From Tepidanaerobacter acetatoxydans Re1 (GTDB lineage: Bacteria; Bacillota; Thermosediminibacteria; Thermosediminibacterales; Tepidanaerobacteraceae): a DNA stretch of 64,000 nucleotides. The notes under the pieces were generated by a model. It worked only from the letters and a program-made list of their open reading frames with translations. It did no database searches and had not been told where the DNA came from. Each line of letters opens with the position of its first letter. The stretch's first letter is position 1. The position numbers and the translations under genes are program-made. This document shows positions 1 to 64,000 of this stretch, piece after piece. The stretch lies in NCBI RefSeq assembly GCF_000328765.2, contig NC_019954.2, positions 2,691,780-2,755,779 on the forward strand. Direction: 5' to 3'.

Positions 1-43
1 TGAATAAAAATTCTCGATTCTATGTTTTTTCATTTTATCTAGC

Positions 44-61
44 GGCGGATTCGCCTTTTTC
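44..61 (+). terminator. Small hairpin with T-run
   Basis: A GGCG stem, GATT loop and CGCC stem are followed by five T on the plus strand. It could end a plus-strand gene left of the window, converging on the exonuclease gene. The stem is short, so the call is tentative. Confidence 0.4.
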
Positions 62-65
62 GCTT

Positions 66-821
66 TTAAATGTCGATATCCAAAAGCACCGGACAATGGT
101 CGCTTCCCATGACATGTGAGTGAATCTCAACATCCTTTATTTTATCTTTTAATCTTTCGGATACGATGAAATAATCAATTCTCCAACCGACATTTTTTTC
201 TCGAGCCTTGAACATATAGGACCACCAAGTATAAGCATCTTTTTTGTCCGGATAAAGATATCTAAATGCATCAATAAAACCGGAGTTGAGCAGCTCCGTC
301 ATCTTCTGCCGCTCTTCATCGGTAAAACCGGCATTTTTTCTGTTACTTTTAGGGTTTTTTAAATCTATTTCCTGGTGAGCCACATTCTTGTCTCCACAGC
401 AAATCACAGGTTTTATGCCGTCTAACTTTATGAGATATTCTCGAAAATCATCTTCCCATTTCATCCTGTAATCTAAGCGGGTCAGACCTCTTTGAGAATT
501 GGGCACATACACATTTACAAAATAAAAATTCTCAAATTCAAGGGTTATAACCCTTCCCTCCGCATCATGTTCCTCTATATCTATCCCATATGCAACCGAT
601 AAGGGACTTATCTTTGTAAAAACTGCTGTTCCGGAATATCCCTTTTTGACCGCATAATTCCAGTACTGCTCATAGCCTTCCAGTTCAAGCTCTACTTGCC
701 CCTCTTGCAGCTTTGTTTCCTGTATTGCAAATATATCGGCATCAACATCTTTGAAATATTCCAAAAAGCCCTTGCCTAAACACGCTCTAAGACCGTTTAC
801 ATTCCATGAAACTGCTTTCAC
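66..821 (-). CDS. xth: Exodeoxyribonuclease III (ExoA/Xth family)
   Basis: AP endonuclease and 3'-5' exonuclease of base-excision repair. The 251-residue protein spans the whole endonuclease/exonuclease/phosphatase fold. It opens with the SWNVNGLRA signature, has the catalytic glutamate in QETKLQ, a metal and phosphate site around GDKNVAHQEIDLKN, and the terminal GSDHCPV histidine motif. The frame is open further upstream to an ATG at 905. A GTG at 819-821 has GGAGG about ten bases ahead and begins exactly where family members begin, so I place the start there. It is a single gene separated from the next transcription unit by about 475 bases. The family assignment is secure; the ExoA-like subgroup is inferred from length and motifs. 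Confidence 0.95.
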   Translation of the reverse strand: MKAVSWNVNGLRACLGKGFLEYFKDVDADIFAIQETKLQEGQVELELEGYEQYWNYAVKKGYSGTAVFTKISPLSVAYGIDIEEHDAEGRVITLEFENFYFVNVYVPNSQRGLTRLDYRMKWEDDFREYLIKLDGIKPVICCGDKNVAHQEIDLKNPKSNRKNAGFTDEERQKMTELLNSGFIDAFRYLYPDKKDAYTWWSYMFKAREKNVGWRIDYFIVSERLKDKIKDVEIHSHVMGSDHCPVLLDIDI

Positions 822-929
822 TATAACAAACCTCCAGTTTAGTTTTAAGTTCATATAAGTCAAAAATTTTTTCCACGATATCGCGATATACTGATTATAT
901 ATCATTTATGGATTCTAATGTAAAAACCC

Positions 930-1215
930 TGTTTTCTCAAATTGATGGTCAACATATAGCGTTTTTATTAAATCTAAAACAATATATTGACATTTCTGGG
1001 CTAAAATTAACTTTCTACGGTAGAATCTTTCTTAAGATATTGCTTTAATCCATCTTTTTAAATTATACCGTACAGTGCAGAAGCTGCAATCATAAAATCT
1101 TAAATAATTGAAAAATGATTCCGCTGTAAAAGCTGCTTTCCATAAGTTCACAGCTAATATATTATATATAGTTATAGATATTTTTAACTAAAATTAACTT
1201 TTTACAGTAAAACCA
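930..1215. repeat. AT-rich intergenic stretch with dispersed motif
   Basis: No gene is visible between 822 and 1235. The stretch holds two copies of a CTAAAATTAACTTT motif (about 1002 and 1187), each followed by a TAC(A/G)GTA block. The first copy is preceded by ATGGTCAACAT. A similar arrangement, ATGGTCAACAT then about 50 bases then TTAAAATTAACT, recurs at 57,053-57,131. These look like degraded copies of one dispersed intergenic repeat. Its nature is unknown. Confidence 0.35.
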
Positions 1216-1239
1216 AAAATACACTAAGCAGATAATAAA

Positions 1240-1282
1240 AACACCTTCCGGGATTATGTTTGATAACCTCGGAAGGTGTTTA
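1240..1282 (-). terminator. Terminator of the sulfur operon
   Basis: AACACCTTCCG and its complement flank a loop of about 18 bases. On the minus strand the hairpin is followed by a T-rich tract. It lies just past the stop of the flavoprotein gene and should end the 4.0-1.3 kb operon. Confidence 0.8.
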
Positions 1283-1296
1283 AGCTTTGACAAAAT

Positions 1297-2541
1297 TTAC
1301 AGGTTGGCCGCCTTACTGTGATCAAGATGTTTTAACATATCTTCGTTAAGTTCGGTAAGCGGTATAGTATAATCGACATATCCGCCGTTCATAACTACCA
1401 GACAGGGATCGCCTTCAACACCCAGTCTTTTGGCCATACTTTTGCCTTTATACACATCGATTTTGTTGAGTTTGATTCCTGGATTTTCTTTAGCAAATCT
1501 CTCTACAATAGCTAATTTCTCTCGGCTCACTACATCAGTGGGGTCATAGCACATAACAAGCTGCATGCCTCTGTGTTCTTTGAATTCCCTCTGAAAAACA
1601 TTGGTTTCTTCAATATATCTTTCAGCCATATAGCCTGCAACAGCTCCATCCCCTACAGCCGTTGCAACTTGACGCAGTGCTTTTTCGCGCACATCTCCTA
1701 CCGCATAGACCCCGGGGATATTTGTTTGCATGTTTTCATCGGTGATTATATAACCTCTGTCGCTAATATCTACCATTCCGCGGAAAATCTCGGTATTCGG
1801 CAGATAGCCGATGAATAAGAAACAGCCATCCACTTTAACCGGAATCTTTTCTCCGGTTTTTACGTTTTTCAGCATTACCTTTTCCAGCTGTTCTTCACCT
1901 ACAAATTCATCTACTACGGTATTCCAGATGAAATGCAGCTTCTTATTTTTCATAGCCTGCTCCTGCGCTACTTTATTAGCGTCCATGATTCCCTCATCAT
2001 GAATTACCGAGATATATATTTTTTTGGCAAACCTTGAAAGAAAAATTGCTTCTTCAATAGCTGCATCGCCGCTGCCCACTACAAGAACCTCTTTATCTGT
2101 GTAGTAAGCTGCATCACAAGTTGCACAAAATGATATGCCGCGACCGAATAAAAACTTCTCCTCTCCCTTTGCACCAGTAAGCCTGGGTTTACCGCCTGTT
2201 GCAATGACCACAGCTTTTGCATGGTAATCGGTGCGAAGGGTTTTTACTATCTTAGTATCACCGTTTAAGTCCACCTGCCGCACATCAGCAAGTTTTGTCT
2301 TAACATTAAACTTCTTCATTTGACGTTCAAAAAGTTTCATAAGTTCTTCCCCGTTTGTACCTTCAGGAAAGCCCGGATAGTTTTCTATTTCGTTAGTATA
2401 AGTTGCAAGACCGCCCATAAGCGTCTTTTCAATAAGCAGCGTGGAAAGCCTGGCTCGTCCGGCATATATCGCTGCCGTCATGCCTGCTGCTCCGCCTCCG
2501 ATGACTATGACATCATAATTTTCAACTTTTTTGTCCGGCAT
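1297..2541 (-). CDS. Thioredoxin reductase-like flavoprotein fused to thioredoxin-like domain
   Basis: Residues 1-315 form a complete low-molecular-weight thioredoxin reductase: FAD-binding GGGAAG at 15-20, redox pair CATC at 139-142, NADPH-binding GSGDAA at 156-161 and the second FAD motif near VYAVGDVRE at 278-286. The remaining 100 residues look like a thioredoxin fold (strand-helix-strand, with a cis-proline-like GDPC late in the domain). Where the CxxC should be there is only one cysteine, C331 in MCYDPTD. Known reductases of this family transfer NADPH electrons to a disulfide. Here the partner could be the single cysteine of the fused domain or the TusA-like protein encoded two genes upstream, which would suit persulfide or thiosulfate reduction (inference). 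It is the last gene of the YeeE/TusA operon, with a GGGAGG site nine bases from its ATG. Confidence 0.85.
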   Translation of the reverse strand: MPDKKVENYDVIVIGGGAAGMTAAIYAGRARLSTLLIEKTLMGGLATYTNEIENYPGFPEGTNGEELMKLFERQMKKFNVKTKLADVRQVDLNGDTKIVKTLRTDYHAKAVVIATGGKPRLTGAKGEEKFLFGRGISFCATCDAAYYTDKEVLVVGSGDAAIEEAIFLSRFAKKIYISVIHDEGIMDANKVAQEQAMKNKKLHFIWNTVVDEFVGEEQLEKVMLKNVKTGEKIPVKVDGCFLFIGYLPNTEIFRGMVDISDRGYIITDENMQTNIPGVYAVGDVREKALRQVATAVGDGAVAGYMAERYIEETNVFQREFKEHRGMQLVMCYDPTDVVSREKLAIVERFAKENPGIKLNKIDVYKGKSMAKRLGVEGDPCLVVMNGGYVDYTIPLTELNEDMLKHLDHSKAANL

Positions 2542-2558
2542 TTTTAAAAGCCTCCCAT

Positions 2559-3101
2559 TTAAATGAAATACTTTACCAAAAGTTTTGAGCCAAAGAAAGC
2601 TCCGATAAACATGGCAAGCATGAACACCCAGCCGTGCAGCGACATAGAAGCCATTCCGCTAAAAAGTGCTCCTATGTTGCAGCCATATGACAGCCTTGCT
2701 CCAACTCCCATCATAATACCGCCTAATGCTGCAGCCACTACTTGCTTAGAGTTTTTAATTTTCTTGACTCTAAACTGGGAAGCCAATAAAGTTGCAAGCA
2801 TAGCACCAAAGATTATCCCCAGATTTTGCATAGTTCCGCCATCTCTCATAAAGCCTGCGGCAAGAGCTTTAGATGCCGATTCTGACTGATAGAAAACCCA
2901 GTTTTCCGGATGACCTCCCAGGGCTTTGAGAATCCAAGCAGCCCAATGAGAAAAAGTCGTAGTTACTCCCAAGCCTGATTTGAATATAATAACCGTCACT
3001 ATATTCAAAAGCCCCAGAAGTATAGCTCCCATCCAATACGGAAAGGGGTCTTTTAACAATGCTTTTTTCAGTTTGGCCGCTTCTTCCTGATATCTGTCCA
3101 T
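2559..3101 (-). CDS. YeeE/YedE family transporter, C-terminal half protein
   Basis: A 180-residue membrane protein of the YeeE/YedE (DUF395) sulfur-transporter family, about half the length of single-chain members. Hydrophobic spans are near residues 22-42, 90-108, 121-140 and 155-175. The conserved cysteine motif is GARLSYGCNIGALFSG, with C141. In the characterised thiosulfate transporter TsuA, conserved cysteines line the substrate path. This protein carries the C-terminal-type motif, while the gene at 3378 carries the N-terminal types, so the two probably form one functional transporter. The order permease half, TusA-like, permease half, reductase supports sulfur-compound uptake. YedE relatives are also linked to selenium metabolism, so the substrate is not certain. 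Confidence 0.85.
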   Translation of the reverse strand: MDRYQEEAAKLKKALLKDPFPYWMGAILLGLLNIVTVIIFKSGLGVTTTFSHWAAWILKALGGHPENWVFYQSESASKALAAGFMRDGGTMQNLGIIFGAMLATLLASQFRVKKIKNSKQVVAAALGGIMMGVGARLSYGCNIGALFSGMASMSLHGWVFMLAMFIGAFFGSKLLVKYFI

Positions 3102-3116
3102 TAAAAGCTGCCCCCT

Positions 3117-3344
3117 TTACTTATTTTTCTCAATATAAATATCGTAGCGCCCTTCTTCAATCTCTTCTAATTCTACGGGATATCCTTCTTTTCTTGCCCA
3201 TTCCGGCACGTTTTTCATAGCACAGCTGTGATCTATCTGAACAATTAAAATATCGCCAACATTGAGCTCCTTTAACTTATTTTGAGTTTTTATAAGGGGT
3301 ACGGGACAAGCCTCTCCTAAACAATCAAGATATACTTCTGCCAT
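3117..3344 (-). CDS. TusA/SirA-like sulfur carrier protein
   Basis: A 75-residue protein of the TusA/SirA/YedF fold. The CPVP motif (C13) follows DCLGEA, and a GD-hydrophobic-DHSCA segment lies in the middle. TusA-type proteins carry sulfur as a persulfide on the first cysteine of CPxP. Copies encoded with YeeE transporters (TsuB) are thought to accept or process imported thiosulfate. It lies between the two transporter halves in one operon, with a GGAG-type ribosome site. A second cysteine, in HSCAM, may serve as a resolving thiol. Family is clear; the exact sulfur donor is inferred from context. Confidence 0.88.
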   Translation of the reverse strand: MAEVYLDCLGEACPVPLIKTQNKLKELNVGDILIVQIDHSCAMKNVPEWARKEGYPVELEEIEEGRYDIYIEKNK

Positions 3345-3377
3345 TTATATCCTCTCCTTTTTTATACTTTTAAAATT

Positions 3378-4046
3378 TTATACTTCTCTATAATCCCACC
3401 AAAAAGCCAGCCAATATAATCCGAAAAGTACTAGTATCTGCCCGAAGAAGGCTAGGGGCCAACCGAGCACGTCAGGAAGAAATATCGCCGGTGATGAGCG
3501 CACTATGTTGTCTTTTACCCAGCCGAAGATATATGCTCCAAATCCTGAGCCAATGACGAAAAACACCAATGCCACCATGTTCATCACATATGCTTCGCCT
3601 ACCCTCATCAAAGTCCCCGACGCACAGCCGCCGGCGATAACTGCTCCTATCCCAAAGATAATTCCTCCGAGTAGGGTATGGATTCCCACAGGGCTTATGT
3701 TGCCGGGAACAGCCTCTCCTGCGCTTACTGCTGCAAATTGTACCGCTGAAAATCCTATCATGGCCACCAATATTGCTATGATAACCGCTCTTAAAAGTGA
3801 TGTACTGCCTGTTAAAAACGGATCCCTCATAGCTGCAGTAAAGCAAAACCTAGAGCGCTGTAGAATAAACCCAAAAACAATTCCAATCATCCAGCGAAGA
3901 GCCACGGAAGTTGCTACAGTAGATAAATACCAGCCAAAAACAATTATTAGTGCAAGCAGTGCGATGCCGTAACCGATCTGATTCTTCTTTTTAGCAGCGG
4001 GTTTTGATTTTACCCTCGATTTCAGTGAAACTTCTGATTGTGCCAC
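3378..4046 (-). CDS. YeeE/YedE family transporter, N-terminal half protein
   Basis: A 222-residue membrane protein with a basic cytoplasmic tail (residues 1-22) and about five hydrophobic spans. It holds two YeeE-type cysteine motifs: RSRFCFTAAMRDP (C68) and GGCASGTLMRVGE (C141). The frame is open to an ATG at 4088, but AGGAGGT lies seven bases before the GTG at 4044-4046, so the start is placed there. It is first in an operon with the TusA-like carrier, the second transporter half and the flavoprotein. A TTTACA-17-TATAAT promoter lies just upstream, and a LysR regulator is divergent. I infer a heteromeric thiosulfate (or other sulfur oxyanion) importer. Confidence 0.85.
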   Translation of the reverse strand: MAQSEVSLKSRVKSKPAAKKKNQIGYGIALLALIIVFGWYLSTVATSVALRWMIGIVFGFILQRSRFCFTAAMRDPFLTGSTSLLRAVIIAILVAMIGFSAVQFAAVSAGEAVPGNISPVGIHTLLGGIIFGIGAVIAGGCASGTLMRVGEAYVMNMVALVFFVIGSGFGAYIFGWVKDNIVRSSPAIFLPDVLGWPLAFFGQILVLFGLYWLAFWWDYREV

Positions 4047-4095
4047 AAAAACACCTCCTGTAAAGATTGTACTTGTGATTTCCTTCACTATCTCA

Positions 4096-4124
4096 ATTAT
4101 ACTTGCCTTATGAATAGTTGTAAA
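4096..4124 (-). promoter_or_regulatory. Promoter of yeeE-tusA-yeeE-trxB operon
   Basis: On the minus strand, TTTACA (4119-4124) and TATAAT (4096-4101) are separated by 17 bases. The promoter lies 50-80 bases ahead of the GTG start at 4046 and faces away from the LysR gene. Confidence 0.65.
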
Positions 4125-4145
4125 ATTAACTAATTTTATGCTACT

Positions 4146-4160
4146 ATAAGAATAGCTTAT
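4146..4160. promoter_or_regulatory. Candidate LysR-type operator
   Basis: ATAAGAATAGCTTAT is a perfect 5-5-5 inverted repeat with the T-N11-A form expected for LysR-type regulators. It lies 22 bases before the lysR-like ATG and upstream of the divergent operon promoter, so it could serve autoregulation and activation. A looser match, CTTATGAATAGTTG, lies beside it at 4107-4120. Confidence 0.55.
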
Positions 4161-4181
4161 ATCAGGAAAAGGTGATTACCT

Positions 4182-5084
4182 ATGAATATCGACTTTTTAA
4201 AGGCATTTGCCGCCGTAGCCAAAACCGGCTCGCTCACTCAGGCTGCTGAGGAACTTTTTATTACTCAGCCGGCTCTTTCTCAGCAAATAAAGCAATTAGA
4301 AAATTATTTCTCGATACAGCTCCTTGAAAGAAGTAATCGAGGTACCAGTTTGACCGAAGCAGGTAAGCTGCTTTACGATTATTCTACCAAGATAGCAGAC
4401 CTTTTTGACGAACTGGAATCAAAGATGGACAGCCTGCGCGCCTCGGTAGAGGGCAGCCTTACTATTGGAGCTACTTCGGTTGTTGGCGGTTATGCAGTAC
4501 CGTGTAGTATCTTTATATTTAAAGAGAAATACCCCGAAACAAATTTAAAATTAAAGGTGGGAAATCAAGCACAGGTTATTAATGACTTAAAAGATGAAAT
4601 AATTGATGTGGCAGTTATCGAAGGAGACCAGGTTTCCGGTCCTTTTGCTATTGAAGAAATAGCCACCGATGATATGACCGTCATTGTGCCGAATAAAAAG
4701 CCATGGAATGGCAAAAAATATTTGCTGCCGGAGGACTTTGTAAAACAGCCGCTTATTATGAGAGAACACGGCTCCGGCACTCGGCAGGTTGTGGAAAATT
4801 GCCTGCGCTCTGCAGGAATTGATATTTCCTCCCTCAATATCGTCATGGAGTTCAGCAGCGTGGACTCCATCAAAGCTGCTGTGGAAGCAGGTCATGGCAT
4901 ATCCATAATGTCAAGGCTTGCCCTTAAAAAAGAATTGCACAATAAGACCCTTAAGGCTGTTGATATTAAGGGCATCCCATTAAAGCAAAAGATTTACCTT
5001 GCCTACAAAACAGAAAAAGCCCAAAGCACTGTGGCAAGGGCATTTATAAAGTTTTTACGCCTTCCAAGCCGCGGATTTTGCTAG
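4182..5084 (+). CDS. LysR family transcriptional regulator
   Basis: A 300-residue LysR-type regulator. The N-terminal winged helix-turn-helix (residues 1-60) includes the signature AAEELFITQPALSQQIKQLE, followed by a coiled linker. The substrate-binding domain (about 90-290) contains GATSVVGGYAVP, IMREHGSGTRQ and AAVEAGHGISIMSR, as in CysB/YwfK-like sulfur and anion regulators. The preceding sequence CAGGAAAAGG supplies a ribosome site. It is divergent from the YeeE/TusA operon and is its likely activator. The effector is unknown; a reduced sulfur compound or selenite is plausible. LysR relatives associated with YedE and selenium metabolism exist, so that reading stays open. Confidence 0.9.
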   Translation: MNIDFLKAFAAVAKTGSLTQAAEELFITQPALSQQIKQLENYFSIQLLERSNRGTSLTEAGKLLYDYSTKIADLFDELESKMDSLRASVEGSLTIGATSVVGGYAVPCSIFIFKEKYPETNLKLKVGNQAQVINDLKDEIIDVAVIEGDQVSGPFAIEEIATDDMTVIVPNKKPWNGKKYLLPEDFVKQPLIMREHGSGTRQVVENCLRSAGIDISSLNIVMEFSSVDSIKAAVEAGHGISIMSRLALKKELHNKTLKAVDIKGIPLKQKIYLAYKTEKAQSTVARAFIKFLRLPSRGFC

Positions 5085-5093
5085 GTTTAGGAT

Positions 5094-5315
5094 TTATAGC
5101 TTTATCGTTACACGCCATATGCCATTATCAATCTCGCGGGATGTAGCTCGGATTTTTTTCTTTTTCATGTCATTTATTATACTTACGGCTGCACAACTGT
5201 GGTCTGTTTCAAGTATAATAACATCTCCCGGTTTAATCTGCTCTAATTTTTCCTGCACCATCATATTAGGCACCGGACACATAAAACCCATTGCGTCAAT
5301 GTAATGTTCTGTCAA
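5094..5315 (-). CDS. TusA/SirA-like protein, second copy
   Basis: A 73-residue TusA-fold protein with CPVP at residues 13-16 and a DHSCA motif near residue 40. It is convergent with the LysR gene, with only nine bases between the two stops, and is transcribed separately from the first TusA-like gene. It diverges clearly from that copy (a methionine-rich MGFMCPVPNMM replaces LGEACPVPLIK), so it is not a recent duplicate. A ribosome site GGGGTGAAG lies ahead of the start. A role as an additional persulfide carrier in the same sulfur pathway is inferred from the motif and location only. Confidence 0.8.
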   Translation of the reverse strand: MTEHYIDAMGFMCPVPNMMVQEKLEQIKPGDVIILETDHSCAAVSIINDMKKKKIRATSREIDNGIWRVTIKL

Positions 5316-5472
5316 CTACCTTCACCCCTTTTCAAGCCGTTGCATGACTACTTTTTAAGATATTAAGGTAAATTCAAAACCTTTATATCCTAAAAATACA
5401 GGAATACTGTTCCCGTTTATAATATAATAAGAAATGAAGATAGAAAAGAGAGCAATAAACGAGAAAGGGAGA

Positions 5473-5497
5473 GCGGGAGACCAATGGTCTCCCCTAC
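5473..5497. repeat. REP palindrome, GGTCTCCC type
   Basis: GGGAGACCAATGGTCTCCC (5475-5493) followed by CTAC. It is one of 13 REP copies in the window; most lie around the RAYT gene near 59 kb. A short CTACCATTATATT repeat lies directly after it. Confidence 0.85.
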
Positions 5498-5768
5498 CAT
5501 TATATTAACATATTCCCTACCATTATATTTAACATATTCTCGCTTATAAAAAGTGCGTGATTTTTAGGAATAAATCTTATAAACCTTGGTAATACTGTGT
5601 TTATTGATAAGTTACACCATTTAGGTTATGTCGGAAAGTAGAATTTTAATTTAAACGTAAATCACTAAAAATTAGGTACTTTACAAAAATAAATTTGATA
5701 TGAAAATCCATTGATTGCAGGGCTTTGAATAGTTTTTAAAAAGTTGTAACTGTCAAAGACCCATTTGA

Positions 5769-5796
5769 TTGAAGCTATGCTACGATGTGGTATAAT
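5769..5796 (+). promoter_or_regulatory. Promoter of Fic antitoxin/toxin-remnant operon
   Basis: TTGAAG (5769-5774) and TATAAT (5791-5796) with a 16-base spacer, 35 bases before the antitoxin ATG. No other gene lies between 5316 and 5830. That stretch is AT-rich and holds this promoter and one REP palindrome. Confidence 0.6.
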
Positions 5797-5830
5797 ATAG
5801 TTAAGGATAATAGTAAAAAAGGTGATAGCT

Positions 5831-5998
5831 ATGAAGGATATAGAACAAATAATCAAAGAAGTAAATGGAACTATGGTTATAGAAGGAATGCATTTAAGAG
5901 AAGACGATAAAGAGAGAATTAGGATATGTCTATCTAATAAAGTCAGTTTTGAGAAAATGAAGAAAAGAATTATTGAAAAACATACTGTGAAGGTATAG
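5831..5998 (+). CDS. Fic antitoxin, VbhA-like (class I)
   Basis: A 55-residue protein with an AAAGGTGAT ribosome site just upstream. It carries the Fic-inhibitory motif [S/T]xxxE[G/N] as TMVIEG (T14 to G19) in a predicted helix, and is followed ten bases later by a Fic-type gene start. In class I Fic systems such as VbhA/VbhT, the glutamate of this motif enters the Fic ATP site and blocks AMP transfer. The length, motif and order (antitoxin first) all fit. The toxin next door is truncated, so this antitoxin appears orphaned. The family call rests on motif and context, because overall similarity of such small proteins is low. Confidence 0.7.
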   Translation: MKDIEQIIKEVNGTMVIEGMHLREDDKERIRICLSNKVSFEKMKKRIIEKHTVKV

Positions 5999-6008
5999 GT
6001 ATGGCATT

Positions 6009-6203
6009 ATGAGTGAGAATTATGATTATAGTTATGAGTGGGATATAAAATATTGTTATCTAAATTCCTTTGTATTAAGAAATAAGTTTAATATTACAAA
6101 TAACGAAGAACTCAATATCGCTGAAATAGAATATACATCTTTGTCTATAGCGGAAATAAACCACTTGGTTAAACCAAGTGGTTTTACAAATTTATACAGA
6201 TGA
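6009..6203 (+). pseudogene. Truncated Fic/VbhT-like toxin (N-terminal fragment)
   Basis: Residues 7-50 match the N-terminus typical of Fic toxins partnered with VbhA-type antitoxins: a YCYLNSFVLRNKF segment followed by a helix ending in LSIAEI. Full-length toxins run to about 200 residues and contain HPFxxGNGR. Here the frame stops at residue 64 after an unrelated tail, and no Fic core motif is visible in any frame downstream. The last codons coincide with a perfect hairpin (6161-6181), which may mark the deletion joint. The product cannot be an active AMP-transferase. The intact upstream antitoxin suggests toxin loss with antitoxin retention. Confidence 0.7.
6157..6185 (+). terminator. Hairpin at end of Fic remnant
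   Basis: CCACTTGG and CCAAGTGG flank a TTAAA loop, extended by A and T runs on either side. It overlaps the last codons of the toxin remnant. It can act as an intrinsic terminator and may also be the scar of the deletion. Confidence 0.6.
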
Positions 6204-6346
6204 TTTGAAGCTAAATTTTCATTAAATATATTTTTACTAAATAAACTGTATCATAAATATAAGGTTATCAAAAATGTTTTCCCCTTACAGCAAACGATTT
6301 ATCGACATTTTTGGATTTCCCTCTGTCACATATGAATTGCTAATGT

Positions 6347-6368
6347 GTAGGGGCGGTCATTGACCGCC
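6347..6368. repeat. REP palindrome, GACCGCC type
   Basis: GTAG followed by GGCGGTCATTGACCGCC (6352-6368), between the Fic remnant and the end of the fructose operon. It belongs to the same family as the array at 58-60 kb. Confidence 0.85.
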
Positions 6369-6406
6369 TGCAGCGCGGATGATTGCAATTTATTCTAATT
6401 TAGTTG

Positions 6407-7786
6407 TTATAAAGGCAAGCTATTTTCTACAGGCTTTTTTAGAATTGAAAGCACTAGTGCTGTAACTACAGTGCCTATAGCTATAGAAAGAATGTAAAAG
6501 AATAGATTTGTTACAACATTTGGTATAAAAAGCACCCAAATGCCGCCATGGGGTACAGCTAGTGCACAGCCAAAAAGCATCGAAAGGGCTCCTGTTACTG
6601 CTGAACCTGCCATTATAGAAGGAATTACTCTAAAGGGATCTGCCGCTGCAAAGGGAATCGCCCCTTCTGTTATAAACGAAAGTCCTAATACCCAGCCTGC
6701 TTTTCCGGCTTCTATTTCAGCGGCGGTAAACTTATCTTTAGCAATGACCGTTGCCAAGGCAAGCCCAAGAGGAGGCACTATGCCGGCAGCCATTACCGCC
6801 GCCATTATGGGAGTGGGCTGTCCCGCTGCTATAGTAGCAGTGCCAAAGGCATATGCCGCTTTGTTTATAGGACCCCCCATGTCAAAAGCCATCATGTAGC
6901 CCAGCACTATACCTAAAAGTACTGCGCTAGACCCCTGTAGGTTATTAAGCCATGCTGACATTGCATCATTTATAGATTTTACAGGCCCGCCTAATACCAG
7001 CACCATCACAAGACCCATAATCAATGTGGAAAGCACAGGCAGCACTAAAACCGGCATCAATCCCTGCATAGATTTTGGCAGTTTAATATATTTCTTTAAA
7101 AATGCCACAGTGTAACCTGCTATAAGTCCTGCAAGAAGTGCACCTATAAAACCTGCGCCTAATTTATCTGCAAGGGCACCACCTACAAATCCAGGCACCA
7201 AACCCGGTCTGTCACTTATGGAATAAGCAATATAACCGGCAAGCACCGGAACCATCAGCGAAAAAGCTAACTTTCCTGTAGAGAATATAATTTCTCCAAA
7301 GCTTCCTACATTTTCGTAAACATATATGCCGCCAAAGGCAAATCCTAAGGCTATCAATATACCCCCTGCAACCACAAAGGGTATCATGTATGACACACCT
7401 GTCATTAAATGCTTATAAAGACCTTTCCTTGATTCTTTTTCTTCGGCTTTTATCCTGCTGACTTCTTGCATTAAATCTGCTTTTGGTTTAGCGTTTAATG
7501 CTTTATTTATTAGTGTCTTTGGATCTTTGATTGCCTCACTCACAGAAGCTTCTATTACCGGAAGCCCTGTAAATCTGGATTTATCAACATTAGTATCTGC
7601 GGCAATAATAACCGCATCTGCCTGCCTTAAATCTTCTTCTGTTATAACATTTTCCGCGCCAACAGAACCTTGGGTTTCTACCCTTATCTCGTGACCAAGC
7701 TCCTTAGCTGCCATTTGCAACGCTTCGGCAGCCATATAAGTGTGGGCTATGCCCGTCGGGCATGATGTAACGGCTACAATCTTCAT
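6407..7786 (-). CDS. fruA: PTS fructose transporter subunit IIBC
   Basis: Fructose-specific phosphotransferase permease of 459 residues. The IIB domain (1-100) starts with the phosphocysteine motif VTSCPTGIAHTYMAAEAL, active-site C9. A linker to about 125 leads to the IIC membrane domain (about 128-455) with roughly nine or ten hydrophobic spans and the substrate motif LSFITEGAIPFAA. It imports fructose and phosphorylates it at C1. It is third in the order fruR, fruK, IIA, IIBC. The IIA domain, fused in many species, is a separate gene here. GAGGAG stands eight bases before the ATG. Confidence 0.93.
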   Translation of the reverse strand: MKIVAVTSCPTGIAHTYMAAEALQMAAKELGHEIRVETQGSVGAENVITEEDLRQADAVIIAADTNVDKSRFTGLPVIEASVSEAIKDPKTLINKALNAKPKADLMQEVSRIKAEEKESRKGLYKHLMTGVSYMIPFVVAGGILIALGFAFGGIYVYENVGSFGEIIFSTGKLAFSLMVPVLAGYIAYSISDRPGLVPGFVGGALADKLGAGFIGALLAGLIAGYTVAFLKKYIKLPKSMQGLMPVLVLPVLSTLIMGLVMVLVLGGPVKSINDAMSAWLNNLQGSSAVLLGIVLGYMMAFDMGGPINKAAYAFGTATIAAGQPTPIMAAVMAAGIVPPLGLALATVIAKDKFTAAEIEAGKAGWVLGLSFITEGAIPFAAADPFRVIPSIMAGSAVTGALSMLFGCALAVPHGGIWVLFIPNVVTNLFFYILSIAIGTVVTALVLSILKKPVENSLPL

Positions 7787-7846
7787 GCATAAGTCCTCCT
7801 CATCAAAAATTTTAATGTTTATTAAAGTCTTAAAAACAGCGTTGAT

Positions 7847-8287
7847 TTAAAATGCTTCTATAAAGCCTTCAAAATTCTGAGCATCATAAAGTTTCTCTCT
7901 TACTTCATCATGCATCAACCTCCTTGATATCTCGCTTAAAGCCTTAAGATGCACATCATTTGATTCCTCCGGAACTGCTATAAGAAAAAACAGGTAAGCA
8001 GGCTCGCCGTCCATTGAATTAAAATCAATGCCCTTTTTGCTCTTGCCAAAAACGATGGAAGCTTCTTTAACTGCGGCGCTTTTGCCATGGGGAATCGCGA
8101 TTCCCAGTCCTATGCCTGTAGAAAACTCTTCTTCTCTCTTTAAAACGGCCTTTTTAAATTCTTCCCTGTCTGTTATCTTCCCGTCTTTGTATAAAATATC
8201 TATAAGTTCATCTAAAACATCTTCTTTAGTAGTTGCCTTTAAATCAAAATTCACTCTTTCTTTTGAAAACATATCTCTTATTTCCAT
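7847..8287 (-). CDS. PTS fructose transporter subunit IIA
   Basis: A 146-residue mannitol/fructose-type IIA protein. The phosphorylated histidine is H67 in GIAIPHGKS, and a second conserved stretch is near VAVPEESNDVHLKAL. It passes phosphate from HPr to the IIB cysteine of the downstream permease. Its ATG overlaps the upstream fruK stop by one base (ATGA), implying translational coupling. A 60-base gap follows before the IIBC gene. Confidence 0.93.
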   Translation of the reverse strand: MEIRDMFSKERVNFDLKATTKEDVLDELIDILYKDGKITDREEFKKAVLKREEEFSTGIGLGIAIPHGKSAAVKEASIVFGKSKKGIDFNSMDGEPAYLFFLIAVPEESNDVHLKALSEISRRLMHDEVREKLYDAQNFEGFIEAF

Positions 8288-9228
8288 CAGTACTTTTCCT
8301 CCTTTGCCAAAACATTATCTACTAAAGCTTTGACTTGCTCTAAAGTGCACGCCTCTGTGCCCTCTAGCATCACAGTTGCTGCTCCGCAAGCATTGGCAAA
8401 CTTTAGTGTATATTCATCACTAAAGTTATTCATTAAACTGTAGGCAAGAGCCGCTACCATAGAATCCCCCGCTCCCACAGTGCTTTTTACAGCTACTTTT
8501 AATCCATCGCATTTGTATACCCCATTTTGCGTTACGTAGATTGCGCCCCGTTCTCCCAGGGAAACAAGGACCTTTTTTATCCCATATTCCACCAATTCTT
8601 TTGCAGCTTTTATTATGGCTTCATCTGTATCCTCGCCCAAATTCACAAGTTTTGTCAGCTCATGTATATTGGGTTTTATTATATCCGGTTTTGCTTTAAC
8701 TCCTTCTTTAAGCAGCTCTTCTTCCGCATCAAGTATGGTTGCAGCTCCCTTTTCCTTTGCTATTTTAATGAGTTTACCGTAAATATCAGAAGGCACCGAG
8801 GGACTTACTCCCCCTGATAAAATTACTATGTCGCCATTCTTGCATGAATCTTCAAAAGTATCCATAAACCTTTCAAGCTCTGATTTTTTTATATCAGGAC
8901 CTGCTTCATTTATATCTGTAAACGTGCCCTGCAGGGTATCTACTACTTTTGTGTTAGTCCTTGTATCCTCATCTATATGGGTAAAATTCGAGGAGATCTT
9001 CCGGCGTTTTAACTCTTGTAAAAAATAATCTTCCCAAATTCCACCCAAGAAGCCGAGGCATAAAGAATCTATATTGAAATTTTTCAGAACTTTCGAGACG
9101 TTAATTCCCTTGCCGCCGATATCGTATCTTGCCTTCGTTACTCTGTTTACAGTCCCTATCGTAAAATTATCGACATTAAGTGTTCTATCCAACGCCGGAT
9201 TTAATGTTACTGTAATCACCATCTGCAT
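8287..9228 (-). CDS. fruK: 1-phosphofructokinase
   Basis: A PfkB-family kinase of 313 residues that converts fructose 1-phosphate to fructose 1,6-bisphosphate. It begins with VTLNPALDRT, has GGKGINVSKVL near residue 38 and the catalytic-base motif VGAGDSMVAAL near residue 250. Two in-frame ATGs lie two codons apart (9226-9228 and 9220-9222). AAGGGTG is better spaced for the first. Its stop overlaps the IIA start. Position and motifs rule out tagatose-6-phosphate kinase as the more likely reading. Confidence 0.93.
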   Translation of the reverse strand: MQMVITVTLNPALDRTLNVDNFTIGTVNRVTKARYDIGGKGINVSKVLKNFNIDSLCLGFLGGIWEDYFLQELKRRKISSNFTHIDEDTRTNTKVVDTLQGTFTDINEAGPDIKKSELERFMDTFEDSCKNGDIVILSGGVSPSVPSDIYGKLIKIAKEKGAATILDAEEELLKEGVKAKPDIIKPNIHELTKLVNLGEDTDEAIIKAAKELVEYGIKKVLVSLGERGAIYVTQNGVYKCDGLKVAVKSTVGAGDSMVAALAYSLMNNFSDEYTLKFANACGAATVMLEGTEACTLEQVKALVDNVLAKEEKY

Positions 9229-9249
9229 CTGCTCACCCTTTCAATTAAA

Positions 9250-10014
9250 TTAATCATTCATAATTATTATCTTGCCCCCGGCATCTTCAAATTCTTTTAT
9301 CATTTCTTCGTCTAAATCTCCACTGGTTATAACGGCGGTTACTTCTCTAATACTGCTTATCACCGAAAAACAGACCTGGTTAAACTTAGAAGCATCTGCC
9401 ACTATATATACCTTGTCCGCTGCCTCCATCATGGCTCTTTTGGTTTGAGCCTCTATAAAATTTGGCGTTGTAATACCTTCTTTTACGGAAATTCCGTTTG
9501 CTCCTATGAAAGCTTTGTCTACTCTAAAATTACATATAGTACTTTCAGCTATATGTCCTACCATGGCCCGCGTCTTTTTTCTTAGCGATCCTCCTGTAAT
9601 CACAAGTTCGATGTCATCTCTTTCAGAAAGCTCAGAAGCTACATCAATGGAATTTGTTATAACTGTCAAATCTTTTGCTTCAAGACACCTTGCTATCCCT
9701 AGAGTAGTAGTGCCCGAATCCAAAATTATAGTGTCATTATCTTCTATTAAAGAAGCTGCAGTTTTTGCAATAATTGATTTTTCTTTTTGGCTTTTATCTT
9801 CCTTTTCTTTGAAAGTGGGTTCAAAAATCATTTTTTTCATTCCTACGGCTCCGCCATGGGTTCTTTTTAAAAGCTGTTTTTCTTCCATGTCCTGCAGGTC
9901 TCTTCTAATAGTAGACTCGGATACATCAAACATCTCTGCAAGTTCTTTTACTTTTATACTGCTGTTTTTTTCAAGGAGTTCAAAGATTTTCTGCTGTCTT
10001 TCTTCTGCAAACAT
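9250..10014 (-). CDS. fruR: DeoR family repressor of the fructose operon
   Basis: A 254-residue DeoR-type regulator. The helix-turn-helix (1-55) contains VKELAEMFDVSESTIRRDL, followed by the hinge KRTHGGAV and a sugar-phosphate sensing domain with ILDSGTTTLGIA near residue 97 and TNSIDVASEL. It is first in the fructose operon, a common arrangement in Firmicutes where fructose 1-phosphate releases repression. Four TGCT(C/T)A-type repeats around its own promoter are candidate binding sites. The GAGTGAG ribosome site precedes its ATG. Confidence 0.92.
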   Translation of the reverse strand: MFAEERQQKIFELLEKNSSIKVKELAEMFDVSESTIRRDLQDMEEKQLLKRTHGGAVGMKKMIFEPTFKEKEDKSQKEKSIIAKTAASLIEDNDTIILDSGTTTLGIARCLEAKDLTVITNSIDVASELSERDDIELVITGGSLRKKTRAMVGHIAESTICNFRVDKAFIGANGISVKEGITTPNFIEAQTKRAMMEAADKVYIVADASKFNQVCFSVISSIREVTAVITSGDLDEEMIKEFEDAGGKIIIMND

Positions 10015-10043
10015 GAAAACTCACTCTCGCTTTTCATTGTTTA

Positions 10044-10158
10044 ATTGCTTATTTACTCTCTTTTATGCTCATTTATTCTTGTTTGATTAAATTATACACC
10101 GATTCTAAATTTAAATCAATAGTTTTTTGCTCATTTTTAAATATTTTTGCTTACTTTT
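10044..10158 (-). promoter_or_regulatory. Fructose operon promoter with four candidate FruR operators
   Basis: The minus-strand promoter is TTGATT (10114-10119), 17 bases, TATAAT (10091-10096). Four similar decamers surround it on the plus strand: ATTGCTTATTTA (10044), TATGCTCATTTA (10064), TTTGCTCATTTT (10126) and TTTGCTTACTTT (10146). Spacings of about 20, 62 and 20 bases place a pair on each side of the promoter, suiting repression by a DeoR-type protein, possibly with looping. Confidence 0.6.
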
Positions 10159-10208
10159 TTGCATACTGCGTGCGGTATTTTTGTTTTAAAATAAGCAGAT
10201 GTGGCCAT

Positions 10209-10338
10209 TTTGTCATTCTAAACGTAGCGCAGCGTAACGAAAAATCCTAAGCTCTTTTGTCATTCTGTGTGAAGTAAAGAGGAATGAAGAATCTTGAGCT
10301 GCTTGAAGAAAGATTCTTCACTTCGTTCAGGATGACAA
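10209..10338. repeat. TGTCATTCTG-type intergenic inverted repeat
   Basis: TGTCATTCT occurs at 10210 and again at 10258, and the complementary GATTCTTCACTTCGTTCAGG followed by ATGACA ends at 10338. The parts form an imperfect long inverted repeat. A shorter related copy is at 17,698-17,740. Such palindromic dispersed repeats are widespread in bacteria; no coding potential is seen. The rest of 10,159-10,519 is non-coding. Confidence 0.7.
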
Positions 10339-10422
10339 GTCGTTTTAACCTTTAAATAGTAACAAAAAATGAGCAAGCATCATTTAATGAGCGCTTTAAT
10401 TTATTCTAGTCAGCAAAATAAT

Positions 10423-10474
10423 AAATACCGAAACAACCGGGTGATTGATAAGTTGCCCGGTTGTTTCGGTATTT
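10423..10474 (-). terminator. Long terminator after hcp
   Basis: A 19-base perfect stem (AAATACCGAAACAACCGGG with its complement) encloses a 14-base loop, about 45 bases past the hcp stop. The A/T-rich stem base allows bidirectional use. Confidence 0.8.
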
Positions 10475-10519
10475 CATGATACTAATTTACGACATTAAAC
10501 TTCACATGCGAAGGTCTTT

Positions 10520-12082
10520 TTATTTAATAATCGCTTTAAGGTCTTCCTCTGGAGTGCTTATTGGCTTCAGGTCAAATTTTTCCACAAGCACATCCAAAAC
10601 ATTTGATGAGAGAAATGCCGGAAGTGTAGGACCTAAATAGATATTTCTAATGCCGAGAGCAAGCAGTGTAAGCAATATGCATACAGCCTTTTGCTCATAC
10701 CATGACAGCACAAGTGTCAGGGGAAGGTCGTTTACACCACATCCAAATGCCTTTGCAAGGGCCGATGCTACTTGAATGGCAGAATATGCATCATTGCACT
10801 GACCCATATCTATAATGCGAGGCAAGCCGCCGATTTCGCCGATGTCTAAGTCATTGAAGCGGTATTTGCCACAGGCAAGTGTCAGTATTACCGTATCTTT
10901 TGGAGCTTTTTTCACAAATTCGGTATAGTAGTTTCTGCCGGGTCTTGCGCCATCACAGCCTCCTACCAGGAATATATGTTTTATAGCGCCTGATTTTACT
11001 GCATCTATGAGCTTGTCAGCTACGCCAAGGACTGCATTTCTTGCAAATCCAGTCATAAGTTCCGAGCCGCCGTTTATGCCTGTAAAATGCTTATCCTCGT
11101 CATATCCGCCAAGTTCAAGGGCTTTTTGGATAACCGGCGAAAAATCTTTTACACCATCTATACCTTCCGCAATATGTTTCATTCCGGGATAACCTACAAC
11201 AGATGTTGTAAATACCCTATCGGCATAGCTTGCCTTAGGCGGCATCAGACAGTTTGTCGTAAAGAGAATTGGTGCGGGAACATTGTCAAACTCTTTTTGC
11301 TGATTTTGCCATGCTGTGCCAAAGTTACCCTTTAGGTGCGGATATTTTTTCAGCTCCGGATAGCCATGTGCCGGCAACATTTCACCATGTGTGTATATAT
11401 TTATACCCTTGTCCTTCGTCTGTTCAAGCAGCTGTTTAAGGTCCAGCAAATCATGACCTGTTATGATAATGAAAGGTCCTTTTTCTACATCCATTGTTAC
11501 CTTTGTAGGCACTGGATGACCATAAGTACTTGTATTAGCTTTATCAAGCAAGCCCATACATTTTAGATTTATATTGCCGAATTCCATTAAAAGTTCCAGC
11601 CACTCGTCTGCTGTATGCTGGCGACCTAAAGCTCTCAGTCCTTTGTAAAACCATGATGTTACTTCTTTATCTTTTTTACCTAGGACATATGCGTGCCAAG
11701 CATATGCCGCCATGCCCCGCATCCCAAAAAGTAGTGTGGATCGCAGTGAAACAATATCCGCATCCTGTGTCCAGAGGTCTTTGACAGCGAAGTTTTCGGC
11801 TCCTCCCAGCTTTTCCTTTTCTTCTTCCACAAGTTTTATAAGTTCATCTATTCGCTTTGCATCAAAGTTAACATTTGTAACCGTAGCAAAAAGCCCTTTC
11901 ATAACAAGCTCATCAGCCTCTTTGCTTGGGGCTTTACCTTCTGCAGAACGGGCAAGCCCAATTAGTGCACAGGTTAATTCATCATGTTTTTCGGCTACAT
12001 CGGGTTTTTTGCCGCAGATTCCCGATTTTACACATCCTTTTCCTCCAGCTGTCTGCTCACATTGAAAACAAAACATTGACAT
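10520..12082 (-). CDS. hcp: Hybrid cluster protein (hydroxylamine/NO reductase), class I
   Basis: A 520-residue hybrid cluster protein. The N-terminal cysteines have the spacing C5-x2-C8-x8-C17-x5-C23, the [4Fe-4S] pattern of class I and III proteins rather than the E. coli [2Fe-2S] type, and the full length fits class I. Hybrid-cluster ligands are visible in GHDLLDL, CLMPP, GGCDGARPGR and LACGKYRFN. The enzyme reduces hydroxylamine in vitro and nitric oxide in vivo in relatives, so it serves nitrosative stress. GGGAGGT is seven bases before the ATG at 12080-12082; the longer frame to 12097 lacks such a site. A cupin gene lies 22 bases upstream, and a Crp/Fnr regulator is divergent nearby. 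Confidence 0.95.
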   Translation of the reverse strand: MSMFCFQCEQTAGGKGCVKSGICGKKPDVAEKHDELTCALIGLARSAEGKAPSKEADELVMKGLFATVTNVNFDAKRIDELIKLVEEEKEKLGGAENFAVKDLWTQDADIVSLRSTLLFGMRGMAAYAWHAYVLGKKDKEVTSWFYKGLRALGRQHTADEWLELLMEFGNINLKCMGLLDKANTSTYGHPVPTKVTMDVEKGPFIIITGHDLLDLKQLLEQTKDKGINIYTHGEMLPAHGYPELKKYPHLKGNFGTAWQNQQKEFDNVPAPILFTTNCLMPPKASYADRVFTTSVVGYPGMKHIAEGIDGVKDFSPVIQKALELGGYDEDKHFTGINGGSELMTGFARNAVLGVADKLIDAVKSGAIKHIFLVGGCDGARPGRNYYTEFVKKAPKDTVILTLACGKYRFNDLDIGEIGGLPRIIDMGQCNDAYSAIQVASALAKAFGCGVNDLPLTLVLSWYEQKAVCILLTLLALGIRNIYLGPTLPAFLSSNVLDVLVEKFDLKPISTPEEDLKAIIK

Positions 12083-12104
12083 TTTATTACCTCCCAATTT
12101 TAAA

Positions 12105-12428
12105 TTATTTTATAAACATCTTGGGGCTTGGAGCCTTAACCACAAAGAATTCCAATACTTCTTCATGATTGTTGCGCACATTCATCTTTGTTTTATAGGG
12201 AATTGCTATGATGCTTCCTGCAGGATAGGTATGTTCATCCTGTGTGCCTAGCTGCAGCGAAATGCTGCCTCTTACTACAATCATGTACACATTTGAATTT
12301 GTATAGTGCTCGGGAAGTGCATCTCCCTTCGGCAGTATCATATGGTTTATATCCGCATTGTCGTCAGATACAATTCTTTCAATGATTTTTGAATCTGCAA
12401 AAGTAAATTCATATCTTTTTTCTATCAT
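12105..12428 (-). CDS. Cupin-domain protein
   Basis: A 107-residue single-domain cupin. The first cupin motif is represented by PKGDALPEHYTNSNVYMIVVRG and the second by YPAGSIIAIPYKTKMNVRN. Only part of the usual histidine set is kept (H41 in PEHY), so metal binding is uncertain. It sits 22 bases upstream of hcp in the same direction, suggesting co-transcription and a supporting role in nitrosative or redox stress. No specific function can be assigned. Confidence 0.8.
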   Translation of the reverse strand: MIEKRYEFTFADSKIIERIVSDDNADINHMILPKGDALPEHYTNSNVYMIVVRGSISLQLGTQDEHTYPAGSIIAIPYKTKMNVRNNHEEVLEFFVVKAPSPKMFIK

Positions 12429-12517
12429 AAAAATTCCCCCTGTATAATATATTTGGTTTTCAAAGTAGAAAATCTGTAAACCTCTATCTTTTTTTATATC
12501 TCATCCCTGTTCTAAAT

Positions 12518-13249
12518 TCAGTCTTCGATAATATCCCCTTCTGTGCTTATAGTAACCACATTCCATGGAATCATCTTGCCGCTTGCGATAAGCGCTTCTC
12601 TTGCAGCATTTGCAATGCCATTACAGCAGGGAACTTCCATTTTCAGCACTGTTATGCTTTTTATGTTGTTAAATTTTAGAATATCTGTGAGCTTATCTGT
12701 GTAATCGATATTATCTAGTTTTGGACAGCCGATTAGTGTAACCCTGTTTCTCATAAAGTCATTGTGGATGCCGGCATAGGCGTAGGCGGTGCAGTCAGCG
12801 GCTATGAGCAAATGGGCATCGGCCAGGAACGCCGCATTTGCCGGAACGAGCTTTAGCTGGCAGGGCCATTGGGCAAGCTGTGATTGTTCTTTTAAATGGA
12901 AATGCTGCATCTTTGAATTATCTTCCTTTTTCAGCATTTTTACTCTGCTTCCTGGGCATCCGCAGGGCAGTTTGTTTTCTGTGGCATCTTGTGTATTTTG
13001 GACATTTTTTGCTATCATATTTTTCTTCACTGCTTCCTCATTATATGGCGCAGCTTCCATCTCCCTTATGGTAATTGCTCCTGTAGGACATTTTGGAAGA
13101 CAGTCGCCCAATCCGTCGCAGTAAGACTCTGATATAAGCTTTGCTTTTCCGTCTATAAGCCGGAGTGCCCCTTCATGACAGGCATTTACACAAAGACCGC
13201 AGCCATTGCATTTTTCTTCATCTATGGTAACAATTTTTCTTTTCATCAT
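12518..13249 (-). CDS. 4Fe-4S ferredoxin-type protein with C-terminal cysteine-rich domain
   Basis: A 243-residue protein. Residues 5-65 hold two ferredoxin-type clusters, CNGCGLCVNACHEGA and CDGLGDCLPKCPTGA; the second has an enlarged CxxxxC spacing. The rest is not ferredoxin-like. It has LPCGCPGS near residue 92, a central ILIAADCTAYAYAG-type segment and EVPCCNGIANAA near the end, so further cysteines could bind metal. Similar proteins occur beside hcp in clostridia and may pass electrons to Hcp (inference from context). Two adjacent ATGs follow GAAGGTG; I use the first. The gene ends about 90 bases upstream of the cupin start. Confidence 0.8.
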   Translation of the reverse strand: MMKRKIVTIDEEKCNGCGLCVNACHEGALRLIDGKAKLISESYCDGLGDCLPKCPTGAITIREMEAAPYNEEAVKKNMIAKNVQNTQDATENKLPCGCPGSRVKMLKKEDNSKMQHFHLKEQSQLAQWPCQLKLVPANAAFLADAHLLIAADCTAYAYAGIHNDFMRNRVTLIGCPKLDNIDYTDKLTDILKFNNIKSITVLKMEVPCCNGIANAAREALIASGKMIPWNVVTISTEGDIIED

Positions 13250-13316
13250 ATTCACCTTCTTTTAATTACATATTGTATGTTCAACTATATAGTAGTAAAA
13301 TAAAGACAATATTTCG

Positions 13317-13330
13317 GTAGCTGTGGCTAC
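13317..13330. promoter_or_regulatory. Candidate operator between hcp cluster and regulator
   Basis: GTAGCTGTGGCTAC is an inverted repeat (GTAGC/GCTAC with four central bases). It lies ten bases before the start of the Crp/Fnr gene and about 70 bases upstream of the divergent ferredoxin gene. It is a candidate site for that regulator, not a match to a known consensus. Confidence 0.35.
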
Positions 13331-13339
13331 AAAAAGTGG

Positions 13340-14041
13340 GTGATTTATATTTTTGATGTAAAAGCAAGCGTTTTGCCTGAAACTCTTTTGTTTGAAGGAA
13401 TAGAAAAAGATGATTTAGCTCTCATGCTGGACTGTCTTGAGCCGAGGATATGTGACTACAAAAAGGATGAGTTCATCACTATGGCGGGAGATGCTTTTGA
13501 GTCAGTGGGGATATTGCTGAAGGGCAAAGCCGCAGTTATAAAAGAAACTTTTGCAGGAAATCGAGTGGTTATTGCAATTTTGCAGCCGGGGGATATGTTT
13601 GGAGAGATGGTGGTATTTTCAAAAAATCCCGTTTGGCCTTCAACAGTTATAGCTCAGGAAGATTGCATGGTGTTTTTTCTTTCAGGCAACAAGATAACAG
13701 GCCAATGTGACAAGGTGTGCCCCTGGCATAAAACCCTTATACTCAATATGCTCAAGATTGTATCTGAACGGGCTTTGGTGCTCAATAAGAAGGTTGAATA
13801 TCTGACAATTAAAAGTATGAGGGGTAAAATAAGTGCCTTTTTGATGGAGCAATATAAAAAAACGGGTAAAACCACATTTGTTTTACCCATGAATCGAAAC
13901 GACATGGCAGATTTTTTAAATGTATCGCGACCATCTATGTCCCGGGAAATGAGCCGCATGAAAGATGAGGGAATTATCGATTATCACCGCTCAGCAATTA
14001 AGATAAAGGACATCGAGGCTCTAAGACAGTATGCAGAATAA
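13340..14041 (+). CDS. Crp/Fnr family regulator (HcpR-like)
   Basis: A regulator of about 233 residues. The cyclic-nucleotide-binding-like sensor fold (about 12-125) includes GILLKGKAAVIKE and ILQPGDMFGEMVVFS. A dimer helix follows, then a C-terminal winged helix with MNRNDMADFLNVSRPSMSREMSRMKDEG. There is no N-terminal FNR cysteine cluster. Cysteines at residues near 118 and 122 (QCDKVC) sit late in the sensor domain. Divergent placement beside hcp is the classic HcpR arrangement in anaerobes, so control of hcp in response to NO is inferred. The start is uncertain: the GTG at 13340 has no good ribosome site, and a TTG a few codons later is possible. Confidence 0.85.
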   Translation: MIYIFDVKASVLPETLLFEGIEKDDLALMLDCLEPRICDYKKDEFITMAGDAFESVGILLKGKAAVIKETFAGNRVVIAILQPGDMFGEMVVFSKNPVWPSTVIAQEDCMVFFLSGNKITGQCDKVCPWHKTLILNMLKIVSERALVLNKKVEYLTIKSMRGKISAFLMEQYKKTGKTTFVLPMNRNDMADFLNVSRPSMSREMSRMKDEGIIDYHRSAIKIKDIEALRQYAE

Positions 14042-14148
14042 GGACAAATTTGTTCTGGATTTACATCAAGATCATCAAGTCTTCTCTCGAGATTGCGTAA
14101 TGCACAACATCATAATTAGAAAATTAGATTATTGTCACTTTACAATCC

Positions 14149-14493
14149 CTAATCCCAGTATGATAATTTCAAAAACATATTTACAATCTTTTGTAATTCA
14201 GAAAATTCTTCTTCACTTAATACACCATAATCCCTGCCATAAATACCCCTTGATTCCAAGCTCCATAAGAATGACTTAAAATTAGGATATTTATCAATAT
14301 TTTTCTTTATTAAATATATAAAGTGCTCCAACTTCCGGTAGTTAATAGTGTTATTGTTTTTTTCCTCTTCATACAAGGATAAATCTAATATTAATTCTAG
14401 GGGTTTAGTAATTTTATATCTATAATCATCGGTATTATCAGGTAAAAAATCACTTTTATAATTTTCGTAGCTTTCGCATACTATTCTATACAT
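14149..14493 (-). CDS. Hypothetical protein paired with nucleotidyltransferase-like gene
   Basis: A 114-residue, charged, mostly helical protein with no family I recognise. It begins with MYRIVCESYENYKSDFL and ends with a run of acidic and hydrophobic residues. Its ATG lies inside the upstream nucleotidyltransferase-like gene (eight-base overlap), with a GGGAGAG site there, so the two are translationally coupled. The AT-rich composition and place in the island downstream of rlmH point to horizontal origin. It could be the partner of a toxin-antitoxin-like pair, but this is inference from arrangement only. Confidence 0.65.
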   Translation of the reverse strand: MYRIVCESYENYKSDFLPDNTDDYRYKITKPLELILDLSLYEEEKNNNTINYRKLEHFIYLIKKNIDKYPNFKSFLWSLESRGIYGRDYGVLSEEEFSELQKIVNMFLKLSYWD

Positions 14494-14995
14494 CGTATCT
14501 CTCCCTAAATTCTGGCAATCTCTTTATAAATTGATTTTTTTTAGATTCATATAAATCATCCCTCGACAATACCTCGTCTATAATTTGATTTATTAAATCC
14601 TTGTCCGCCATATTCATAAGCTCATCTATATCTTCTATATCTTTTTGTTCCAATCTTATTATTTTGCTCACGATTATGTCTTCTGGTGATAATAAATACA
14701 CATTTAAATATTTAAATTTGTTTAACTTCATTGCTCTTTCTTTGTACCTAGGTGATATAACAGTGCTTTCATATTCTAACATATCAAAGTCTCTTAATTG
14801 GACGAAAACCCTTCCTAATTTAGAAGGATAATTTAAATCTATAAAATCAAAATCTCGCGTAGCCCTGTTAGTATATTCACCTAATATGCAGGCAGCCCCT
14901 CCTAAAAAATATATATCAAATGGCTCAACATCAAAAGCAATAGCGACCTTTTCCATATCAAAAATTCTATCCTCTAATTGTTTCTTTAATTCCAT
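14486..14995 (-). CDS. DUF6036-like nucleotidyltransferase-fold protein
   Basis: A 169-residue protein with a minimal nucleotidyltransferase signature: GGAACIL near residue 33, then RATRDFDFID with the DxD pair. A second acidic patch follows at SPEDIIVSKIIRLEQKDIEDIDEL, as in DUF6036 and AbiEii-type enzymes. AbiEii-like proteins act as toxins or phage-defence factors that transfer nucleotides. The ATG at 14995 follows AAGGTG by six bases. The frame extends three codons further to a GTG without a site. Downstream is a coupled 114-residue protein. Confidence 0.7.
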   Translation of the reverse strand: MELKKQLEDRIFDMEKVAIAFDVEPFDIYFLGGAACILGEYTNRATRDFDFIDLNYPSKLGRVFVQLRDFDMLEYESTVISPRYKERAMKLNKFKYLNVYLLSPEDIIVSKIIRLEQKDIEDIDELMNMADKDLINQIIDEVLSRDDLYESKKNQFIKRLPEFRERYDV

Positions 14996-15075
14996 AATTA
15001 TCACCTTATATTAATATAGCAATGATATTATATCATATTATTTATTGCACATAATATAAATAATGCTGCATCGTG

Positions 15076-15102
15076 CAGCGGGCGGTCGATGACCGCCACT
15101 AC
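15076..15102. repeat. REP palindrome beside rlmH-tail copy
   Basis: GCGGGCGGTCGATGACCGCC followed by ACTAC, a slightly degraded copy of the GACCGCCC-type REP. It lies seven bases from the third rlmH-tail repeat. Confidence 0.8.
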
Positions 15103-15108
15103 GTCCGC

Positions 15109-15149
15109 TATTTGTGGCAGGGTTCACCGTATCAATTCTACTAGCAAAA
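15109..15149. repeat. rlmH 3'-end copy 3 (candidate attachment site)
   Basis: The minus strand encodes GEPCHK plus TAG, a variant of the rlmH C-terminus GEPYHK. The match to copy 2 at 16,461-16,501 covers 33 of 41 bases and extends beyond the rlmH-like core into the shared ACTNGCAAAA flank. I read it as the outer att site of an element between copies 2 and 3. Confidence 0.65.
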
Positions 15150-15194
15150 TAAATAGAATGTGTTTAATAGTTAATATTGATTGCTAAAATTAAA

Positions 15195-15222
15195 GCATTA
15201 GGTTAAATTATAAACCTAATGC
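15195..15222 (-). terminator. Terminator of fic gene
   Basis: GCATTAGGTT and AACCTAATGC flank an AAATTATA loop. On the minus strand the hairpin is followed by TTTAATTTT, about 20 bases past the fic stop. Confidence 0.7.
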
Positions 15223-15243
15223 CCCTATTTATTTTATAATTAA

Positions 15244-15999
15244 TTAATCATTATTAAAATCATTTGCCATTTCTAAAACTGAAATATATCTCTCCAACTC
15301 TTCTTCTACATACTCTTTAATCATTTCTGTTAACATCTGAGGATTAGAATTATTTAAGTGAAAATCTGTAAAACAATTATAATATCTTTTTCTATCCTTA
15401 AACTTGATATTAATAGGAGGATATCCTTCTTTCATAAGTTCAAAATTCATAATTAAACGTCCAGTCCTACCATTTCCATCTACGAATGGATGTATGGCTT
15501 CAAATTTTAGATGAAATAATGCAACTTTTTCAATTATATGTTTATCTTTCATTTCTTTATTATATTCATTAATTAATTGCTCCATTAATACTGGTACCAA
15601 ATATGGCTCTGGTGGTTCATGTACTGCCCCTAAAATAGTAACTGGTATACGTCTATATTTGCCCCTATCTTGAGGCTTATCCATTAAAACTATGCTATGA
15701 ATATCCTTTATAATATTCTCTGATAAAGGTGTTTTTTCTTTTACTAATTTTTCTATATAAAAAAATGCCTCCTTATGTCCAATTGCTTCTAAATGCTCTT
15801 TCAATGGTTTTTCATCTATAGTAATTCCTTCCTGTAAAACAAGTGCTGTTTCTTGTAGTGTAAGAGTATTGCCTTCTATTGCATTTGAATTATAGGTAAA
15901 GTCTATTAAAAATTCATCTCTAAGTCTTTTAATCTCTCCTTCTGTAAGAGGCCGATATTCATTAAGTTTTTTAAGCAAATTATCAATTTTTTCAAACAT
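15244..15999 (-). CDS. Fic family protein with N-terminal autoinhibitory motif (class II)
   Basis: A 251-residue Fic protein with all catalytic elements. The N-terminal inhibitory motif is SNAIEG (about residues 38-43). The flap region is around GAVHEPPEP near 125, and the active site HPFVDGNGRTGR is near 170-181. Fic enzymes transfer AMP (or other phosphate groups) from nucleotides to protein hydroxyls; class II members hold themselves in check through the N-terminal glutamate. It lies between rlmH-tail copies 2 and 3 with a small membrane protein, so it looks like cargo of an inserted element. A GGGGATATA site precedes its ATG. The target is unknown. Confidence 0.92.
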   Translation of the reverse strand: MFEKIDNLLKKLNEYRPLTEGEIKRLRDEFLIDFTYNSNAIEGNTLTLQETALVLQEGITIDEKPLKEHLEAIGHKEAFFYIEKLVKEKTPLSENIIKDIHSIVLMDKPQDRGKYRRIPVTILGAVHEPPEPYLVPVLMEQLINEYNKEMKDKHIIEKVALFHLKFEAIHPFVDGNGRTGRLIMNFELMKEGYPPINIKFKDRKRYYNCFTDFHLNNSNPQMLTEMIKEYVEEELERYISVLEMANDFNND

Positions 16000-16083
16000 T
16001 ATATCCCCTCATTTTCTCATGATAATTAAATATGCATTATACCATGATACATATATTTTAAAAAATGTATCTTAACCTTTAAG

Positions 16084-16344
16084 TCAATTTTTCCTACCAA
16101 ATTTATTAGATAGTACATTATAGGTATGAAAAATACATAATATTATACCTATAAAATTTACTGAAAGTAAAAGTATAAATAGAATATCCGCAAATATGCT
16201 CAATGTATTTTTGCTTGTGTATCTATCAAAGCCTGTATAAAACTGTGGAGCTGTTTTTGCAAAAAGATAGATAGCTAAAAGAGTAGCAATAAAGGATATA
16301 AATGTGAATAAATATACTCTTATTATATTAATATGTTTTTTCAT
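16084..16344 (-). CDS. Small two-TM membrane protein, unknown
   Basis: An 86-residue protein with a basic start, one hydrophobic span at about 9-28, an extracytoplasmic loop (TAPQFYTGFDRYTSKN) and a second span at about 48-73, ending in basic residues. I recognise no family. It is upstream of fic on the same strand, inside the candidate cassette between rlmH-tail copies 2 and 3. Its coding reality rests on clear topology and a modest GAG-type ribosome site. Confidence 0.55.
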   Translation of the reverse strand: MKKHINIIRVYLFTFISFIATLLAIYLFAKTAPQFYTGFDRYTSKNTLSIFADILFILLLSVNFIGIILCIFHTYNVLSNKFGRKN

Positions 16345-16449
16345 TATCTCAGCTCACCAGCATATAATTATGATGCCTGATTCCACTTATATGCATTATA
16401 TCATTTAATCCTAATTAATAGTAATCCCTTAAACATTATCCTACAAATA

Positions 16450-16501
16450 ATAGCTTGTCCTACTTATGGTATGGTTCACCGTATCGACTCGACTCGCAAA
16501 A
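16450..16501. repeat. rlmH 3'-end copy 2 (candidate attachment site)
   Basis: Bases 16,450-16,482 match the true rlmH end (17,146-17,178) at 31 of 33 positions, including ten bases beyond the stop codon. The minus strand again encodes GEPYHK plus TAG. Its other flank (16,483-16,501) matches copy 3 instead. A copy sharing one flank with each neighbour is what tandem site-specific integration predicts. Confidence 0.75.
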
Positions 16502-16545
16502 CCTATTTGATGGTAGATATATCTCTTTAAATTATGGTAGAATAA

Positions 16546-16581
16546 AAAGCTCGACATGTTTATATTATGCCAAGCTTTTTT
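16546..16581 (-). terminator. Terminator of phd-doc remnant
   Basis: AAAAAAGCTTG and CGAGCTTTTT pair around an AT-rich loop on the minus strand, directly after the doc remnant stop. Confidence 0.55.
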
Positions 16582-16750
16582 AACTGTGTTCAATTATCCA
16601 ATGTAATAAATCCTTATCACTTAATGAGCCATCTGCTACCCCTAATCCAAGCTCAATCAATTCTTCATCTCTAACACCATCACTTCCACCTGTTTCTTGA
16701 ATAAGAAGGCTATGCATTTTTAATATTTGAGTTTTAGTTAATCTTTTCAT
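16580..16750 (-). pseudogene. Doc toxin with internal deletion of catalytic core
   Basis: A 56-residue frame whose ATG overlaps the antitoxin stop (ATGA). Residues 1-29 match the start of Doc-type toxins (KRLTKTQILKMHSLLIQET, GGSDGVRDE). Residues 30-56 resemble the C-terminal end of the same family (ELIELGLGVADG, then a helix ending LLHWIIEH). The roughly 70-residue middle with HPFxxGNKR is missing, yet the frame is kept. Doc kinases inactivate EF-Tu through that motif, so this product must be inactive. I infer an in-frame deletion, possibly at a short GATGAAGA-like match. Full Doc proteins are about 125 residues. Confidence 0.7.
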
Positions 16751-16989
16751 TTAGCTAATTCCTCAAAGGCTTTCATATGTTTAGATAATACTCTTTTAGC
16801 TACTTCATCTACTTCTTCATCACCTATTGTTTCTTCATTCTCTAATTGGCTGTATTCTATTAATACATAGCGAGGTACATTATTTTTTAAAATTACTGCA
16901 GATCCATTTTCATCTACTAATCTGGCTACTTTAGAAAAATTTTGATTAGCTTCTGAAATAGATACTAAATTATTTATATTAACTTTCAT
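16747..16989 (-). CDS. Phd/YefM-type antitoxin
   Basis: An 80-residue antitoxin of the Phd/YefM family. The N-terminal DNA-binding part includes SISEANQNFSKVARLVDENG and a short strand with VILKNNVPRYVLIEYSQLE. The acidic, helical tail would wrap the toxin. It is followed with an ATGA overlap by a Doc gene that has lost its active site. GGAAGGTG precedes the ATG. Such antitoxins repress their own promoter. It lies between rlmH-tail copies 1 and 2. Confidence 0.85.
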   Translation of the reverse strand: MKVNINNLVSISEANQNFSKVARLVDENGSAVILKNNVPRYVLIEYSQLENEETIGDEEVDEVAKRVLSKHMKAFEELAK

Positions 16990-17145
16990 AAAATCTTCAC
17001 CTTCCTTTCTACTTATATTATATTATTTTTTAGGATATATTCAACCTAAATTAATTATAAATAGATAAGAACCTTTTATATTATAGTATTCCTAAATATA
17101 AATAAAATAGGGATATATTGTAAACTTCAATATATCCAATAACGC

Positions 17146-17178
17146 ATAGCTTGTCCTACTTATGATACGGTTCACCGT
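17146..17178. repeat. rlmH 3'-end copy 1 (native attachment-like site)
   Basis: The last eight codons of rlmH with the stop, plus ten downstream bases, repeated at 16,450. In staphylococci the same gene position, the GEPYHK-encoding end of rlmH, is the attB of SCC elements. The sequence here (GAACCGTATCATAAGTAG) resembles that core. Confidence 0.75.
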
Positions 17179-17635
17179 TTATTATTTTAAACCAGCGATA
17201 AATCTGTTCAAGCAAGATAAGCCTCATAAGTTGGTGTGGGAATGTAAGTTTTGAAAAGGAAAGGGAAAGGTCTGCCTTGGCTTTAACTTCAGGGGAAAGG
17301 CCAAGGGAGCCGCCGATGATAAATGTAATATGTGACTTGCCGTCTATCATAAGATCGCTTAACTTTTTAGCCATTTCTTCGGAAAAAAGCGCTCTGCCCT
17401 CGATACATAGGGCAACTACAAAAGATGATGGGTTTAGTTTTTGAAGTATGCTATTTCCTTCACGCTCTAACACCTGAGCCTTTTCTTTTTCGCTTAAGTT
17501 TTCCGGAGCCTTCTGCTCTATAGCTTCGATAATGCGCAATTTGCAGTAAGGCGTAAGTCTTTTTTTATATTCTTTTATACCGTCTAATATATATTTTTCT
17601 TTTATCTTGCCTACGCAAATAATATCTATATTCAT
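17156..17635 (-). CDS. rlmH: 23S rRNA pseudouridine-1915 N3-methyltransferase
   Basis: A SPOUT methyltransferase of 159 residues, exactly the usual length. It methylates pseudouridine 1915 in helix 69 of 23S rRNA. Motifs: VGKIKEKYI at the start, the SAM-binding knot with FIIGGSLGLSPEV, and the conserved C-terminus RLILLEQIYRWFKI then GEPYHK. The frame runs 18 codons further upstream, but GAAGGATG precedes the ATG at 17633-17635 and the family starts there. Its 3' end is duplicated twice downstream, marking an integration hot spot. Confidence 0.96.
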   Translation of the reverse strand: MNIDIICVGKIKEKYILDGIKEYKKRLTPYCKLRIIEAIEQKAPENLSEKEKAQVLEREGNSILQKLNPSSFVVALCIEGRALFSEEMAKKLSDLMIDGKSHITFIIGGSLGLSPEVKAKADLSLSFSKLTFPHQLMRLILLEQIYRWFKIINGEPYHK

Positions 17636-17697
17636 TAGCACATCCTTCACTTTCTGCAGGGGAAGCCTCTGAAAAGGATCTTCTACCAAACCAGCCT

Positions 17698-17740
17698 TTA
17701 AGATTCTTCATTGCGCTTTGCTCCATTCAGAATGACAGAA
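17698..17740. repeat. TGTCATTCTG-type repeat, short copy
   Basis: AAGATTCTTCATTGCGCTTT followed by a CATTCAGAATGACA end resembles one arm of the repeat at 10,209-10,338. No gene lies between 17,636 and 17,817. Confidence 0.6.
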
Positions 17741-17817
17741 CCCCGGGATTTTCTGGAGGTTTTCAGGGCACATGGGCTTTAAAATTTATGCTTTTGTAGT
17801 TTAGATCTTACTGGATT

Positions 17818-18120
17818 TCATAGTAAAAGCTGCCAAATGTAAGCTGCCAAAATGCCGCCGATGGCAACTTTTATCATCTCTTGATTATGATATGCCAAAA
17901 ACAAGGCAAAAGCACCGCCTACTACTGATGCTAGGATATTCCCCGTGGAATATAGTATGCCGGGAAATGTCATCGCTCCCAATACTGCATAAGGCATGTA
18001 GTATAAAAATGATTTGACAAATTTGGATTTTAGTTTTCCTTTAATTAGTATTATTGGAAGGACTCTTATCATATAGGTCACAAGAGCCATGACTATTAAT
18101 GCAGGATATACATTACTCAT
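17818..18120 (-). CDS. azlD: Branched-chain amino acid exporter small subunit AzlD
   Basis: A 100-residue membrane protein of the AzlD family, with four hydrophobic segments and the motif TYMIRVLPI typical of this subunit. It works with AzlC in export of branched-chain amino acids or analogues. Its ATG at 18118-18120 overlaps the azlC end by eight bases (ATGAGTAA). The GAGAGGAAG site inside azlC is well spaced for that ATG and too close for the one two codons earlier. Confidence 0.9.
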   Translation of the reverse strand: MSNVYPALIVMALVTYMIRVLPIILIKGKLKSKFVKSFLYYMPYAVLGAMTFPGILYSTGNILASVVGGAFALFLAYHNQEMIKVAIGGILAAYIWQLLL

Positions 18121-18829
18121 ATTCATCTTCCTCTCTAGGGAATATAACAGCACCGATTGACGATGCTACAATAGTTGCAATAATGATAACCCACCCTGTA
18201 GAGAGCGAATTTATATAAGGAATCCATGTAAAAGCCGAACTTATAGTTATTGCCGTCAAAGCAACTACCAGCGCTGCTTTAGACTCCTTTGCCGCAGGGA
18301 CTACTATGGCAATAAACATGCAGTAAAGTGCTATGCCCATGGCACTTTGTAGCGTAGACGGCAGCAGTGAAGATGTCAGAGCTCCCATAGCCGTACCTAA
18401 AGCCCATCCGATGTAAGGTATCGTAATAAGGCCTGCCATGTATGATGAAGTAAGCTCGCCGGGCTGCACAGCAGATATTGCAAAGATTTCATCTGTTATT
18501 CCAAAAGCCAAAATGTATTTTTTAAAGTCGGTTATCTTGTTTGATAGTTTCTGAGACAGGGATATTGACATGAGCATATAGCGCAAATTGACTATAAAGG
18601 TCGTCAATGCAATTTCTATAAGTGATGCACCCTCTATAATTAAATTCATACCTGCAAATTGACCTGCCGATGTTAAATTTGTCATAGAGATTAAGATAGC
18701 AGCTGCAACCGGTATGCCGCCCTTTACCGCCATAAGGCCAAAAGTAAATGAAACCGGTATATATCCTAAGGCTATTGGTATTCCATGCTTTAATCCTTTG
18801 TAAAAATCATCCTTTATATGCATCTTCAA
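18113..18829 (-). CDS. azlC: Branched-chain amino acid exporter large subunit AzlC
   Basis: A 238-residue AzlC-family permease subunit with seven to eight hydrophobic spans. Family stretches include GIPIALGYIPVSFTFGLMA, NLRYMLMSISLSQ and TDEIFAI. It forms an operon with azlD and has its own upstream promoter, TTGACT-18-TATACT. Substrates in relatives are leucine, isoleucine, valine and 4-azaleucine. Confidence 0.92.
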   Translation of the reverse strand: MKMHIKDDFYKGLKHGIPIALGYIPVSFTFGLMAVKGGIPVAAAILISMTNLTSAGQFAGMNLIIEGASLIEIALTTFIVNLRYMLMSISLSQKLSNKITDFKKYILAFGITDEIFAISAVQPGELTSSYMAGLITIPYIGWALGTAMGALTSSLLPSTLQSAMGIALYCMFIAIVVPAAKESKAALVVALTAITISSAFTWIPYINSLSTGWVIIIATIVASSIGAVIFPREEDEYE

Positions 18830-18876
18830 TCATTGCAACCTTCCTCTTTTTTAGTTTATACAATCGTACGTTAATA

Positions 18877-18906
18877 AGTATAATAAAAATATAATAATAT
18901 AGTCAA
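18877..18906 (-). promoter_or_regulatory. azlCD promoter
   Basis: On the minus strand, TTGACT (18901-18906), 18 bases, then TATACT (18877-18882), about 48 bases before the azlC ATG. Confidence 0.6.
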
Positions 18907-19016
18907 CCTTTTTTAGTCTATAAACTTATTTTGGGATATGTTTATTTATGTGAGTTCGTCAGTTTGGGAAGGTTCATGTCTTTCGAAGTAAAAAACCGCA
19001 CGCGCTTACTCCATAA

Positions 19017-19556
19017 TTACCACTTCAAAGCTCTTGAAATATAAATTATACCCAGTAAATTTACAACACCACTTATAGTCAAGGCAATACCAATAAGTCT
19101 TGTCATAATAACACTTCCTGTAAAGGGGTTAAAAACTAATAATATCCCTAATACCGCTGTTATCAGAGCAAAGCAAAGATGTACCCACCATTTTTCATGT
19201 TGCAATCTTTTCAAGTTAATAGAAAGCTGCAATCTTAAAATGCTATCGATAATAATAACAATGCCAAGCATCAGGGGAAATGCAGAAACTACTGCTTTGG
19301 GAGCAATTAACATAAAAATCCCAAGCAAAATAAAGAAAAGCCCATAAACCAAATCAAAGCCAAGCATATCTTCATATGCAGCTTTCCTAAAAAAGCCGAT
19401 TATTTTAATAATACCCGGAATCAGTATAATCGCACCAAACAGTCTGCAAATAGCTAGGACAGAAAACTCAGGCCTGGCAATCAGGATAATCCCTAAGGTA
19501 ATGAATAAAATTGACATAGCTATAATTGCTATTTTAGATTTTTTTATGTATTCCAT
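19017..19556 (-). CDS. DUF308/HdeD family membrane protein
   Basis: A 179-residue protein with six hydrophobic segments arranged as three similar pairs, typical of the DUF308 (HdeD-like) family. Repeated GI-hydrophobic-LI and GIxxII turns are visible. HdeD in enterobacteria is linked to acid stress, but the general role of the family is unknown. The start is set at the ATG 19554-19556, ten bases after GGAGG. The frame extends 22 codons upstream without a site. The gene stands alone, followed by nothing on its strand until azlC. Confidence 0.8.
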   Translation of the reverse strand: MEYIKKSKIAIIAMSILFITLGIILIARPEFSVLAICRLFGAIILIPGIIKIIGFFRKAAYEDMLGFDLVYGLFFILLGIFMLIAPKAVVSAFPLMLGIVIIIDSILRLQLSINLKRLQHEKWWVHLCFALITAVLGILLVFNPFTGSVIMTRLIGIALTISGVVNLLGIIYISRALKW

Positions 19557-19968
19557 ATAATTTTGCCCTCCAATCCTTAAGTTGCTAGTGTTTTTGAAAC
19601 TACATTTGCAAAATAAACACATAGGTTTTTAGAGCACAATAATAAAATGCCGCAATTTCCTTTACCGGCCAATATACGCTCCTGAGTTATGTTACACTGC
19701 AAGCACAAAGTTGCTCTATCCTATTCTTATAAACCACCTCCCACTTGTGACATAGCATAACCCCGTTTTTACCACATCTGCTCTTGTATTTTAGTTTTAA
19801 TAAAAAAATTGGTTTTGTATATTTTTTTGCGCTGCTCCATATAATAATTTAATATTACTACGATTTTTAAGATTTGTCTAAAACTTTTGCTCTGATTTCT
19901 GCAAGCCCGCATGGCTTTTTGTTATTAAAACCTAAAATTACTTGACGCGATCAAATTTGAAATTGCAT

Positions 19969-19997
19969 TTGACAAATTATATAATATGTTATAAACT
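19969..19997 (+). promoter_or_regulatory. Promoter of the SAM-riboswitch operon
   Basis: TTGACA (19969-19974) with a -10 at TATAAA (19990-19995, 15-base spacer) or TAAACT (19992-19997, 17-base spacer), about 30 bases before the riboswitch. The stretch 19,557-19,968 upstream holds no other recognisable feature. Confidence 0.6.
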
Positions 19998-20025
19998 AAT
20001 ATGCAATAAATAAAATGAAAAATAA

Positions 20026-20145
20026 GATCTTATCCAGAGTAGCTGAGGGACGGGCCCTATGACGCTCGACAACCGGCATTTTCCATTAGAATGCATCGGT
20101 GTCAATTCCTGCAGGATAATTAATTTTATCCTGGAAGATAAGATT
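20026..20145 (+). ncRNA. SAM-I (S-box) riboswitch aptamer
   Basis: Conserved S-box elements occur in order: CTTATCCAGAG, the kink-turn segment GAGGGACGGGCCC then TATGACGCTCGACAACC, and GGTGTCAATTCCTGC. The P1 helix pairs ATCTTATC (20027-20034) with GATAAGAT (about 20137-20144). A terminator follows at 20180. Binding of S-adenosylmethionine stabilises P1 and permits termination, so the downstream homocysteine/methionine operon is expressed when SAM is low. Confidence 0.92.
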
Positions 20146-20179
20146 AACAGTTTGTTTATATTTCTTTTAAAGAAGCAAC

Positions 20180-20215
20180 AAGCTGCTTTTCTTATCGAAA
20201 AGCAGCTTTTATTTT
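20180..20215 (+). terminator. Riboswitch expression-platform terminator
   Basis: AAGCTGCTTTTC and GAAAAGCAGCTT flank TTATC, followed by TTATTTT. It sits between the aptamer and the first gene of the operon. It is the regulated terminator of the S-box. Confidence 0.88.
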
Positions 20216-20246
20216 GTAAAATATTTTACGAGCCAAGGAGGCAGAT

Positions 20247-21434
20247 TTGGCAATGGAAGTTAAAAAATCTTTTGAGGAAATTAATGAAAAAATCAAAAAT
20301 GGGACTGCGGTTGTTGTTACTGCAGAGGAAATAATCGACATAGTAAAGGAGAAGGGGTTGGATAAGGCAACAAGTCATGTGGATGTTGTAACAACTGCAA
20401 CTTTTAGCCCGATGTGCTCCTCAGGTGCATTTCTAAACTTCGGCCATGCAGACCCTCCCATCCGAATGACCAAGGTACTGCTGAACAATGTACCTGCACA
20501 TGCTGGTCTTGCAGCAGTTGATGCATATATAGGTGCTACTGAAACTTCTTTTGACAGGGATATAGAATACGGCGGTGCTCACGTAATATGCGATTTGATG
20601 GCAGGCAAGAAGATACACTTACAGGCGACATCTCCTGGCACCGACTGCTACCCCAGAAAAGAAATCGACACTTATATTACAAAGGATTCCATTAATGAGG
20701 CATATTTGTTTAACCCGAGAAATTGCTATCAGAATTATGATGCAGCTATAAATACTTCTGACAGGACTTTATACACATATATGGGAGTCCTGCAGCCGAA
20801 TATGGCAAACATTAACTACTCCACATCCGGCGAGCTGAGCCCGTTGCTCAATGACCCATATCTTCGAACGATAGGAATGGGAACCAAAATCTTTCTTGCC
20901 GGTGCTCCCGGTTACGTAGCCTGGCAGGGGACTCAGTTTATAACCGAAGTAGAGCGAGGAAATAACGGCGTTCCGACTACATCTGCAGCCACATTGGCTG
21001 TTATCGGCGACCTAAAGCAGATGAGCTGTGATTACATTCAGCCGGCGGTTTTTGAAAAATACGGCACATCCATGTTTGTCGGCATAGGTATCCCGATACC
21101 GGTATTGGATAAAGATATGTTAATGAACTTAGCCGTTGAAAATAAAGATATATATACACATATAGTGGATTATAGCGTTGGACGGCGCTCCAAGCCCAGC
21201 CTGGGCAAGGTAAATTATGCACAGTTAAGGAGCGGCACGGTTACACTTGAGGGCAAGCAAATACCTACTACGCCCTTATCCAGTCTGAGTAAAGCTCGTG
21301 CAATCGCTCAAGAACTGAAAAGGTGGATACTAACAGATAAATTTACGCTGCAGGAACCTTTCAAGCATTTTGGTAAGGTCTCAAAGCTTAATACACTGGA
21401 AGAAGTAGGCAAAGGAGAGATTGATAATGAGTAA
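20247..21434 (+). CDS. Homocysteine biosynthesis protein (DUF39/COG1900)
   Basis: A 395-residue DUF39 protein. Family stretches include VVTTATFSPMCSSGAFLNFGH near residues 47-67, GATETSFDRDIEYGGAHVI, LQATSPGTDCYPR, and GMGTKIFLAGAPGYVAWQGTQ. In Methanosarcina the homologous MA1821, with a partner ferredoxin, makes homocysteine from aspartate semialdehyde and a sulfide or persulfide source, without O-acyl-homoserine. Cysteines at about 57 and 129 are candidates for sulfur handling. AAGGAGG lies five bases before the TTG at 20247; an ATG two codons later is also possible. It is the first gene after the SAM riboswitch, and its end overlaps the ferredoxin start by eight bases. Confidence 0.9.
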   Translation: MAMEVKKSFEEINEKIKNGTAVVVTAEEIIDIVKEKGLDKATSHVDVVTTATFSPMCSSGAFLNFGHADPPIRMTKVLLNNVPAHAGLAAVDAYIGATETSFDRDIEYGGAHVICDLMAGKKIHLQATSPGTDCYPRKEIDTYITKDSINEAYLFNPRNCYQNYDAAINTSDRTLYTYMGVLQPNMANINYSTSGELSPLLNDPYLRTIGMGTKIFLAGAPGYVAWQGTQFITEVERGNNGVPTTSAATLAVIGDLKQMSCDYIQPAVFEKYGTSMFVGIGIPIPVLDKDMLMNLAVENKDIYTHIVDYSVGRRSKPSLGKVNYAQLRSGTVTLEGKQIPTTPLSSLSKARAIAQELKRWILTDKFTLQEPFKHFGKVSKLNTLEEVGKGEIDNE

Positions 21435-21663
21435 AAAAGCATATAAACAGCGAATATACATTGAAGCCGAAAAATGCGTAGAATGTGGTGCTTGTACTGC
21501 GGTTTGCGGTGCAAAGGCTCTGTATCTTGATAAAGCCACATGGAAGCTTATATATAATGTTCAAAAATGCCAGGGCTGTATGCTGTGTGTAAGTGCATGC
21601 CCTTCAAGAGCCATAAAAAGCGACATTGAAGATTTGCCGTCTGCAGTTGCAGCAGCTTTATAA
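21427..21663 (+). CDS. 2[4Fe-4S] ferredoxin of the homocysteine operon
   Basis: A 78-residue ferredoxin with two cluster motifs, CVECGACTAVCGAKA and CQGCMLCVSACPSRA. Archaeal and many bacterial partners of DUF39 proteins carry an extra NIL domain; here that domain is absent. It probably supplies electrons for the reductive sulfur insertion catalysed with the DUF39 protein. The ATG at 21427 overlaps the upstream stop (ATGAGTAA), with AAAGGAGAG well placed. A 22-base gap separates it from the UPF0280 gene. Confidence 0.9.
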   Translation: MSKKAYKQRIYIEAEKCVECGACTAVCGAKALYLDKATWKLIYNVQKCQGCMLCVSACPSRAIKSDIEDLPSAVAAAL

Positions 21664-21685
21664 GGCTCTTAGCACAGGAGGTATT

Positions 21686-22408
21686 ATGTATCAAAAGCGA
21701 TTCTATCGAGATTATACTAAGGCACAGGGCCTTGTAAAATTTAATGTCACTGAATATGAATCGGATTTAGAGATTATTTCTAAATCCGATTTAAAAAATG
21801 AGGCTTTATCTCAGCTAAAAAAATATAGAAATGAAATCACAAATTACATCAGCCTCTATCCTGAATTCATGACAAGCCTTGCTCCCATAAATCCTTCAGA
21901 TGACGCCCCTGTCATAGTAAAACATATGTGCTCGGCTTCAAAAGCCGCCAATGTGGGTCCTATGGCCGCCGTCGCAGGTGCTATAAGTGAATATGTCGGC
22001 AAGGCCCTTGAAAAATATACCGATGAGCTAATCATTGAAAATGGCGGCGATATCTATATAAAAAGCAATCATGACAGGCATGTGCTTATATATGCAGGCA
22101 AATCACCGCTTTCCAATAAAATAGCCCTACTGATTCCCGGAAATGGCAACTCTATTGGAGTTTGCACATCCAGCGGCACCGTAGGTCATTCACTAAGTTT
22201 CGGCAAGGCCGATGCAGCAGTGGTGATTTCTCATGATACCCTCTTGGCCGATGCAACCGCTACCGCTGTGGGCAACAGGGTAAAGACTGCCGATGATATA
22301 GAGCAGGGTATTAATTTTGCAAAATTCATTCCGGGGATAGAGGGAGTTGTTATTATTATACAGGATAAATTGGGCATCTGGGGAAATATTACGCTTACAA
22401 GGCCATAG
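21686..22408 (+). CDS. UPF0280 (COG2122) ApbE-like protein
   Basis: A 240-residue protein of the UPF0280 family, related to the ApbE flavin-transferase fold. Motifs are MAAVAGAISEYVG, ELIIENGGDIY and the late SFGKADAAVVIS and ADATATAVGNRV. A homologue (MA1715 in Methanosarcina) was implicated genetically in the same homocysteine route, which fits its place here between the ferredoxin and MetH genes. AGGAGGT precedes the ATG at 21686. The frame starts 20 codons earlier within the ferredoxin gene without support. The exact reaction is not known. Confidence 0.85.
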   Translation: MYQKRFYRDYTKAQGLVKFNVTEYESDLEIISKSDLKNEALSQLKKYRNEITNYISLYPEFMTSLAPINPSDDAPVIVKHMCSASKAANVGPMAAVAGAISEYVGKALEKYTDELIIENGGDIYIKSNHDRHVLIYAGKSPLSNKIALLIPGNGNSIGVCTSSGTVGHSLSFGKADAAVVISHDTLLADATATAVGNRVKTADDIEQGINFAKFIPGIEGVVIIIQDKLGIWGNITLTRP

Positions 22409-22508
22409 CATTAAATAATGTTGCATCAAAAAAGCTATGCAAACAAAATTCAAAAATATTTTTAATATAATTTTAGGTCAGGTTTAACCTAATCTCAAGG
22501 AGTTTCTT

Positions 22509-23180
22509 ATGAATATTAATTATGATGAAGTATTGCATTATCTCGGTTATCATAATAATCACCGCCCTTATGAAAATACCAAGGAACTCATAACAGAATG
22601 TATCAGCGAAATTAAAGGTATTGCACAAAAGCAGTACGTTTATGATATATTCGATACCGAACACAAAGATGGAAAAATATTACTTAAGCAAAGCAATGTG
22701 ACGCTTTACGGTCATGACATAGCACATCACTTAAAACATTCATCAAAGACGGCCCTAATGGCTGTTACCCTAGGTCTAGAAGTCGATAAAAGAATTTCAT
22801 TATATTTAAGAATTAATCCTACAAAAGGCCTAATCCTTGATGCCTGTGCATCGGCTGCAGTTGAGGCATTATGTGATGAAGTGGAGGGCAAAATCCGGTT
22901 AAAAGCTGCAAGTGAAGGCCTTTATATTACCTCCAGATACAGCCCGGGTTACGGCGATTTGCCCCTTTGCCTTCAAGGCGATATAGCTGCGGCATTGGAT
23001 ACCTATAGAAAAATCGGGCTTGCCGTTACCAAAGACTTTCTGCTTGCTCCCCGAAAATCCGTAATAGCGATTATAGGTGTGCAGCAAGTATTACCTGATA
23101 AAAGAGGATGCGGCAATAAGTGCAAGCTTTGTTCTGCTGTAAATTGTCAGTATAGAAAGGGTGAAAACTTTTTTGAGTAA
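22509..23180 (+). CDS. MetH reactivation-domain protein (split methionine synthase)
   Basis: A 223-residue protein resembling the SAM-binding activation domain of cobalamin-dependent methionine synthase. It has the RYSPGYGDLPL core motif at about 148-158 and a cysteine-rich end (RGCGNKCKLCSAVNC). It should reductively remethylate oxidised cob(II)alamin on MetH, using SAM. In E. coli this is the C-terminal part of one large protein; here it is a separate gene directly before metH. Genes encoding separate MetH and activation proteins are known from other bacteria. A CAAGGAG site precedes the ATG. Confidence 0.9.
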   Translation: MNINYDEVLHYLGYHNNHRPYENTKELITECISEIKGIAQKQYVYDIFDTEHKDGKILLKQSNVTLYGHDIAHHLKHSSKTALMAVTLGLEVDKRISLYLRINPTKGLILDACASAAVEALCDEVEGKIRLKAASEGLYITSRYSPGYGDLPLCLQGDIAAALDTYRKIGLAVTKDFLLAPRKSVIAIIGVQQVLPDKRGCGNKCKLCSAVNCQYRKGENFFE

Positions 23181-25554
23181 GCGGATTGACTTTTCAAACT
23201 TTATAGTTTTTGACGGTGCAATGGGTACCATGCTTCAAACACACGGTCTTAAGGCAGGAGAACTTCCGGAAAGTTATAATATTTTGCACCCGGAGATTAT
23301 TGAAAAAATTCACGGCGAATACCTGGATGCTGGTGCAGATGTGATTACTACGAATACATTTGGGGCAAACCGCATTAAGCTTAGTAAATATGGGTATGAT
23401 ATCGGTGAAATCGTTAAAAGCGGCGTTAAAATAGCCTTAAAAGCTGCCGGGAAAAGGCTTGTTGCATTGGATATTGGACCTATCGGTCAGCTCATGAAAC
23501 CCTATGGAACTTTATCTTTTAGCGAGGCATACGAGCTTTTCAGGGAGCAGGTAATCGCCGGCGCAGATGCAGGTGCAGATTTAATTTTAATAGAGACCAT
23601 GTCAGATATTTATGAAATGAAGGCAGCTATTCTTGCAGCAAAAGAAAACTGCAATCTTCCTGTTGTAGCTACTATGACTTTCCAGCAGGACAAAAGGACT
23701 TTGACGGGAACTGACCCTCTGACTATGGTAAATGTAATTTGCGGACTTGGGGTAAATGCTTTAGGCATTAATTGCTCTTTAGGGCCTAAAGAGATTCTGC
23801 CGCTAATTGAAGAAGTGCTGTCATGCTCCAAAATCCCGGTTATAGCCCAGCCCAATGCCGGCATGCCGAAGATTATAGACGGAAAAACCGTATTTAATGT
23901 AGAACCCGATGAATTTGCCAGATATGCAAAAATCATGGCCGAAAAGGGTGTTACAATTCTTGGGGGCTGCTGCGGCACAAATCCGGAACATATAAGGGCA
24001 TTAAGGCATGTGCTTGCAGGTCTTGAGCCTATAAAGCGGAAAGTTGAACCGATAACGGCTGCAAGTTCATTTTCAAAGACGGTAATTATCGGTGAAGGCA
24101 TAACCGTTATAGGCGAAAAGCTAAATCCTACCGGCAGAAAGCACCTTAAAGAGGCGTTGAAAAGCAATGATATGGAATATGTCTTGCGGCAGGCTCTTGC
24201 ACAGCAGGATGCAGGAGCACATATTCTCAATGTAAATGCAGGGCTGCCGGAAATAGATGAAAAGGCTGTAATGATAAATATCATCCGAGAGCTGCAAAGT
24301 ACAGTAAGTGTCCCCCTCCAGATTGACAGTACCGATAGTGATGTAATCGAAGCCGCCGTGCGAATATACAATGGTAGGCCCATTATTAATTCAGTAAATG
24401 GAAAGCTAAAGGTTATGGAGGAGATATTCCCTATAGCCAAAAAATACGGAGCCTGTGTTGTCGGCCTAACATTAGATGAAAATGGAATACCGTCAAAGGC
24501 AAAAGACAGATTTAAAATAGCCGAAAATATAGTTAAGACCGCCTCCAAATACGGTATAGCAAAAGAAGACTTGATTATTGACTGCCTCGTTATTGCAGCT
24601 TCCGCCCAGCAGGATGAAGTAAGGGAAATTATAAAGGCCACCAGATTGGTAAAAGAAAGGCTTGGAGTAAAAACTATTTTGGGTGTTAGCAATATCTCCT
24701 TTGGTTTGCCTAACAGAACACTGCTGAATCGCACATTCTTGGCTCTTGCGTTAGAAGCCGGACTGGATGCACCGATTATTGACCCTGCTGATGAAGAAGT
24801 GATGGGAACTATAAATGCATTCAACGTGCTTTGGGGCTACGATAAGTATGCCAACAATTATATTGCTGCATATGCGCCTAAGGATAAAAAACCTGCTGTC
24901 AAAGCTTTCTCCGCTACGGATGTGGCAGATATTGAGGATATAATCATAAACGGCTTAAAGGAAGAAGCTGCACCAAAGGTAAGAGCTATGCTCAAAGCAA
25001 TGAGTCCCACACAGATAATAGATGAACATTTGGTGCCTTCACTGGATATAGTAGGGCGCAAATACGAAGCGGGTGAGATTTTCCTTCCACAACTCATACA
25101 ATCCGCCGAAACTGCCAAAAGGGCTTTTGAGGCCATAAAGCATCATATCATTGAAACAAATGGCGGGAAGGCTGAATTTAGCAAGGGGAAAATCATCCTT
25201 GCTACTGTGCGGGGAGATATTCATGATATAGGTAAAAATATCGTAAAAATTTTATTAGAAAATTATGGGTTTGAGGTTATTGATTTGGGAAAAGATGTAC
25301 CGGAAGACGAGATTATCCAAAGGATAAAGCAGGACAATGTAAGCCTTGTAGGCTTAAGTGCTTTAATGACAACCACTGCTCAGAACATGGCAAATACAAT
25401 AAAGGCAATAAGGAAAGCAGGCCTTGGATGTAAGATAATGGTAGGCGGTGCAGTTGTCAATGCCGAATTTGCAAAAAGCATCGGTGCTGACTATTATGGA
25501 AGGGATGCTCAGGAATCGGTGAGAATTGCCCAGGAGTTTTTTAGTCCATCATAA
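23173..25554 (+). CDS. metH: Cobalamin-dependent methionine synthase, three-domain form
   Basis: A protein of 793 residues. Homocysteine-binding barrel at 1-285 with the zinc motif GGCCGTNPEH. Pterin-binding barrel at about 310-570, opening with GEGITVIGEKLNPTGRK. Cobalamin modules at about 585-793 with DIHDIGKNIV, whose histidine is the lower cobalt ligand. It transfers a methyl group from methyltetrahydrofolate to homocysteine. The activation domain is encoded upstream. The TTG at 23173 overlaps the upstream stop (TTGAGTAA) and is correctly spaced from AGAAAGG. The GTG at 23161 abuts that site and is less likely. The gene converges on, and overlaps by 14 bases, the ABC ATPase gene. Confidence 0.95.
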   Translation: MSKRIDFSNFIVFDGAMGTMLQTHGLKAGELPESYNILHPEIIEKIHGEYLDAGADVITTNTFGANRIKLSKYGYDIGEIVKSGVKIALKAAGKRLVALDIGPIGQLMKPYGTLSFSEAYELFREQVIAGADAGADLILIETMSDIYEMKAAILAAKENCNLPVVATMTFQQDKRTLTGTDPLTMVNVICGLGVNALGINCSLGPKEILPLIEEVLSCSKIPVIAQPNAGMPKIIDGKTVFNVEPDEFARYAKIMAEKGVTILGGCCGTNPEHIRALRHVLAGLEPIKRKVEPITAASSFSKTVIIGEGITVIGEKLNPTGRKHLKEALKSNDMEYVLRQALAQQDAGAHILNVNAGLPEIDEKAVMINIIRELQSTVSVPLQIDSTDSDVIEAAVRIYNGRPIINSVNGKLKVMEEIFPIAKKYGACVVGLTLDENGIPSKAKDRFKIAENIVKTASKYGIAKEDLIIDCLVIAASAQQDEVREIIKATRLVKERLGVKTILGVSNISFGLPNRTLLNRTFLALALEAGLDAPIIDPADEEVMGTINAFNVLWGYDKYANNYIAAYAPKDKKPAVKAFSATDVADIEDIIINGLKEEAAPKVRAMLKAMSPTQIIDEHLVPSLDIVGRKYEAGEIFLPQLIQSAETAKRAFEAIKHHIIETNGGKAEFSKGKIILATVRGDIHDIGKNIVKILLENYGFEVIDLGKDVPEDEIIQRIKQDNVSLVGLSALMTTTAQNMANTIKAIRKAGLGCKIMVGGAVVNAEFAKSIGADYYGRDAQESVRIAQEFFSPS

Positions 25555-26290
25555 CAAAACTTTTTATTCTTTCATTTTCAATATTATTAAAGAATTCTTC
25601 TTTACTCGACTCCTTTATAATCCGACCTTCATCCATGAATATAATTCGATGTGCAACTCGTTTTGCAAAATTCATATCATGGGTTATTATTAAAATGCCC
25701 ATTCCGTCCCGGGCCAATTTTTCTATTATCAATGCGATGCCTTCCCTAAGCTCCGGGTCCAGAGCCGAAGTAGGCTCATCCAGACACATAATCTTTGGAT
25801 TTAAGGCGCATGCTCGTGCAATTGCTACCCTCTGCCTTTGCCCTCCTGAAAGTTCAAAAGGATAGGCATTTGCCTTATCGCCAAGATCCAGCATCTCCAA
25901 AAGCTCCATAGCCTTGTTTTCAGCCTCGCTTTTAGAAGCACCGAAAACATTTATCGGTGCTTCTATGATGTTCCCTAAAACCGACATATGTGGGAAAAGA
26001 TTAAAGTTTTGAAAAACTAAGCCCAGCTTTTTTCTTATCTGCAGCATTTGTGCCGGTTTGGCATAAGTAGTGCTCCCGTTGTCATCTTTGCACAGATACA
26101 TTCCGTCTACGATGATTGTTCCCCGATCGCATTTGACCAGATTGTTTATGCACCTTAAAAGGGTAGTTTTACCCACACCGGATCGGCCTATTATTGCTAA
26201 TATCTCATTTTGTCCCAATTGAAAGTTTATATCATTTAATACGGGTTTTCCCTTAAAGCTTTTATACAAGCCCTCTACGCTGAGTATCAT
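25541..26290 (-). CDS. Polar amino acid ABC transporter ATP-binding protein
   Basis: A 249-residue ATPase of the GlnQ/HisP class. Walker A GRSGVGKTT at about 35-43, Q-loop VFQNFNLFPHMSV, signature LSGGQRQRVAIARA, Walker B IMCLDEPTSALDP and switch ITHDM are all present. It powers the importer encoded by the two genes upstream. The substrate, a polar or sulfur amino acid, is not set by sequence. Convergent overlap with metH suggests tight packing rather than shared function. Confidence 0.93.
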   Translation of the reverse strand: MILSVEGLYKSFKGKPVLNDINFQLGQNEILAIIGRSGVGKTTLLRCINNLVKCDRGTIIVDGMYLCKDDNGSTTYAKPAQMLQIRKKLGLVFQNFNLFPHMSVLGNIIEAPINVFGASKSEAENKAMELLEMLDLGDKANAYPFELSGGQRQRVAIARACALNPKIMCLDEPTSALDPELREGIALIIEKLARDGMGILIITHDMNFAKRVAHRIIFMDEGRIIKESSKEEFFNNIENERIKSFVMMD

Positions 26291-26302
26291 AATTCTTTCC
26301 CC

Positions 26303-26946
26303 TTATTGAAAATATGAATATCTGTCTTCTAGTTTTTGGAAAACTGCCGTTAAAACCGCTGTTAAAGCCAAATAAAAGACTCCCACTACAATCAGCGGCA
26401 CCAGGGAGCATCGCGATTGGATGCTATTTTCCCTGCCCGCAAAAGCTCTCCCAGGCCCACTACGTACACCAGTGATGTATCTTTTACAAGGGTTATTACC
26501 TCATTGGCCACTGACGGCAGCACTATCTTTATCATTTGCGGCAGGATAATTCTTGTAAAGGTCTTTACAGGAGTAAAACCCAGCACCTTTGCCGCATCGT
26601 ATTGACCTTTATCGATAGATTCAATGCCGCCTCTGAAGATTTCTCCGAAATACGCCGCATAATTTAGCACAAACGCCAGTATGGCAGCAGGAAACCTGTC
26701 AAAGGTTATTCCCACAATGGGTAATCCAAAAAATATAACTACTATTTGCAGCAGCAGCGGCGTTCCTCGCATGACCCAAATATAAAGCTCCACCAAAAAT
26801 ACCAGTGGCTTAATTTTTGACAGCCTGCCTAGGGCTACAAGGATTCCTAAAGGTATAGATATTACAAGCGTTAAGAAAAACACTTTTAAGGTTACCTCAA
26901 GCCCTGATAGCAAAGCAGGCAATAGTCTTAAAATATATTCAAACAT
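26303..26946 (-). pseudogene. Amino acid ABC transporter permease, frameshifted near 3' end
   Basis: The N-terminal 180 residues form a normal HisM/GlnP-type permease with the EAA-like loop (DAAKVLGFTPVKTFTRIILPQ). The frame stops at 26392, but the adjacent frame continues directly as LVPLIVVGVFYLALTAVLTA and then FQKLEDRYSYFQ, to a stop at 26303. This is the expected C-terminal span. One base is missing around 26,404-26,406 (within GATGCTCCCTGG on the minus strand). With it restored the protein would have about 214 residues, a standard length. It may be a real mutation that disables the importer, a slippage event, or a sequencing error. GGAAATC before the ATG serves as ribosome site. Confidence 0.8.
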
Positions 26947-27023
26947 AATGATTTCCCTTTACATATTACATTTTATACCGTTGCAGCAGGTGATTTATTA
27001 AAGATGATTACAGAGCAAATCCA

Positions 27024-27878
27024 TTACTTACCAAACCATTTTTGATATATTAAATCATAGCTTCCGTCTTTTCTCATATCGTCTAAAGTTTTATCAACCA
27101 TTTCCAGCAGCTTTTTATCCTGTTTCCTAAAACCTATGCCGTATTCCTCGTCACCAAAATCTTCATCGAGAATTGTATACTTATCTGCACCTTTTTGCTT
27201 GATATAGTAGCGTGCCAAAACCTCATCGGCTACAACGGCATCAACCCTTTTAGCCTCCAAATCCATAAAGGCTTCATTGTTCGTATCAAATAATACCGGC
27301 TCACCACCGTCAAAGGACTTCACTAACTCAGGTTCGGTATTCATAGCATCTACAGCGCTAGAACCGGTCTGTGCCGCTACCTTTTTGCCGGCAAGATCGC
27401 TTTTACTTTTAATGTCAGAGCCTTCAAGGGTGACAATTACCTGCCTGTTATCAAGGTATGGCTTTGTAAAGGCAACCTTCTCTTTTCTTTCCTCGGTAAT
27501 TGTATATGCATTCCAAATCATGTCTATATTTCCCGCGTTTAATTCCGCTTCTTTCATTGTCCAGTCTATAGGCTGAAGAATCAATTCTAAATCATTTCGC
27601 TTGAAAACTTCATTGGCCAAATCTACATCAAAACCCACAATTTCATTGTTTTCATCTCTAAAGCCCATAGGTGCAAATGTATCGTCAAGACCCATGACAA
27701 TTTTACCCTTCGCTTTTATCTTTTCAAAGGAGTCTTCCTGTGCAGCAGATTCTTGCTGAGACGTTTCTTTCTCTAAAGTTTCTTGCTTAGCCGCCTCATT
27801 TGAACAACCTGCTAAGCTAATCATACCCAAAATTAAAACAAGCATCAAAATAACTGCTGTTTTCAATCTCTTTCTCAT
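27024..27878 (-). CDS. Amino acid ABC transporter substrate-binding lipoprotein
   Basis: A 284-residue family 3 solute-binding protein. A lipoprotein signal with basic start and lipobox LAGC (C25) is followed by an acidic, glutamine-rich linker. The binding domain then starts at KGKIVMGLDDTFAPMGF, with GFDVDLANEVFKR and later WTMKEAELNAGNIDMIWNA. It captures an amino acid outside the membrane for the permease/ATPase pair downstream. The ligand is unknown; cystine, methionine or glutamine are all possible. AGGGGAAAC precedes the ATG. Confidence 0.9.
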   Translation of the reverse strand: MRKRLKTAVILMLVLILGMISLAGCSNEAAKQETLEKETSQQESAAQEDSFEKIKAKGKIVMGLDDTFAPMGFRDENNEIVGFDVDLANEVFKRNDLELILQPIDWTMKEAELNAGNIDMIWNAYTITEERKEKVAFTKPYLDNRQVIVTLEGSDIKSKSDLAGKKVAAQTGSSAVDAMNTEPELVKSFDGGEPVLFDTNNEAFMDLEAKRVDAVVADEVLARYYIKQKGADKYTILDEDFGDEEYGIGFRKQDKKLLEMVDKTLDDMRKDGSYDLIYQKWFGK

Positions 27879-27986
27879 TTTGTTTCCCCTTTCCCTTGGC
27901 CATATTTTTTATTTTCGAATAAGGTCTCAACTTTACTACTTTAATATGATAAAGTTTAAAAATACTTTTGTCAACCATTTTTCATT

Positions 27987-29102
27987 TTACGCAGTTATCT
28001 TTGATGGCACAATTGTCTTTGTGATCACACTTCTATCCCGCATTATCTCTATATCTACTTGCTTCCCCACACCCAAACCGTACATTACTTGCCGAAGTTT
28101 TGCCATTGAACCTACTTTTTTGCCGGCGAGCTTTGTAATGACATCACCTTTTCTAATACCAGCCACATCGGCAGGACTACCCTCCTTTACCCCCGTTACA
28201 TATATACCGCTATCTACCGTCAATTTTATATTCATAGCTTGAGCTATCTCACGATCGATACCTTCAATACCTAGATAAGGTTTATCAAACCTGCCTTTTT
28301 CTATTATGCTGTTTACTATAGGCCGTGCCATATTGATGGGTATGGAGAATCCTATGGCCTCAGCTTGAGAAGCTTTAACGGTATTTATACCAATTATTTC
28401 CCCATGACTATTTACCAAAGGACCACCGCTATTGCCCGGATTTATTGAGGCATCTGTTTGAATTAAGTCTTGCATCAATACTTCACCCCTGCCATCTCTA
28501 ACTACAACCGTACGATTTAAAGCACTTATGATGCCTGCCGTAACAGTCCTCTGAAGGGCAAGTCCCAAAGGGTTCCCAATGGCTACCGCCAAATCTCCTA
28601 CCACAACCTTGTCAGAATCTCCCAGTTTAGCAACTGTCAAATCAGGTGCGGATATTTTTATTACGGAAAGGTCCAGTGCAGAGTCGCTATAGAGCCTGTG
28701 GGCTTTGTACTTCCTGCCATCTGAAAGAAACACCGTGATTTGGTCGGCATTGCCCACCACATGGTCATTAGTAATTATATAGCCCGACTCATTTACTATG
28801 ATACCGGAGCCTACCGCTTCCGTTTCCACCGGCCTGTAAAAAAAGTCATACTCTACGCGAACCGTAGATATACCTACTACGGCAGGTGTCACTTCTCGTG
28901 CTATGACCGGAATGGCCGCTTCCTGAACCTGTGCAATTTCAGAAGTTTCCGATTTTTGTTCAGGTCTTGACTGCTGATTGCCATAAATGATAGATGTTGT
29001 AATAAAAGTAGCTGCCAGTGCTCCAATAAGGGAGCTCAAGACAGCTACTGCCAGTATCTTCTTAATATCCAACCGGGGCCACCTGTTATTGTGCTTTTCC
29101 AT
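27987..29102 (-). CDS. HtrA/DegP-type serine protease
   Basis: A 371-residue membrane-anchored protease. There is one hydrophobic anchor at about 15-37, then a trypsin-like domain with the triad H (ITNDHVVG), D (SALDLSVI) and S (GNSGGPL), and a C-terminal PDZ domain from about 275 (DSGIYVTGVKEGSPADVAGIRKGD). It degrades or refolds misfolded extracytoplasmic proteins. In Bacillus the orthologous yyxA closes the walRK-yycHI operon, and the same neighbourhood is seen here with a ferredoxin-type gene inserted between. GCAGGTATG precedes the ATG. Confidence 0.93.
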   Translation of the reverse strand: MEKHNNRWPRLDIKKILAVAVLSSLIGALAATFITTSIIYGNQQSRPEQKSETSEIAQVQEAAIPVIAREVTPAVVGISTVRVEYDFFYRPVETEAVGSGIIVNESGYIITNDHVVGNADQITVFLSDGRKYKAHRLYSDSALDLSVIKISAPDLTVAKLGDSDKVVVGDLAVAIGNPLGLALQRTVTAGIISALNRTVVVRDGRGEVLMQDLIQTDASINPGNSGGPLVNSHGEIIGINTVKASQAEAIGFSIPINMARPIVNSIIEKGRFDKPYLGIEGIDREIAQAMNIKLTVDSGIYVTGVKEGSPADVAGIRKGDVITKLAGKKVGSMAKLRQVMYGLGVGKQVDIEIMRDRSVITKTIVPSKITA

Positions 29103-29145
29103 AAAACATACCTGCTTTCTATGGATTAGGCCCTGACCGGTTATG

Positions 29146-30294
29146 CTATTCTCCTTCGCCCTCGCTTACATCTTTTTCCGTAATAGTAATCAGCTCATAT
29201 TCCTTAGTACCCATACCAAGCTTACATGCAGCATCAATGTGAAGCTGGGCGTTTTTACCGGTCACGGCCTTTAATATATTATCCCCCTTTTTAACATTTT
29301 TATCCGCAGCTTTTGATTGGGCAAGTGGCGCAGCGCTGTTTATCATGTCTATGGCAGCTTGATCGATAGCCACCGGGTCGAAAGACACTAAAACACCCTG
29401 ATCCTGCACCAGAGGAGTATCGGCCATGGGCATACAATCGCATTCTGGCTGAACTTCTGTGATAAAATTTATGTAAAGGATTCTGCCTTTTTCAAATGTC
29501 GATACTACAGCATGTGCCGACTCAGCTAATCCTGCCTGAAAGCCCTCCTCGGTAATTGGAACAATCAGCGCCTTTGCTTCACATACTCGAGAGCAGCGGC
29601 CGCATTTTACACATATGGATTTATCTATAACTATACAGTCATTCATCAGCTTAATGGCACCGTGCGGACATACATCCACACATTGTCCGCAGCGTATACA
29701 TTTGTCATCAAGCCAATTGAGATGTTTATTTTCTTCAAAATGTATCCGTCCTCTTTCAGCTTCGCCGCAGGTATCTTTACAGCTTATGCCGCCCATCCCT
29801 AGATTTTTAATGGCACCGCCAAATCCCGATCCCACATGCCCTTTACAATGAGATACTACAATCATTGCCGGTGCATGGTATATTGCCGAGGCAACTCCTA
29901 TCTCTTTTAGAATCGGACCGCTTTTGACCTTTACCTGATCTTGGCCAAAAATGCCATCTGCTAAAATAACCGGTGCTCCTACAGATAGATGGTTTATACC
30001 TTCCATATTTGCCACATCTAAATACTCCAGCCCTGGAATCCTCACAGTATCGGTAACAAACGGCTTGCCGCCTGCTTCCTTTACCTTGTCCACCACTTTT
30101 TTCAAAAAAATCGGGCGCACGATGCGATGAGCTCCATAAGATCCGAAGTGAGTCTTAACAGCAACATAATCTTTTTCATTGATAAATTCTTTAAAATCAA
30201 TCATATTAAGTATCTGTTCAAACTTTGCCACAAAACTGTACTTAAAATCGTAACTCTTTACCCTGGCATCCGCAAAATATATTTTTTTTGTCAT
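29146..30294 (-). CDS. DUF362 iron-sulfur protein
   Basis: A 382-residue protein. A DUF362 domain (1-185) includes VAVKTHFGSYGAHRIVRP and SHCKGHVGSGFGGAIKNLGMG. Two ferredoxin clusters follow at about 200-260, CIRCGQCVDVCPHGA and CVKCGRCSRVCEAKA. A third segment with FDPVAIDQAAIDMINSA ends the protein. Members are common in anaerobes; their biochemical role is unsettled. The gene lies between yycI and htrA, where Bacillus has walJ. GCAGGAGG precedes the ATG. Its relation to the wall genes is unclear. Confidence 0.88.
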   Translation of the reverse strand: MTKKIYFADARVKSYDFKYSFVAKFEQILNMIDFKEFINEKDYVAVKTHFGSYGAHRIVRPIFLKKVVDKVKEAGGKPFVTDTVRIPGLEYLDVANMEGINHLSVGAPVILADGIFGQDQVKVKSGPILKEIGVASAIYHAPAMIVVSHCKGHVGSGFGGAIKNLGMGGISCKDTCGEAERGRIHFEENKHLNWLDDKCIRCGQCVDVCPHGAIKLMNDCIVIDKSICVKCGRCSRVCEAKALIVPITEEGFQAGLAESAHAVVSTFEKGRILYINFITEVQPECDCMPMADTPLVQDQGVLVSFDPVAIDQAAIDMINSAAPLAQSKAADKNVKKGDNILKAVTGKNAQLHIDAACKLGMGTKEYELITITEKDVSEGEGE

Positions 30295-30519
30295 TGTAAA
30301 CCTCCTGCTTGAAATTATATATTTTTTATATATTTTTACAAAAAAACCGCGCCTAATATGTAAGTTGATTAGAATTGGGATTTCTTAAACCGCTTTAGCT
30401 AATTACTAAAAATCCATCCTGCTATTAGCTGTGATTACTAAGGGAAATACTATTATAATTCCACAAAACATCCTCCAATCCTTCTTTATGTATTTTATCG
30501 ACATTATTTTAGTATTTTC

Positions 30520-30535
30520 TATTTCCCGGGCAATA
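30520..30535. promoter_or_regulatory. Near-match to Noc-binding site
   Basis: ATTTCCCGGGCAAT matches the Noc consensus ATTTCCCGGGAAAT at 13 of 14 positions, in intergenic DNA. Noc is encoded in the window at 62 kb. The stretch 30,295-30,657 otherwise holds only a terminator. Confidence 0.4.
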
Positions 30536-30572
30536 ATTCGTCAGATATATTGCATCAATTAAAAAGAGTACA

Positions 30573-30600
30573 CCAAAAAAGCAGCTAAGCTGCTTTTTTG
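30573..30600 (-). terminator. Terminator of the wal/yyc transcription unit
   Basis: AAAAAAGCAGCT and AGCTGCTTTTTT pair almost without a gap. On either strand the hairpin ends in a T-run. It lies about 60 bases past the yycI stop. Confidence 0.75.
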
Positions 30601-30657
30601 GGGAAGCCGGGTTCTATATGGTAACGGCTAATTAGACCGATACCTTCATCATTTTGC

Positions 30658-31509
30658 TCATTGTTCCATTTCGCCTGTATAAGCATTTACATAATAAATA
30701 TCACCATCATTTAGCTCTATTTTCCACACCGGAGCCACCTGCCAGCGATTAGCATCATAAAGTTTAGAATAATAGCCCTGCTGAACTCGAGTTATTGATA
30801 TTTGATTTTCAGCCTGAACCTCGTTAATAACCCTCATAATAGCTGTGAGAGGAGAAATAACACCTCGTTTTTTACCTACATAGCCTAAAGGCTTGAGCCA
30901 ACACTGATAATAGGTTTTAATGCCTGAGGGTGTAACAAGCATTGTTACGTAGCTGTTATCTATGAAAAAATTGTCGTGGTAGCGCACATACTCTAATAGG
31001 TAACCTTGGCTTTTATCGTCATAGGTAACCTTGTCCAATACCGCATTTGCCGGCATATTGCCATGATTTTTAATAAAATTTGCTGCCTCATTTTCTGCTT
31101 GTTCTTTTGTAAGATTTGGCCATATTATTTGGTCCTCATTATTGAAATAAGTAATAAATCCGTTATCCGTAATTATAAGTTGCTGCTTTTCAAAAGTATA
31201 CATTCTCCCGTCTTGAGTCTTGTTAACTTGTGGCAGTGCTTTTTTTCCAAAAAAACTTTCTAAAGCCTTTTTTTCATCTACTTTTTGAAAACTCACTTCT
31301 AGCAAAGACTGAGGCCTTCCCTCTTTTAAATCATCTACCTTTAATATAACGCCTCTTTCCATTAAATACTGTTTGATTTCCGACTGCTGGCCTGAAGTAA
31401 GTTCAAATTCAGCCATGGGCTTTTCTTTAAACCATAAGTTAAATACCAAAAATATGTTAAGTAATATAAATGATACGACAAGAATAGTAATCGCTTTTTT
31501 CCATTCCAA
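30658..31509 (-). CDS. yycI: WalRK regulatory protein YycI
   Basis: A 283-residue membrane-anchored protein with a single N-terminal span (AITILVVSFILLNIFLVFNLW) and an extracytoplasmic YycI-type domain. The C-terminal repeat of strands ends VAPVWKIELNDGDIYYVNAYTGEM. With YycH it binds WalK across the membrane and tunes its activity. The TTG at 31507-31509 has GGAGTG correctly placed and starts the protein at LEWKK, as in the family. The frame runs 20 codons further into the yycH end. Five bases separate it from the yycH stop. Confidence 0.85.
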   Translation of the reverse strand: MEWKKAITILVVSFILLNIFLVFNLWFKEKPMAEFELTSGQQSEIKQYLMERGVILKVDDLKEGRPQSLLEVSFQKVDEKKALESFFGKKALPQVNKTQDGRMYTFEKQQLIITDNGFITYFNNEDQIIWPNLTKEQAENEAANFIKNHGNMPANAVLDKVTYDDKSQGYLLEYVRYHDNFFIDNSYVTMLVTPSGIKTYYQCWLKPLGYVGKKRGVISPLTAIMRVINEVQAENQISITRVQQGYYSKLYDANRWQVAPVWKIELNDGDIYYVNAYTGEMEQ

Positions 31510-31514
31510 AAATA

Positions 31515-32789
31515 TCACTCCGAAAGGTCCTGTATGATTACTTCCATATCTGCTGTTTTGATAACCCATACAGGTTTTAGCTTTTCTCCCTCAATCATGT
31601 ATCCGGGATATATATCATTTACAGTCTTTATATTTTTAGTGGATACTGCAGCATTTAATGCTTCCACAGGCGTCATAAGATCCCTGATTCCTTCTTGCTT
31701 TATGGACCAAGCTACATCTCTATAATAATTTTTTACCTGGTTTCCTTCAACAGCTATTACAATATAATCATCTGAATTTACAATCCTAAAGCCATTAACT
31801 CTGATTTTGAATCTAAAAATATACGTCATTGAACCCTGTGATTCGCTTTTAGCTTCATATGAAGCTAGGTAACCACCTTCTGGCCACCCGCCGTGTGAAG
31901 CCACAAAATCTATTGCTGTTTTAAAAGCCTCATAAAGATTTTGAGTTTTACGCTGTTCTTGAGTAACGGGAAAATTATATTCAATTGATCCGTCATCATA
32001 AATCCTAAGGCCCTGCTGACCATCGGTATATATTATAGTGCCGTCTCTTTCTTCAATTCTACGTGTCACAGAAAAGTCCATGAAAAATTCAGACGCCACT
32101 TGTTCTTCCAAAATCGTTTCCTTTTTTAAAGAATACATAGGAAGCTCATACGGCAACAGCGAAACATATACATCGCCATTTACCTTGAGATTTACATCTG
32201 CCGTAAGGCTGGCAAACATGGGAGGACTCGAATCACTTATTTCCTTGATAAGGCCGGTAAATTCAGAATCACTGCCACCTTTGCCTACTTTATAATAGCT
32301 TCCGTCACTGTCCGTCAAATAACATAAAAGCTCGCCATCGCTAACCAGTATAAATGAACGGATTAACTTCCCGTCTATTATCGATGTATCACCCGCACTA
32401 ATATCAAAAAGTTGCTTTATGAAGGACGGCGGCAAAGGCGTAGGAAAGAAAACCTCCAAGCCTTTTTTATGCGTAAAATACTCTTGCTTTATATTAGTCA
32501 TTGGCTCCGGACTTATAGTCCATTGCGAAGCCAAAAGGTTTTTAGAAATTGCCCAGGTCTTATCGTACAAGGGCGATGAGGGTTTTAAAACGGTGTTAAA
32601 AGAATTGCCTAAATAAACCAGAATTTTTTCGGGACTGACGGCGCTAATCGGATCTACGTTTTTTTCATCCTGCACCGTTCTTGCAGTTCCCAGATGCCCG
32701 GGAACCCTAGACCAGATGTTAAATGAAAGAAAAAGGCTGATGGCCACTAGCAGGATAAGAGTCCAGCCCAGGATAAAATCCCTTGACAA
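31515..32789 (-). CDS. yycH: WalRK regulatory protein YycH
   Basis: About 424 residues, one N-terminal anchor (FILGWTLILLVAISLFLSFN) and a long extracytoplasmic region with the three-domain YycH layout. Central ERDGTIIYTDGQQGLRIYDDGSIEYNF-like strands are visible. Partner of YycI and regulator of WalK. The start is taken as the TTG at 32787-32789, six bases after AGGCGGTG. A GTG three codons upstream overlaps that site. The order walR, walK, secreted protein, yycH, yycI departs from Bacillus by one extra gene. Confidence 0.85.
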   Translation of the reverse strand: MSRDFILGWTLILLVAISLFLSFNIWSRVPGHLGTARTVQDEKNVDPISAVSPEKILVYLGNSFNTVLKPSSPLYDKTWAISKNLLASQWTISPEPMTNIKQEYFTHKKGLEVFFPTPLPPSFIKQLFDISAGDTSIIDGKLIRSFILVSDGELLCYLTDSDGSYYKVGKGGSDSEFTGLIKEISDSSPPMFASLTADVNLKVNGDVYVSLLPYELPMYSLKKETILEEQVASEFFMDFSVTRRIEERDGTIIYTDGQQGLRIYDDGSIEYNFPVTQEQRKTQNLYEAFKTAIDFVASHGGWPEGGYLASYEAKSESQGSMTYIFRFKIRVNGFRIVNSDDYIVIAVEGNQVKNYYRDVAWSIKQEGIRDLMTPVEALNAAVSTKNIKTVNDIYPGYMIEGEKLKPVWVIKTADMEVIIQDLSE

Positions 32790-32804
32790 TGGCAACACCG
32801 CCTT

Positions 32805-33218
32805 TTATTTAAGGATGAGAAATGACTTGAGAGTCTGTATTAGGGACCCAAGTTCCGGCAGTTCTGATCCGCTTTCAAGTTGATATACCTTGCGTGAAAC
32901 CGTTTCGTCTTCTCCTGACGGGAATGAGGCTTTTACGGTAATAATATTTTCTTTGGAAGAAATAGGTGCTTGTGTTACAAAAATACCTGCTGCTCCTACC
33001 GAAAGTTCCTTTTCCTCCTTGCGCCCGTTTATGAGCACGATGACCTTGGAATTTGGCACGGTTTCACCGGAAATTAAGACTTTGTCTGCGGATGTCATAT
33101 AGTTATCCTTAGGTTCAGTTAACTTTATAAAATTTTTAACTTCATCGGCTTTAGCCGAGGGAGAAAAAAGTATTAAGATAGCTAAAAACATTGCCAACAC
33201 TGTTGCGGTTTTTTTCAT
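32805..33218 (-). CDS. Secreted Ig-like/bacterial-adhesion-type small protein
   Basis: A 137-residue protein with a signal peptide (KKTATVLAMFLAILILFSPSAKA, cleavage after residue 22 or so). One beta-rich domain follows, resembling a carbohydrate-binding or Ig-like fold (KLTEPKDNYMTSADKVLISGETVPNSKVIVLING). It lies between walK and yycH in the same direction, so it likely takes part in wall sensing or wall metabolism. GGGAG precedes the ATG at 33216-33218. Its upstream region has a perfect WalR box and a seven-copy tetranucleotide repeat. No precise function can be given. Confidence 0.75.
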   Translation of the reverse strand: MKKTATVLAMFLAILILFSPSAKADEVKNFIKLTEPKDNYMTSADKVLISGETVPNSKVIVLINGRKEEKELSVGAAGIFVTQAPISSKENIITVKASFPSGEDETVSRKVYQLESGSELPELGSLIQTLKSFLILK

Positions 33219-33273
33219 GCCAATCTCCCTTTCTGGAATAAAAAACAAAAATATACCGGTCTTGCTTTCCCTA

Positions 33274-33301
33274 ATCTATCTATCTATCTATCTATCTATC
33301 T
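33274..33301. repeat. Seven tandem ATCT copies
   Basis: Perfect tetranucleotide repeat, 7 x ATCT (28 bases), between a WalR box and the ribosome site of the secreted-protein gene, 56-83 bases before its ATG. Such tracts change length by slippage. Here a change would alter promoter or leader spacing, not a reading frame. Confidence 0.95.
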
Positions 33302-33320
33302 TATAGTTTAAATGACCAAC

Positions 33321-33337
33321 ATTACAGAATTATTACA
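33321..33337 (-). promoter_or_regulatory. WalR box upstream of secreted-protein/yycHI unit
   Basis: On the minus strand TGTAAT-AATTC-TGTAAT, a perfect match to the WalR consensus TGTWAH-N5-TGTWAH. It lies about 105 bases before the ATG at 33218. A TATAAG candidate -10 lies about 15 bases downstream. Confidence 0.75.
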
Positions 33338-33364
33338 GACCGATTAAAAATAAGTTACATTTAC

Positions 33365-35137
33365 TTAATTAGTGCTTACCAGCTGGCCTGATATGGCCGG
33401 AATTTGTATGATTACACTTGTGCCCTTACCAAGCTCACTACTTATGCTAATTTCACCGCCATGTGCTTGCACTATCTCCCTTGCAATTGAAAGGCCCAAG
33501 CCTGTTCCACCCATTTCCCTGGATCTGGTCTTATCCACTCTATAAAACCTTTCAAAAATTCGGGGAAGGTCTTCTTTTGGTATACCAACACCCGTATCTT
33601 TAAAGGTTACTTTTACCATTTTTTCAGCATATTCAACATCAATATATATTTTACCACCTTCCGGGGTATATTTATAAGCATTGCTCAAGATATTTTGAAA
33701 GACTTGCTCAACTTTATCATTATCTGCAAAAACTTCCGGCAATTCTTCCGGTATATTGGCCTTTATCGTCTGGCCTTTTCTTTTGATATTTACATCCATT
33801 TTTGTGATGACGTTTTTCAGTATGGTTCCGATATCTATCGGTTTCATATCCCACTTTGTTTCTTTATTGTCAAGGCGTGAAAGCTCCAATAAATCGCTTA
33901 CTAAGCGCGTCATCCGGTCGGCTTCATCATTTATAACGCTCGTAAACTGCCGCGATATCTCAGCTTCTTCCAATGCCCCATCAAGAAGGGTTTCAGCATA
34001 GCTCTTAATGGTAGTAAGAGGCGTCCTAAGCTCGTGTGATACATTAGCCACAAATTCCTTGCGCATAGCTTCAAGTCGATGCTGTTTTGTTATATCTTGA
34101 AACACAAAGATATGCCCTACAATTCGGTTTTCTCGTCTTAACGGAGCATAGATGGATTTTAATATGGCATCCTTGGTTTTAATAAGAGTTTCACTATTGT
34201 CAAAATCATTATTTAAAAGCTGTTTCATATCAATATTTAACAACTTATTAAGTTCCAAAGAAAAATTTTGACCGTTGATGCCTTCCTCCAGCGACAGCAT
34301 CTGCCTTGCAACAGGGTTTATGTGTATTACTTGCCCTTCATCATTTAAGGCAATGACGCCATCGGCCATATTTATAAGGATTGCCTCCATTTTTTCTTTC
34401 TCATCGGATATCTCTTCCATGGTTTCCTTAAGGCGAGTAGTTAGGAAGTTGAACATGTTCGTCAGCTTTCCTATTTCATCGTCGGATTTGACCTCAATAT
34501 GCTGGTCAAAATCTCCCTGGGCCAGTGAAGCAGCTCTTTTGGTAACTTCTTGAATAGGACCTGTTATGGTCTTTGACAGGGCAAATCCCACTAATCCTGT
34601 TACTGCAAGGCTTAACAGCGTAGCCGTAAGCAATATGGTTTTTGTGTTGGCAATAGTATCATATATGCTTTTCATAGATGAAATAAGATAAATAATACCT
34701 ACTACCGTATCACCGCTTTTCACCGGATACGCACAGTACATATAAGGGATTTTACTTTTTGGATCAACTCGCATATCCTTTGACGGAGTTCCGAAAGAAG
34801 CCTGTGTTATTTCAGGAGTCAGGAGTCTGGTATTCTTTTGAAATCTCGTATCATCAGTAGATGTTATGATACTTGCAGAGCCGTCAAGAATAGCAATACC
34901 CATCTCTTGGCCAAACCCTTTAATAACATCGCTTATATCTTGCGGCTGAGGAACTGGAATCAAGTGTCTTTCAATATAGCCGGAAATTAGCTGTGCTTTA
35001 CCATCAAGGGTATTGGCAAGAGTATCTATATGATATTTCTCCAAAGACTGAACCATGAAAATTCCAACTACCTCCATGGCCAGTAGTATCAGCATAATGT
35101 ATATAACGACCAGCTTCCACTGGATGCTCTTGAACAT
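33365..35137 (-). CDS. walK: Cell-wall sensor histidine kinase WalK
   Basis: A 590-residue kinase. TM1 at about 7-29, an extracellular sensor to about 165, TM2 at about 166-188, HAMP at 190-240, PAS at about 250-350, HisKA with FVANVSHELRTPLTTIKSY, and an ATPase domain with NAYKYTPEGG, DTGVGIP and GTGLGLSI. It phosphorylates WalR and controls peptidoglycan hydrolases and cell-wall turnover. It follows walR by ten bases. TAGGTGG precedes the ATG. Confidence 0.96.
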   Translation of the reverse strand: MFKSIQWKLVVIYIMLILLAMEVVGIFMVQSLEKYHIDTLANTLDGKAQLISGYIERHLIPVPQPQDISDVIKGFGQEMGIAILDGSASIITSTDDTRFQKNTRLLTPEITQASFGTPSKDMRVDPKSKIPYMYCAYPVKSGDTVVGIIYLISSMKSIYDTIANTKTILLTATLLSLAVTGLVGFALSKTITGPIQEVTKRAASLAQGDFDQHIEVKSDDEIGKLTNMFNFLTTRLKETMEEISDEKEKMEAILINMADGVIALNDEGQVIHINPVARQMLSLEEGINGQNFSLELNKLLNIDMKQLLNNDFDNSETLIKTKDAILKSIYAPLRRENRIVGHIFVFQDITKQHRLEAMRKEFVANVSHELRTPLTTIKSYAETLLDGALEEAEISRQFTSVINDEADRMTRLVSDLLELSRLDNKETKWDMKPIDIGTILKNVITKMDVNIKRKGQTIKANIPEELPEVFADNDKVEQVFQNILSNAYKYTPEGGKIYIDVEYAEKMVKVTFKDTGVGIPKEDLPRIFERFYRVDKTRSREMGGTGLGLSIAREIVQAHGGEISISSELGKGTSVIIQIPAISGQLVSTN

Positions 35138-35147
35138 TCAGCACCAC

Positions 35148-35837
35148 CTATTGCTTCCTAAAGTAGTAACCCACACCTCGTTTAGTAATAATATATGTCG
35201 GGTTGGCAGGATCGTCTTCCACCTTTTCCCGAAGGCGCCGCACAGTTACATCTACAGTGCGTATATCCCCATAATACTCATAACCCCACACTTCCTCTAA
35301 AAGTTTTTCGCGGGTGAAAACCTGTCCGGCCTGAGTAGAAAGATATTTAATTAATTCATACTCGCGAAAAGTAAGATCAAGGGGTTTCCCCCTTTTTCTT
35401 ACTACATAACTTTTTAAATCGAGCTCTAAATCTCCCAGTCTGATAATTTCTTCTTCGCCGCCGGGCTCAGAAAGAGCAATTCTTCTCAAATTGGCTTTTA
35501 CTCGAGCCATAAGCTCTCTCATGCTGAAGGGTTTTGTAATATAATCATCTGCACCAAGCTCTAAGCCTAAAACCTTGTCTACTTCCTCGCCTCTGGCCGT
35601 CAGCATGATTATCGGACTAGTTATTTTTTCCCTAAGTTTCTTGCATACTGAAAAACCGTCCTGCTTAGGCAGCATAATGTCCAATAGTATTAAGTCTGGA
35701 TCTTCTTTAAGGGCAATGTTTATAGCCTCATCACCATCATAAGCCGCCAAAACATTATACCCCTCTTTAGAAAGGTTGTATCTTAAAATGTCTACAATGG
35801 GTTTTTCATCATCAACCACTAAAATCTTCTCATTCAA
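35148..35837 (-). CDS. walR: Response regulator WalR
   Basis: A 229-residue OmpR-type regulator. The receiver has phosphoacceptor D in [13 protein letters not shown], switch residues MLTARG and YITKPF; the winged-helix domain has [18 protein letters not shown] and the C-terminal [10 protein letters not shown]. Essential in many Firmicutes. The start is moved to the TTG at 35835-35837, which has GGGGGTG at good spacing and gives [11 protein letters not shown]; the ATG five codons upstream lies within that site. Two perfect WalR boxes occur in the window. Confidence 0.95.
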
Positions 35838-35877
35838 AAACAGCACCCCCATTACTAACTACATTCGCCATAATTCG

Positions 35878-36651
35878 TTATTTTCCTCCTGTATCAAATT
35901 GAGCAACCTTTCGAAGGAAAATACCCTCTGCCGAATCACCGTCTTTAAGGTACAGCATTATTCTTTTAAGCTCATCAATGCCACCGCTGCCGGAAAGAAA
36001 TTCAGTCATCTCAAGCGCACCCAAGTATGCCTTAGGTACATTTGAGAGTTTATCAAAACTATACATGATATCCTCATAAGCATAGTCAAAGCTCTTATCT
36101 ATTTCAAAATCCTCTTCAAGTGTATAACCTGTTACCCGTTTTTCTTCATACTGAGCCACTCCCTCTGTAAACCAGCGGGGACAGTTGCCTTTAGTCATAA
36201 TATCTACCACAAAATGAGTATATTCATGAACCATGGGGCCTTTATCAAAGAATACCTTCTCCATATCCTGAGTTTCTTCAATCCACCCATCCGGCGACTG
36301 AACATAGATAACACCTCTATAGTAAACCCCTTGAGTATTTTCATCTTTTGGCCAATTGAAAGCGGATTGAAGGCTTAAGCCGTCCGGGAAGACCACAATG
36401 GGCAGCTTATTTTTCGGATAAAAATCAAAGTCTTTCCCCACAAGGTCATAGGCTCTCTCAGCCGCATTTACAACAGCCGGTATGCTATCCTTGCTTTCAG
36501 GCTTAAAAAGTATAATAAAATGTGATGTTGCCACAGAATCAAAACCCTTTAATTTAAATGTGACAACAGATATTGGCGCATAAAAATAATAAACTCCTAT
36601 AATAATTATAACACATAGGAGCGCAATTGCAGTAAGCTTTTTTCTCAGCAT
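35878..36651 (-). CDS. Membrane-anchored peptidase MA family (gluzincin) protein
   Basis: A 257-residue protein with an N-terminal anchor (about 6-27). A zinc peptidase domain has HEYTH at about 141-145 with the third ligand in WFTEGVAQYEE. The peptidase MA-like superfamily includes thermolysin-type gluzincins. It lies upstream of walR on the same strand, 40 bases away, so it is probably the first gene of the wal transcription unit. A WalR box and -10 lie 240-290 bases upstream. Substrate unknown; a wall or secreted protein is likely. Confidence 0.8.
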   Translation of the reverse strand: MLRKKLTAIALLCVIIIIGVYYFYAPISVVTFKLKGFDSVATSHFIILFKPESKDSIPAVVNAAERAYDLVGKDFDFYPKNKLPIVVFPDGLSLQSAFNWPKDENTQGVYYRGVIYVQSPDGWIEETQDMEKVFFDKGPMVHEYTHFVVDIMTKGNCPRWFTEGVAQYEEKRVTGYTLEEDFEIDKSFDYAYEDIMYSFDKLSNVPKAYLGALEMTEFLSGSGGIDELKRIMLYLKDGDSAEGIFLRKVAQFDTGGK

Positions 36652-36817
36652 CGTCTTCCCCTCCCCCCTATCATTATATTAGAGTTCGACAAAAATTTCA
36701 CTGGAAATCATATTCACTGCCACTGTTATTTACCAGATTACATTCATAAAAAAATAAAAAATCAGATTTTTTAAGGCAGAACTGCGTTGTTTTAGACAAG
36801 TAAAATCTGCGGCATAA

Positions 36818-36843
36818 GAAAAAAAGCGGCTATTTGCCGCATT
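36818..36843 (-). terminator. Terminator-like hairpin in the wal leader
   Basis: GCGGC-AAATA-GCCGC followed by seven T on the minus strand, 175 bases before the peptidase start and about 45 bases after a -10 element. No gene lies upstream on this strand until 38,880. It may be an attenuator or the end of a short RNA. Confidence 0.55.
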
Positions 36844-36888
36844 TTAAAAAGGGGGGATCGTTTTGTTGTTGCTGACTGCTTAATTCTT

Positions 36889-36943
36889 ATTATAAATGAT
36901 TATTATTAAGGAATTGTTTCATTTATATTACAATCATGTTACA
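36889..36943 (-). promoter_or_regulatory. WalR box and -10 element ahead of wal operon
   Basis: On the minus strand TGTAAC-ATGAT-TGTAAT (36927-36943) matches the WalR consensus fully. TATAAT (36889-36894) lies 32 bases further on, with a poor -35 between, as expected for an activated promoter. The remainder of 36,652-37,265 shows no gene. Confidence 0.65.
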
Positions 36944-37265
36944 AATTATTGGTTTTATCGACAAATGGCAGCTTTGTTTTAGATTGAAATTACCTTTTAT
37001 GATACAGGCGTTTTTTATGCATGTCAGTTTTGCATTTTTTAGATTTTTCACCAGGAATTCAATGTCAGGTACACAAAAATATTTTTTAAAAATTCCTTCT
37101 CTTAAGACTGAATTATATGAATAGTTATCCCGGTCAATACCATCCGAATTCCCGTAAATATAATTATGAGTTTTACAAAACTGACCTTCTTCTGCGATTA
37201 TTTGCTACGTTTGCCCATCGCTGGGTGTATAGTCGGATTTTTTTATGAATATTTATGCATATATC

Positions 37266-37293
37266 TTGCATTTTTATAATATAGGTGTATAAT
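37266..37293 (+). promoter_or_regulatory. Promoter of cDPG-synthetase-like gene
   Basis: TTGCAT (37266-37271), 16 bases, TATAAT (37288-37293), about 90 bases before the ATG. Confidence 0.55.
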
Positions 37294-37380
37294 ATTATAT
37301 ATTTCATTTTAATCAGAGCTATTCTTCTAAAGTGTTTAGCGTTGATCTTAATTTAATTATAATTTAGGGGGTTTTATAAA

Positions 37381-38691
37381 ATGAAGATTAAAACTATAGT
37401 CATGGGGGCAGCTGGCAGGGATTTCCACGTATTTAATACGTATTTTAGAGATAACGATATGTATGATGTGGTAGCCTTTACCGCTACGCAAATCCCCAAC
37501 ATTGAAGGGCGGAAATATCCTGTGGTTTTAGCGGGCAAATTGTATCCCGATGGAATTCCTATTTATCCTGAAGAAGCACTTCCGTCTTTAATCAAGGAGC
37601 ATGATGTCAGGCAGGTGATTTTTGCTTATAGCGATATTGCACATGTAGATATTATGCACAAGGCTTCGACGGTCCTTGCCACAGGGGCTGATTTTCGCCT
37701 GATGGGACCTCAAAATACCTCAATAAAATCATCAAAACCCGTTATTTCCATATGTGCTGTAAGAACCGGGGTCGGTAAAAGTCAAACCACACGTGCTGTA
37801 TGTAAAATCTTACAGCAGATGGGCAAAAAAGTGGTGGCAATTCGTCATCCTATGCCCTATGGCGATTTAAGCCAGCAAATATGCCAACGTTTTGCCTCCT
37901 ACGAGGACTTGAACTTGCATAAATGCACCATCGAGGAACGGGAAGAATATGAACCACACATCGACAATGGCATTATCGTCTATGCAGGCGTTGATTATGA
38001 AGTAATCTTGAGAGAGGCTGAAAAAGAGGCTGATATCATCATCTGGGATGGCGGTAATAATGATTTTCCGTTCTACCACGCTGATCTGCATATTGTTCTG
38101 GCAGATCCTTTAAGGCCGAGCCATGAAATACTCTACCATCCGGGAGAAACCAATATAAAGATGGCCGACGTAATCATCATTAATAAGATTGACTCGGCTA
38201 ACGCCAGTGATGTAAACGTCGTCAGAGAAAATATCGAAAAGGCCAATCCGAATGCCCTAGTTATAGAAGCAGCTTCACCTATAAGCATAGAACAGCCGGA
38301 GATGATAAAAGGTAAGCGTGTGCTTGTAATTGAAGACGGTCCTACCCTTACTCATGGAGGCATGAAGTTTGGAGCAGGTTTCGTTGCAGCAAAGAAATTT
38401 GGAGCCAAGGAAATTGTAGATGCTAAACCATATGCTGTAGGAAGTATAATGGGAACTTATGAAAAATATCCTCACCTAAATGTGATACTGCCGGCAATGG
38501 GCTACGGTGATCAGCAAATGAAAGAGCTTGAAGCAACAATAAATAATAGTGATTGTGATGTAGTATTATCCGGCACTCCAATAGACATAACGAGGATTAT
38601 AAATCCCAATAAGCCTGTGGTAAGAGTAAGGTATGAGCTTCAGGAAATCGGCAAGCCGGACCTTAAAACTGTTCTTGAAAAATTTCAGTAA
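37381..38691 (+). CDS. Cyclic 2,3-diphosphoglycerate synthetase-like GTPase (COG2403)
   Basis: A 436-residue protein. The N-terminal Rossmann-like part begins VMGAAGRDFHVFNTYFRDN. A P-loop domain has AVRTGVGKSQTTRAV at about 126-140, WDGGNNDFPFY, and NKID as base-recognition motif. The C-terminal domain includes DGPTLTHGGMKFGAGFVAAK. In methanogens the related enzyme forms cyclic 2,3-diphosphoglycerate, a thermoprotectant and phosphate store. In bacteria of this class the activity is not established for these proteins. It is a single gene with its own promoter, TAGGGGG site and a strong terminator. Confidence 0.82.
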   Translation: MKIKTIVMGAAGRDFHVFNTYFRDNDMYDVVAFTATQIPNIEGRKYPVVLAGKLYPDGIPIYPEEALPSLIKEHDVRQVIFAYSDIAHVDIMHKASTVLATGADFRLMGPQNTSIKSSKPVISICAVRTGVGKSQTTRAVCKILQQMGKKVVAIRHPMPYGDLSQQICQRFASYEDLNLHKCTIEEREEYEPHIDNGIIVYAGVDYEVILREAEKEADIIIWDGGNNDFPFYHADLHIVLADPLRPSHEILYHPGETNIKMADVIIINKIDSANASDVNVVRENIEKANPNALVIEAASPISIEQPEMIKGKRVLVIEDGPTLTHGGMKFGAGFVAAKKFGAKEIVDAKPYAVGSIMGTYEKYPHLNVILPAMGYGDQQMKELEATINNSDCDVVLSGTPIDITRIINPNKPVVRVRYELQEIGKPDLKTVLEKFQ

Positions 38692-38775
38692 TCGATATAT
38701 TTGTTTTAGGCATACTTAAAAGCTCGAAGTATATAAAATGTTCTTTGTAAGTTGCAACGACTTTTTAAGGAGTAT

Positions 38776-38820
38776 AAAAAGTGCTGCTGCACATCAAAAT
38801 AATTGTGCAGCAGCACTTTT
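38776..38820. terminator. Strong bidirectional terminator
   Basis: AAAAGTGCTGCTGCAC and its complement flank a 13-base loop. It lies between the convergent cDPG-synthetase-like and M23 peptidase genes. Confidence 0.88.
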
Positions 38821-38879
38821 CTTATATTCATTACGTATAAATATTTAAATAACTTTACAATATTTAATTTTCCAGGCAG

Positions 38880-40265
38880 TTATTTATTTAAGTAATTCAA
38901 TGGATTTATCGCACTTCCATTGACGCGGACTTCAAAATGCACATGGTTTCCGGACGCTCTGCCTGTAGATCCTACTGTCGCAATTTGCTGGCCTTTTTCC
39001 ACCTGCTGACCTACCGACACGGTAATAGAACTATTATGGGCATAATAGGTTTCTATGCCTCCGCCGTGATTTATTATAACCAAGTTTCCATAGCCGCCCT
39101 GCCATCCTGTAAAGGTTACTGTACCACTGTTAGACGCGCGCACCGGAGCACCTTTACTCTGAGCAATATCGATTCCGGTATGAAATTCACTGCCCCTATA
39201 TCCAAAAGGCGAAGTAATTTGTCCAACTGTAGGCCAGGAAAATCTCCCATTGCCGCGGAAGGCCACTTCAGCTTTTGTGCCTCTTGCAACAATTCGAGTT
39301 ACGGGCTCTTTAACCACCTTTTCATCGATAACAGTCTGAGATACTTTAATACCATTTTTAAATACCGCTTCTGCAGCAATTTCCTTAGAGCCTTTCTCTC
39401 CCGCCTGCTTTACCTTCTGATCCCATGTCCACAAAGAGTTATCTTTGACTACTTCAGTTTCATAAGGTATGTCTTCATTATATGTAATCTTCTTTACCAC
39501 TGTAACATTTAGAAGTGGTTTTATTTCAGTTAGGTTTATCTTTTCTCCTAAGGCTAATTCATTTTCAGACTTTAATTGAGGATTTGCCTTTATCAAATCA
39601 TCCAAAGACATATTCTTTTCCTGTGAAATAGACCAGAGGCTATCGCCCTCAACTACCTCATATGTCTTGGTTTCTAAGGCTCCCTTTAATATAAGGTTTT
39701 TTGCTTCTTCAGCACTTAAGGTTTCTTTAGGGTATACATACCTTTCGATTAACTTGACTTTTTCGGCTACCTCTACTTTAATTAATTCTCCGGGTGCTTG
39801 GTTTATGTAATAGTTCTTTACTTCATCCAAAACCGCTTCTGCAGTAGTCTTATCTTTTACCACAGCAACTTCTTTTTCATCTATTTCAATAGCTACGGCT
39901 TTTAGTTTATAAGTCAAGGCAGATTCCAGTTTTTTAATCATTTCCTCTTCTGAGTCAAGCTTTTTTCCTAAAGCTCTTACCGGCGAGATTTTTATATCTT
40001 GAACAAATTCTATATCTGCACCAAGCTTATTTTCATATTTTTTTTGCAACTCGGTTTTAATTTCAGTTAATTCCTGGTAGTTTTTTACATTTCCTATTTT
40101 TTCGCCGCCAACACTTACTTCAAGCACAGAACGACTAAGAAGTGCTATTAAAACAGCGAAAGTAACAATGACACAACATCCGGCAAGCAATAAAGTTTTT
40201 GTCTTTTTATCGGTCTTTGCCTTCAGGTAAAGCCCTTTAAGGTCTTTAAAACTAGGCGCTTCCAT
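38880..40265 (-). CDS. M23 peptidase with LysM and G5 domains
   Basis: A 461-residue wall hydrolase. Anchor at about 26-46, a helical region, LysM at about 203-248 (YEVVEGDSLWSISQEKNMS), G5 at about 255-335 (ITYNEDIPYETEVVKDNSLW) and a C-terminal LytM domain with FHTGIDIA and HVHFEV zinc ligands. It cuts peptide bridges of peptidoglycan, with LysM giving wall binding. WalR-like boxes in its upstream DNA suggest control by WalRK. GGAGTGG precedes its ATG. Confidence 0.92.
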   Translation of the reverse strand: MEAPSFKDLKGLYLKAKTDKKTKTLLLAGCCVIVTFAVLIALLSRSVLEVSVGGEKIGNVKNYQELTEIKTELQKKYENKLGADIEFVQDIKISPVRALGKKLDSEEEMIKKLESALTYKLKAVAIEIDEKEVAVVKDKTTAEAVLDEVKNYYINQAPGELIKVEVAEKVKLIERYVYPKETLSAEEAKNLILKGALETKTYEVVEGDSLWSISQEKNMSLDDLIKANPQLKSENELALGEKINLTEIKPLLNVTVVKKITYNEDIPYETEVVKDNSLWTWDQKVKQAGEKGSKEIAAEAVFKNGIKVSQTVIDEKVVKEPVTRIVARGTKAEVAFRGNGRFSWPTVGQITSPFGYRGSEFHTGIDIAQSKGAPVRASNSGTVTFTGWQGGYGNLVIINHGGGIETYYAHNSSITVSVGQQVEKGQQIATVGSTGRASGNHVHFEVRVNGSAINPLNYLNK

Positions 40266-40378
40266 TCACCCACTCCTTTCTTTTGCATATGGCGGAAAGT
40301 ACAATAAACCCACTTTACTTTCCCCTAACACATGTAGCAAAGGCATTCCTGAAATATAGCGCAACCTCAGCTTACATC

Positions 40379-40436
40379 TTGTAATAAATATTTAATTTGT
40401 AATAAATATTTAATATTTGCGTAACATCTTTGTAAT
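40379..40436. promoter_or_regulatory. Tandem 18-base repeat with WalR-like boxes
   Basis: TTGTAATAAATATTTAAT occurs twice back to back (40379-40414). Each contains TGTAAT-N5-TTTAAT, one base off a WalR box. CGTAAC-ATCTT-TGTAAT (40420-40436) is another, 11 of 12 matching. All point away from the M23 gene. The rest of 40,266-40,687 shows no gene. Confidence 0.5.
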
Positions 40437-40687
40437 TTAACACACCAATATTATATTCTATGCAAATTGTGATTTTCCTTCTTCTGATTTGAATTTTTTC
40501 TACAGTAAAAGTTTCCAATTTCCTCCAGCATTGATTAAGCGATATTGTATGAGTTTTTATTCAACAATTAAAAGCATGTAAAATTCAATTACTAATTTTT
40601 AAGCCATCATCATAAATTAAACCAAGTGATACCTTGCAGTTATATGTCCTTATAAGATAAGGATTTCCAATTTTACCATAAATATAC

Positions 40688-42190
40688 CTATGATGCCTTA
40701 TCTAATATATCTGTGCTTCTAAGGCAATCATTTATATAGTCGGTCCAATCCACGCCTGTTACATGATTCAAGGCTTTTATAAAATCAGCGGTTGTGGCAT
40801 TTTTATAAAGGTTTTGTTCAAAGTAGTACCTCAGTGCTTGCTGAAGTTTGCCTTTTCCTATTCGGCCTTCTAAATCCTTAACCATTATAGTGCCCTTGTG
40901 ATACACCGCAGCACTATAATCTTTCCAGTCTACAAATTCCGATAGCGGTCTTAATATTGGTCCTGGCGTGTGGGCCGCTTCGTACAGCTTATACGGGTTT
41001 AAGATGGCTTGTTCATAAACTTTCTGCCCATTCTTTCTGCCGTAAAAGTAATCATAATACAAAAGCGTAGAATACTCAGCCAATGCCTCATCCAACCAAG
41101 CTTCCTCTACCTGGTTATTGCCTACAAGGCCATACCACCATTGATGAGCTGTTTCATGCACCACTACATACTCAAAGAATCCGCTTGAGCCGTAAAATTC
41201 ATTGCCTATCATTACTAAATTTGGAAACTCCATACCACCTATGTAAAAATCTGAGGCAACAACCGAGTAATGTGAATATGGATATTTGCCAAAATACTCA
41301 TTAAAAAACCCTAAGGCATTTTTTGCATATTCAAGGGCTTTTAAACCATACTTCTTATTTTCCCCTTCAAAATAATACGACATTAGTTGGGTATTGTCAA
41401 CAGTGGCTGATTCTACTGCAAATTTATTGCTGCTGATCCAAGCAAAATCTCTTACGAGCTCAGTCTTAAAATTCCAAATTACATTGTTTCCTGCTTCCAC
41501 GATTTTTTCTTGTAAGCTGCCGCTTGCCGCTATCTTATAAGCTTTAGGAGCTCTTATGCTTACATCATAAAGGCCCATTTCACTGTAGAAAGGATCGCCT
41601 ACGCAGTAATACGGATCTTTATGCCAGCCTTTTTCATCATAGACGGCAAGAATAGGATACCAATTTGCTAAATTAAAAGTGTTTTGCCCATATCCAAATC
41701 GTCCGAGAGCTGGAGGAATTTTTACATCAAACTCTATTGTAAGAACCAATTTATCCTGCGGCTCTAATAGTTTGCTAGGCATTACCTTCAATATCGTATT
41801 TTCAATTTCAAAATTTACTTTGGAAGATTCATCAGAAATTTTTTTAACATATAAGTATCCCGGCTCAAAACCGTCAGGATACGCCTGCTGTATCTCTTCC
41901 TTCGGGAAGGGAGCCTCATCAAGTGATTTGAATGCATTTGGATACAGATGGAAATAAAGTTCCTGAAATGCTTTTGCTTTGTCATTGGTTATCGCAACCT
42001 TTTCAATGACAGCAATCCTTTTTTCTTCAGGATAAAAGGTCACATCCATTTCATACCGAGGGCAGTTTATCATAATTTCTTCGGTTATCTTTTGTATTTC
42101 CTTTTGGTGGCCTTTCTGAAAAAGCAAAAGGCTTAAGCCTATTATAACCAGTATAAATCCAAGCCTAATTGCAAACTTTCTCTTTTTCAC
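40688..42190 (-). CDS. M1 family metallopeptidase
   Basis: A 500-residue protein. N-terminal anchor at about 6-25, an M1-type beta domain to about 265, then a gluzincin domain with GGMEFPNLVMIG (exopeptidase-like GxMEN variant) and HETAHQWWYG followed by WLDEALAEY (zinc ligands H, H, E). It likely trims peptides at the outer face of the membrane. The last domain of cytosolic M1 enzymes is missing, as in many clostridial secreted forms. The GTG start follows GGAAGGGGAAG. Confidence 0.9.
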   Translation of the reverse strand: MKKRKFAIRLGFILVIIGLSLLLFQKGHQKEIQKITEEIMINCPRYEMDVTFYPEEKRIAVIEKVAITNDKAKAFQELYFHLYPNAFKSLDEAPFPKEEIQQAYPDGFEPGYLYVKKISDESSKVNFEIENTILKVMPSKLLEPQDKLVLTIEFDVKIPPALGRFGYGQNTFNLANWYPILAVYDEKGWHKDPYYCVGDPFYSEMGLYDVSIRAPKAYKIAASGSLQEKIVEAGNNVIWNFKTELVRDFAWISSNKFAVESATVDNTQLMSYYFEGENKKYGLKALEYAKNALGFFNEYFGKYPYSHYSVVASDFYIGGMEFPNLVMIGNEFYGSSGFFEYVVVHETAHQWWYGLVGNNQVEEAWLDEALAEYSTLLYYDYFYGRKNGQKVYEQAILNPYKLYEAAHTPGPILRPLSEFVDWKDYSAAVYHKGTIMVKDLEGRIGKGKLQQALRYYFEQNLYKNATTADFIKALNHVTGVDWTDYINDCLRSTDILDKAS

Positions 42191-42338
42191 ACTTCACTTC
42201 CCCTTCCTGTGCTTTTATAAACCATATAGACTTATTGCATTACTGCTCATTAGTTAATTTATTTACTCTTTTGATGTTTTATTCTGGTCCAAAGAGATTG
42301 CTGATAAAATTAGTGTCTGATAGACTTGAAAATTTAGC

Positions 42339-42374
42339 AAAAAAGGCTTCCACTTAAAAAGTGAAAGCCTTTTA
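42339..42374. terminator. Terminator after tRNA cluster
   Basis: AAAAGGCTTCCACTT and AAGTGAAAGCCTTTT pair with one mismatch around a short A-rich loop. It lies between the tRNA-Gly gene and the M1 peptidase gene, ending minus-strand tRNA transcription. Confidence 0.75.
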
Positions 42375-42469
42375 ATAAATGCTAGAGTATTAATCAGGCA
42401 CTCGGCCTATGGACAAAATAAGAGGTTTTGAGAAAATATCGATTTCCCAAAACCTCGATGTATCTTGGT

Positions 42470-42544
42470 TGGAGCGGAAAACGGGATTTGAACCCGCGGC
42501 CCTCGGCTTGGGAAGCCGATGCTCTACCACTGAGCTATTTCCGC
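42470..42544 (-). tRNA. tRNA-Gly (CCC)
   Basis: A 75-base cloverleaf: acceptor GCGGAAA/TTTCCGC, D-arm AGCTCAGTGGTAGAGC, anticodon stem TCGGC/GCCGA around TTCCCAA (anticodon CCC), T-arm GCGGGTTCAAATCCCGT and encoded CCA. Confidence 0.95.
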
Positions 42545-42754
42545 CCACTGAGTACTATTATAAAGCTGCTATTAGGTTTTGTCAATCTGTGGCTTTAAAG
42601 CTGATTTAATATTTGACCCATTTAACTTAAACAGGTCGAATTTAACTTTTTGTATGTACATCATTTTTAAGAAATATCATAAAAAAACAAAACTACATAA
42701 AAAATAGTTTTGCATTACTCCATTTAGTATTTTACTTTTGTGGTATAAATAAAA

Positions 42755-42829
42755 TGGTGACCCCGAGGGGATTCGAACCCCTGATACCGCCGTGAAAGGG
42801 CGATGTCTTAACCACTTGACCACGGGGCC
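42755..42829 (-). tRNA. tRNA-Glu (TTC)
   Basis: A 75-base cloverleaf: acceptor GGCCCCG pairing with CGGGGTC (one G-T), anticodon loop CTTTCAC (anticodon TTC), T-arm AGGGGTTCGAATCCCCT, discriminator A and encoded CCA. Five bases separate it from tRNA-Lys. Confidence 0.95.
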
Positions 42830-42834
42830 ACAAA

Positions 42835-42910
42835 TGGTGAGCCATCCGCGACTCGAACGCGGGACACCCTGATTAAAAGTCAGGTGCTCTGCCGACTGAG
42901 CTAATGGCTC
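42835..42910 (-). tRNA. tRNA-Lys (TTT)
   Basis: A 76-base cloverleaf: acceptor GAGCCAT/ATGGCTC, D-arm AGCTCAGTCGGCAGAGC, anticodon loop CTTTTAA (anticodon TTT), T-arm CGCGTTCGAGTCGCG and encoded CCA. Confidence 0.96.
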
Positions 42911-42983
42911 ACTTAAGGCAAGCAGATATTATATTACTATAAAACCTCTTACCTGTCAACACCTTAAAAGAAAAAATCACTGT

Positions 42984-44369
42984 CTATAATGCACGCTTTA
43001 GTATCTCTCTAGCCACTACTATGCCTGATGCTGATGCTTGTGCTAAGCCACGGGTTACGCCGGCACCATCGCCTGCAGCAAAAAGGTTTGTTATCTGTGT
43101 TTCCAGATTGCTGGTCAGGGCAGGCCTAGAAGAATAAAACTTTACCTCAGCACCGTATAGTAAAGTATGGTATGAGTTTACCCCCGGCGCCAGCTTATCC
43201 ATGGCCTCCAGCATTTCTAAGATACTTACCATATGGCGATATGGAAATACCAGGCTCAAGTCACCCGGTGTGGCCTCTTTCAGCGTTGGCTCCACTAAAC
43301 CCCTTTTTATGCGTTCCGGAGTTGACCTTCTCCCCGACAATAAATCTCCCAGCCTTTGGACCAACACTCCACCACCGAGCATATTGGCTAGAGTCGCAAT
43401 GTTCTTGCCGTATGCAATTGGCTCCTTAAATGGTTCGGTAAAGGTTTTGCTAACTAATAAAGCAAAATTCGTATTGGCGGTCTTACGATCCAAGTAGCTG
43501 TGTCCATTGACGGTTACTAGGCCGTTATTGTTTTCCATAACTACTTCGCCATAGGGATTCATGCAGAAAGTCCTAACCTTATCATCAAAGGATTTTGAAT
43601 AGTATATTAACTTAGATTCATAAACTACATCCGTAAGATGTTCCATTACAACAGCCGGCACTTCGACTCGAACACCTATATCCACTGGATTAATAGACAT
43701 ATCAAGCTTCAAATGCTCAGCCTCAGTTGAAAACCACTCGGAACCTTCTCTGCCGGGGACAACAACTACATAATCCGAAAAATATTCGCTGCCGTCGCAA
43801 GTTCTAATTCCCTTGGCACGGCCATCCTGCACAAGTATGTTTTTAACTTCGGTGCATGTGTTTATTTCTACCCTTTGATCCAAATAATCTCGCATCTGTT
43901 TTAATATTTTCAAACATGTTTCAGTGCCCAAATGTTTTAATTTTGCCGGTATTAATCTTAAATCGGCAGTTGCAGCTTTTTGTTGCAGTACACGAGTTTC
44001 TTCATTCTCAATACCGTAAACTTCTTTAGTGCCCCCGAATTTCAAATATACACTATCGACATAGCTGATAAGCTCCATTACTTCGTTTCGAGAAATATAT
44101 TCATCCAGCCATCCTCCAAACTCAGTGGTCAGGGTAAGTTTGCCGTCACTAAAAGCACCGGCACCGCCCCAACCATTGACAATTGAACAGGGATTGCAGC
44201 GCAGACATTGAACATTGTTTTGCTTGGAAGGACAATTCCTGTTTTCAATATCTTTGCCTTTTTCAACAATTAATATTGAAAGTTCAGGCGCATTTTCAGC
44301 CAATTCAAGAGCGGTAAATATCCCTGCCGGACCCGCTCCAACTATAATCACATCATATTTTTTTGGCAT
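42984..44369 (-). CDS. FAD-dependent oxidoreductase (COG2509 type)
   Basis: A 461-residue flavoprotein. Dinucleotide-binding GAGPAG near residue 10, then a cysteine-rich CPSKQNNVQCLRCNPCSIVNGWGGAGAFSDGKL region typical of this family. The late FAD motif is LFAAGDGAGVTRGLAQASASG. The four cysteines near residues 47-63 could bind a metal or be redox-active. The family is called an uncharacterised FAD dehydrogenase; the substrate is unknown. GAGGAAT precedes the ATG at 44367-44369. It stands alone between tRNAs and dnaB. Confidence 0.85.
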   Translation of the reverse strand: MPKKYDVIIVGAGPAGIFTALELAENAPELSILIVEKGKDIENRNCPSKQNNVQCLRCNPCSIVNGWGGAGAFSDGKLTLTTEFGGWLDEYISRNEVMELISYVDSVYLKFGGTKEVYGIENEETRVLQQKAATADLRLIPAKLKHLGTETCLKILKQMRDYLDQRVEINTCTEVKNILVQDGRAKGIRTCDGSEYFSDYVVVVPGREGSEWFSTEAEHLKLDMSINPVDIGVRVEVPAVVMEHLTDVVYESKLIYYSKSFDDKVRTFCMNPYGEVVMENNNGLVTVNGHSYLDRKTANTNFALLVSKTFTEPFKEPIAYGKNIATLANMLGGGVLVQRLGDLLSGRRSTPERIKRGLVEPTLKEATPGDLSLVFPYRHMVSILEMLEAMDKLAPGVNSYHTLLYGAEVKFYSSRPALTSNLETQITNLFAAGDGAGVTRGLAQASASGIVVAREILKRAL

Positions 44370-44668
44370 AGTATTCCTCACTTTCACTGCCGAAGCAGCA
44401 TTTTTATTCAGATGCCAATATCAGCATCTTTCCCAACTTTGTATCTTTTTGCACTTCGCATTTCCTTATATTTTCACTTTTTTGCAGCACTACTAATATA
44501 CCAAAATTTAGCTGGAAAATCAATTTATTTTCCGAATATTTTACTAAAATATGTTAATATTTCTTACAAGAATTGCCTGTCTTGGTATTTGTCATATGTA
44601 TATATCAGGTAAATATTGAAATACTAGAAACAGACCAATACAATTGCATTTTTAAAAGGAGGCTTTCT

Positions 44669-44854
44669 ATGTTTGAATCTAAGACTGCGATGGACGTAAA
44701 ACAATTCTCTATCAAACCTTCAGATATCGGATACGAAACTGAAACTGCCGAGGAAATGGCACCCAATTTAGGTAAAACCGATAACAAAACAATGTCAAAA
44801 CAGTCGTATAAGGTTAATACAAGACCCCCTCTTATGCTTTACCCTGGAGAATAA
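44669..44854 (+). CDS. Orphan 61-residue protein, unknown
   Basis: A 61-residue, mostly polar protein without membrane span or cysteine. AAAAGGAGG is perfectly spaced from its ATG, and a strong terminator follows 53 bases after the stop, so it is a complete transcription unit on the strand opposite to its neighbours. It starts MFESKTAMDVKQF and ends NTRPPLMLYPGE. The proline-rich, hydrophobic end could be an interaction motif. I recognise no family. Confidence 0.65.
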   Translation: MFESKTAMDVKQFSIKPSDIGYETETAEEMAPNLGKTDNKTMSKQSYKVNTRPPLMLYPGE

Positions 44855-44906
44855 TAAAAAGATATATCAAAAAAGGTAAATGCCATTGTGATATATTAAA
44901 AATCAT

Positions 44907-44952
44907 CAGCCGCCGGAATACTCTCCAATGGTATTTATTCCGGCGGCTGTTG
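44907..44952 (+). terminator. Strong terminator after small orphan gene
   Basis: CAGCCGCCGGAATA and TATTCCGGCGGCTG enclose an 18-base loop, followed by TTGT. It also faces the end of dnaB and may serve both directions. Confidence 0.8.
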
Positions 44953-44981
44953 TCATCCAAATTTCATGTAAAATTGCATAT

Positions 44982-46322
44982 TTACCCAACTTGACTTTGG
45001 CGAAACCTTTCCAAACTGGCAAATTTAGTAAACTTTGGAAGCCAGACAAGTTCGATGGTGCCTGTTGGCCCATTTCGCTGTTTTGCTATTATAATTTCGG
45101 CAATGTTCTTTTTGTCGGTATCAGGATTGTAATAATCATCTCTATATAAAAATGCCACAACATCGGAATCTTGCTCCTGACTGCCGGATTCACGAAGGTC
45201 ACTTAAAATAGGTCGATGGTCGGCCCTCATTTCCGGTGCTCGTGAAAGCTGCGACAATGCCACTACCGGCACAGAAAGTTCTCTGGCCAGTGCTTTAAGT
45301 GAACGAGATATCTCTGAAATTTCTTGCTGGCGGTTCTCCGAAGCAGTCCGACCCGACATAAGCTGCAGATAATCAATAATCACAAGGCCTAAGCCTTTTT
45401 CCGCTTTGAGCCTCCTAGCTTTTGTTCGAAGCTCCAGTGATGAAATGCCCGGAGTGTCGTCTATATATATAGGTGCTTCAGATAGCGGCCCCATAGCTCG
45501 AGCAAGCCTGGGCCAATCTTCCTCATCTAATTTTCCTGTCCTGAGTTTATGGCTGTCTACATTTGATTCCGCACAAAGCATGCGCTGCACCAACTGTTCT
45601 TTGGACATTTCCAGACTGAAAATACCAACCGGAACCTTATAGCGAATAGCCGCATTTTGAGCTATGTTTAAGGCAAAGGCAGTCTTTCCCATGCTCGGTC
45701 TTGCAGCAATAAGGATTAAATCAGACGGCTGCAAGCCCGATGTTTTTTCGTCAATATCCGGAAAACCCGTTGGGACTCCGGTTATGCCGCCTTCTGAATT
45801 GTACAGCTGTTCTATGCGTTCAAATGTATCAAATAATATTTCCTTTATATGGTGGAAATTTTCCACCCGGCGTTTTTGTGCAATCTCAAAAATTCTGCGT
45901 TCGGCCTCATCTAAAAGGTCCTCCACTTCATTTTGCTGGTCATACGCCATGGACAATATTTCTGAAGTAGTATTAATAAGGCGCCGTATAAGTGCCTTTT
46001 CTTCAACAATCTTGCAATAGTAAGAAATGTTGGCAGCGGTTGGCACTATCTCGGTAAGGGCTGTAAGATAAGTTGCGCCACCTATCTGCTCCAATATCTT
46101 AGCTGATCTTAAGGCCTCGGTAACCGTAATCAAATCTACCGGCTCTCTATCCTCATAAAGTCTTACTATCACTTCAAATATCTTTTTGTGGGATTCTTTA
46201 TAAAAATCCTGAACTCGTAGCTGCTCTGCAGCTACGGTAATGGCATCTTTTGATAGAAGCATGGACCCCAGCACTGATTGTTCAGCTTCTAAATTATAAG
46301 GAGGTATCTTAAGGTTATCCAT
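44982..46322 (-). CDS. dnaB: Replicative DNA helicase
   Basis: A 446-residue DnaB (DnaC of Bacillus) hexameric helicase. N-terminal domain 1-150 begins PPYNLEAEQSVLGSML. The RecA-like domain has Walker A ARPSMGKTAFALN, Walker B LVIIDYLQLM and the DnaB motif ALSQLSRAPE. It unwinds DNA at the replication fork. Start at the ATG 46320-46322, eight bases after AAGGATG. The gene follows rplI with six bases between, in the conserved yybS-gdpP-rplI-dnaB order. Confidence 0.96.
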   Translation of the reverse strand: MDNLKIPPYNLEAEQSVLGSMLLSKDAITVAAEQLRVQDFYKESHKKIFEVIVRLYEDREPVDLITVTEALRSAKILEQIGGATYLTALTEIVPTAANISYYCKIVEEKALIRRLINTTSEILSMAYDQQNEVEDLLDEAERRIFEIAQKRRVENFHHIKEILFDTFERIEQLYNSEGGITGVPTGFPDIDEKTSGLQPSDLILIAARPSMGKTAFALNIAQNAAIRYKVPVGIFSLEMSKEQLVQRMLCAESNVDSHKLRTGKLDEEDWPRLARAMGPLSEAPIYIDDTPGISSLELRTKARRLKAEKGLGLVIIDYLQLMSGRTASENRQQEISEISRSLKALARELSVPVVALSQLSRAPEMRADHRPILSDLRESGSQEQDSDVVAFLYRDDYYNPDTDKKNIAEIIIAKQRNGPTGTIELVWLPKFTKFASLERFRQSQVG

Positions 46323-46327
46323 AAAAA

Positions 46328-46774
46328 TCATCCTTCAATAATTTTTACAGTCACTTGGGTCTGTACTTCCGGGGCAAGTTTTATATCAACAACATAGCTG
46401 CCCAATGATTTAATTGGCTCGGAAATTTCTATTTTTCGCTTATCTATTTCAACTTTATGTTGTTTTTTCAAAGCATCGGATATGTCTTTTGTTGTAACAG
46501 AACCGAATAGTTTACCCTTATCGCCCGCTTTTACCTTTAGCGTAACAGAAGTTTGAGAAAGTTTTTCAGCAATTTGTTTAGCGATTTCAATTTCTTTTTG
46601 CTTTTTTCTCTCCAATGCGGTCTTCTCTTGTTTTAGCTGCTTTATGCTTCCTGCAGTTGCTTCCTCTGCCAAGTTTCTTGGAAATAAGTAATTCCTTGCA
46701 TAACCATCGGCCACATCAATCAAATCACCTTTCTTGCCGAGTTTTTTTACATCTTCTAATAATATAACCTTCAT
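46328..46774 (-). CDS. rplI: 50S ribosomal protein L9
   Basis: A 148-residue L9. The N-terminal rRNA-binding domain has [28 protein letters not shown]; a long helix is followed by the C-terminal domain with [12 protein letters not shown]. It is translationally coupled to gdpP by an ATGA overlap. Confidence 0.97.
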
Positions 46775-48747
46775 TTTGTTTCACCCTCTTTCATATAATC
46801 CAAAACGGCTAGTTTGACCCTTTCCAATGCCTCATCCATAGTCATGCCGGATAGCTGAGCCCCGGCTACGGTCATATGCCCTCCACCGCCCAATTCTTCT
46901 AAAATCCTCTGCACATTTATTTCACCCAATGAGCGAGCACTGACGGTTATCCTTTCTCCCATAGGTGCTAAAACAAATGAGGCTGAAACTCCTTTTAGTC
47001 CGATAAGGCTATTAGCTGCCTGAGCTGCTGCTAATGTAGGATTTTTAGGTTCTTCATCATAATAGGAGATAACTACATGATCCGCTATCTCTTTCGCTCT
47101 TTTTAAAACTTTAGCTCTTTCATATACAGCTTGTGCATCTTCTTGAAAAAGCTTATATACCATGGTAGGATCGGCTCCTGCTCGTCTTAAGTAAGAAGCT
47201 GCTTCAAAAGTCCTTGCTCCTGTTTTAAAAGCAAAATTGCGAGTATCCACTGCAATACCTGCCAGCATTGCGGTAGCCGCCATGGGTGTAACCTTGATAT
47301 CATCCCCCATGTACTGTATCATCTCTGTCACCATTTCACTTGTGGAGGAAGCATATGGTTCAAGATACACCAGCAATGCCTTATCAACAAATTCTTCTCC
47401 TCGGCGATGATGGTCAATAACCACAACCCTTTCCGCCTTTTTGATAACCTTTTGCGACATCAAAAGCGAAGGTCGGTGGGTATCCACAACCACAACCAGC
47501 GTCTTTTTTGTAATTTTATTCAAGGCTTCGGTTTCACCGATAAAATTCTTTTGCATTTCTTCATCAGTAAACAAAAATTCAAGTAGAGAATCTACCGATG
47601 GACTCTGTTCCGGCGTAAGAATTATATATCCCGGTTTGTTCATGCTTTTAACGGCACTTATAAGACCGACACCCGCTCCAAGTGCATCCATATCCAAAAA
47701 CAGGTGCCCAAGGACCATTACCATATCTGACTCCTCGATTAAGTCCCTTAAAGCATGGGAAATAACCCGGACCCTTACACGGCTGTATTTCTCCAGTTCT
47801 TCGGTTTTTCCGCCGTAGAAATACGTTTTGCCCTCAGCCTTAACTACTGCCTGATCGCCGCCCCTGCCCAAACAAAGTTCTAAGGCGTTTTGAGCAATCC
47901 TTCCGGATTGAGTTAGGGAACCTTCGCCATAGGCCGCACCTATACTCAATGTGGGTGTCATAACCTGGCCTACCTTTATTTCACGAATAGCATCAAGTAC
48001 CCCGAATTTGGTTTCTTCTGCCCGTCGAAAATCTTTTAGATACATAATTACAAGGTATTTATCATTGTCGTATTTTTTTACCAGCCCATTAAAATTATGC
48101 ACCCACTTGGTTATAATTTTATCTATTTCGGCTAGAAGCTCAGGCCGATTTTCTTCGGCACAAGCTACCATGATTTCATCAAAGTTGTCCAGATAAAAAT
48201 AGCAAACTACGGTTTCTTTTTCCTTTACACTTAACTTTAGATTAAATTTTTCTGTAACATCTTCAAAGTAATATGCCTGCAATATTCTTCCCGGTTTTTT
48301 ATCATTAGTCTGAAGTATAGTTTTTTTAACAAAAAAACGGCTGTTCATTAACTCGATTTCTCTAGGGCCTTCGCTTAAAGATTCTAGAGCCTTCTGTGGT
48401 ACAAGCTCATTTATATGTGATATTCTTTTGCCCGACTTTTGAAACCGTTCTGAAAACACCTTGTTTTCCCAAATAATCCTTTCATTGCCGGTCACCAGTG
48501 CTACGCACACATTTAATTCATTTACTACCTGCTTCCACAGGGTCTGATGAAAGGATGCTTTTGTTTCAATTAAAGTCGGTAAAGGCTTGCCATCTTTCTT
48601 GGATATCAGATAATACAGAAGCAAGCCTAAAATCAGCAGCAATGCCAATGTAATCTTAAAATCATAAAATATTAGGCTTACTACCCCGAGTACTATGATA
48701 AAGCAAACTGCCAGCCATAGTATTTGGTTTTTATTTCCTCCTATCAT
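46771..48747 (-). CDS. gdpP: Cyclic di-AMP phosphodiesterase GdpP
   Basis: A 658-residue protein. Two membrane spans at about 9-48, a PAS-like domain, a degenerate GGDEF domain, then DHH ([17 protein letters not shown] and [12 protein letters not shown]) and DHHA1 domains with [12 protein letters not shown]. It degrades c-di-AMP to pApA, which links it to wall and osmotic homeostasis. GAGAGGT precedes the ATG; rplI follows with overlap. Confidence 0.95.
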
Positions 48748-48762
48748 GATAAATACCTCTCA

Positions 48763-49707
48763 TCAATATATCTTTCGAAAATTGAACAAGACGTCAAACA
48801 GCCCTGCAAAAAAAAGTATTTGCAAAAATAAAGGGTTAAAAAACACAAAAAAAACAATTATTAATCTAAAAACCTTTCCAACATTAAATTTACCCAAATA
48901 ATATGTTAAGAGTGAAAACCCCTGCACAAAAAGTATAAACCCGAAAACCAGCACTAAATTCATTCCAATAGCTTTAAGCACACCTATTGGCCAATACGTT
49001 TCCAAAAGCACAAGTAGATTCCCTGCCAAAAAAGCCGCTACCGTATAATCGGGAAACCGCCATAGCCAGAAGGGTGTAAAATCTCTGAGCTTCTGTCCCA
49101 TTCGCGACAGCACCGCCTTAGTCACTATATAGGTTAAAAAGGCATCCAGTGCAGATGCCATTATAAATATACCCGGAATGATCAGCGGTAAAAGCTCTAA
49201 AGCTTTTTTAAAGCTTTCAATAGTGGTTTCTACAGTTTTAGGATCCATACCCATTTTTTCATAAAAGCTACCTGCTATCAAAAGGGATTCCTTTAGAGCA
49301 TTAATTTCCTCAGTCAACGGATTAATTCCCATCATCAGCATGCTGATAAAAACAAGGGCTATTTTGGAAACTAGTGAAGCTGCTCCACCGACAGCTAGGA
49401 TCTTAAATGGTGAAAAATCCTTCTTTATAGCCCATCCCATTGCAAGTCCTATCAAGCCGAAGCTCACTACAATGGTTATGGCTTGAAAAGGGCCGCTTAT
49501 TATAGCCACAATAATACCTGCTACTATCATGGAAAGAAAACTGGTTTTGATGCCGTGTCTTACTCCCAATATTACAATAGGTACCGGCCATATTAAAGTA
49601 GCAAAAGTCCCCAATATGGGCATGTATAAGGCCATTATACTTAGAATGACATTTATGGCGGCAAGCAGTGCTCCCTCTACAAGGGACTTAGTACTGTTGG
49701 TTCTCAT
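48763..49707 (-). CDS. yybS: YybS family membrane protein (DUF2232)
   Basis: A 314-residue integral membrane protein with about eight hydrophobic spans. The opening KSLVEGALLAAINVILSI and central FWLWRFPDYTVAAFLAGNLL are typical of DUF2232. In other Firmicutes it also lies beside gdpP and rplI; its function is unknown. GAGGAGGG precedes the ATG. Confidence 0.85.
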   Translation of the reverse strand: MRTNSTKSLVEGALLAAINVILSIMALYMPILGTFATLIWPVPIVILGVRHGIKTSFLSMIVAGIIVAIISGPFQAITIVVSFGLIGLAMGWAIKKDFSPFKILAVGGAASLVSKIALVFISMLMMGINPLTEEINALKESLLIAGSFYEKMGMDPKTVETTIESFKKALELLPLIIPGIFIMASALDAFLTYIVTKAVLSRMGQKLRDFTPFWLWRFPDYTVAAFLAGNLLVLLETYWPIGVLKAIGMNLVLVFGFILFVQGFSLLTYYLGKFNVGKVFRLIIVFFVFFNPLFLQILFFAGLFDVLFNFRKIY

Positions 49708-49730
49708 GAAGTTTCCCTCCTCTTATGTCA

Positions 49731-49754
49731 AAAAAGAGAGGGTAGACCCTCTCT
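49731..49754 (-). terminator. Terminator of rpsF-ssb-rpsR
   Basis: AGAGAGGGT and ACCCTCTCT pair around two bases, with a run of T on the minus strand. It overlaps the rpsR stop codon. Confidence 0.85.
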
Positions 49755-49977
49755 ATTCTGCTGTGAACGGTAGCAGGGCGAGATTCCTCGCTCTTTTGAT
49801 TGCTATGGTAAGTTGCCTTTGATGTTTTGCACAATTACCGGTAATGCGCCGGGGCAGGATCTTGCCACGCTCAGTTATATATTTTCTCAAACGTGCATAT
49901 TCTTTATAATCAATATGGTCTACCTTATCTACACAAAAACTGCAGACCTTTTTTTTCTTTATTCTCCTTGGTTTCAA
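49753..49977 (-). CDS. rpsR: 30S ribosomal protein S18
   Basis: A 74-residue S18 with the conserved [25 protein letters not shown] core. It keeps zinc-type cysteines (CSFC and NCAKH), i.e. the C+ form. TTG start eight bases after AAAGGAGG. Last gene of the S6-SSB-S18 operon. Confidence 0.97.
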
Positions 49978-50000
49978 ACTTCACTCCTCCTTTCCTTTCA

Positions 50001-50420
50001 CTAAAAGGGTACTCCGTCACCATTGATATCATCAATGCCCGGATCAAAACTAAAATCCGCATCAAAGCTGTCTGAGCTCTGTTCATTAGAGCCGGATTTA
50101 GCCCTGTCTAAAAACTGAACAGTATCGGCTACAACTTCGGTTATATACCTTCGCTGGCCGTCCTGTCCATCGTAAGACCTTATTTGCAGGCGACCATCCA
50201 CTGCTACCAAGCGTCCTTTAGTAAGGTTATTAGCACAGATTTCCGCAAGTTTTCGCCATGTAACAATCCTGATAAAATCAGTTTCACGTTCACCCTTTTG
50301 ATTTACAAAGGGCCTGTCTACCGCTATTGTAAACTGGGCTACCGGCACTCCGTTAGCCGGTGTAAATCTAAGTTCCGGATCTCTTGTGAGTCTGCCTATT
50401 AAAATAATCCTATTTAGCAA
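50001..50420 (-). CDS. ssb: Single-stranded DNA-binding protein
   Basis: A 139-residue SSB. OB fold begins [20 protein letters not shown], and the acidic tail ends [10 protein letters not shown], close to the DDxPF partner-binding tip. The TTG at 50418-50420 has AGAGG at eight bases and gives the usual N-terminus. The GTG three codons earlier overlaps that site. Between rpsF and rpsR. Confidence 0.97.
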
Positions 50421-50432
50421 GGTTTCCACCTC

Positions 50433-50720
50433 TTATTTTTCTTTATTGATAATCAGGTATCTCATGAGTCCGTTGGTAATCTTATACACTCTTTCCAAGT
50501 CCTGAGCTGTTGCAGGATTTGCCGTAAAGTTCATTAAAAAATAATGGCCTTCCCGCTTGTCGTTGATAGGATAAGCTAATCTAAGCTTGCCCCATTCATC
50601 GACTTCAGTAACTTCTCCGCCTTGGTCTTCTATCATACCCTTAAATTTTTCCACAAGTGCTTTTACTTCATCTGCTTCAAACTCAGGGTCAATGATAAAA
50701 ACAGTCTCATATTGCCTCAT
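50433..50720 (-). CDS. rpsF: 30S ribosomal protein S6
   Basis: A 95-residue S6 starting RQYETVFIIDPEF, with the WGKLRLAYPINDKREGHYFLMNF core. First gene of the operon. With S18 it autoregulates such operons by binding the mRNA leader. GGAGGTG precedes the ATG. Confidence 0.97.
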   Translation of the reverse strand: MRQYETVFIIDPEFEADEVKALVEKFKGMIEDQGGEVTEVDEWGKLRLAYPINDKREGHYFLMNFTANPATAQDLERVYKITNGLMRYLIINKEK

Positions 50721-50780
50721 TTTACTTCACCTCCATGGACTAATTGGCCCCGGTTTCCCGGAGCAGAGATGTTCGGACGT
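50721..50780 (-). promoter_or_regulatory. Candidate S6:S18 autoregulatory leader
   Basis: The minus-strand leader forms CTCCGG-GAAA-CCGGGG, a GNRA-capped hairpin with a CCG segment, just ahead of the rpsF ribosome site. Bacterial rpsF leaders often carry an S6:S18-binding motif with an exposed CCG. I infer the same here without a full fold. Confidence 0.5.
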
Positions 50781-50809
50781 ATTATATCATTAATCTTATC
50801 GGTTTTCAA
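50781..50809 (-). promoter_or_regulatory. rpsF operon promoter
   Basis: TTGAAA (50804-50809), exactly 17 bases, TATAAT (50781-50786) on the minus strand, overlapping the end of the DUF951 gene. Confidence 0.75.
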
Positions 50810-51002
50810 GGTTAGTATTTTTTTCCGACCTGATAACTTTTTTAACACTCTTTTCAAATTTATGTCTTGGCAGCATCACTTTTCGGCCACACCCCATACA
50901 TTTAATTCCAAAATCCATACCCATACGCCATATCTGCCAAGTATCACTTCCACAGGGGTGTTTCTTTTTCATCTGAACTACATCACCTATGTTGTATATC
51001 AA
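50796..51002 (-). CDS. DUF951 family protein
   Basis: A 68-residue protein of the DUF951 family. It begins YNIGDVVQMKKKHPCGSDTW and carries CMGCGRKVMLPRHKFEKSVKKV, a likely small zinc-binding fold (C-x, CxxC). Function unknown; commonly found beside the mechanosensitive channel and rpsF in Firmicutes. It overlaps the upstream channel gene end (ATGA). Confidence 0.88.
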   Translation of the reverse strand: MIYNIGDVVQMKKKHPCGSDTWQIWRMGMDFGIKCMGCGRKVMLPRHKFEKSVKKVIRSEKNTNLENR

Positions 51003-51862
51003 AGGTCTTCCTCCCTTTTGCCTTCTTTTTTTATATAAACTGTTCGCGGATATGGTATTTCTATGCCTTCACTTGTAAACTTTTCCAAAATAGCCTTGCG
51101 CAGCTCCCTTTCTACGCTCCACTGCTGCATAGGTATTGTCTTAGCAATAATCCCAACTTCAATTTCTGTTTTGCCTAAATCTGATATTCCCAATATGGAA
51201 GGGCCTTCAACAATAATATCTTTTCTTTTTTCCCTAACTCCTTGGCAAACCTCTTCTAATGATTTCATCACCCGGTTGATATCTTCTTCATAGGCTATGC
51301 TTACATTAATTAAAGCTCTCATAGCTCCACGGGAATGATTTGTCACTCGGGTAATCTCACCATTCGGAATAATATGCAGTTGTCCGCCAAAATCCCATAG
51401 CTTAGTGGTTCTAAGCCCAATCTCATCAACGGTTCCCGCTACGCCGGCCGCTTCTATATAATCACCCACATTATACTGATCCTCAAAGATAATAAAAAAT
51501 CCTGATATAACGTCCTTTACGAGGTTTTGAGCCCCAAAGCCAATCGCAAGCCCGCCGATGCCTGCTGCCGTTAATAAGGACGTAGTCTTAATCCCTGCAA
51601 TCTCTAAAATATTTATACCTGCTACAAAATATGTTACATAGCGCACAATACTTTTTAAAAGGCCTGCCAGCGTTTTTGTTTTGCTTTCATCAAAATGCGC
51701 TTTCCCATGGCTTTTCATCGAAAAAATTCGAGTAATGAAGTTCTCTGCGAGTTTTATAAAAAGAACCGATAAATACCAAACCACAGCGATTTTAATAAGA
51801 GGTATTGCAAATGCCGGAAGTTTATTTACAAAATTATTATACATTTGTGTTATATCACTCAA
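50999..51862 (-). CDS. Small-conductance mechanosensitive channel (MscS family)
   Basis: A 287-residue MscS-type channel. Hydrophobic spans near 14-36, 66-86 and the pore helix TTSLLTAAGIGGLAIGFGAQNLVKD, followed by the cytoplasmic beta domain (YIEAAGVAGTVDEIGLRTTKL, IPNGEITRVTN). It opens under membrane tension to relieve osmotic shock. A TTG at 51860-51862 has GAGGTG at seven bases; the longer frame to 51910 lacks a site. Confidence 0.92.
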   Translation of the reverse strand: MSDITQMYNNFVNKLPAFAIPLIKIAVVWYLSVLFIKLAENFITRIFSMKSHGKAHFDESKTKTLAGLLKSIVRYVTYFVAGINILEIAGIKTTSLLTAAGIGGLAIGFGAQNLVKDVISGFFIIFEDQYNVGDYIEAAGVAGTVDEIGLRTTKLWDFGGQLHIIPNGEITRVTNHSRGAMRALINVSIAYEEDINRVMKSLEEVCQGVREKRKDIIVEGPSILGISDLGKTEIEVGIIAKTIPMQQWSVERELRKAILEKFTSEGIEIPYPRTVYIKKEGKREEDL

Positions 51863-51964
51863 AAATAAACACCTCATATTCTTAAAGGTCAAAGATAATA
51901 TAGTATGCATTATTTTGGCTTTATAATTTTAGCATCAAAATCCAGATAATTCCACTGGTTAGCA

Positions 51965-52531
51965 TTATATTAATTTTACCACAATAGGACTTATAAAATC
52001 TAAAAATCTTATGTGATTTAAGATATAAGAAGCCCTTAATCCTTTATCCAAAAAGCTTTCCGGGAAGGCCAATAGGAATGGTGAAACAACTGCATTTAAA
52101 AGTGCAAAGTATACGGCTGTTCGAGCTAAGCCGAACAAAGTACCCAGTAATCGGTTAAGTGGCGTTAGGCTTGATATTTTTATAATACCGTTGATGAAAT
52201 ATGCAGGTATCAAAAATATGATTTGAACCAACAAAAACACTGAAAAAAATCCTACGGCACTGAGTGCCAATTCCACGATGCTTTTAATGTTTATTACTCC
52301 CAAGGCTCCAGGTTCATTTAAAGTTGGGGCTAACATTATACCGCTCAAAAATCTGTCCATAGCAAGGTGAGTTTTCAGAAAATCCACCGCAATATCCCTA
52401 TAAAAAACTCCTGTGTACAAAGCTACGATAACTCCTGCTGTTTTAAATGCGGACAGGATAAAGCCTTTAGAAAATCCCTGTACCGCACTTTTTATAAAAA
52501 CTATCATCAAAATAATATCCACCCAGTTCAC
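51965..52531 (-). CDS. CvpA family membrane protein
   Basis: A 188-residue protein with four or five hydrophobic spans, starting NWVDIILMIVFIKSAVQGFSKGF as in CvpA/YshB proteins. The role in Firmicutes is unclear; CvpA of E. coli affects colicin V export and envelope integrity. The GTG at 52529-52531 follows AGGAGG by seven bases. The region 51,863-51,964 holds nothing obvious. Confidence 0.85.
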   Translation of the reverse strand: MNWVDIILMIVFIKSAVQGFSKGFILSAFKTAGVIVALYTGVFYRDIAVDFLKTHLAMDRFLSGIMLAPTLNEPGALGVINIKSIVELALSAVGFFSVFLLVQIIFLIPAYFINGIIKISSLTPLNRLLGTLFGLARTAVYFALLNAVVSPFLLAFPESFLDKGLRASYILNHIRFLDFISPIVVKLI

Positions 52532-52590
52532 GGCATTACCTCCTATAATAGTCATGCCCGCTAACTCTATTTATATAACAAAAATTTCCA

Positions 52591-53118
52591 TTATCTTTTA
52601 AAAGAAATCAATAGATATAAAATCAACATAACAATTAAAAAGCCGAGGATTGCCATGTAAGGTAGTTTTTTTGCTTCTTTTTTTTTAAAATGTATTTTAG
52701 TATCATTTAATTTGTGGGTGGAAAGCTCTATCGATTTTTTGTAAAATTTTACAAATTTATCTATGTCCTTTGATTTTTTATATATTACAGCCAGATTATT
52801 ATATGGCACAGGATTGTCCGGGTCAATGGCTATGGCCTTTTCATAGCAGTCTTTTGCTTTTTCAAAATTCCCTTTTTCAAAATATATATTGCCTAAGTTG
52901 CTTGATGCCGAAGAAAGCTTTGGATTTAGCTCAAGTGCTTTTATGAAATAAATTTTTGCTTGTTCGAGATTTTCTTCGCGAACCGAAATTACCCCAAGTT
53001 TATTATAGGCTATGGCATTGTTGGGGTCAATTAACAAAATTTCATTATATATTTTTCTTGCTTGCTGATACTCCCCGCGTTCCATATGGTGCTCAGCTTT
53101 ATTAATAAGATCGTCCAC
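52591..53118 (-). CDS. Tail-anchored TPR protein
   Basis: A 175-residue protein with three tetratricopeptide repeats at about 2-115 (for example NLGNIYFEKGNFEKAKDCYEKAIAIDPDNP region) and a single hydrophobic span at the very C-terminus (MAILGFLIVMLILYLLI), so it is probably anchored with the repeats in the cytosol. TPR units bind partner proteins. GTG start after AGGGGAG. Confidence 0.85.
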   Translation of the reverse strand: MDDLINKAEHHMERGEYQQARKIYNEILLIDPNNAIAYNKLGVISVREENLEQAKIYFIKALELNPKLSSASSNLGNIYFEKGNFEKAKDCYEKAIAIDPDNPVPYNNLAVIYKKSKDIDKFVKFYKKSIELSTHKLNDTKIHFKKKEAKKLPYMAILGFLIVMLILYLLISFKR

Positions 53119-53151
53119 AAGAGCTCCCCTTCTTATGTAATTATATTTATA

Positions 53152-54192
53152 TCATTCTATCTTAATGCTCAAAACCCTTCTTATAACTAATAAAATACCA
53201 AAAAATATGCCGATTATTCCAAATAGAGGATATATTTTATTTATTAGGCTAGCAAAACTGAATTTTGTAAGAGGTATGCCGATAAATAGGAGGTTTAAGG
53301 CATTTCGATAATTGATGCCAAACCTATGAGCAAATCCTCGGGAAAAAGAAAAACCTAGGCTTAGTGCGGTTGTCAGCATTGCCGATAATAATACCAAAAT
53401 AGAAATTAAATACAGCAGATAGTGATACTGCCTTGCTACCCAAAGCAAAGGAATCTGCACCCCGGTAGAAAGCGATGCGTAATTTACGGAAGTAATGAGC
53501 CACATTACTACCGCCATCGCCATAAGCCCCAATGCTCCAATTATAGCAGCACCCAATGCAGCACTTTCCCTATTTGTATAGGTGCCAAGAGATGACAAAA
53601 CCACTAGAGCTAAAGTAATGTTATAGCTTACATAAATCAGAGATGAAGCTAACCAGCCTTTTTCACTGGGCAAAGTTTTTATACAACTTAAGATATCCGG
53701 ATTTTTCTTTAAGCAGCAAAAACCTATGAAAAGCGTGATGATAATCATTATAGACACTAACAGCTTATTGAGCCTAGCAAGACTGCTTACCCCATTTTTC
53801 AAGCACATGACAATCGCGATATTCAATATCAAAACTGTTAATATGTAGTCAAAGTTCATGCACTCTTTAAGCACCGCACCGCATCCTGACAGCATGATAT
53901 AATACCCCGCAAGACAGAAGATATCCATATATATATCAATTATGAACATCAGTCTGCCTTTGCCTATTTGCAGCAATACATCTTCAGCACACTGAGATTG
54001 AAGCCGTATTGCCTGCCTTAATATAAAATAACCAAATAAAAAGAAAAGAATCGCAGCCGTTATTATCCCAAGCAGTCCCTTTTTTCCGTATATAGTAAAA
54101 AAACTCATAATCTCCTGGCCGGAAGCAAAACCTGCTCCAATTAGAGCACCTATATAGATAGCACCCAAGCTTATCTCATCGTTGAAATTCAA
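53152..54192 (-). CDS. YkvI-like membrane protein (LeuT-fold transporter family)
   Basis: A 346-residue protein with about ten hydrophobic spans. The first, GAIYIGALIGAGFASGQEIMSFF, carries the broken-helix signature of the YkvI family, related to sodium-coupled amino-acid transporters. Substrate unknown. The TTG at 54190-54192 follows AGGAGG by eight bases; the longer frame is not supported. Confidence 0.85.
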   Translation of the reverse strand: MNFNDEISLGAIYIGALIGAGFASGQEIMSFFTIYGKKGLLGIITAAILFFLFGYFILRQAIRLQSQCAEDVLLQIGKGRLMFIIDIYMDIFCLAGYYIMLSGCGAVLKECMNFDYILTVLILNIAIVMCLKNGVSSLARLNKLLVSIMIIITLFIGFCCLKKNPDILSCIKTLPSEKGWLASSLIYVSYNITLALVVLSSLGTYTNRESAALGAAIIGALGLMAMAVVMWLITSVNYASLSTGVQIPLLWVARQYHYLLYLISILVLLSAMLTTALSLGFSFSRGFAHRFGINYRNALNLLFIGIPLTKFSFASLINKIYPLFGIIGIFFGILLVIRRVLSIKIE

Positions 54193-54341
54193 GCAATATT
54201 CCTCCTGCACATTTTTATAATTTACAGCTTTTACAACATAGATATGATTAAAAAATGCAACTATGACGCATAATTTAATATGAATACTAAATTATGATTT
54301 CACATATAATGTTATAAATTCTCTCAGGAGGTTTGCCTGTT

Positions 54342-54908
54342 ATGCAATTGGAGCAGACATGTTTTAATTATAAAGATTTACGAGTGCATATAGATTCCCC
54401 TTCTGCTTATAAGTTATTTTGCAATTACTTTATTGAAATGCTGACTGATACATATACTCAAGCCCCATTAATTATAATTTGCATAGGAACTGACCGTTCT
54501 ACCGGTGATGCACTCGGTCCGCTGGTAGGTGAAAAATTACATAAAGTTTGCCGTCATGCTAAGGTTTTGGGTAATTTGCAAGAACCGGTTCATGCCTGCA
54601 ATCTTGAAAAGGTGCTAGGTGAAGTAAAAAGCACCTATGAAAATCCGTTTATAATTGCTATTGATGCTTCCCTCGGCCGTTCAGAAAATGTTGGTACTAT
54701 TAAAATCAGCCCGGGTGCTTTAAAGCCCGGAGCCGGTGTCAATAAAAATTTACCTTCGGTTGGTGATTTTCACATTACAGGAGTTGTAAATGTAGGCGGT
54801 TTCATGGAATATGTCGTGCTTCAAAATACCAGGCTTTATACGGTAATGAAGATGGTGGATATTATCTCATTAGGAATCATGCGGGGATTGGAAAGGTTTT
54901 TTGGATAG
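54342..54908 (+). CDS. yyaC: Sporulation protein YyaC (DUF1256)
   Basis: A 188-residue protein of the YyaC family, similar in fold to germination protease GPR. Motifs are ICIGTDRSTGDALGPLVG, ALDASLG-type IAIDASLGRSENVGTI and a late VGDFHITGVVNVGGFMEY. It is a marker of endospore formation, encoded near parAB in Bacillus as well. The ATG at 54342 lies ten bases after AGGAGG; the earlier TTG abuts that site. Confidence 0.92.
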   Translation: MQLEQTCFNYKDLRVHIDSPSAYKLFCNYFIEMLTDTYTQAPLIIICIGTDRSTGDALGPLVGEKLHKVCRHAKVLGNLQEPVHACNLEKVLGEVKSTYENPFIIAIDASLGRSENVGTIKISPGALKPGAGVNKNLPSVGDFHITGVVNVGGFMEYVVLQNTRLYTVMKMVDIISLGIMRGLERFFG

Positions 54909-54959
54909 GACTTGCTAAAACGTGAAACTATTTCTTATCACTTTTAGTAGGGGAAAAAA

Positions 54960-54990
54960 CGAACCCAACATTATGTTGGGTTCGTTTTTT
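54960..54990. terminator. Bidirectional terminator yyaC/bactofilin
   Basis: CGAACCCAACA and TGTTGGGTTCG flank TTA, followed by seven T. It lies past yyaC and includes the bactofilin stop region. Confidence 0.85.
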
Positions 54991-55393
54991 TCTCATTCCT
55001 ATTTATTTCAACAAGATTTAAATCCGGCTTGTGCCCGGCTCCAAGCATCTCACATTTGCCGTCAAAGAAAGCTCCATCTTCAACAAGTAGCGTACCTACT
55101 TTTATATCTCCCGTCACTTTACCTGTATTCTTTATTTCAAGCTTACCGTCCAGCTGGATATTGCCTTGAAATACTCCTGCTATGATGGCGTTTCTAGCCT
55201 TAAGTTCAGCAGTAACCTTTGCCCCTTCGCTTATAATCAAATCTTCATCACATTCTAATTCGCCATCAAAATTCCCTTCTATCCGCATTAATCCTGATGA
55301 TTTTATCTTACCATTAAACTCTGCGTTCTTACCAAGTATCGTATCAACTCTATCTGTATTTGCTATAGTTGGCTCACTCCTCTTCCCAAACAT
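54971..55393 (-). CDS. Bactofilin (polymer-forming cytoskeletal protein)
   Basis: A 140-residue bactofilin. The beta-helix core repeats GKIKSSGLMRIEGNFDGELE-like units every about 17 residues, flanked by short disordered ends. Bactofilins polymerise without nucleotide and place wall enzymes. It is directly downstream (15 bases) of an M23 peptidase gene, the usual functional pairing. Confidence 0.92.
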   Translation of the reverse strand: MFGKRSEPTIANTDRVDTILGKNAEFNGKIKSSGLMRIEGNFDGELECDEDLIISEGAKVTAELKARNAIIAGVFQGNIQLDGKLEIKNTGKVTGDIKVGTLLVEDGAFFDGKCEMLGAGHKPDLNLVEINRNEKKTNPT

Positions 55394-55408
55394 GTGTGTC
55401 CTCCTCTC

Positions 55409-56320
55409 TCACTGTAAAAAGTTTGCAGGGTCCTGAAGCTGCCCGTTCAGCCTTACCATATAGTGCAGATGTGGGCCCGTGCTTCTCCCTGAACTCCCTA
55501 CCTTTGCAATCCCCTGACCTTTTTTTACCTGTTGACCTGTTTTTACAAGTATGCTAGAGTTGTGACAATAGGATGTCTCAAATCCATAACCATGGCTTAT
55601 AGTCACCGTCCTGCCATAACCTGACCGGTAACCGGTAAAGGTTACCATGCCATCAGCCGTAGCAACAATCGTAGCACCATATGATGCTCCAATATCCAAA
55701 CCGTCATGAAACTCTTGTCTGCTGCCAAATGGAGATTTGCGGTATCCGAATTTTGATGTAATATTGCCGGAAACAGGATACCCGGAAGGTGTATGTGATA
55801 GGCGATCATTTCTTTGAATGACGGCATCTTTTAACTCTTCCAAACTCTGCTCCTGATCAGGAATTTTTAATTCCAGTATCCGCAATTGACTTATCGCTCG
55901 CTGACGGTCTAACCCGCTTCGGCTTGTAATTACGGCTCTACTCATATCTAACTGCTTGTCCTCTTTTTTTATGCTCGTTTTTAAAGCCGGATCACCTTCT
56001 AGCAAACCTCTTAAGTCAGTGTCCAGCTTCTCCAATTCCGACATTTTTTTCTCTAAGGTACTGGTTTTTTCCACGAAAAACTCTAACTGCTTTTGCAGCA
56101 CATTATAATCCTTGGCTATCACTGATAATTCTTCTGTGCGAGTTTTAAACTTATTATAAGACAAATAAATATTTGAAACAAAAATCATCACACCAATTAA
56201 AGTAGCAGCCAACAGTCCGCCCGCAATTTTTAAGGTCTTAGCTGATACAGAAACAGCAAAGGTAGATTTTCCTGAGTGAGGAATAACCATCATCGTGAAT
56301 TTCTCTTTTCTTTCGTTCAC
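55409..56320 (-). CDS. M23 family peptidase paired with bactofilin
   Basis: A 303-residue protein with one membrane span at about 31-53, a coiled coil at about 60-190 and a LytM domain at about 205-300 with FHDGLDIG and HLHYMV zinc ligands. It is likely to cleave cross-links at a site set by the bactofilin. The GTG start at 56320 follows GTGGGTAAACGGA. An ATG pair nine codons later is an alternative. Confidence 0.9.
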   Translation of the reverse strand: MNERKEKFTMMVIPHSGKSTFAVSVSAKTLKIAGGLLAATLIGVMIFVSNIYLSYNKFKTRTEELSVIAKDYNVLQKQLEFFVEKTSTLEKKMSELEKLDTDLRGLLEGDPALKTSIKKEDKQLDMSRAVITSRSGLDRQRAISQLRILELKIPDQEQSLEELKDAVIQRNDRLSHTPSGYPVSGNITSKFGYRKSPFGSRQEFHDGLDIGASYGATIVATADGMVTFTGYRSGYGRTVTISHGYGFETSYCHNSSILVKTGQQVKKGQGIAKVGSSGRSTGPHLHYMVRLNGQLQDPANFLQ

Positions 56321-56408
56321 TCCGTTTACCCACCACCTACTTTTATGTATAGTTTGACAATTTACCTATTTTTATATTCGCCATGATTTATGAAAATCCT
56401 TCCTAAAT

Positions 56409-56933
56409 TTAAATAATTTTAGTTTGAATAGCCTTCAAAATTATTTCCCGTTCCTCTGGAGAAAGGGTATAACTGCTTTTTCCTTCAATAATAGGCTTTA
56501 AATAAACCCTATTTTCATCCCGACCGTATATACTTGTTATCACGACACCCGAGTTTCCGTCATTTAGCAATGCTAGTGAAAAACTTAAATCACTTCCCAT
56601 CTCCGGAAATGCGTTATAGCGTTTCCAGTAAACCTTTTTAATCATCTGACGATTATCTTGGGTCAGTTGAGCAATCGCCTTCTTTATATCACTTACTTCA
56701 TTGTCTAAATCTTTCAAATAATCCGTCTGATGTAATAAGATGTCTTCAATATTGCTTCCATCCATACCCCTTGTAAGGTTTTTATATTTTTTTACAATTT
56801 TAGACAATTTGATATTCACATTTATAAAAACAATTAATGTTATTATCGATAAAATAATAACGCATAGCAGCAAGTTTTCCATGTTATTAGTAATAAATAC
56901 ATTTACAATATCTAAATAGTTTTTTAATTTCAA
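56409..56933 (-). CDS. DUF4446 family protein
   Basis: A 174-residue protein. One N-terminal span at about 18-39, a coiled coil, and a compact domain with KVYWKRYNAFPEMGSDLSFSLALLNDGNSGVVITSIYGR, the DUF4446 signature. It is found near parAB and yyaC in many Firmicutes; its function is unknown. TTG start eight bases after GGAGG. Confidence 0.88.
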   Translation of the reverse strand: MKLKNYLDIVNVFITNNMENLLLCVIILSIITLIVFINVNIKLSKIVKKYKNLTRGMDGSNIEDILLHQTDYLKDLDNEVSDIKKAIAQLTQDNRQMIKKVYWKRYNAFPEMGSDLSFSLALLNDGNSGVVITSIYGRDENRVYLKPIIEGKSSYTLSPEEREIILKAIQTKII

Positions 56934-57052
56934 TCAACATTCCTCCATTGCTTTAGGTTGAAACTACTTTGCCGTAAAATAAGCCATTTATTTTGTATTA
57001 CAGCATTAATAATTATTTGATTCCTTACTGTAGAAATCTTATTTTACTAAAT

Positions 57053-57135
57053 TTATGGTCAACATGTCATGTGCCGCCATGCTATAATTAAGAAAAGGTT
57101 TTTCGTATTTTCGGGTTAAAATTAACTCTTTAAAA
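57053..57135. repeat. Second copy of dispersed AT-rich motif
   Basis: ATGGTCAACAT near the left end, then GGGTTAAAATTAACT about 50 bases later, as at 940-1012. The gap 56,934-57,165 holds no other visible feature. Confidence 0.35.
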
Positions 57136-57165
57136 CAAAATCATCACATGTACCTTTGTACCTTT

Positions 57166-57861
57166 TTAAAAGGGTAACTGCGCAAACAGTATCGCCACTG
57201 CAATTGCAACAAAGATAGCGGGAAGAAGATTTCCAACCTTAATTGTAACATTAATTCCAAGCATGTTAATCCCTATGCCAAATATCAGCAGCCCGCCGGC
57301 CGCAGACATTTCAGTTATTACTGCTGTGGTCAAAAAATCTTTCACAAATGAAGCTGCCAATGTAATTGCCCCTTGATATAAAAGGACCGGAATAGCGGAA
57401 AATGCCACGCCAAATCCCATTGTCGATGAAAATACCACCGCCGTTGTACCATCTAGTATTGATTTTACAAATAGTATGTCATGATTGCCGTCAAGACCGC
57501 TTTGTATGGAGCCCAGCACCGCCATCGCCCCTACACAGTACATAAGACTTGCCGTTACAAAAGCACGAGTAAAATTGCCGTTTTCATCTTGAAAACCTGA
57601 TTCAAGTTTCTTCCCAAAGCTATTCAGCCTATCCTCAATTTTCAATACTTCACCTAGGATTCCTCCGATAACGATGCTCAGTGTAAGCACAAGCATGTTC
57701 TCAGTTTTTACCGCCATAGAAATACCTATAATCATTACCGTAAGACTTAAGCCCTGCATTACAGTATTTTTGATATTTTCACTAAAACGATTTTTCATTA
57801 CAGTTCCCAGTAATGTACCTGCAATAATTGTTAGAATATTTACAATCGTTCCTAACAACAT
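57166..57861 (-). CDS. DUF554 family membrane protein
   Basis: A 231-residue membrane protein with six to seven spans, starting LLGTIVNILTIIAGTLLGT and including GGILGEVLKIEDRLNSFGKKLE and the SIQSGLDGNHDILFVKSILDG stretch of the DUF554 (YdfK-like) family. Role unknown, transporter suspected. The ATG at 57859-57861 follows AAGGAG by seven bases. Confidence 0.88.
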   Translation of the reverse strand: MLLGTIVNILTIIAGTLLGTVMKNRFSENIKNTVMQGLSLTVMIIGISMAVKTENMLVLTLSIVIGGILGEVLKIEDRLNSFGKKLESGFQDENGNFTRAFVTASLMYCVGAMAVLGSIQSGLDGNHDILFVKSILDGTTAVVFSSTMGFGVAFSAIPVLLYQGAITLAASFVKDFLTTAVITEMSAAGGLLIFGIGINMLGINVTIKVGNLLPAIFVAIAVAILFAQLPF

Positions 57862-58007
57862 TCTCTCTCTCCTTACTGCAAAGTGTTTGTTTAATTCTAC
57901 CACTAGCCTTTCATTCCGTAAAGACTCCCTTCAATTTTCAGGATAAATGCAATGGGACCACCCATATTGGGTTTTGTATGTTACATGGTCCTCATATATT
58001 AATACAT

Positions 58008-58506
58008 AATATGTTATTGTAGGGGAGACCATTGGTCTCCCGCTTATTACACATTATTACCTTTGGTGTCCAGCCTTTTCTTGTTGCATATTATTATCTT
58101 TGGTCGGCTAATACCATAACAGCACAACGCATTATTCGGCTGATATACATCCTATCGTTTATTAAATTATATCCGGTTTGCAATTTTATGCTGACATATA
58201 TTTTGTAAACAATATTTGCACGGCCCATATAATAACACCATAACGCATTATTTGCTGATATACGTCCTACCATTTATTAATAAAATTTTGTTGGTAATTC
58301 CTTGTTGATATTAATTGTAATATGTTGCGGTGGATTACAGCGGGCGGTCAATGACCGCCCCTACATTGTTGGTAATTCATGCGGTATATACGAAAAACCC
58401 GACATGTTGATAATTAATATTTTGTATGAAATGTTTACGTTAATAAATCATTTGCTACATCATCGTGCTGCGGATCGTGTTGTGGGCGGTCGATGACCGC
58501 CCCTAC
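58008..58506. repeat. Left long direct repeat (REP-bearing) flanking RAYT
   Basis: Near-identical to 59,532-59,914 in the same orientation, with three REPs (58019-58043, 58340-58364, 58482-58506). It holds about 115 extra bases created by an internal duplication of an ACGCATTATT segment (58,138 and 58,230). No coding. Confidence 0.8.
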
Positions 58507-58612
58507 GTGTTGGAAATCCATGCGGTATATATGGGAAACCCGACATGTTGGCAATTCATATATTGCCACATAACGTTTACATTAATAAATAATATGTTAA
58601 TAATATGTTACT

Positions 58613-58896
58613 GTAGGGGAGACCATTGGTCTCCCGCTGCATGCCGGTCATTCGTATATCGCAATATTGCTGCGGAACGTTTACGTTAATAAATTATTTG
58701 TTAGATCATCGTACAGCGGGTGGTCAGTGACCGCCCCTACATTGTTGGTAATTTGCATGCACATTCGTAAAAAATATTCAGCTGTAATTACATGTTTATG
58801 TACATTTTTCAATAACGTTTGATTTGCGGTTTTATGTTGGTATGAATTATAAAAATGCTCCAGTATCGTGCAACGGTCGGTCACCGACCGCCCCGC
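58613..58896. repeat. Three REP palindromes left of RAYT
   Basis: REPs at 58613-58637 (GGTCTCCC type), 58716-58740 (GACCGCCC type) and 58874-58896 (diverged, CGGTCGGTCACCGACCG). Each is followed or preceded by the shared linker with GTTTACNTTAATAAAT. Confidence 0.85.
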
Positions 58897-58920
58897 ATTG
58901 TTGAAAATTTTGTATTATAA

Positions 58921-59403
58921 TTATATATGGTATTTATCTTCTTCCCATTTTAATGGATTTGTTTCTATATATTCATAAATCTTTTCATATTCTTGCTGGT
59001 TTCTTATTATATGGTCATAAAATGATTTTTGCCATAATGGAAAACCAACCTGTTTAGAAATAGAACCTTTGAGTTGTTGGACAATGCGAGATATTGTAGG
59101 GGTTATTTTTGACCGACCTTCTTCAGCATGTAACACAATAATAAAATGTATATGATTTGGCATAATAACGTATTTATTAATTTCTACATTGTTGTAGATA
59201 GAATTTATTTTATTAATCCCTAAATCAACAATTTCACCTATTTTTGATAATGGTGGTTTTTGAAATTGACCGCCGTATGTCTCTCCTACATTCCAAAATA
59301 AATTTTTCTTATCATTTGTACATATGGTTATAAAATAATACCCGGCTTGTGAATAATCATACTCATTTAACCTTATGTTCTTCCGTTTAGGCAATTTCTC
59401 CAT
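58921..59403 (-). CDS. REP-associated tyrosine transposase (RAYT, Y1 family)
   Basis: A 160-residue single-domain transposase of the IS200-like Y1 superfamily. It opens LPKRKNIRLNEYDYSQAGYYFITICT, has the HUH motif as MPNHIHFII, and the catalytic tyrosine region SFYDHIIRNQQEYEKIYEYI ending NPLKWEED. RAYTs nick single-stranded REP hairpins next to a GTAG-type tetranucleotide. The ten REPs around this gene carry GTAG at the hairpin foot (CTAC on the plus strand), matching that rule. A short GGTCACATG leader precedes the ATG, and a GAGGTGG site is present. Apparently intact. Confidence 0.92.
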   Translation of the reverse strand: MEKLPKRKNIRLNEYDYSQAGYYFITICTNDKKNLFWNVGETYGGQFQKPPLSKIGEIVDLGINKINSIYNNVEINKYVIMPNHIHFIIVLHAEEGRSKITPTISRIVQQLKGSISKQVGFPLWQKSFYDHIIRNQQEYEKIYEYIETNPLKWEEDKYHI

Positions 59404-59422
59404 GTGACCACCTCATTGCATA

Positions 59423-59447
59423 GCGGGCGGTCGATGACCGCCCCTAC
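59423..59447. repeat. REP palindrome adjacent to RAYT start
   Basis: GCGGGCGGTCGATGACCGCC plus CCTAC, 20 bases upstream of the RAYT ATG. It is the nearest upstream REP. Confidence 0.88.
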
Positions 59448-59531
59448 ATGTTAGCAATCCGTGCGGTATATACGGAAAACTCGATATGTCGGTAATTCAT
59501 ATATTGCTACAGGAAGTTTACATTAATAAAT

Positions 59532-59914
59532 AATATGTTATTGTAGGGGAGACCAATGGTCTCCCGCTTATTACACATTATTACCTTTGGTGTCCAGCCT
59601 GTTCTTGTTACATATTATTATCTTTGGTCGGCTAATACAATAACACCACAACGCATTATTTGCTGATATACGTCCTACCATTTATTAATAAAATTTTGTT
59701 GGTAATTCCTTGTTGATATTAATTGTAATATTTTGCGGTGGATTACAGTGGGCGGTCACTGACCGCCCCTACATTGTTGACAATCCATGTGGTATATATG
59801 GGAAACCCGACATGTTGGTAATTCATGTTTTGTATGAAATGTTTACGTTAATAAATCATTTGCTACATCATCGTGCTGCGGATCGTGTTGTGGGCGGTCA
59901 CTGACCGCCCCTAC
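59532..59914. repeat. Right long direct repeat (REP-bearing) flanking RAYT
   Basis: Counterpart of 58,008-58,506. REPs at 59543-59567 (GGTCTCCC type), 59748-59772 and 59890-59914 (GACCGCCC type). The stretch 59,915-60,036 after it has no gene. Confidence 0.8.
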
Positions 59915-60036
59915 ATTGTTGGTAATTCGTGTATTGCAATATTGCTGTGGAACGTTTATATTGATGAATCGTGTATTGAGGTGGTAGTTTAGTTATTTTG
60001 TGCATCGAATATTTGCTGGTTTTAAAAATTTGGATA

Positions 60037-60052
60037 TGTTTCACGTGAAACA
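60037..60052. promoter_or_regulatory. parS centromere site
   Basis: TGTTTCACGTGAAACA, a perfect 16-base palindrome equal to the bacterial parS consensus. It lies four bases from the parB stop. ParB loads here as a CTP-dependent clamp and spreads. Confidence 0.97.
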
Positions 60053-60055
60053 TTT

Positions 60056-60907
60056 TTACTCTGTAATCACTTCGAGTATTCGTTCAAGTTCATCACCGGA
60101 ATAAAATTCAATTTCTATTTTGCCGCGTCTTTCGTTTCCTTTTATTCTAACTCTAGTGCCCAAGCTTCTCTGCAGTTTTTCGGTTATATCTAATATGACG
60201 GGGTTAATTTCTTTTTGCCTTGTATTGTTCTTATGCTTATTTTCATCGGAGATTTTCTTTGCCATTTGCTCTGTCTGTCTAACAGATAATGCATCTGAAC
60301 TAATCTTCTTTGCCAAATCATACCTGCATTTTTTATCCTGAATGGAAAGTAAAGCTCTAGCGTGGCCTGCTGTCAGTTTATCTTGTAGAACAAGTTCTTG
60401 TATTTCGCTTTCAAGGTTTAATAGCCTCACAGTGTTTGCAATCTGTGATCTGCTTTTACCAACTCTTTTTGACAGTTCTTCCTGTGTTAAACCGAAATCA
60501 TCCATTAAGGTTTTGTATGCCAAGGCCTCTTCCATAGGGTTTAAGTCTTCCCGCTGCAGATTTTCTATAAGTGCAATTTCCATTACATCCGCATCGGATA
60601 ACTCTTTAACTATAGCGGGTATTTTTTTGATACCGGCTTTGGCAGCAGCTCTCCACCTTCGTTCACCAGCCACAAGCTCGTAAATATTACCCTTTTTTCT
60701 CACAATGACAGGTTGCAAGACTCCGTGCTGTTTCATTGAAGCAGCAAGTTCATCCAACTTTTGTTCGTCGAAATCCTTTCTAGGCTGTTTATCATTTGCT
60801 ACAATTGCCTTGATATCTATCTCTTGAACATTTTCCCCATCCTTCTGCTCCATTGAATCCATTGGAATCAATGCTTCAAGGCCTCTGCCTAATCCGCGCT
60901 TACTCAA
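60056..60907 (-). CDS. parB: Chromosome partitioning protein ParB (Spo0J)
   Basis: A 283-residue ParB. It begins KRGLGRGLEALIP, has the CTPase box around VAGERRWRAA with LIENLQREDLNPMEEA, and the helix-turn-helix with TQEELSKRVGKSRSQIANTVRLL. It binds parS and organises the origin with ParA and SMC. It overlaps the parA end by eight bases. Confidence 0.96.
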   Translation of the reverse strand: MSKRGLGRGLEALIPMDSMEQKDGENVQEIDIKAIVANDKQPRKDFDEQKLDELAASMKQHGVLQPVIVRKKGNIYELVAGERRWRAAAKAGIKKIPAIVKELSDADVMEIALIENLQREDLNPMEEALAYKTLMDDFGLTQEELSKRVGKSRSQIANTVRLLNLESEIQELVLQDKLTAGHARALLSIQDKKCRYDLAKKISSDALSVRQTEQMAKKISDENKHKNNTRQKEINPVILDITEKLQRSLGTRVRIKGNERRGKIEIEFYSGDELERILEVITE

Positions 60908-61661
60908 TGTCCAAAACCTCCTTTGCTAAATCCATATATACTTCCGACCCCCGTGATTTTGAATCATAATTGATTATTGGTTTCCCGTGGCTTGGAGCCT
61001 CACTGAGGCGAACATTTCTCGGGATTATTGTGCTATAAACCTTGTTTTTAAAATATTTCTTGACTTCATCTACGACCTGTATTGATAAATTTGTCCTTGC
61101 ATCAAACATGGTCAATAGTACACCTTCTACCTCAAGACTTTTATTTAAGTGTTTTTGCACAAGTGATATGGTATTCATTAACTGGCCTAAACCTTCCAAT
61201 GCATAATACTCACATTGAATCGGTACTAAAACCGTATCGGCAGCCGTCAAAGCATTTAATGTCAGTAAACCTAAAGATGGCGGACAGTCGATGATAATAA
61301 AATCATAATCGCCCTTAATGTCTTCTATGGCATTTTTAAGTTTGTATTCTCGGGAAATTGCAGGAACCAACTCGATTTCGGCTCCTGCCAATTGAATGTT
61401 TGACGGCAGTAAATATAGATTTTCGTAGTCGGTTTTTACAGTATTATTTACAATAGGTTCTTCGTTAATAAGCACATTGTAGATTGTTTTATCATTATTC
61501 ATTTTATCGATGCCTATACCGCTAGTGCTGTTGCCTTGTGGGTCGATGTCCACCAGCAATACCTTTTGTCCTAAAACGCCTAAACAAGCAGCCAAGTTTA
61601 CTGAAGTGGTGGTTTTCCCCACCCCTCCTTTTTGATTGGCTATAGCTATAACTCTTGCCAT
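60900..61661 (-). CDS. parA: Chromosome partitioning ATPase ParA (Soj)
   Basis: A 253-residue ParA. Deviant Walker A AIANQKGGVGKTTTSVNLAA, Walker A' VDIDPQGNSTSGIG and Walker B DFIIIDCPPSLGLL. It drives origin segregation with ParB and in Bacillus regulates DnaA. The ATG at 61659-61661 gives the usual N-terminus. It has no close ribosome site, and a strong AAAGGAGG lies about 52 bases upstream (61,713-61,720), which is odd. A TTG at 61676 is another possibility. Confidence 0.95.
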   Translation of the reverse strand: MARVIAIANQKGGVGKTTTSVNLAACLGVLGQKVLLVDIDPQGNSTSGIGIDKMNNDKTIYNVLINEEPIVNNTVKTDYENLYLLPSNIQLAGAEIELVPAISREYKLKNAIEDIKGDYDFIIIDCPPSLGLLTLNALTAADTVLVPIQCEYYALEGLGQLMNTISLVQKHLNKSLEVEGVLLTMFDARTNLSIQVVDEVKKYFKNKVYSTIIPRNVRLSEAPSHGKPIINYDSKSRGSEVYMDLAKEVLDIE

Positions 61662-61918
61662 AAAATCATGAAACAATAAGCACTCAGATATTTTGTGCGT
61701 CTTGTTTCCTGACCTCCTTTCAAAACTGGTGTTGATACTTTACTATAACTTTCGTTTTATATCAGGTTTTTCCTTCTTTTTTATTGATTTTTTTAATAAA
61801 TAATTTATCAAAATTCAATATATCAACGTTCAAGCCTGATTTTTTAAAAATCTTTTTGACAATTAATCCGGCAAATAATAATAAATATGTCTTATTGACA
61901 TATTTATACCAAAATTAT

Positions 61919-61941
61919 AACCACCCGTAAAATGGGTGGTT
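61919..61941. other. Hairpin in the noc-parA gap
   Basis: AACCACCC-GTAAAAT-GGGTGGTT stem-loop, followed on the plus strand by a GCACTATAAGGCATTTATCG segment. It may be a weak terminator for noc or the remnant end of an IS200/IS605-like element. The region 61,677-62,070 otherwise holds only the parA leader. Confidence 0.4.
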
Positions 61942-62070
61942 GCTCTAGCACTATAAGGCATTTATCGGTAAAGTCTTACTGAATGATCTGCAAATAACAT
62001 AATTTCTCAAGTCAAACCTAAAATAGCTATATTCTCTTGTTTTTATTTATGTCAAAAAAAAAGGGTTCAA

Positions 62071-62874
62071 TTACCTTTTTGGTATCTGAACCATCAGTTC
62101 AATATACTCTCCTTTGTCGACTTCTTTATATTCCGCATTTACACCGGTTTCCTTTATTGCCTTTACAAGCTTTCGCACAGAATTTACAAAAATACGCACA
62201 TCTTTTATGGCAATTTTAAATGATTTGCTTTTATTCTTTTTATCATCGTTAATTTTTTCAATTGTTTGCTCAATAAGCTCCTCAGTCTGGCGAACACTTA
62301 AGCCTCTACTGACAACTTGGTTTAATACCTGCATTTGAAGCTCTTTATCGGGCAGCTTCAAAAGAGATCTGGCATGTCGTTCAGTTAATTTTTCCTGGGA
62401 AATAATATTGATGATTTCGGGCGAAAGCTTAAGTATTCGCATTTTGTTGGCAATCGTCGACTGACTCTTACCGAGTTTCATGGCAAGCTGTTCCTGTGTC
62501 ACGCCACATTCTTGAATTAGCTGTCTGTAGCCTTCAGCCTCTTCAAGGAAATTCAAATCTTCCCTCTGAATATTCTCCATGAGAGCAAGAATAGCAGTAT
62601 CCGCATCTTTGGCATCCTTTATTATAGCCGGAATTTCTTTAAGGCCAGCCTTTTTGCATGCACGCCAGCGACGTTCTCCGGCGATAATCTCATATCCTCC
62701 ACGACTGTTTCGGCGAACCACTATAGGCTGCAAAACGCCGTAACTCTTGATGGAATTCGTTAGCTCATCTAAAGATTCGTCGTTAAAATCTTTTCTCGGC
62801 TGGTATATATTCGGCTGTATCTCCTCTAAGGGAATATTTACAACACTGAGGCTGGACCTAGATATCCCCAACAT
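62071..62874 (-). CDS. noc: Nucleoid occlusion protein Noc
   Basis: A 267-residue ParB paralogue. The ParB-type N-domain has IYQPRKDFNDESLDELTNSI, IAGERRWRACKKAGL and ENIQREDLNFLEEAEGY; the helix-turn-helix has TQEQLAMKLGKSQSTIANKMRIL. The place between rsmG and parA is diagnostic of Noc, which blocks division over the nucleoid by binding NBS sites. GGGAGGGG precedes the ATG. Confidence 0.93.
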   Translation of the reverse strand: MLGISRSSLSVVNIPLEEIQPNIYQPRKDFNDESLDELTNSIKSYGVLQPIVVRRNSRGGYEIIAGERRWRACKKAGLKEIPAIIKDAKDADTAILALMENIQREDLNFLEEAEGYRQLIQECGVTQEQLAMKLGKSQSTIANKMRILKLSPEIINIISQEKLTERHARSLLKLPDKELQMQVLNQVVSRGLSVRQTEELIEQTIEKINDDKKNKSKSFKIAIKDVRIFVNSVRKLVKAIKETGVNAEYKEVDKGEYIELMVQIPKR

Positions 62875-63041
62875 AAACGTCCCCCTCCCTTTTTATATCT
62901 AAAATCACATAAGATATTTATTTTATCTTGGCAAAAAACACCTATTACTTTATTCTATATATATACTGGTTTTCCTGCTTATCAAAAAGTAAACTTAAAG
63001 TCATAAAAACCTCGTATTTGACATTACTGTCGAAGTATAAG

Positions 63042-63758
63042 CTATAAAGGATTTTTTCCGGGAATTCCCGACCTTCGCGGATATTTATCAGGACAGTTCT
63101 GCTCTTTTGAAATGATTATCAAGTTCCGCATTAAGCCCTCATTCAATACATATTCCTGGCATTTAACAATTTTGCCGCCAAGAATTTTTAAGGCCTTTTG
63201 CGATGACTCAATCTCTTGCTGGGGCAGGCCACCCTTCATGGCAATAAAAACTCCCCCGAGCCTGACAAAAGGCAGACATAATTCCAGCAGTACATTTAAA
63301 GATGAGACTGCACGTGCTACGACAATATCATAGCTTTCACGGTGTTTGATATCATGCCCAACCTCTTCGGCTCGCCCATTTATTACCTGTACATCTGAAA
63401 TATTCATTTTACCGATTACATCTCTTAAAAAATCAGTTTTTTTGCGAACTGATTCCAAAAGCGACAGTTCTATATCAGGCCTATAAATTTTTAAAATCAA
63501 GCCCGGGATGCCGGGGCCTGTACCCACATCCATGATTTTTGCCTCATGGTCAATTTCAATATGCTTTACAATCATTAGAGAATCGATAACATGCTTCTTT
63601 GCAAAGTCCTCTGGTTCGGTTATACTGGTAAGATTTACCATTTTATTTCTTTCCAAAAGCAGAGACCTAAACACATCTAATTGTAAAATTTGTTCATCGC
63701 TGAGTTCAATATCATGCCCTTTAGCTTCACGGGTCAATATTTCTTTAAAGTCATTCAT
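63042..63758 (-). CDS. rsmG: 16S rRNA (guanine-527 N7)-methyltransferase
   Basis: A 238-residue RsmG. Motifs are [21 protein letters not shown], the SAM site [17 protein letters not shown] and [16 protein letters not shown]. It methylates G527 of 16S rRNA. Its start overlaps the mnmG end by eight bases, the conserved mnmG-rsmG pair. Confidence 0.96.
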
Positions 63759-64000
63759 GACGGCTTTTCCTTCTTTTTGTTTCGAGATATATTAATAAAA
63801 CAGTTACATCAGACGGATTAACACCTGATATTCTAGATGCCTGACCGATAGAAATGGGCTTAACTTCTTTCAGCTTCTCCCTGGCCTCAAAACCCAAACC
63901 GTAAATTTCGTCATAATCAATATCATCTGGGATTTTTTTGTTTTCCATTTTCTTAAACTGCGCAACTTGAGACATCTGTCGCTCTATATAGCCTTCGTAA
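63751..64000 (-). CDS. mnmG: tRNA uridine 5-carboxymethylaminomethyl enzyme MnmG, 3' part
   Basis: Only the C-terminal 82 or so residues are in the window; the start lies beyond the right edge. [29 protein letters not shown] and LREKL-type segments with the [14 protein letters not shown] helix are the conserved C-terminal domain of MnmG/GidA, which binds MnmE and tRNA. With MnmE it modifies U34 of certain tRNAs. Confidence 0.95.

Follow-up and report, generated by a model that had tools for sequence, protein, structure and literature searches.

In activation by regulators of the PhoB/OmpR family, the regulator's box replaces the −35 element of the promoter and ends 10 bp from the −10 element. 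For WalR (YycF), the box TGTWAH-N5-TGTWAH is known from B. subtilis and was used for C. difficile (PMC9210968). It was refined in S. aureus, where, as described in PMC10746227, activation goes with sites upstream of −35 and repression with sites that fall between −35 and −10 or further downstream. The wal operons studied in other bacteria were, according to PMC9210968, not autoregulated. Tetranucleotide repeats are ranked by mutability in Table 1 of PMC4235727, where runs of 3–9 TAAA or 3–12 AGTC units make up a ‘mutable’ class that changes at 1e-7 to 1e-5 per division, and a hypermutable class above it (more than 9 TAAA or more than 10 AGTC units) is linked to phase variation.

The locus described here lies in a 64,000-nucleotide stretch of the Tepidanaerobacter acetatoxydans genome (the window), in which the gap between walK and the gene of a 137 amino acid protein houses a tract of ATCT repeats next to a WalR-type array. 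Like the B. subtilis WalR box, the array consists of hexamers repeated directly at 5-bp spacing, its cognate WalR is encoded in the same operon and its target is envelope-related; unlike that two-hexamer box, it has four in-phase hexamers, and its place is within the wal operon, after walK and before a gene of the yycH type. It resembles PhoB/OmpR-family activation in its 11-bp period, its 10-bp spacing to the −10 and its want of a clear −35, although the regulator, the sequence and the kind of evidence differ. The tract, for its part, is like the ‘mutable’ repeats of PMC4235727 in having a perfect four-base unit, a copy number within 3–9 to 3–12 and an apparent origin from a short precursor that was lengthened by insertion bias and not through selection for mutability, with the difference that the rates in Table 1 of that source come from other species and units. 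Quite likely, a conserved and putatively WalR-controlled promoter lies within the wal operon, and the tract in its leader is a microsatellite of recent origin that is largely neutral; of the two, the promoter is the finding of greater use.

Genes around the Tract

On the minus strand, the genes follow one another in the order Peptidase_MA-like gene, walR, walK, the 137 amino acid secreted-protein gene, yycH, yycI, a 382 amino acid protein gene and htrA (Table 1). The WalR product exceeds its NCBIfam cut-off, and HK_WalK is the best match of the adjacent kinase, yet below the equivalog cut-off. The 137 amino acid protein begins at an ATG at 33218 with a signal peptide that is recognizable by eye, MKKTATVLAMFLAILILFSPSAKA. 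Its sole Pfam match, to Glucodextran_B, is borderline at 27.1 bits against a cut-off of 27, and no NCBIfam family was matched, so that of the “secreted wall protein” named in a preliminary description of this DNA the secretion was kept and the wall was not.

Relatives of this protein were found in 22 of the 41 genomes searched (its own included), all from two families of one order; a family search gave 13 of 13, and 19 more distant genomes gave none. The order walK, 137 amino acid protein gene, yycH is kept in all 20 relatives that were fetched with flanks. Among these, walR was seen in 18, the other two contigs beginning inside walK, and yycI in 19, the remaining stretch ending before that gene.

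Table 1. Features of the region from yycI to walR, in window coordinates.
Feature	Position	Strand	Basis
yycI homologue	30658–31569	−	PF09648
yycH homologue	31515–32798	−	PF07435
137 amino acid protein, signal peptide (by eye), borderline Glucodextran_B	32805–33218	−	Pfam and conserved context
Ribosome-binding site AAAGGGAGAT	33223–33232	−	core kept in an alignment of leaders from the 8 nearest loci
(AGAT)7 microsatellite, (ATCT)7 on the plus strand, at the start of the predicted 5′ leader	33274–33301	−	repeat calls
Predicted −10 element TAAACT	33305–33310	−	TAnnnT at identical offset in 22/22 orthologous loci
WalR-type box TGTAATAATTCTGTAAT, array hexamers 3 and 4	33321–33337	−	match to TGTWAH-N5-TGTWAH
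Array hexamers 1 and 2 (TGTAAC, TTTAAT), continuing the 11-bp period	33343–33359	−	orthologue comparison
walK-like histidine kinase	33365–35137	−	best NCBIfam match HK_WalK, 587 bits, under the cut-off of 725
walR/yycF response regulator	35148–35852	−	NCBIfam resp_reg_YycF, 350.5 bits against a cut-off of 340

A Conserved, Putatively WalR-Controlled Promoter

A WalR box upstream of the tract had been claimed in the preliminary description and was confirmed, TGTAATAATTCTGTAAT being one of four matches to TGTWAH-N5-TGTWAH in the window, where 0.65 would be expected. The strict pattern recurs upstream of the gene in 19 of the 20 relatives with flanks; in the remaining one (L088), one of the hexamers reads CGTAAT. 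When the orthologous loci are compared, four hexamers with an 11-bp period (TGTAAx, xxTAAx, xGTAAy, TGTAAy) are present in all 22, the window included, and are followed in all 22, after 10 bp, by TAnnnT, mostly TAAACT, which occurs in at most five of the 22 at each other offset from 0 to 24; these loci share ancestry and are, therefore, not independent. The array of the window spans 33359 to 33321. The promoter pattern gave 27 matches in the 22 loci, and five out-of-register second matches, one hexamer upstream (L023–L026 and L029), were dropped. In second-family loci (e.g., L023–L027), hexamer 1 (TGTAAA) overlaps the walK stop codon, such that the array begins inside walK.

The hexamer TATAAG (33300–33305) was considered as the −10 element and set aside, as TAnnnT is found at that offset in 5 of the 22 loci versus 22 of 22 for TAAACT. 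It is kept as an alternative that overlaps the first two bases of the tract, and its use would leave the conclusion unchanged, because the first unit of the repeat stays at any copy number. Genome-wide, TGTAAY-N5-TGTAAY occurs eight times and the reversed pattern once. Four boxes in the genome have a −10-like hexamer within 6–14 bp, and the spacing is 10 bp in this promoter only, so the 10-bp geometry is not a general rule of the genome.

These patterns indicate that a putative WalR-controlled promoter sits inside the wal operon, from which the genes for the secreted protein, YycH and YycI would be transcribed as an operon of their own. The four hexamers would lie on one face of the DNA, and phosphorylated WalR would probably activate RNA polymerase there. 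We infer both the binding of WalR and the direction of its control, and the sign of that control is uncertain because the array would overlap the −35. The wal system would in this way govern how much of its accessory proteins YycH and YycI is available, and a feedback loop that acts on these accessory proteins of WalK can be predicted from the conserved array in the interval from walK to yycHI. No published report of this promoter between walK and yycHI was found in a search of mainly open-access literature.

The Repeat Tract and Its Origin

The seven ATCT copies noted in the preliminary description are all perfect (AGAT on the coding strand), its distance of about 40 bases to the ribosome-binding site holds, and its placing of the tract about where transcription would begin was borne out, as three bases separate the tract from the predicted −10. 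By the usual 7-nt distance from the −10, transcription would start at about 33298, within the first repeat copies.

The length of the tract is far beyond chance. The one other perfect tetranucleotide run of at least three copies in the window is a single TAATx3, and a genome sample of 20 stretches of 20 kb (400 kb, or about 14% of the genome) has six runs of three copies and none longer. Order-3 Markov simulations of 64 kb reached four copies in 3 of 200 cases and five copies in 0 of 200. When the whole genome (2,761,252 bases in a single contig) was searched for at least five ATCT copies, the tract was the only place found, its signal of three overlapping 20-mers being equal to seven copies. 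Four ATCT copies in a row are absent from the two other members of the genus that were examined.

A close relative, Tepidanaerobacter sp. EBM-38, is 96.3–97.4% identical in four aligned blocks of a 10 kb region and has two perfect AGAT copies, together with decayed ones, at the tract site. Alignment of the two leaders leaves an 8-nt gap in the tract, which is exactly two units, and an extra 1-nt gap in a T run brings the net difference to 7 nt. A third member of the genus has one AGATAG-like stretch at the site, and more than two perfect copies of any tetranucleotide unit were found in none of the 21 relatives' leaders. The change in length that had been proposed is seen as a two-unit difference between T. 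acetatoxydans and EBM-38; the comparison is one between species, with one genome for each, and it fits slippage on an evolutionary scale. The simplest account is that replication slippage expanded the tract in this lineage from a short, AGATA-like precursor in the 5′ leader, with contraction in EBM-38 as a possible alternative origin of the difference, and the tract can probably change in length slowly. It is hardly credible that the count of seven is an error of sequencing or assembly: a single assembly of the species was compared and the tract of the relative is much shorter, as such an error would have it, but 28 bp is below ordinary read length, the genome is one complete contig and EBM-38 has a decayed form of the same repeat.

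Two other stretches differ between these genomes. Positions 28006–28993, about 987 bp with most of htrA (27987–29102), have no counterpart in the EBM-38 contig (L001), where the flanking blocks meet, perhaps through a true deletion, perhaps because the metagenome assembly is faulty. EBM-38 also lacks about 136 bp of the interval that separates yycI from the gene after it (30326–30463).

Effects of Length Changes on the Leader

The preliminary description had expected length changes to shift the geometry of promoter or leader, and had thought it possible that the expression of the secreted protein and yycHI would vary in a phase-like manner. The leader would indeed gain or lose 4 nt of unstructured RNA with each unit, and the promoter would not be shifted, as the tract lies wholly downstream of the hexamers, the spacer and the −10. 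Flanked by the −10 and the ribosome site, and overlapping neither the hexamers nor the spacer nor the coding frame, it is not placed where a change of one unit would act as a switch. Since the promoter, the first transcribed bases and the ribosome site would stay the same, length changes are expected to be nearly neutral. Translational switching by the tract was excluded, as (AGAT)n on the coding strand holds a TAG within 12 nt in every frame and the tract is upstream of the conserved start codon.

A contingency locus, in which frequent slippage would vary the leader length and cause phase-like expression of the secreted protein and yycHI, is on these grounds very unlikely, with the promoter core untouched and the reading frame unswitched. 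Seven perfect copies of a tetranucleotide within an envelope-operon leader, with a two-unit difference from the nearest relative, do recall the H. influenzae examples with five or more tetranucleotide repeats that are given in PMC4235727. By Table 1 of that source, whose rates come from elsewhere as noted above, seven copies nevertheless fall in the ‘mutable’ class, below the hypermutable range. There is no comparable tract in the leaders of the other 20 relatives, which have at most two copies, nor any ATCT run of this kind elsewhere in the genome. The genome also encodes a MutS above the family cut-off, which speaks against frequent slippage, although mismatch repair may be inefficient for loops of 4 nt. 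The phase-like variation accordingly found no support, and the tract serves as a caution against taking any promoter-near repeat for a phase switch.

Leader length was compared as the distance from the −10 to the ATG, which ranges from 33 to 86 nt among the 22 orthologous loci, the window having the longest. It is 33–42 nt in the second family, 56–65 nt in the rest of the first family, and 70 and 79 nt in the two other members of the genus, and it would be 58 nt here without the tract. This length looks free, because it varies so widely while the promoter is fixed. In leaders built in silico with 3 to 14 copies, the predicted unpaired fraction stays at 0.59–0.60 for the ribosome site and 0.39–0.43 for the ATG; with one and two copies it is 0.69 and 0.61 for the former and 0.24 and 0.38 for the latter.

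These values bear on the suggestion that the copy number is a slow quantitative tuner, whereby longer unstructured AGAU leaders would alter mRNA stability or ribosome loading and set the strength of a WalR–YycHI loop for each species. The window's leader owes its excess over all the others to the tract, and the genus as a whole has long leaders, as such a tuner would lead one to expect, but the predicted structure is unchanged between 3 and 14 copies and leader lengths range freely among the orthologues, which makes the suggestion an improbable one. A still bolder idea, and a long shot, joins the two parts of the locus: throughout the order, the four-hexamer promoter would work as a feedback valve with which WalR adjusts the amount of YycH and YycI, and in this species the AGAT tract would be a slow heritable dial on that valve, acting through leader-dependent mRNA stability or ribosome loading. 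With the tract read as a largely neutral microsatellite, the locus offers a clean example of microsatellite growth in a leader beside a fixed promoter.

A hairpin with a GGAA...TTCC stem beside the ribosome site, noticed by eye, was considered as a conserved leader structure and rejected, for RNAalifold on eight leaders returned no such stem; all that it gave was a helix of four pairs that lacked two-sided changes, from an alignment imperfect enough that a weak stem may have been missed. Folding of 13 leaders against shuffled sequences gave z values from −1.69 to +0.98. No Rfam family matched positions 33200–37100 at E ≤ 1, and at gathering thresholds the window has only three tRNAs and one SAM riboswitch, at 20027–20144 with 87.1 bits.

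A Small RNA-Like Element Upstream of the wal Operon

A 62-base element on the minus strand at 36819–36880, AGCAGTCAGCAACAACAAAACGATCCCCCC..., lies upstream of the wal operon; it ends in a hairpin and a T run and has the appearance of an undescribed small RNA gene. It had no Rfam match at E ≤ 1. Its 27-base core, with three mismatches allowed, was found in 3 of 299 genomes of the phylum, all of this family and all exact. A shorter core is present in all ten relatives of the family for which the stretch extends to this element (two contigs are too short), and the full element was displayed for nine of the ten; the eight second-family stretches gave only chance-like matches. Among 13 start regions examined in the window, the C-rich part of the element pairs best with the start of the first wal-operon gene, at −18.7 kcal/mol, and its pairing with the start of the secreted-protein gene comes to −13.6 kcal/mol, both values being given without a shuffled control.

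A second WalR-type box, at 36927–36943, is located upstream of both the whole wal operon and this element. It is conserved in 10 of the 12 family loci, which are all those whose stretch reaches it, and is absent from the eight second-family stretches, one of which (L084) has a different box further out. The box hints that either the small RNA-like element or the wal operon itself is under WalR control, and the element is a better lead than the ATCT tract.
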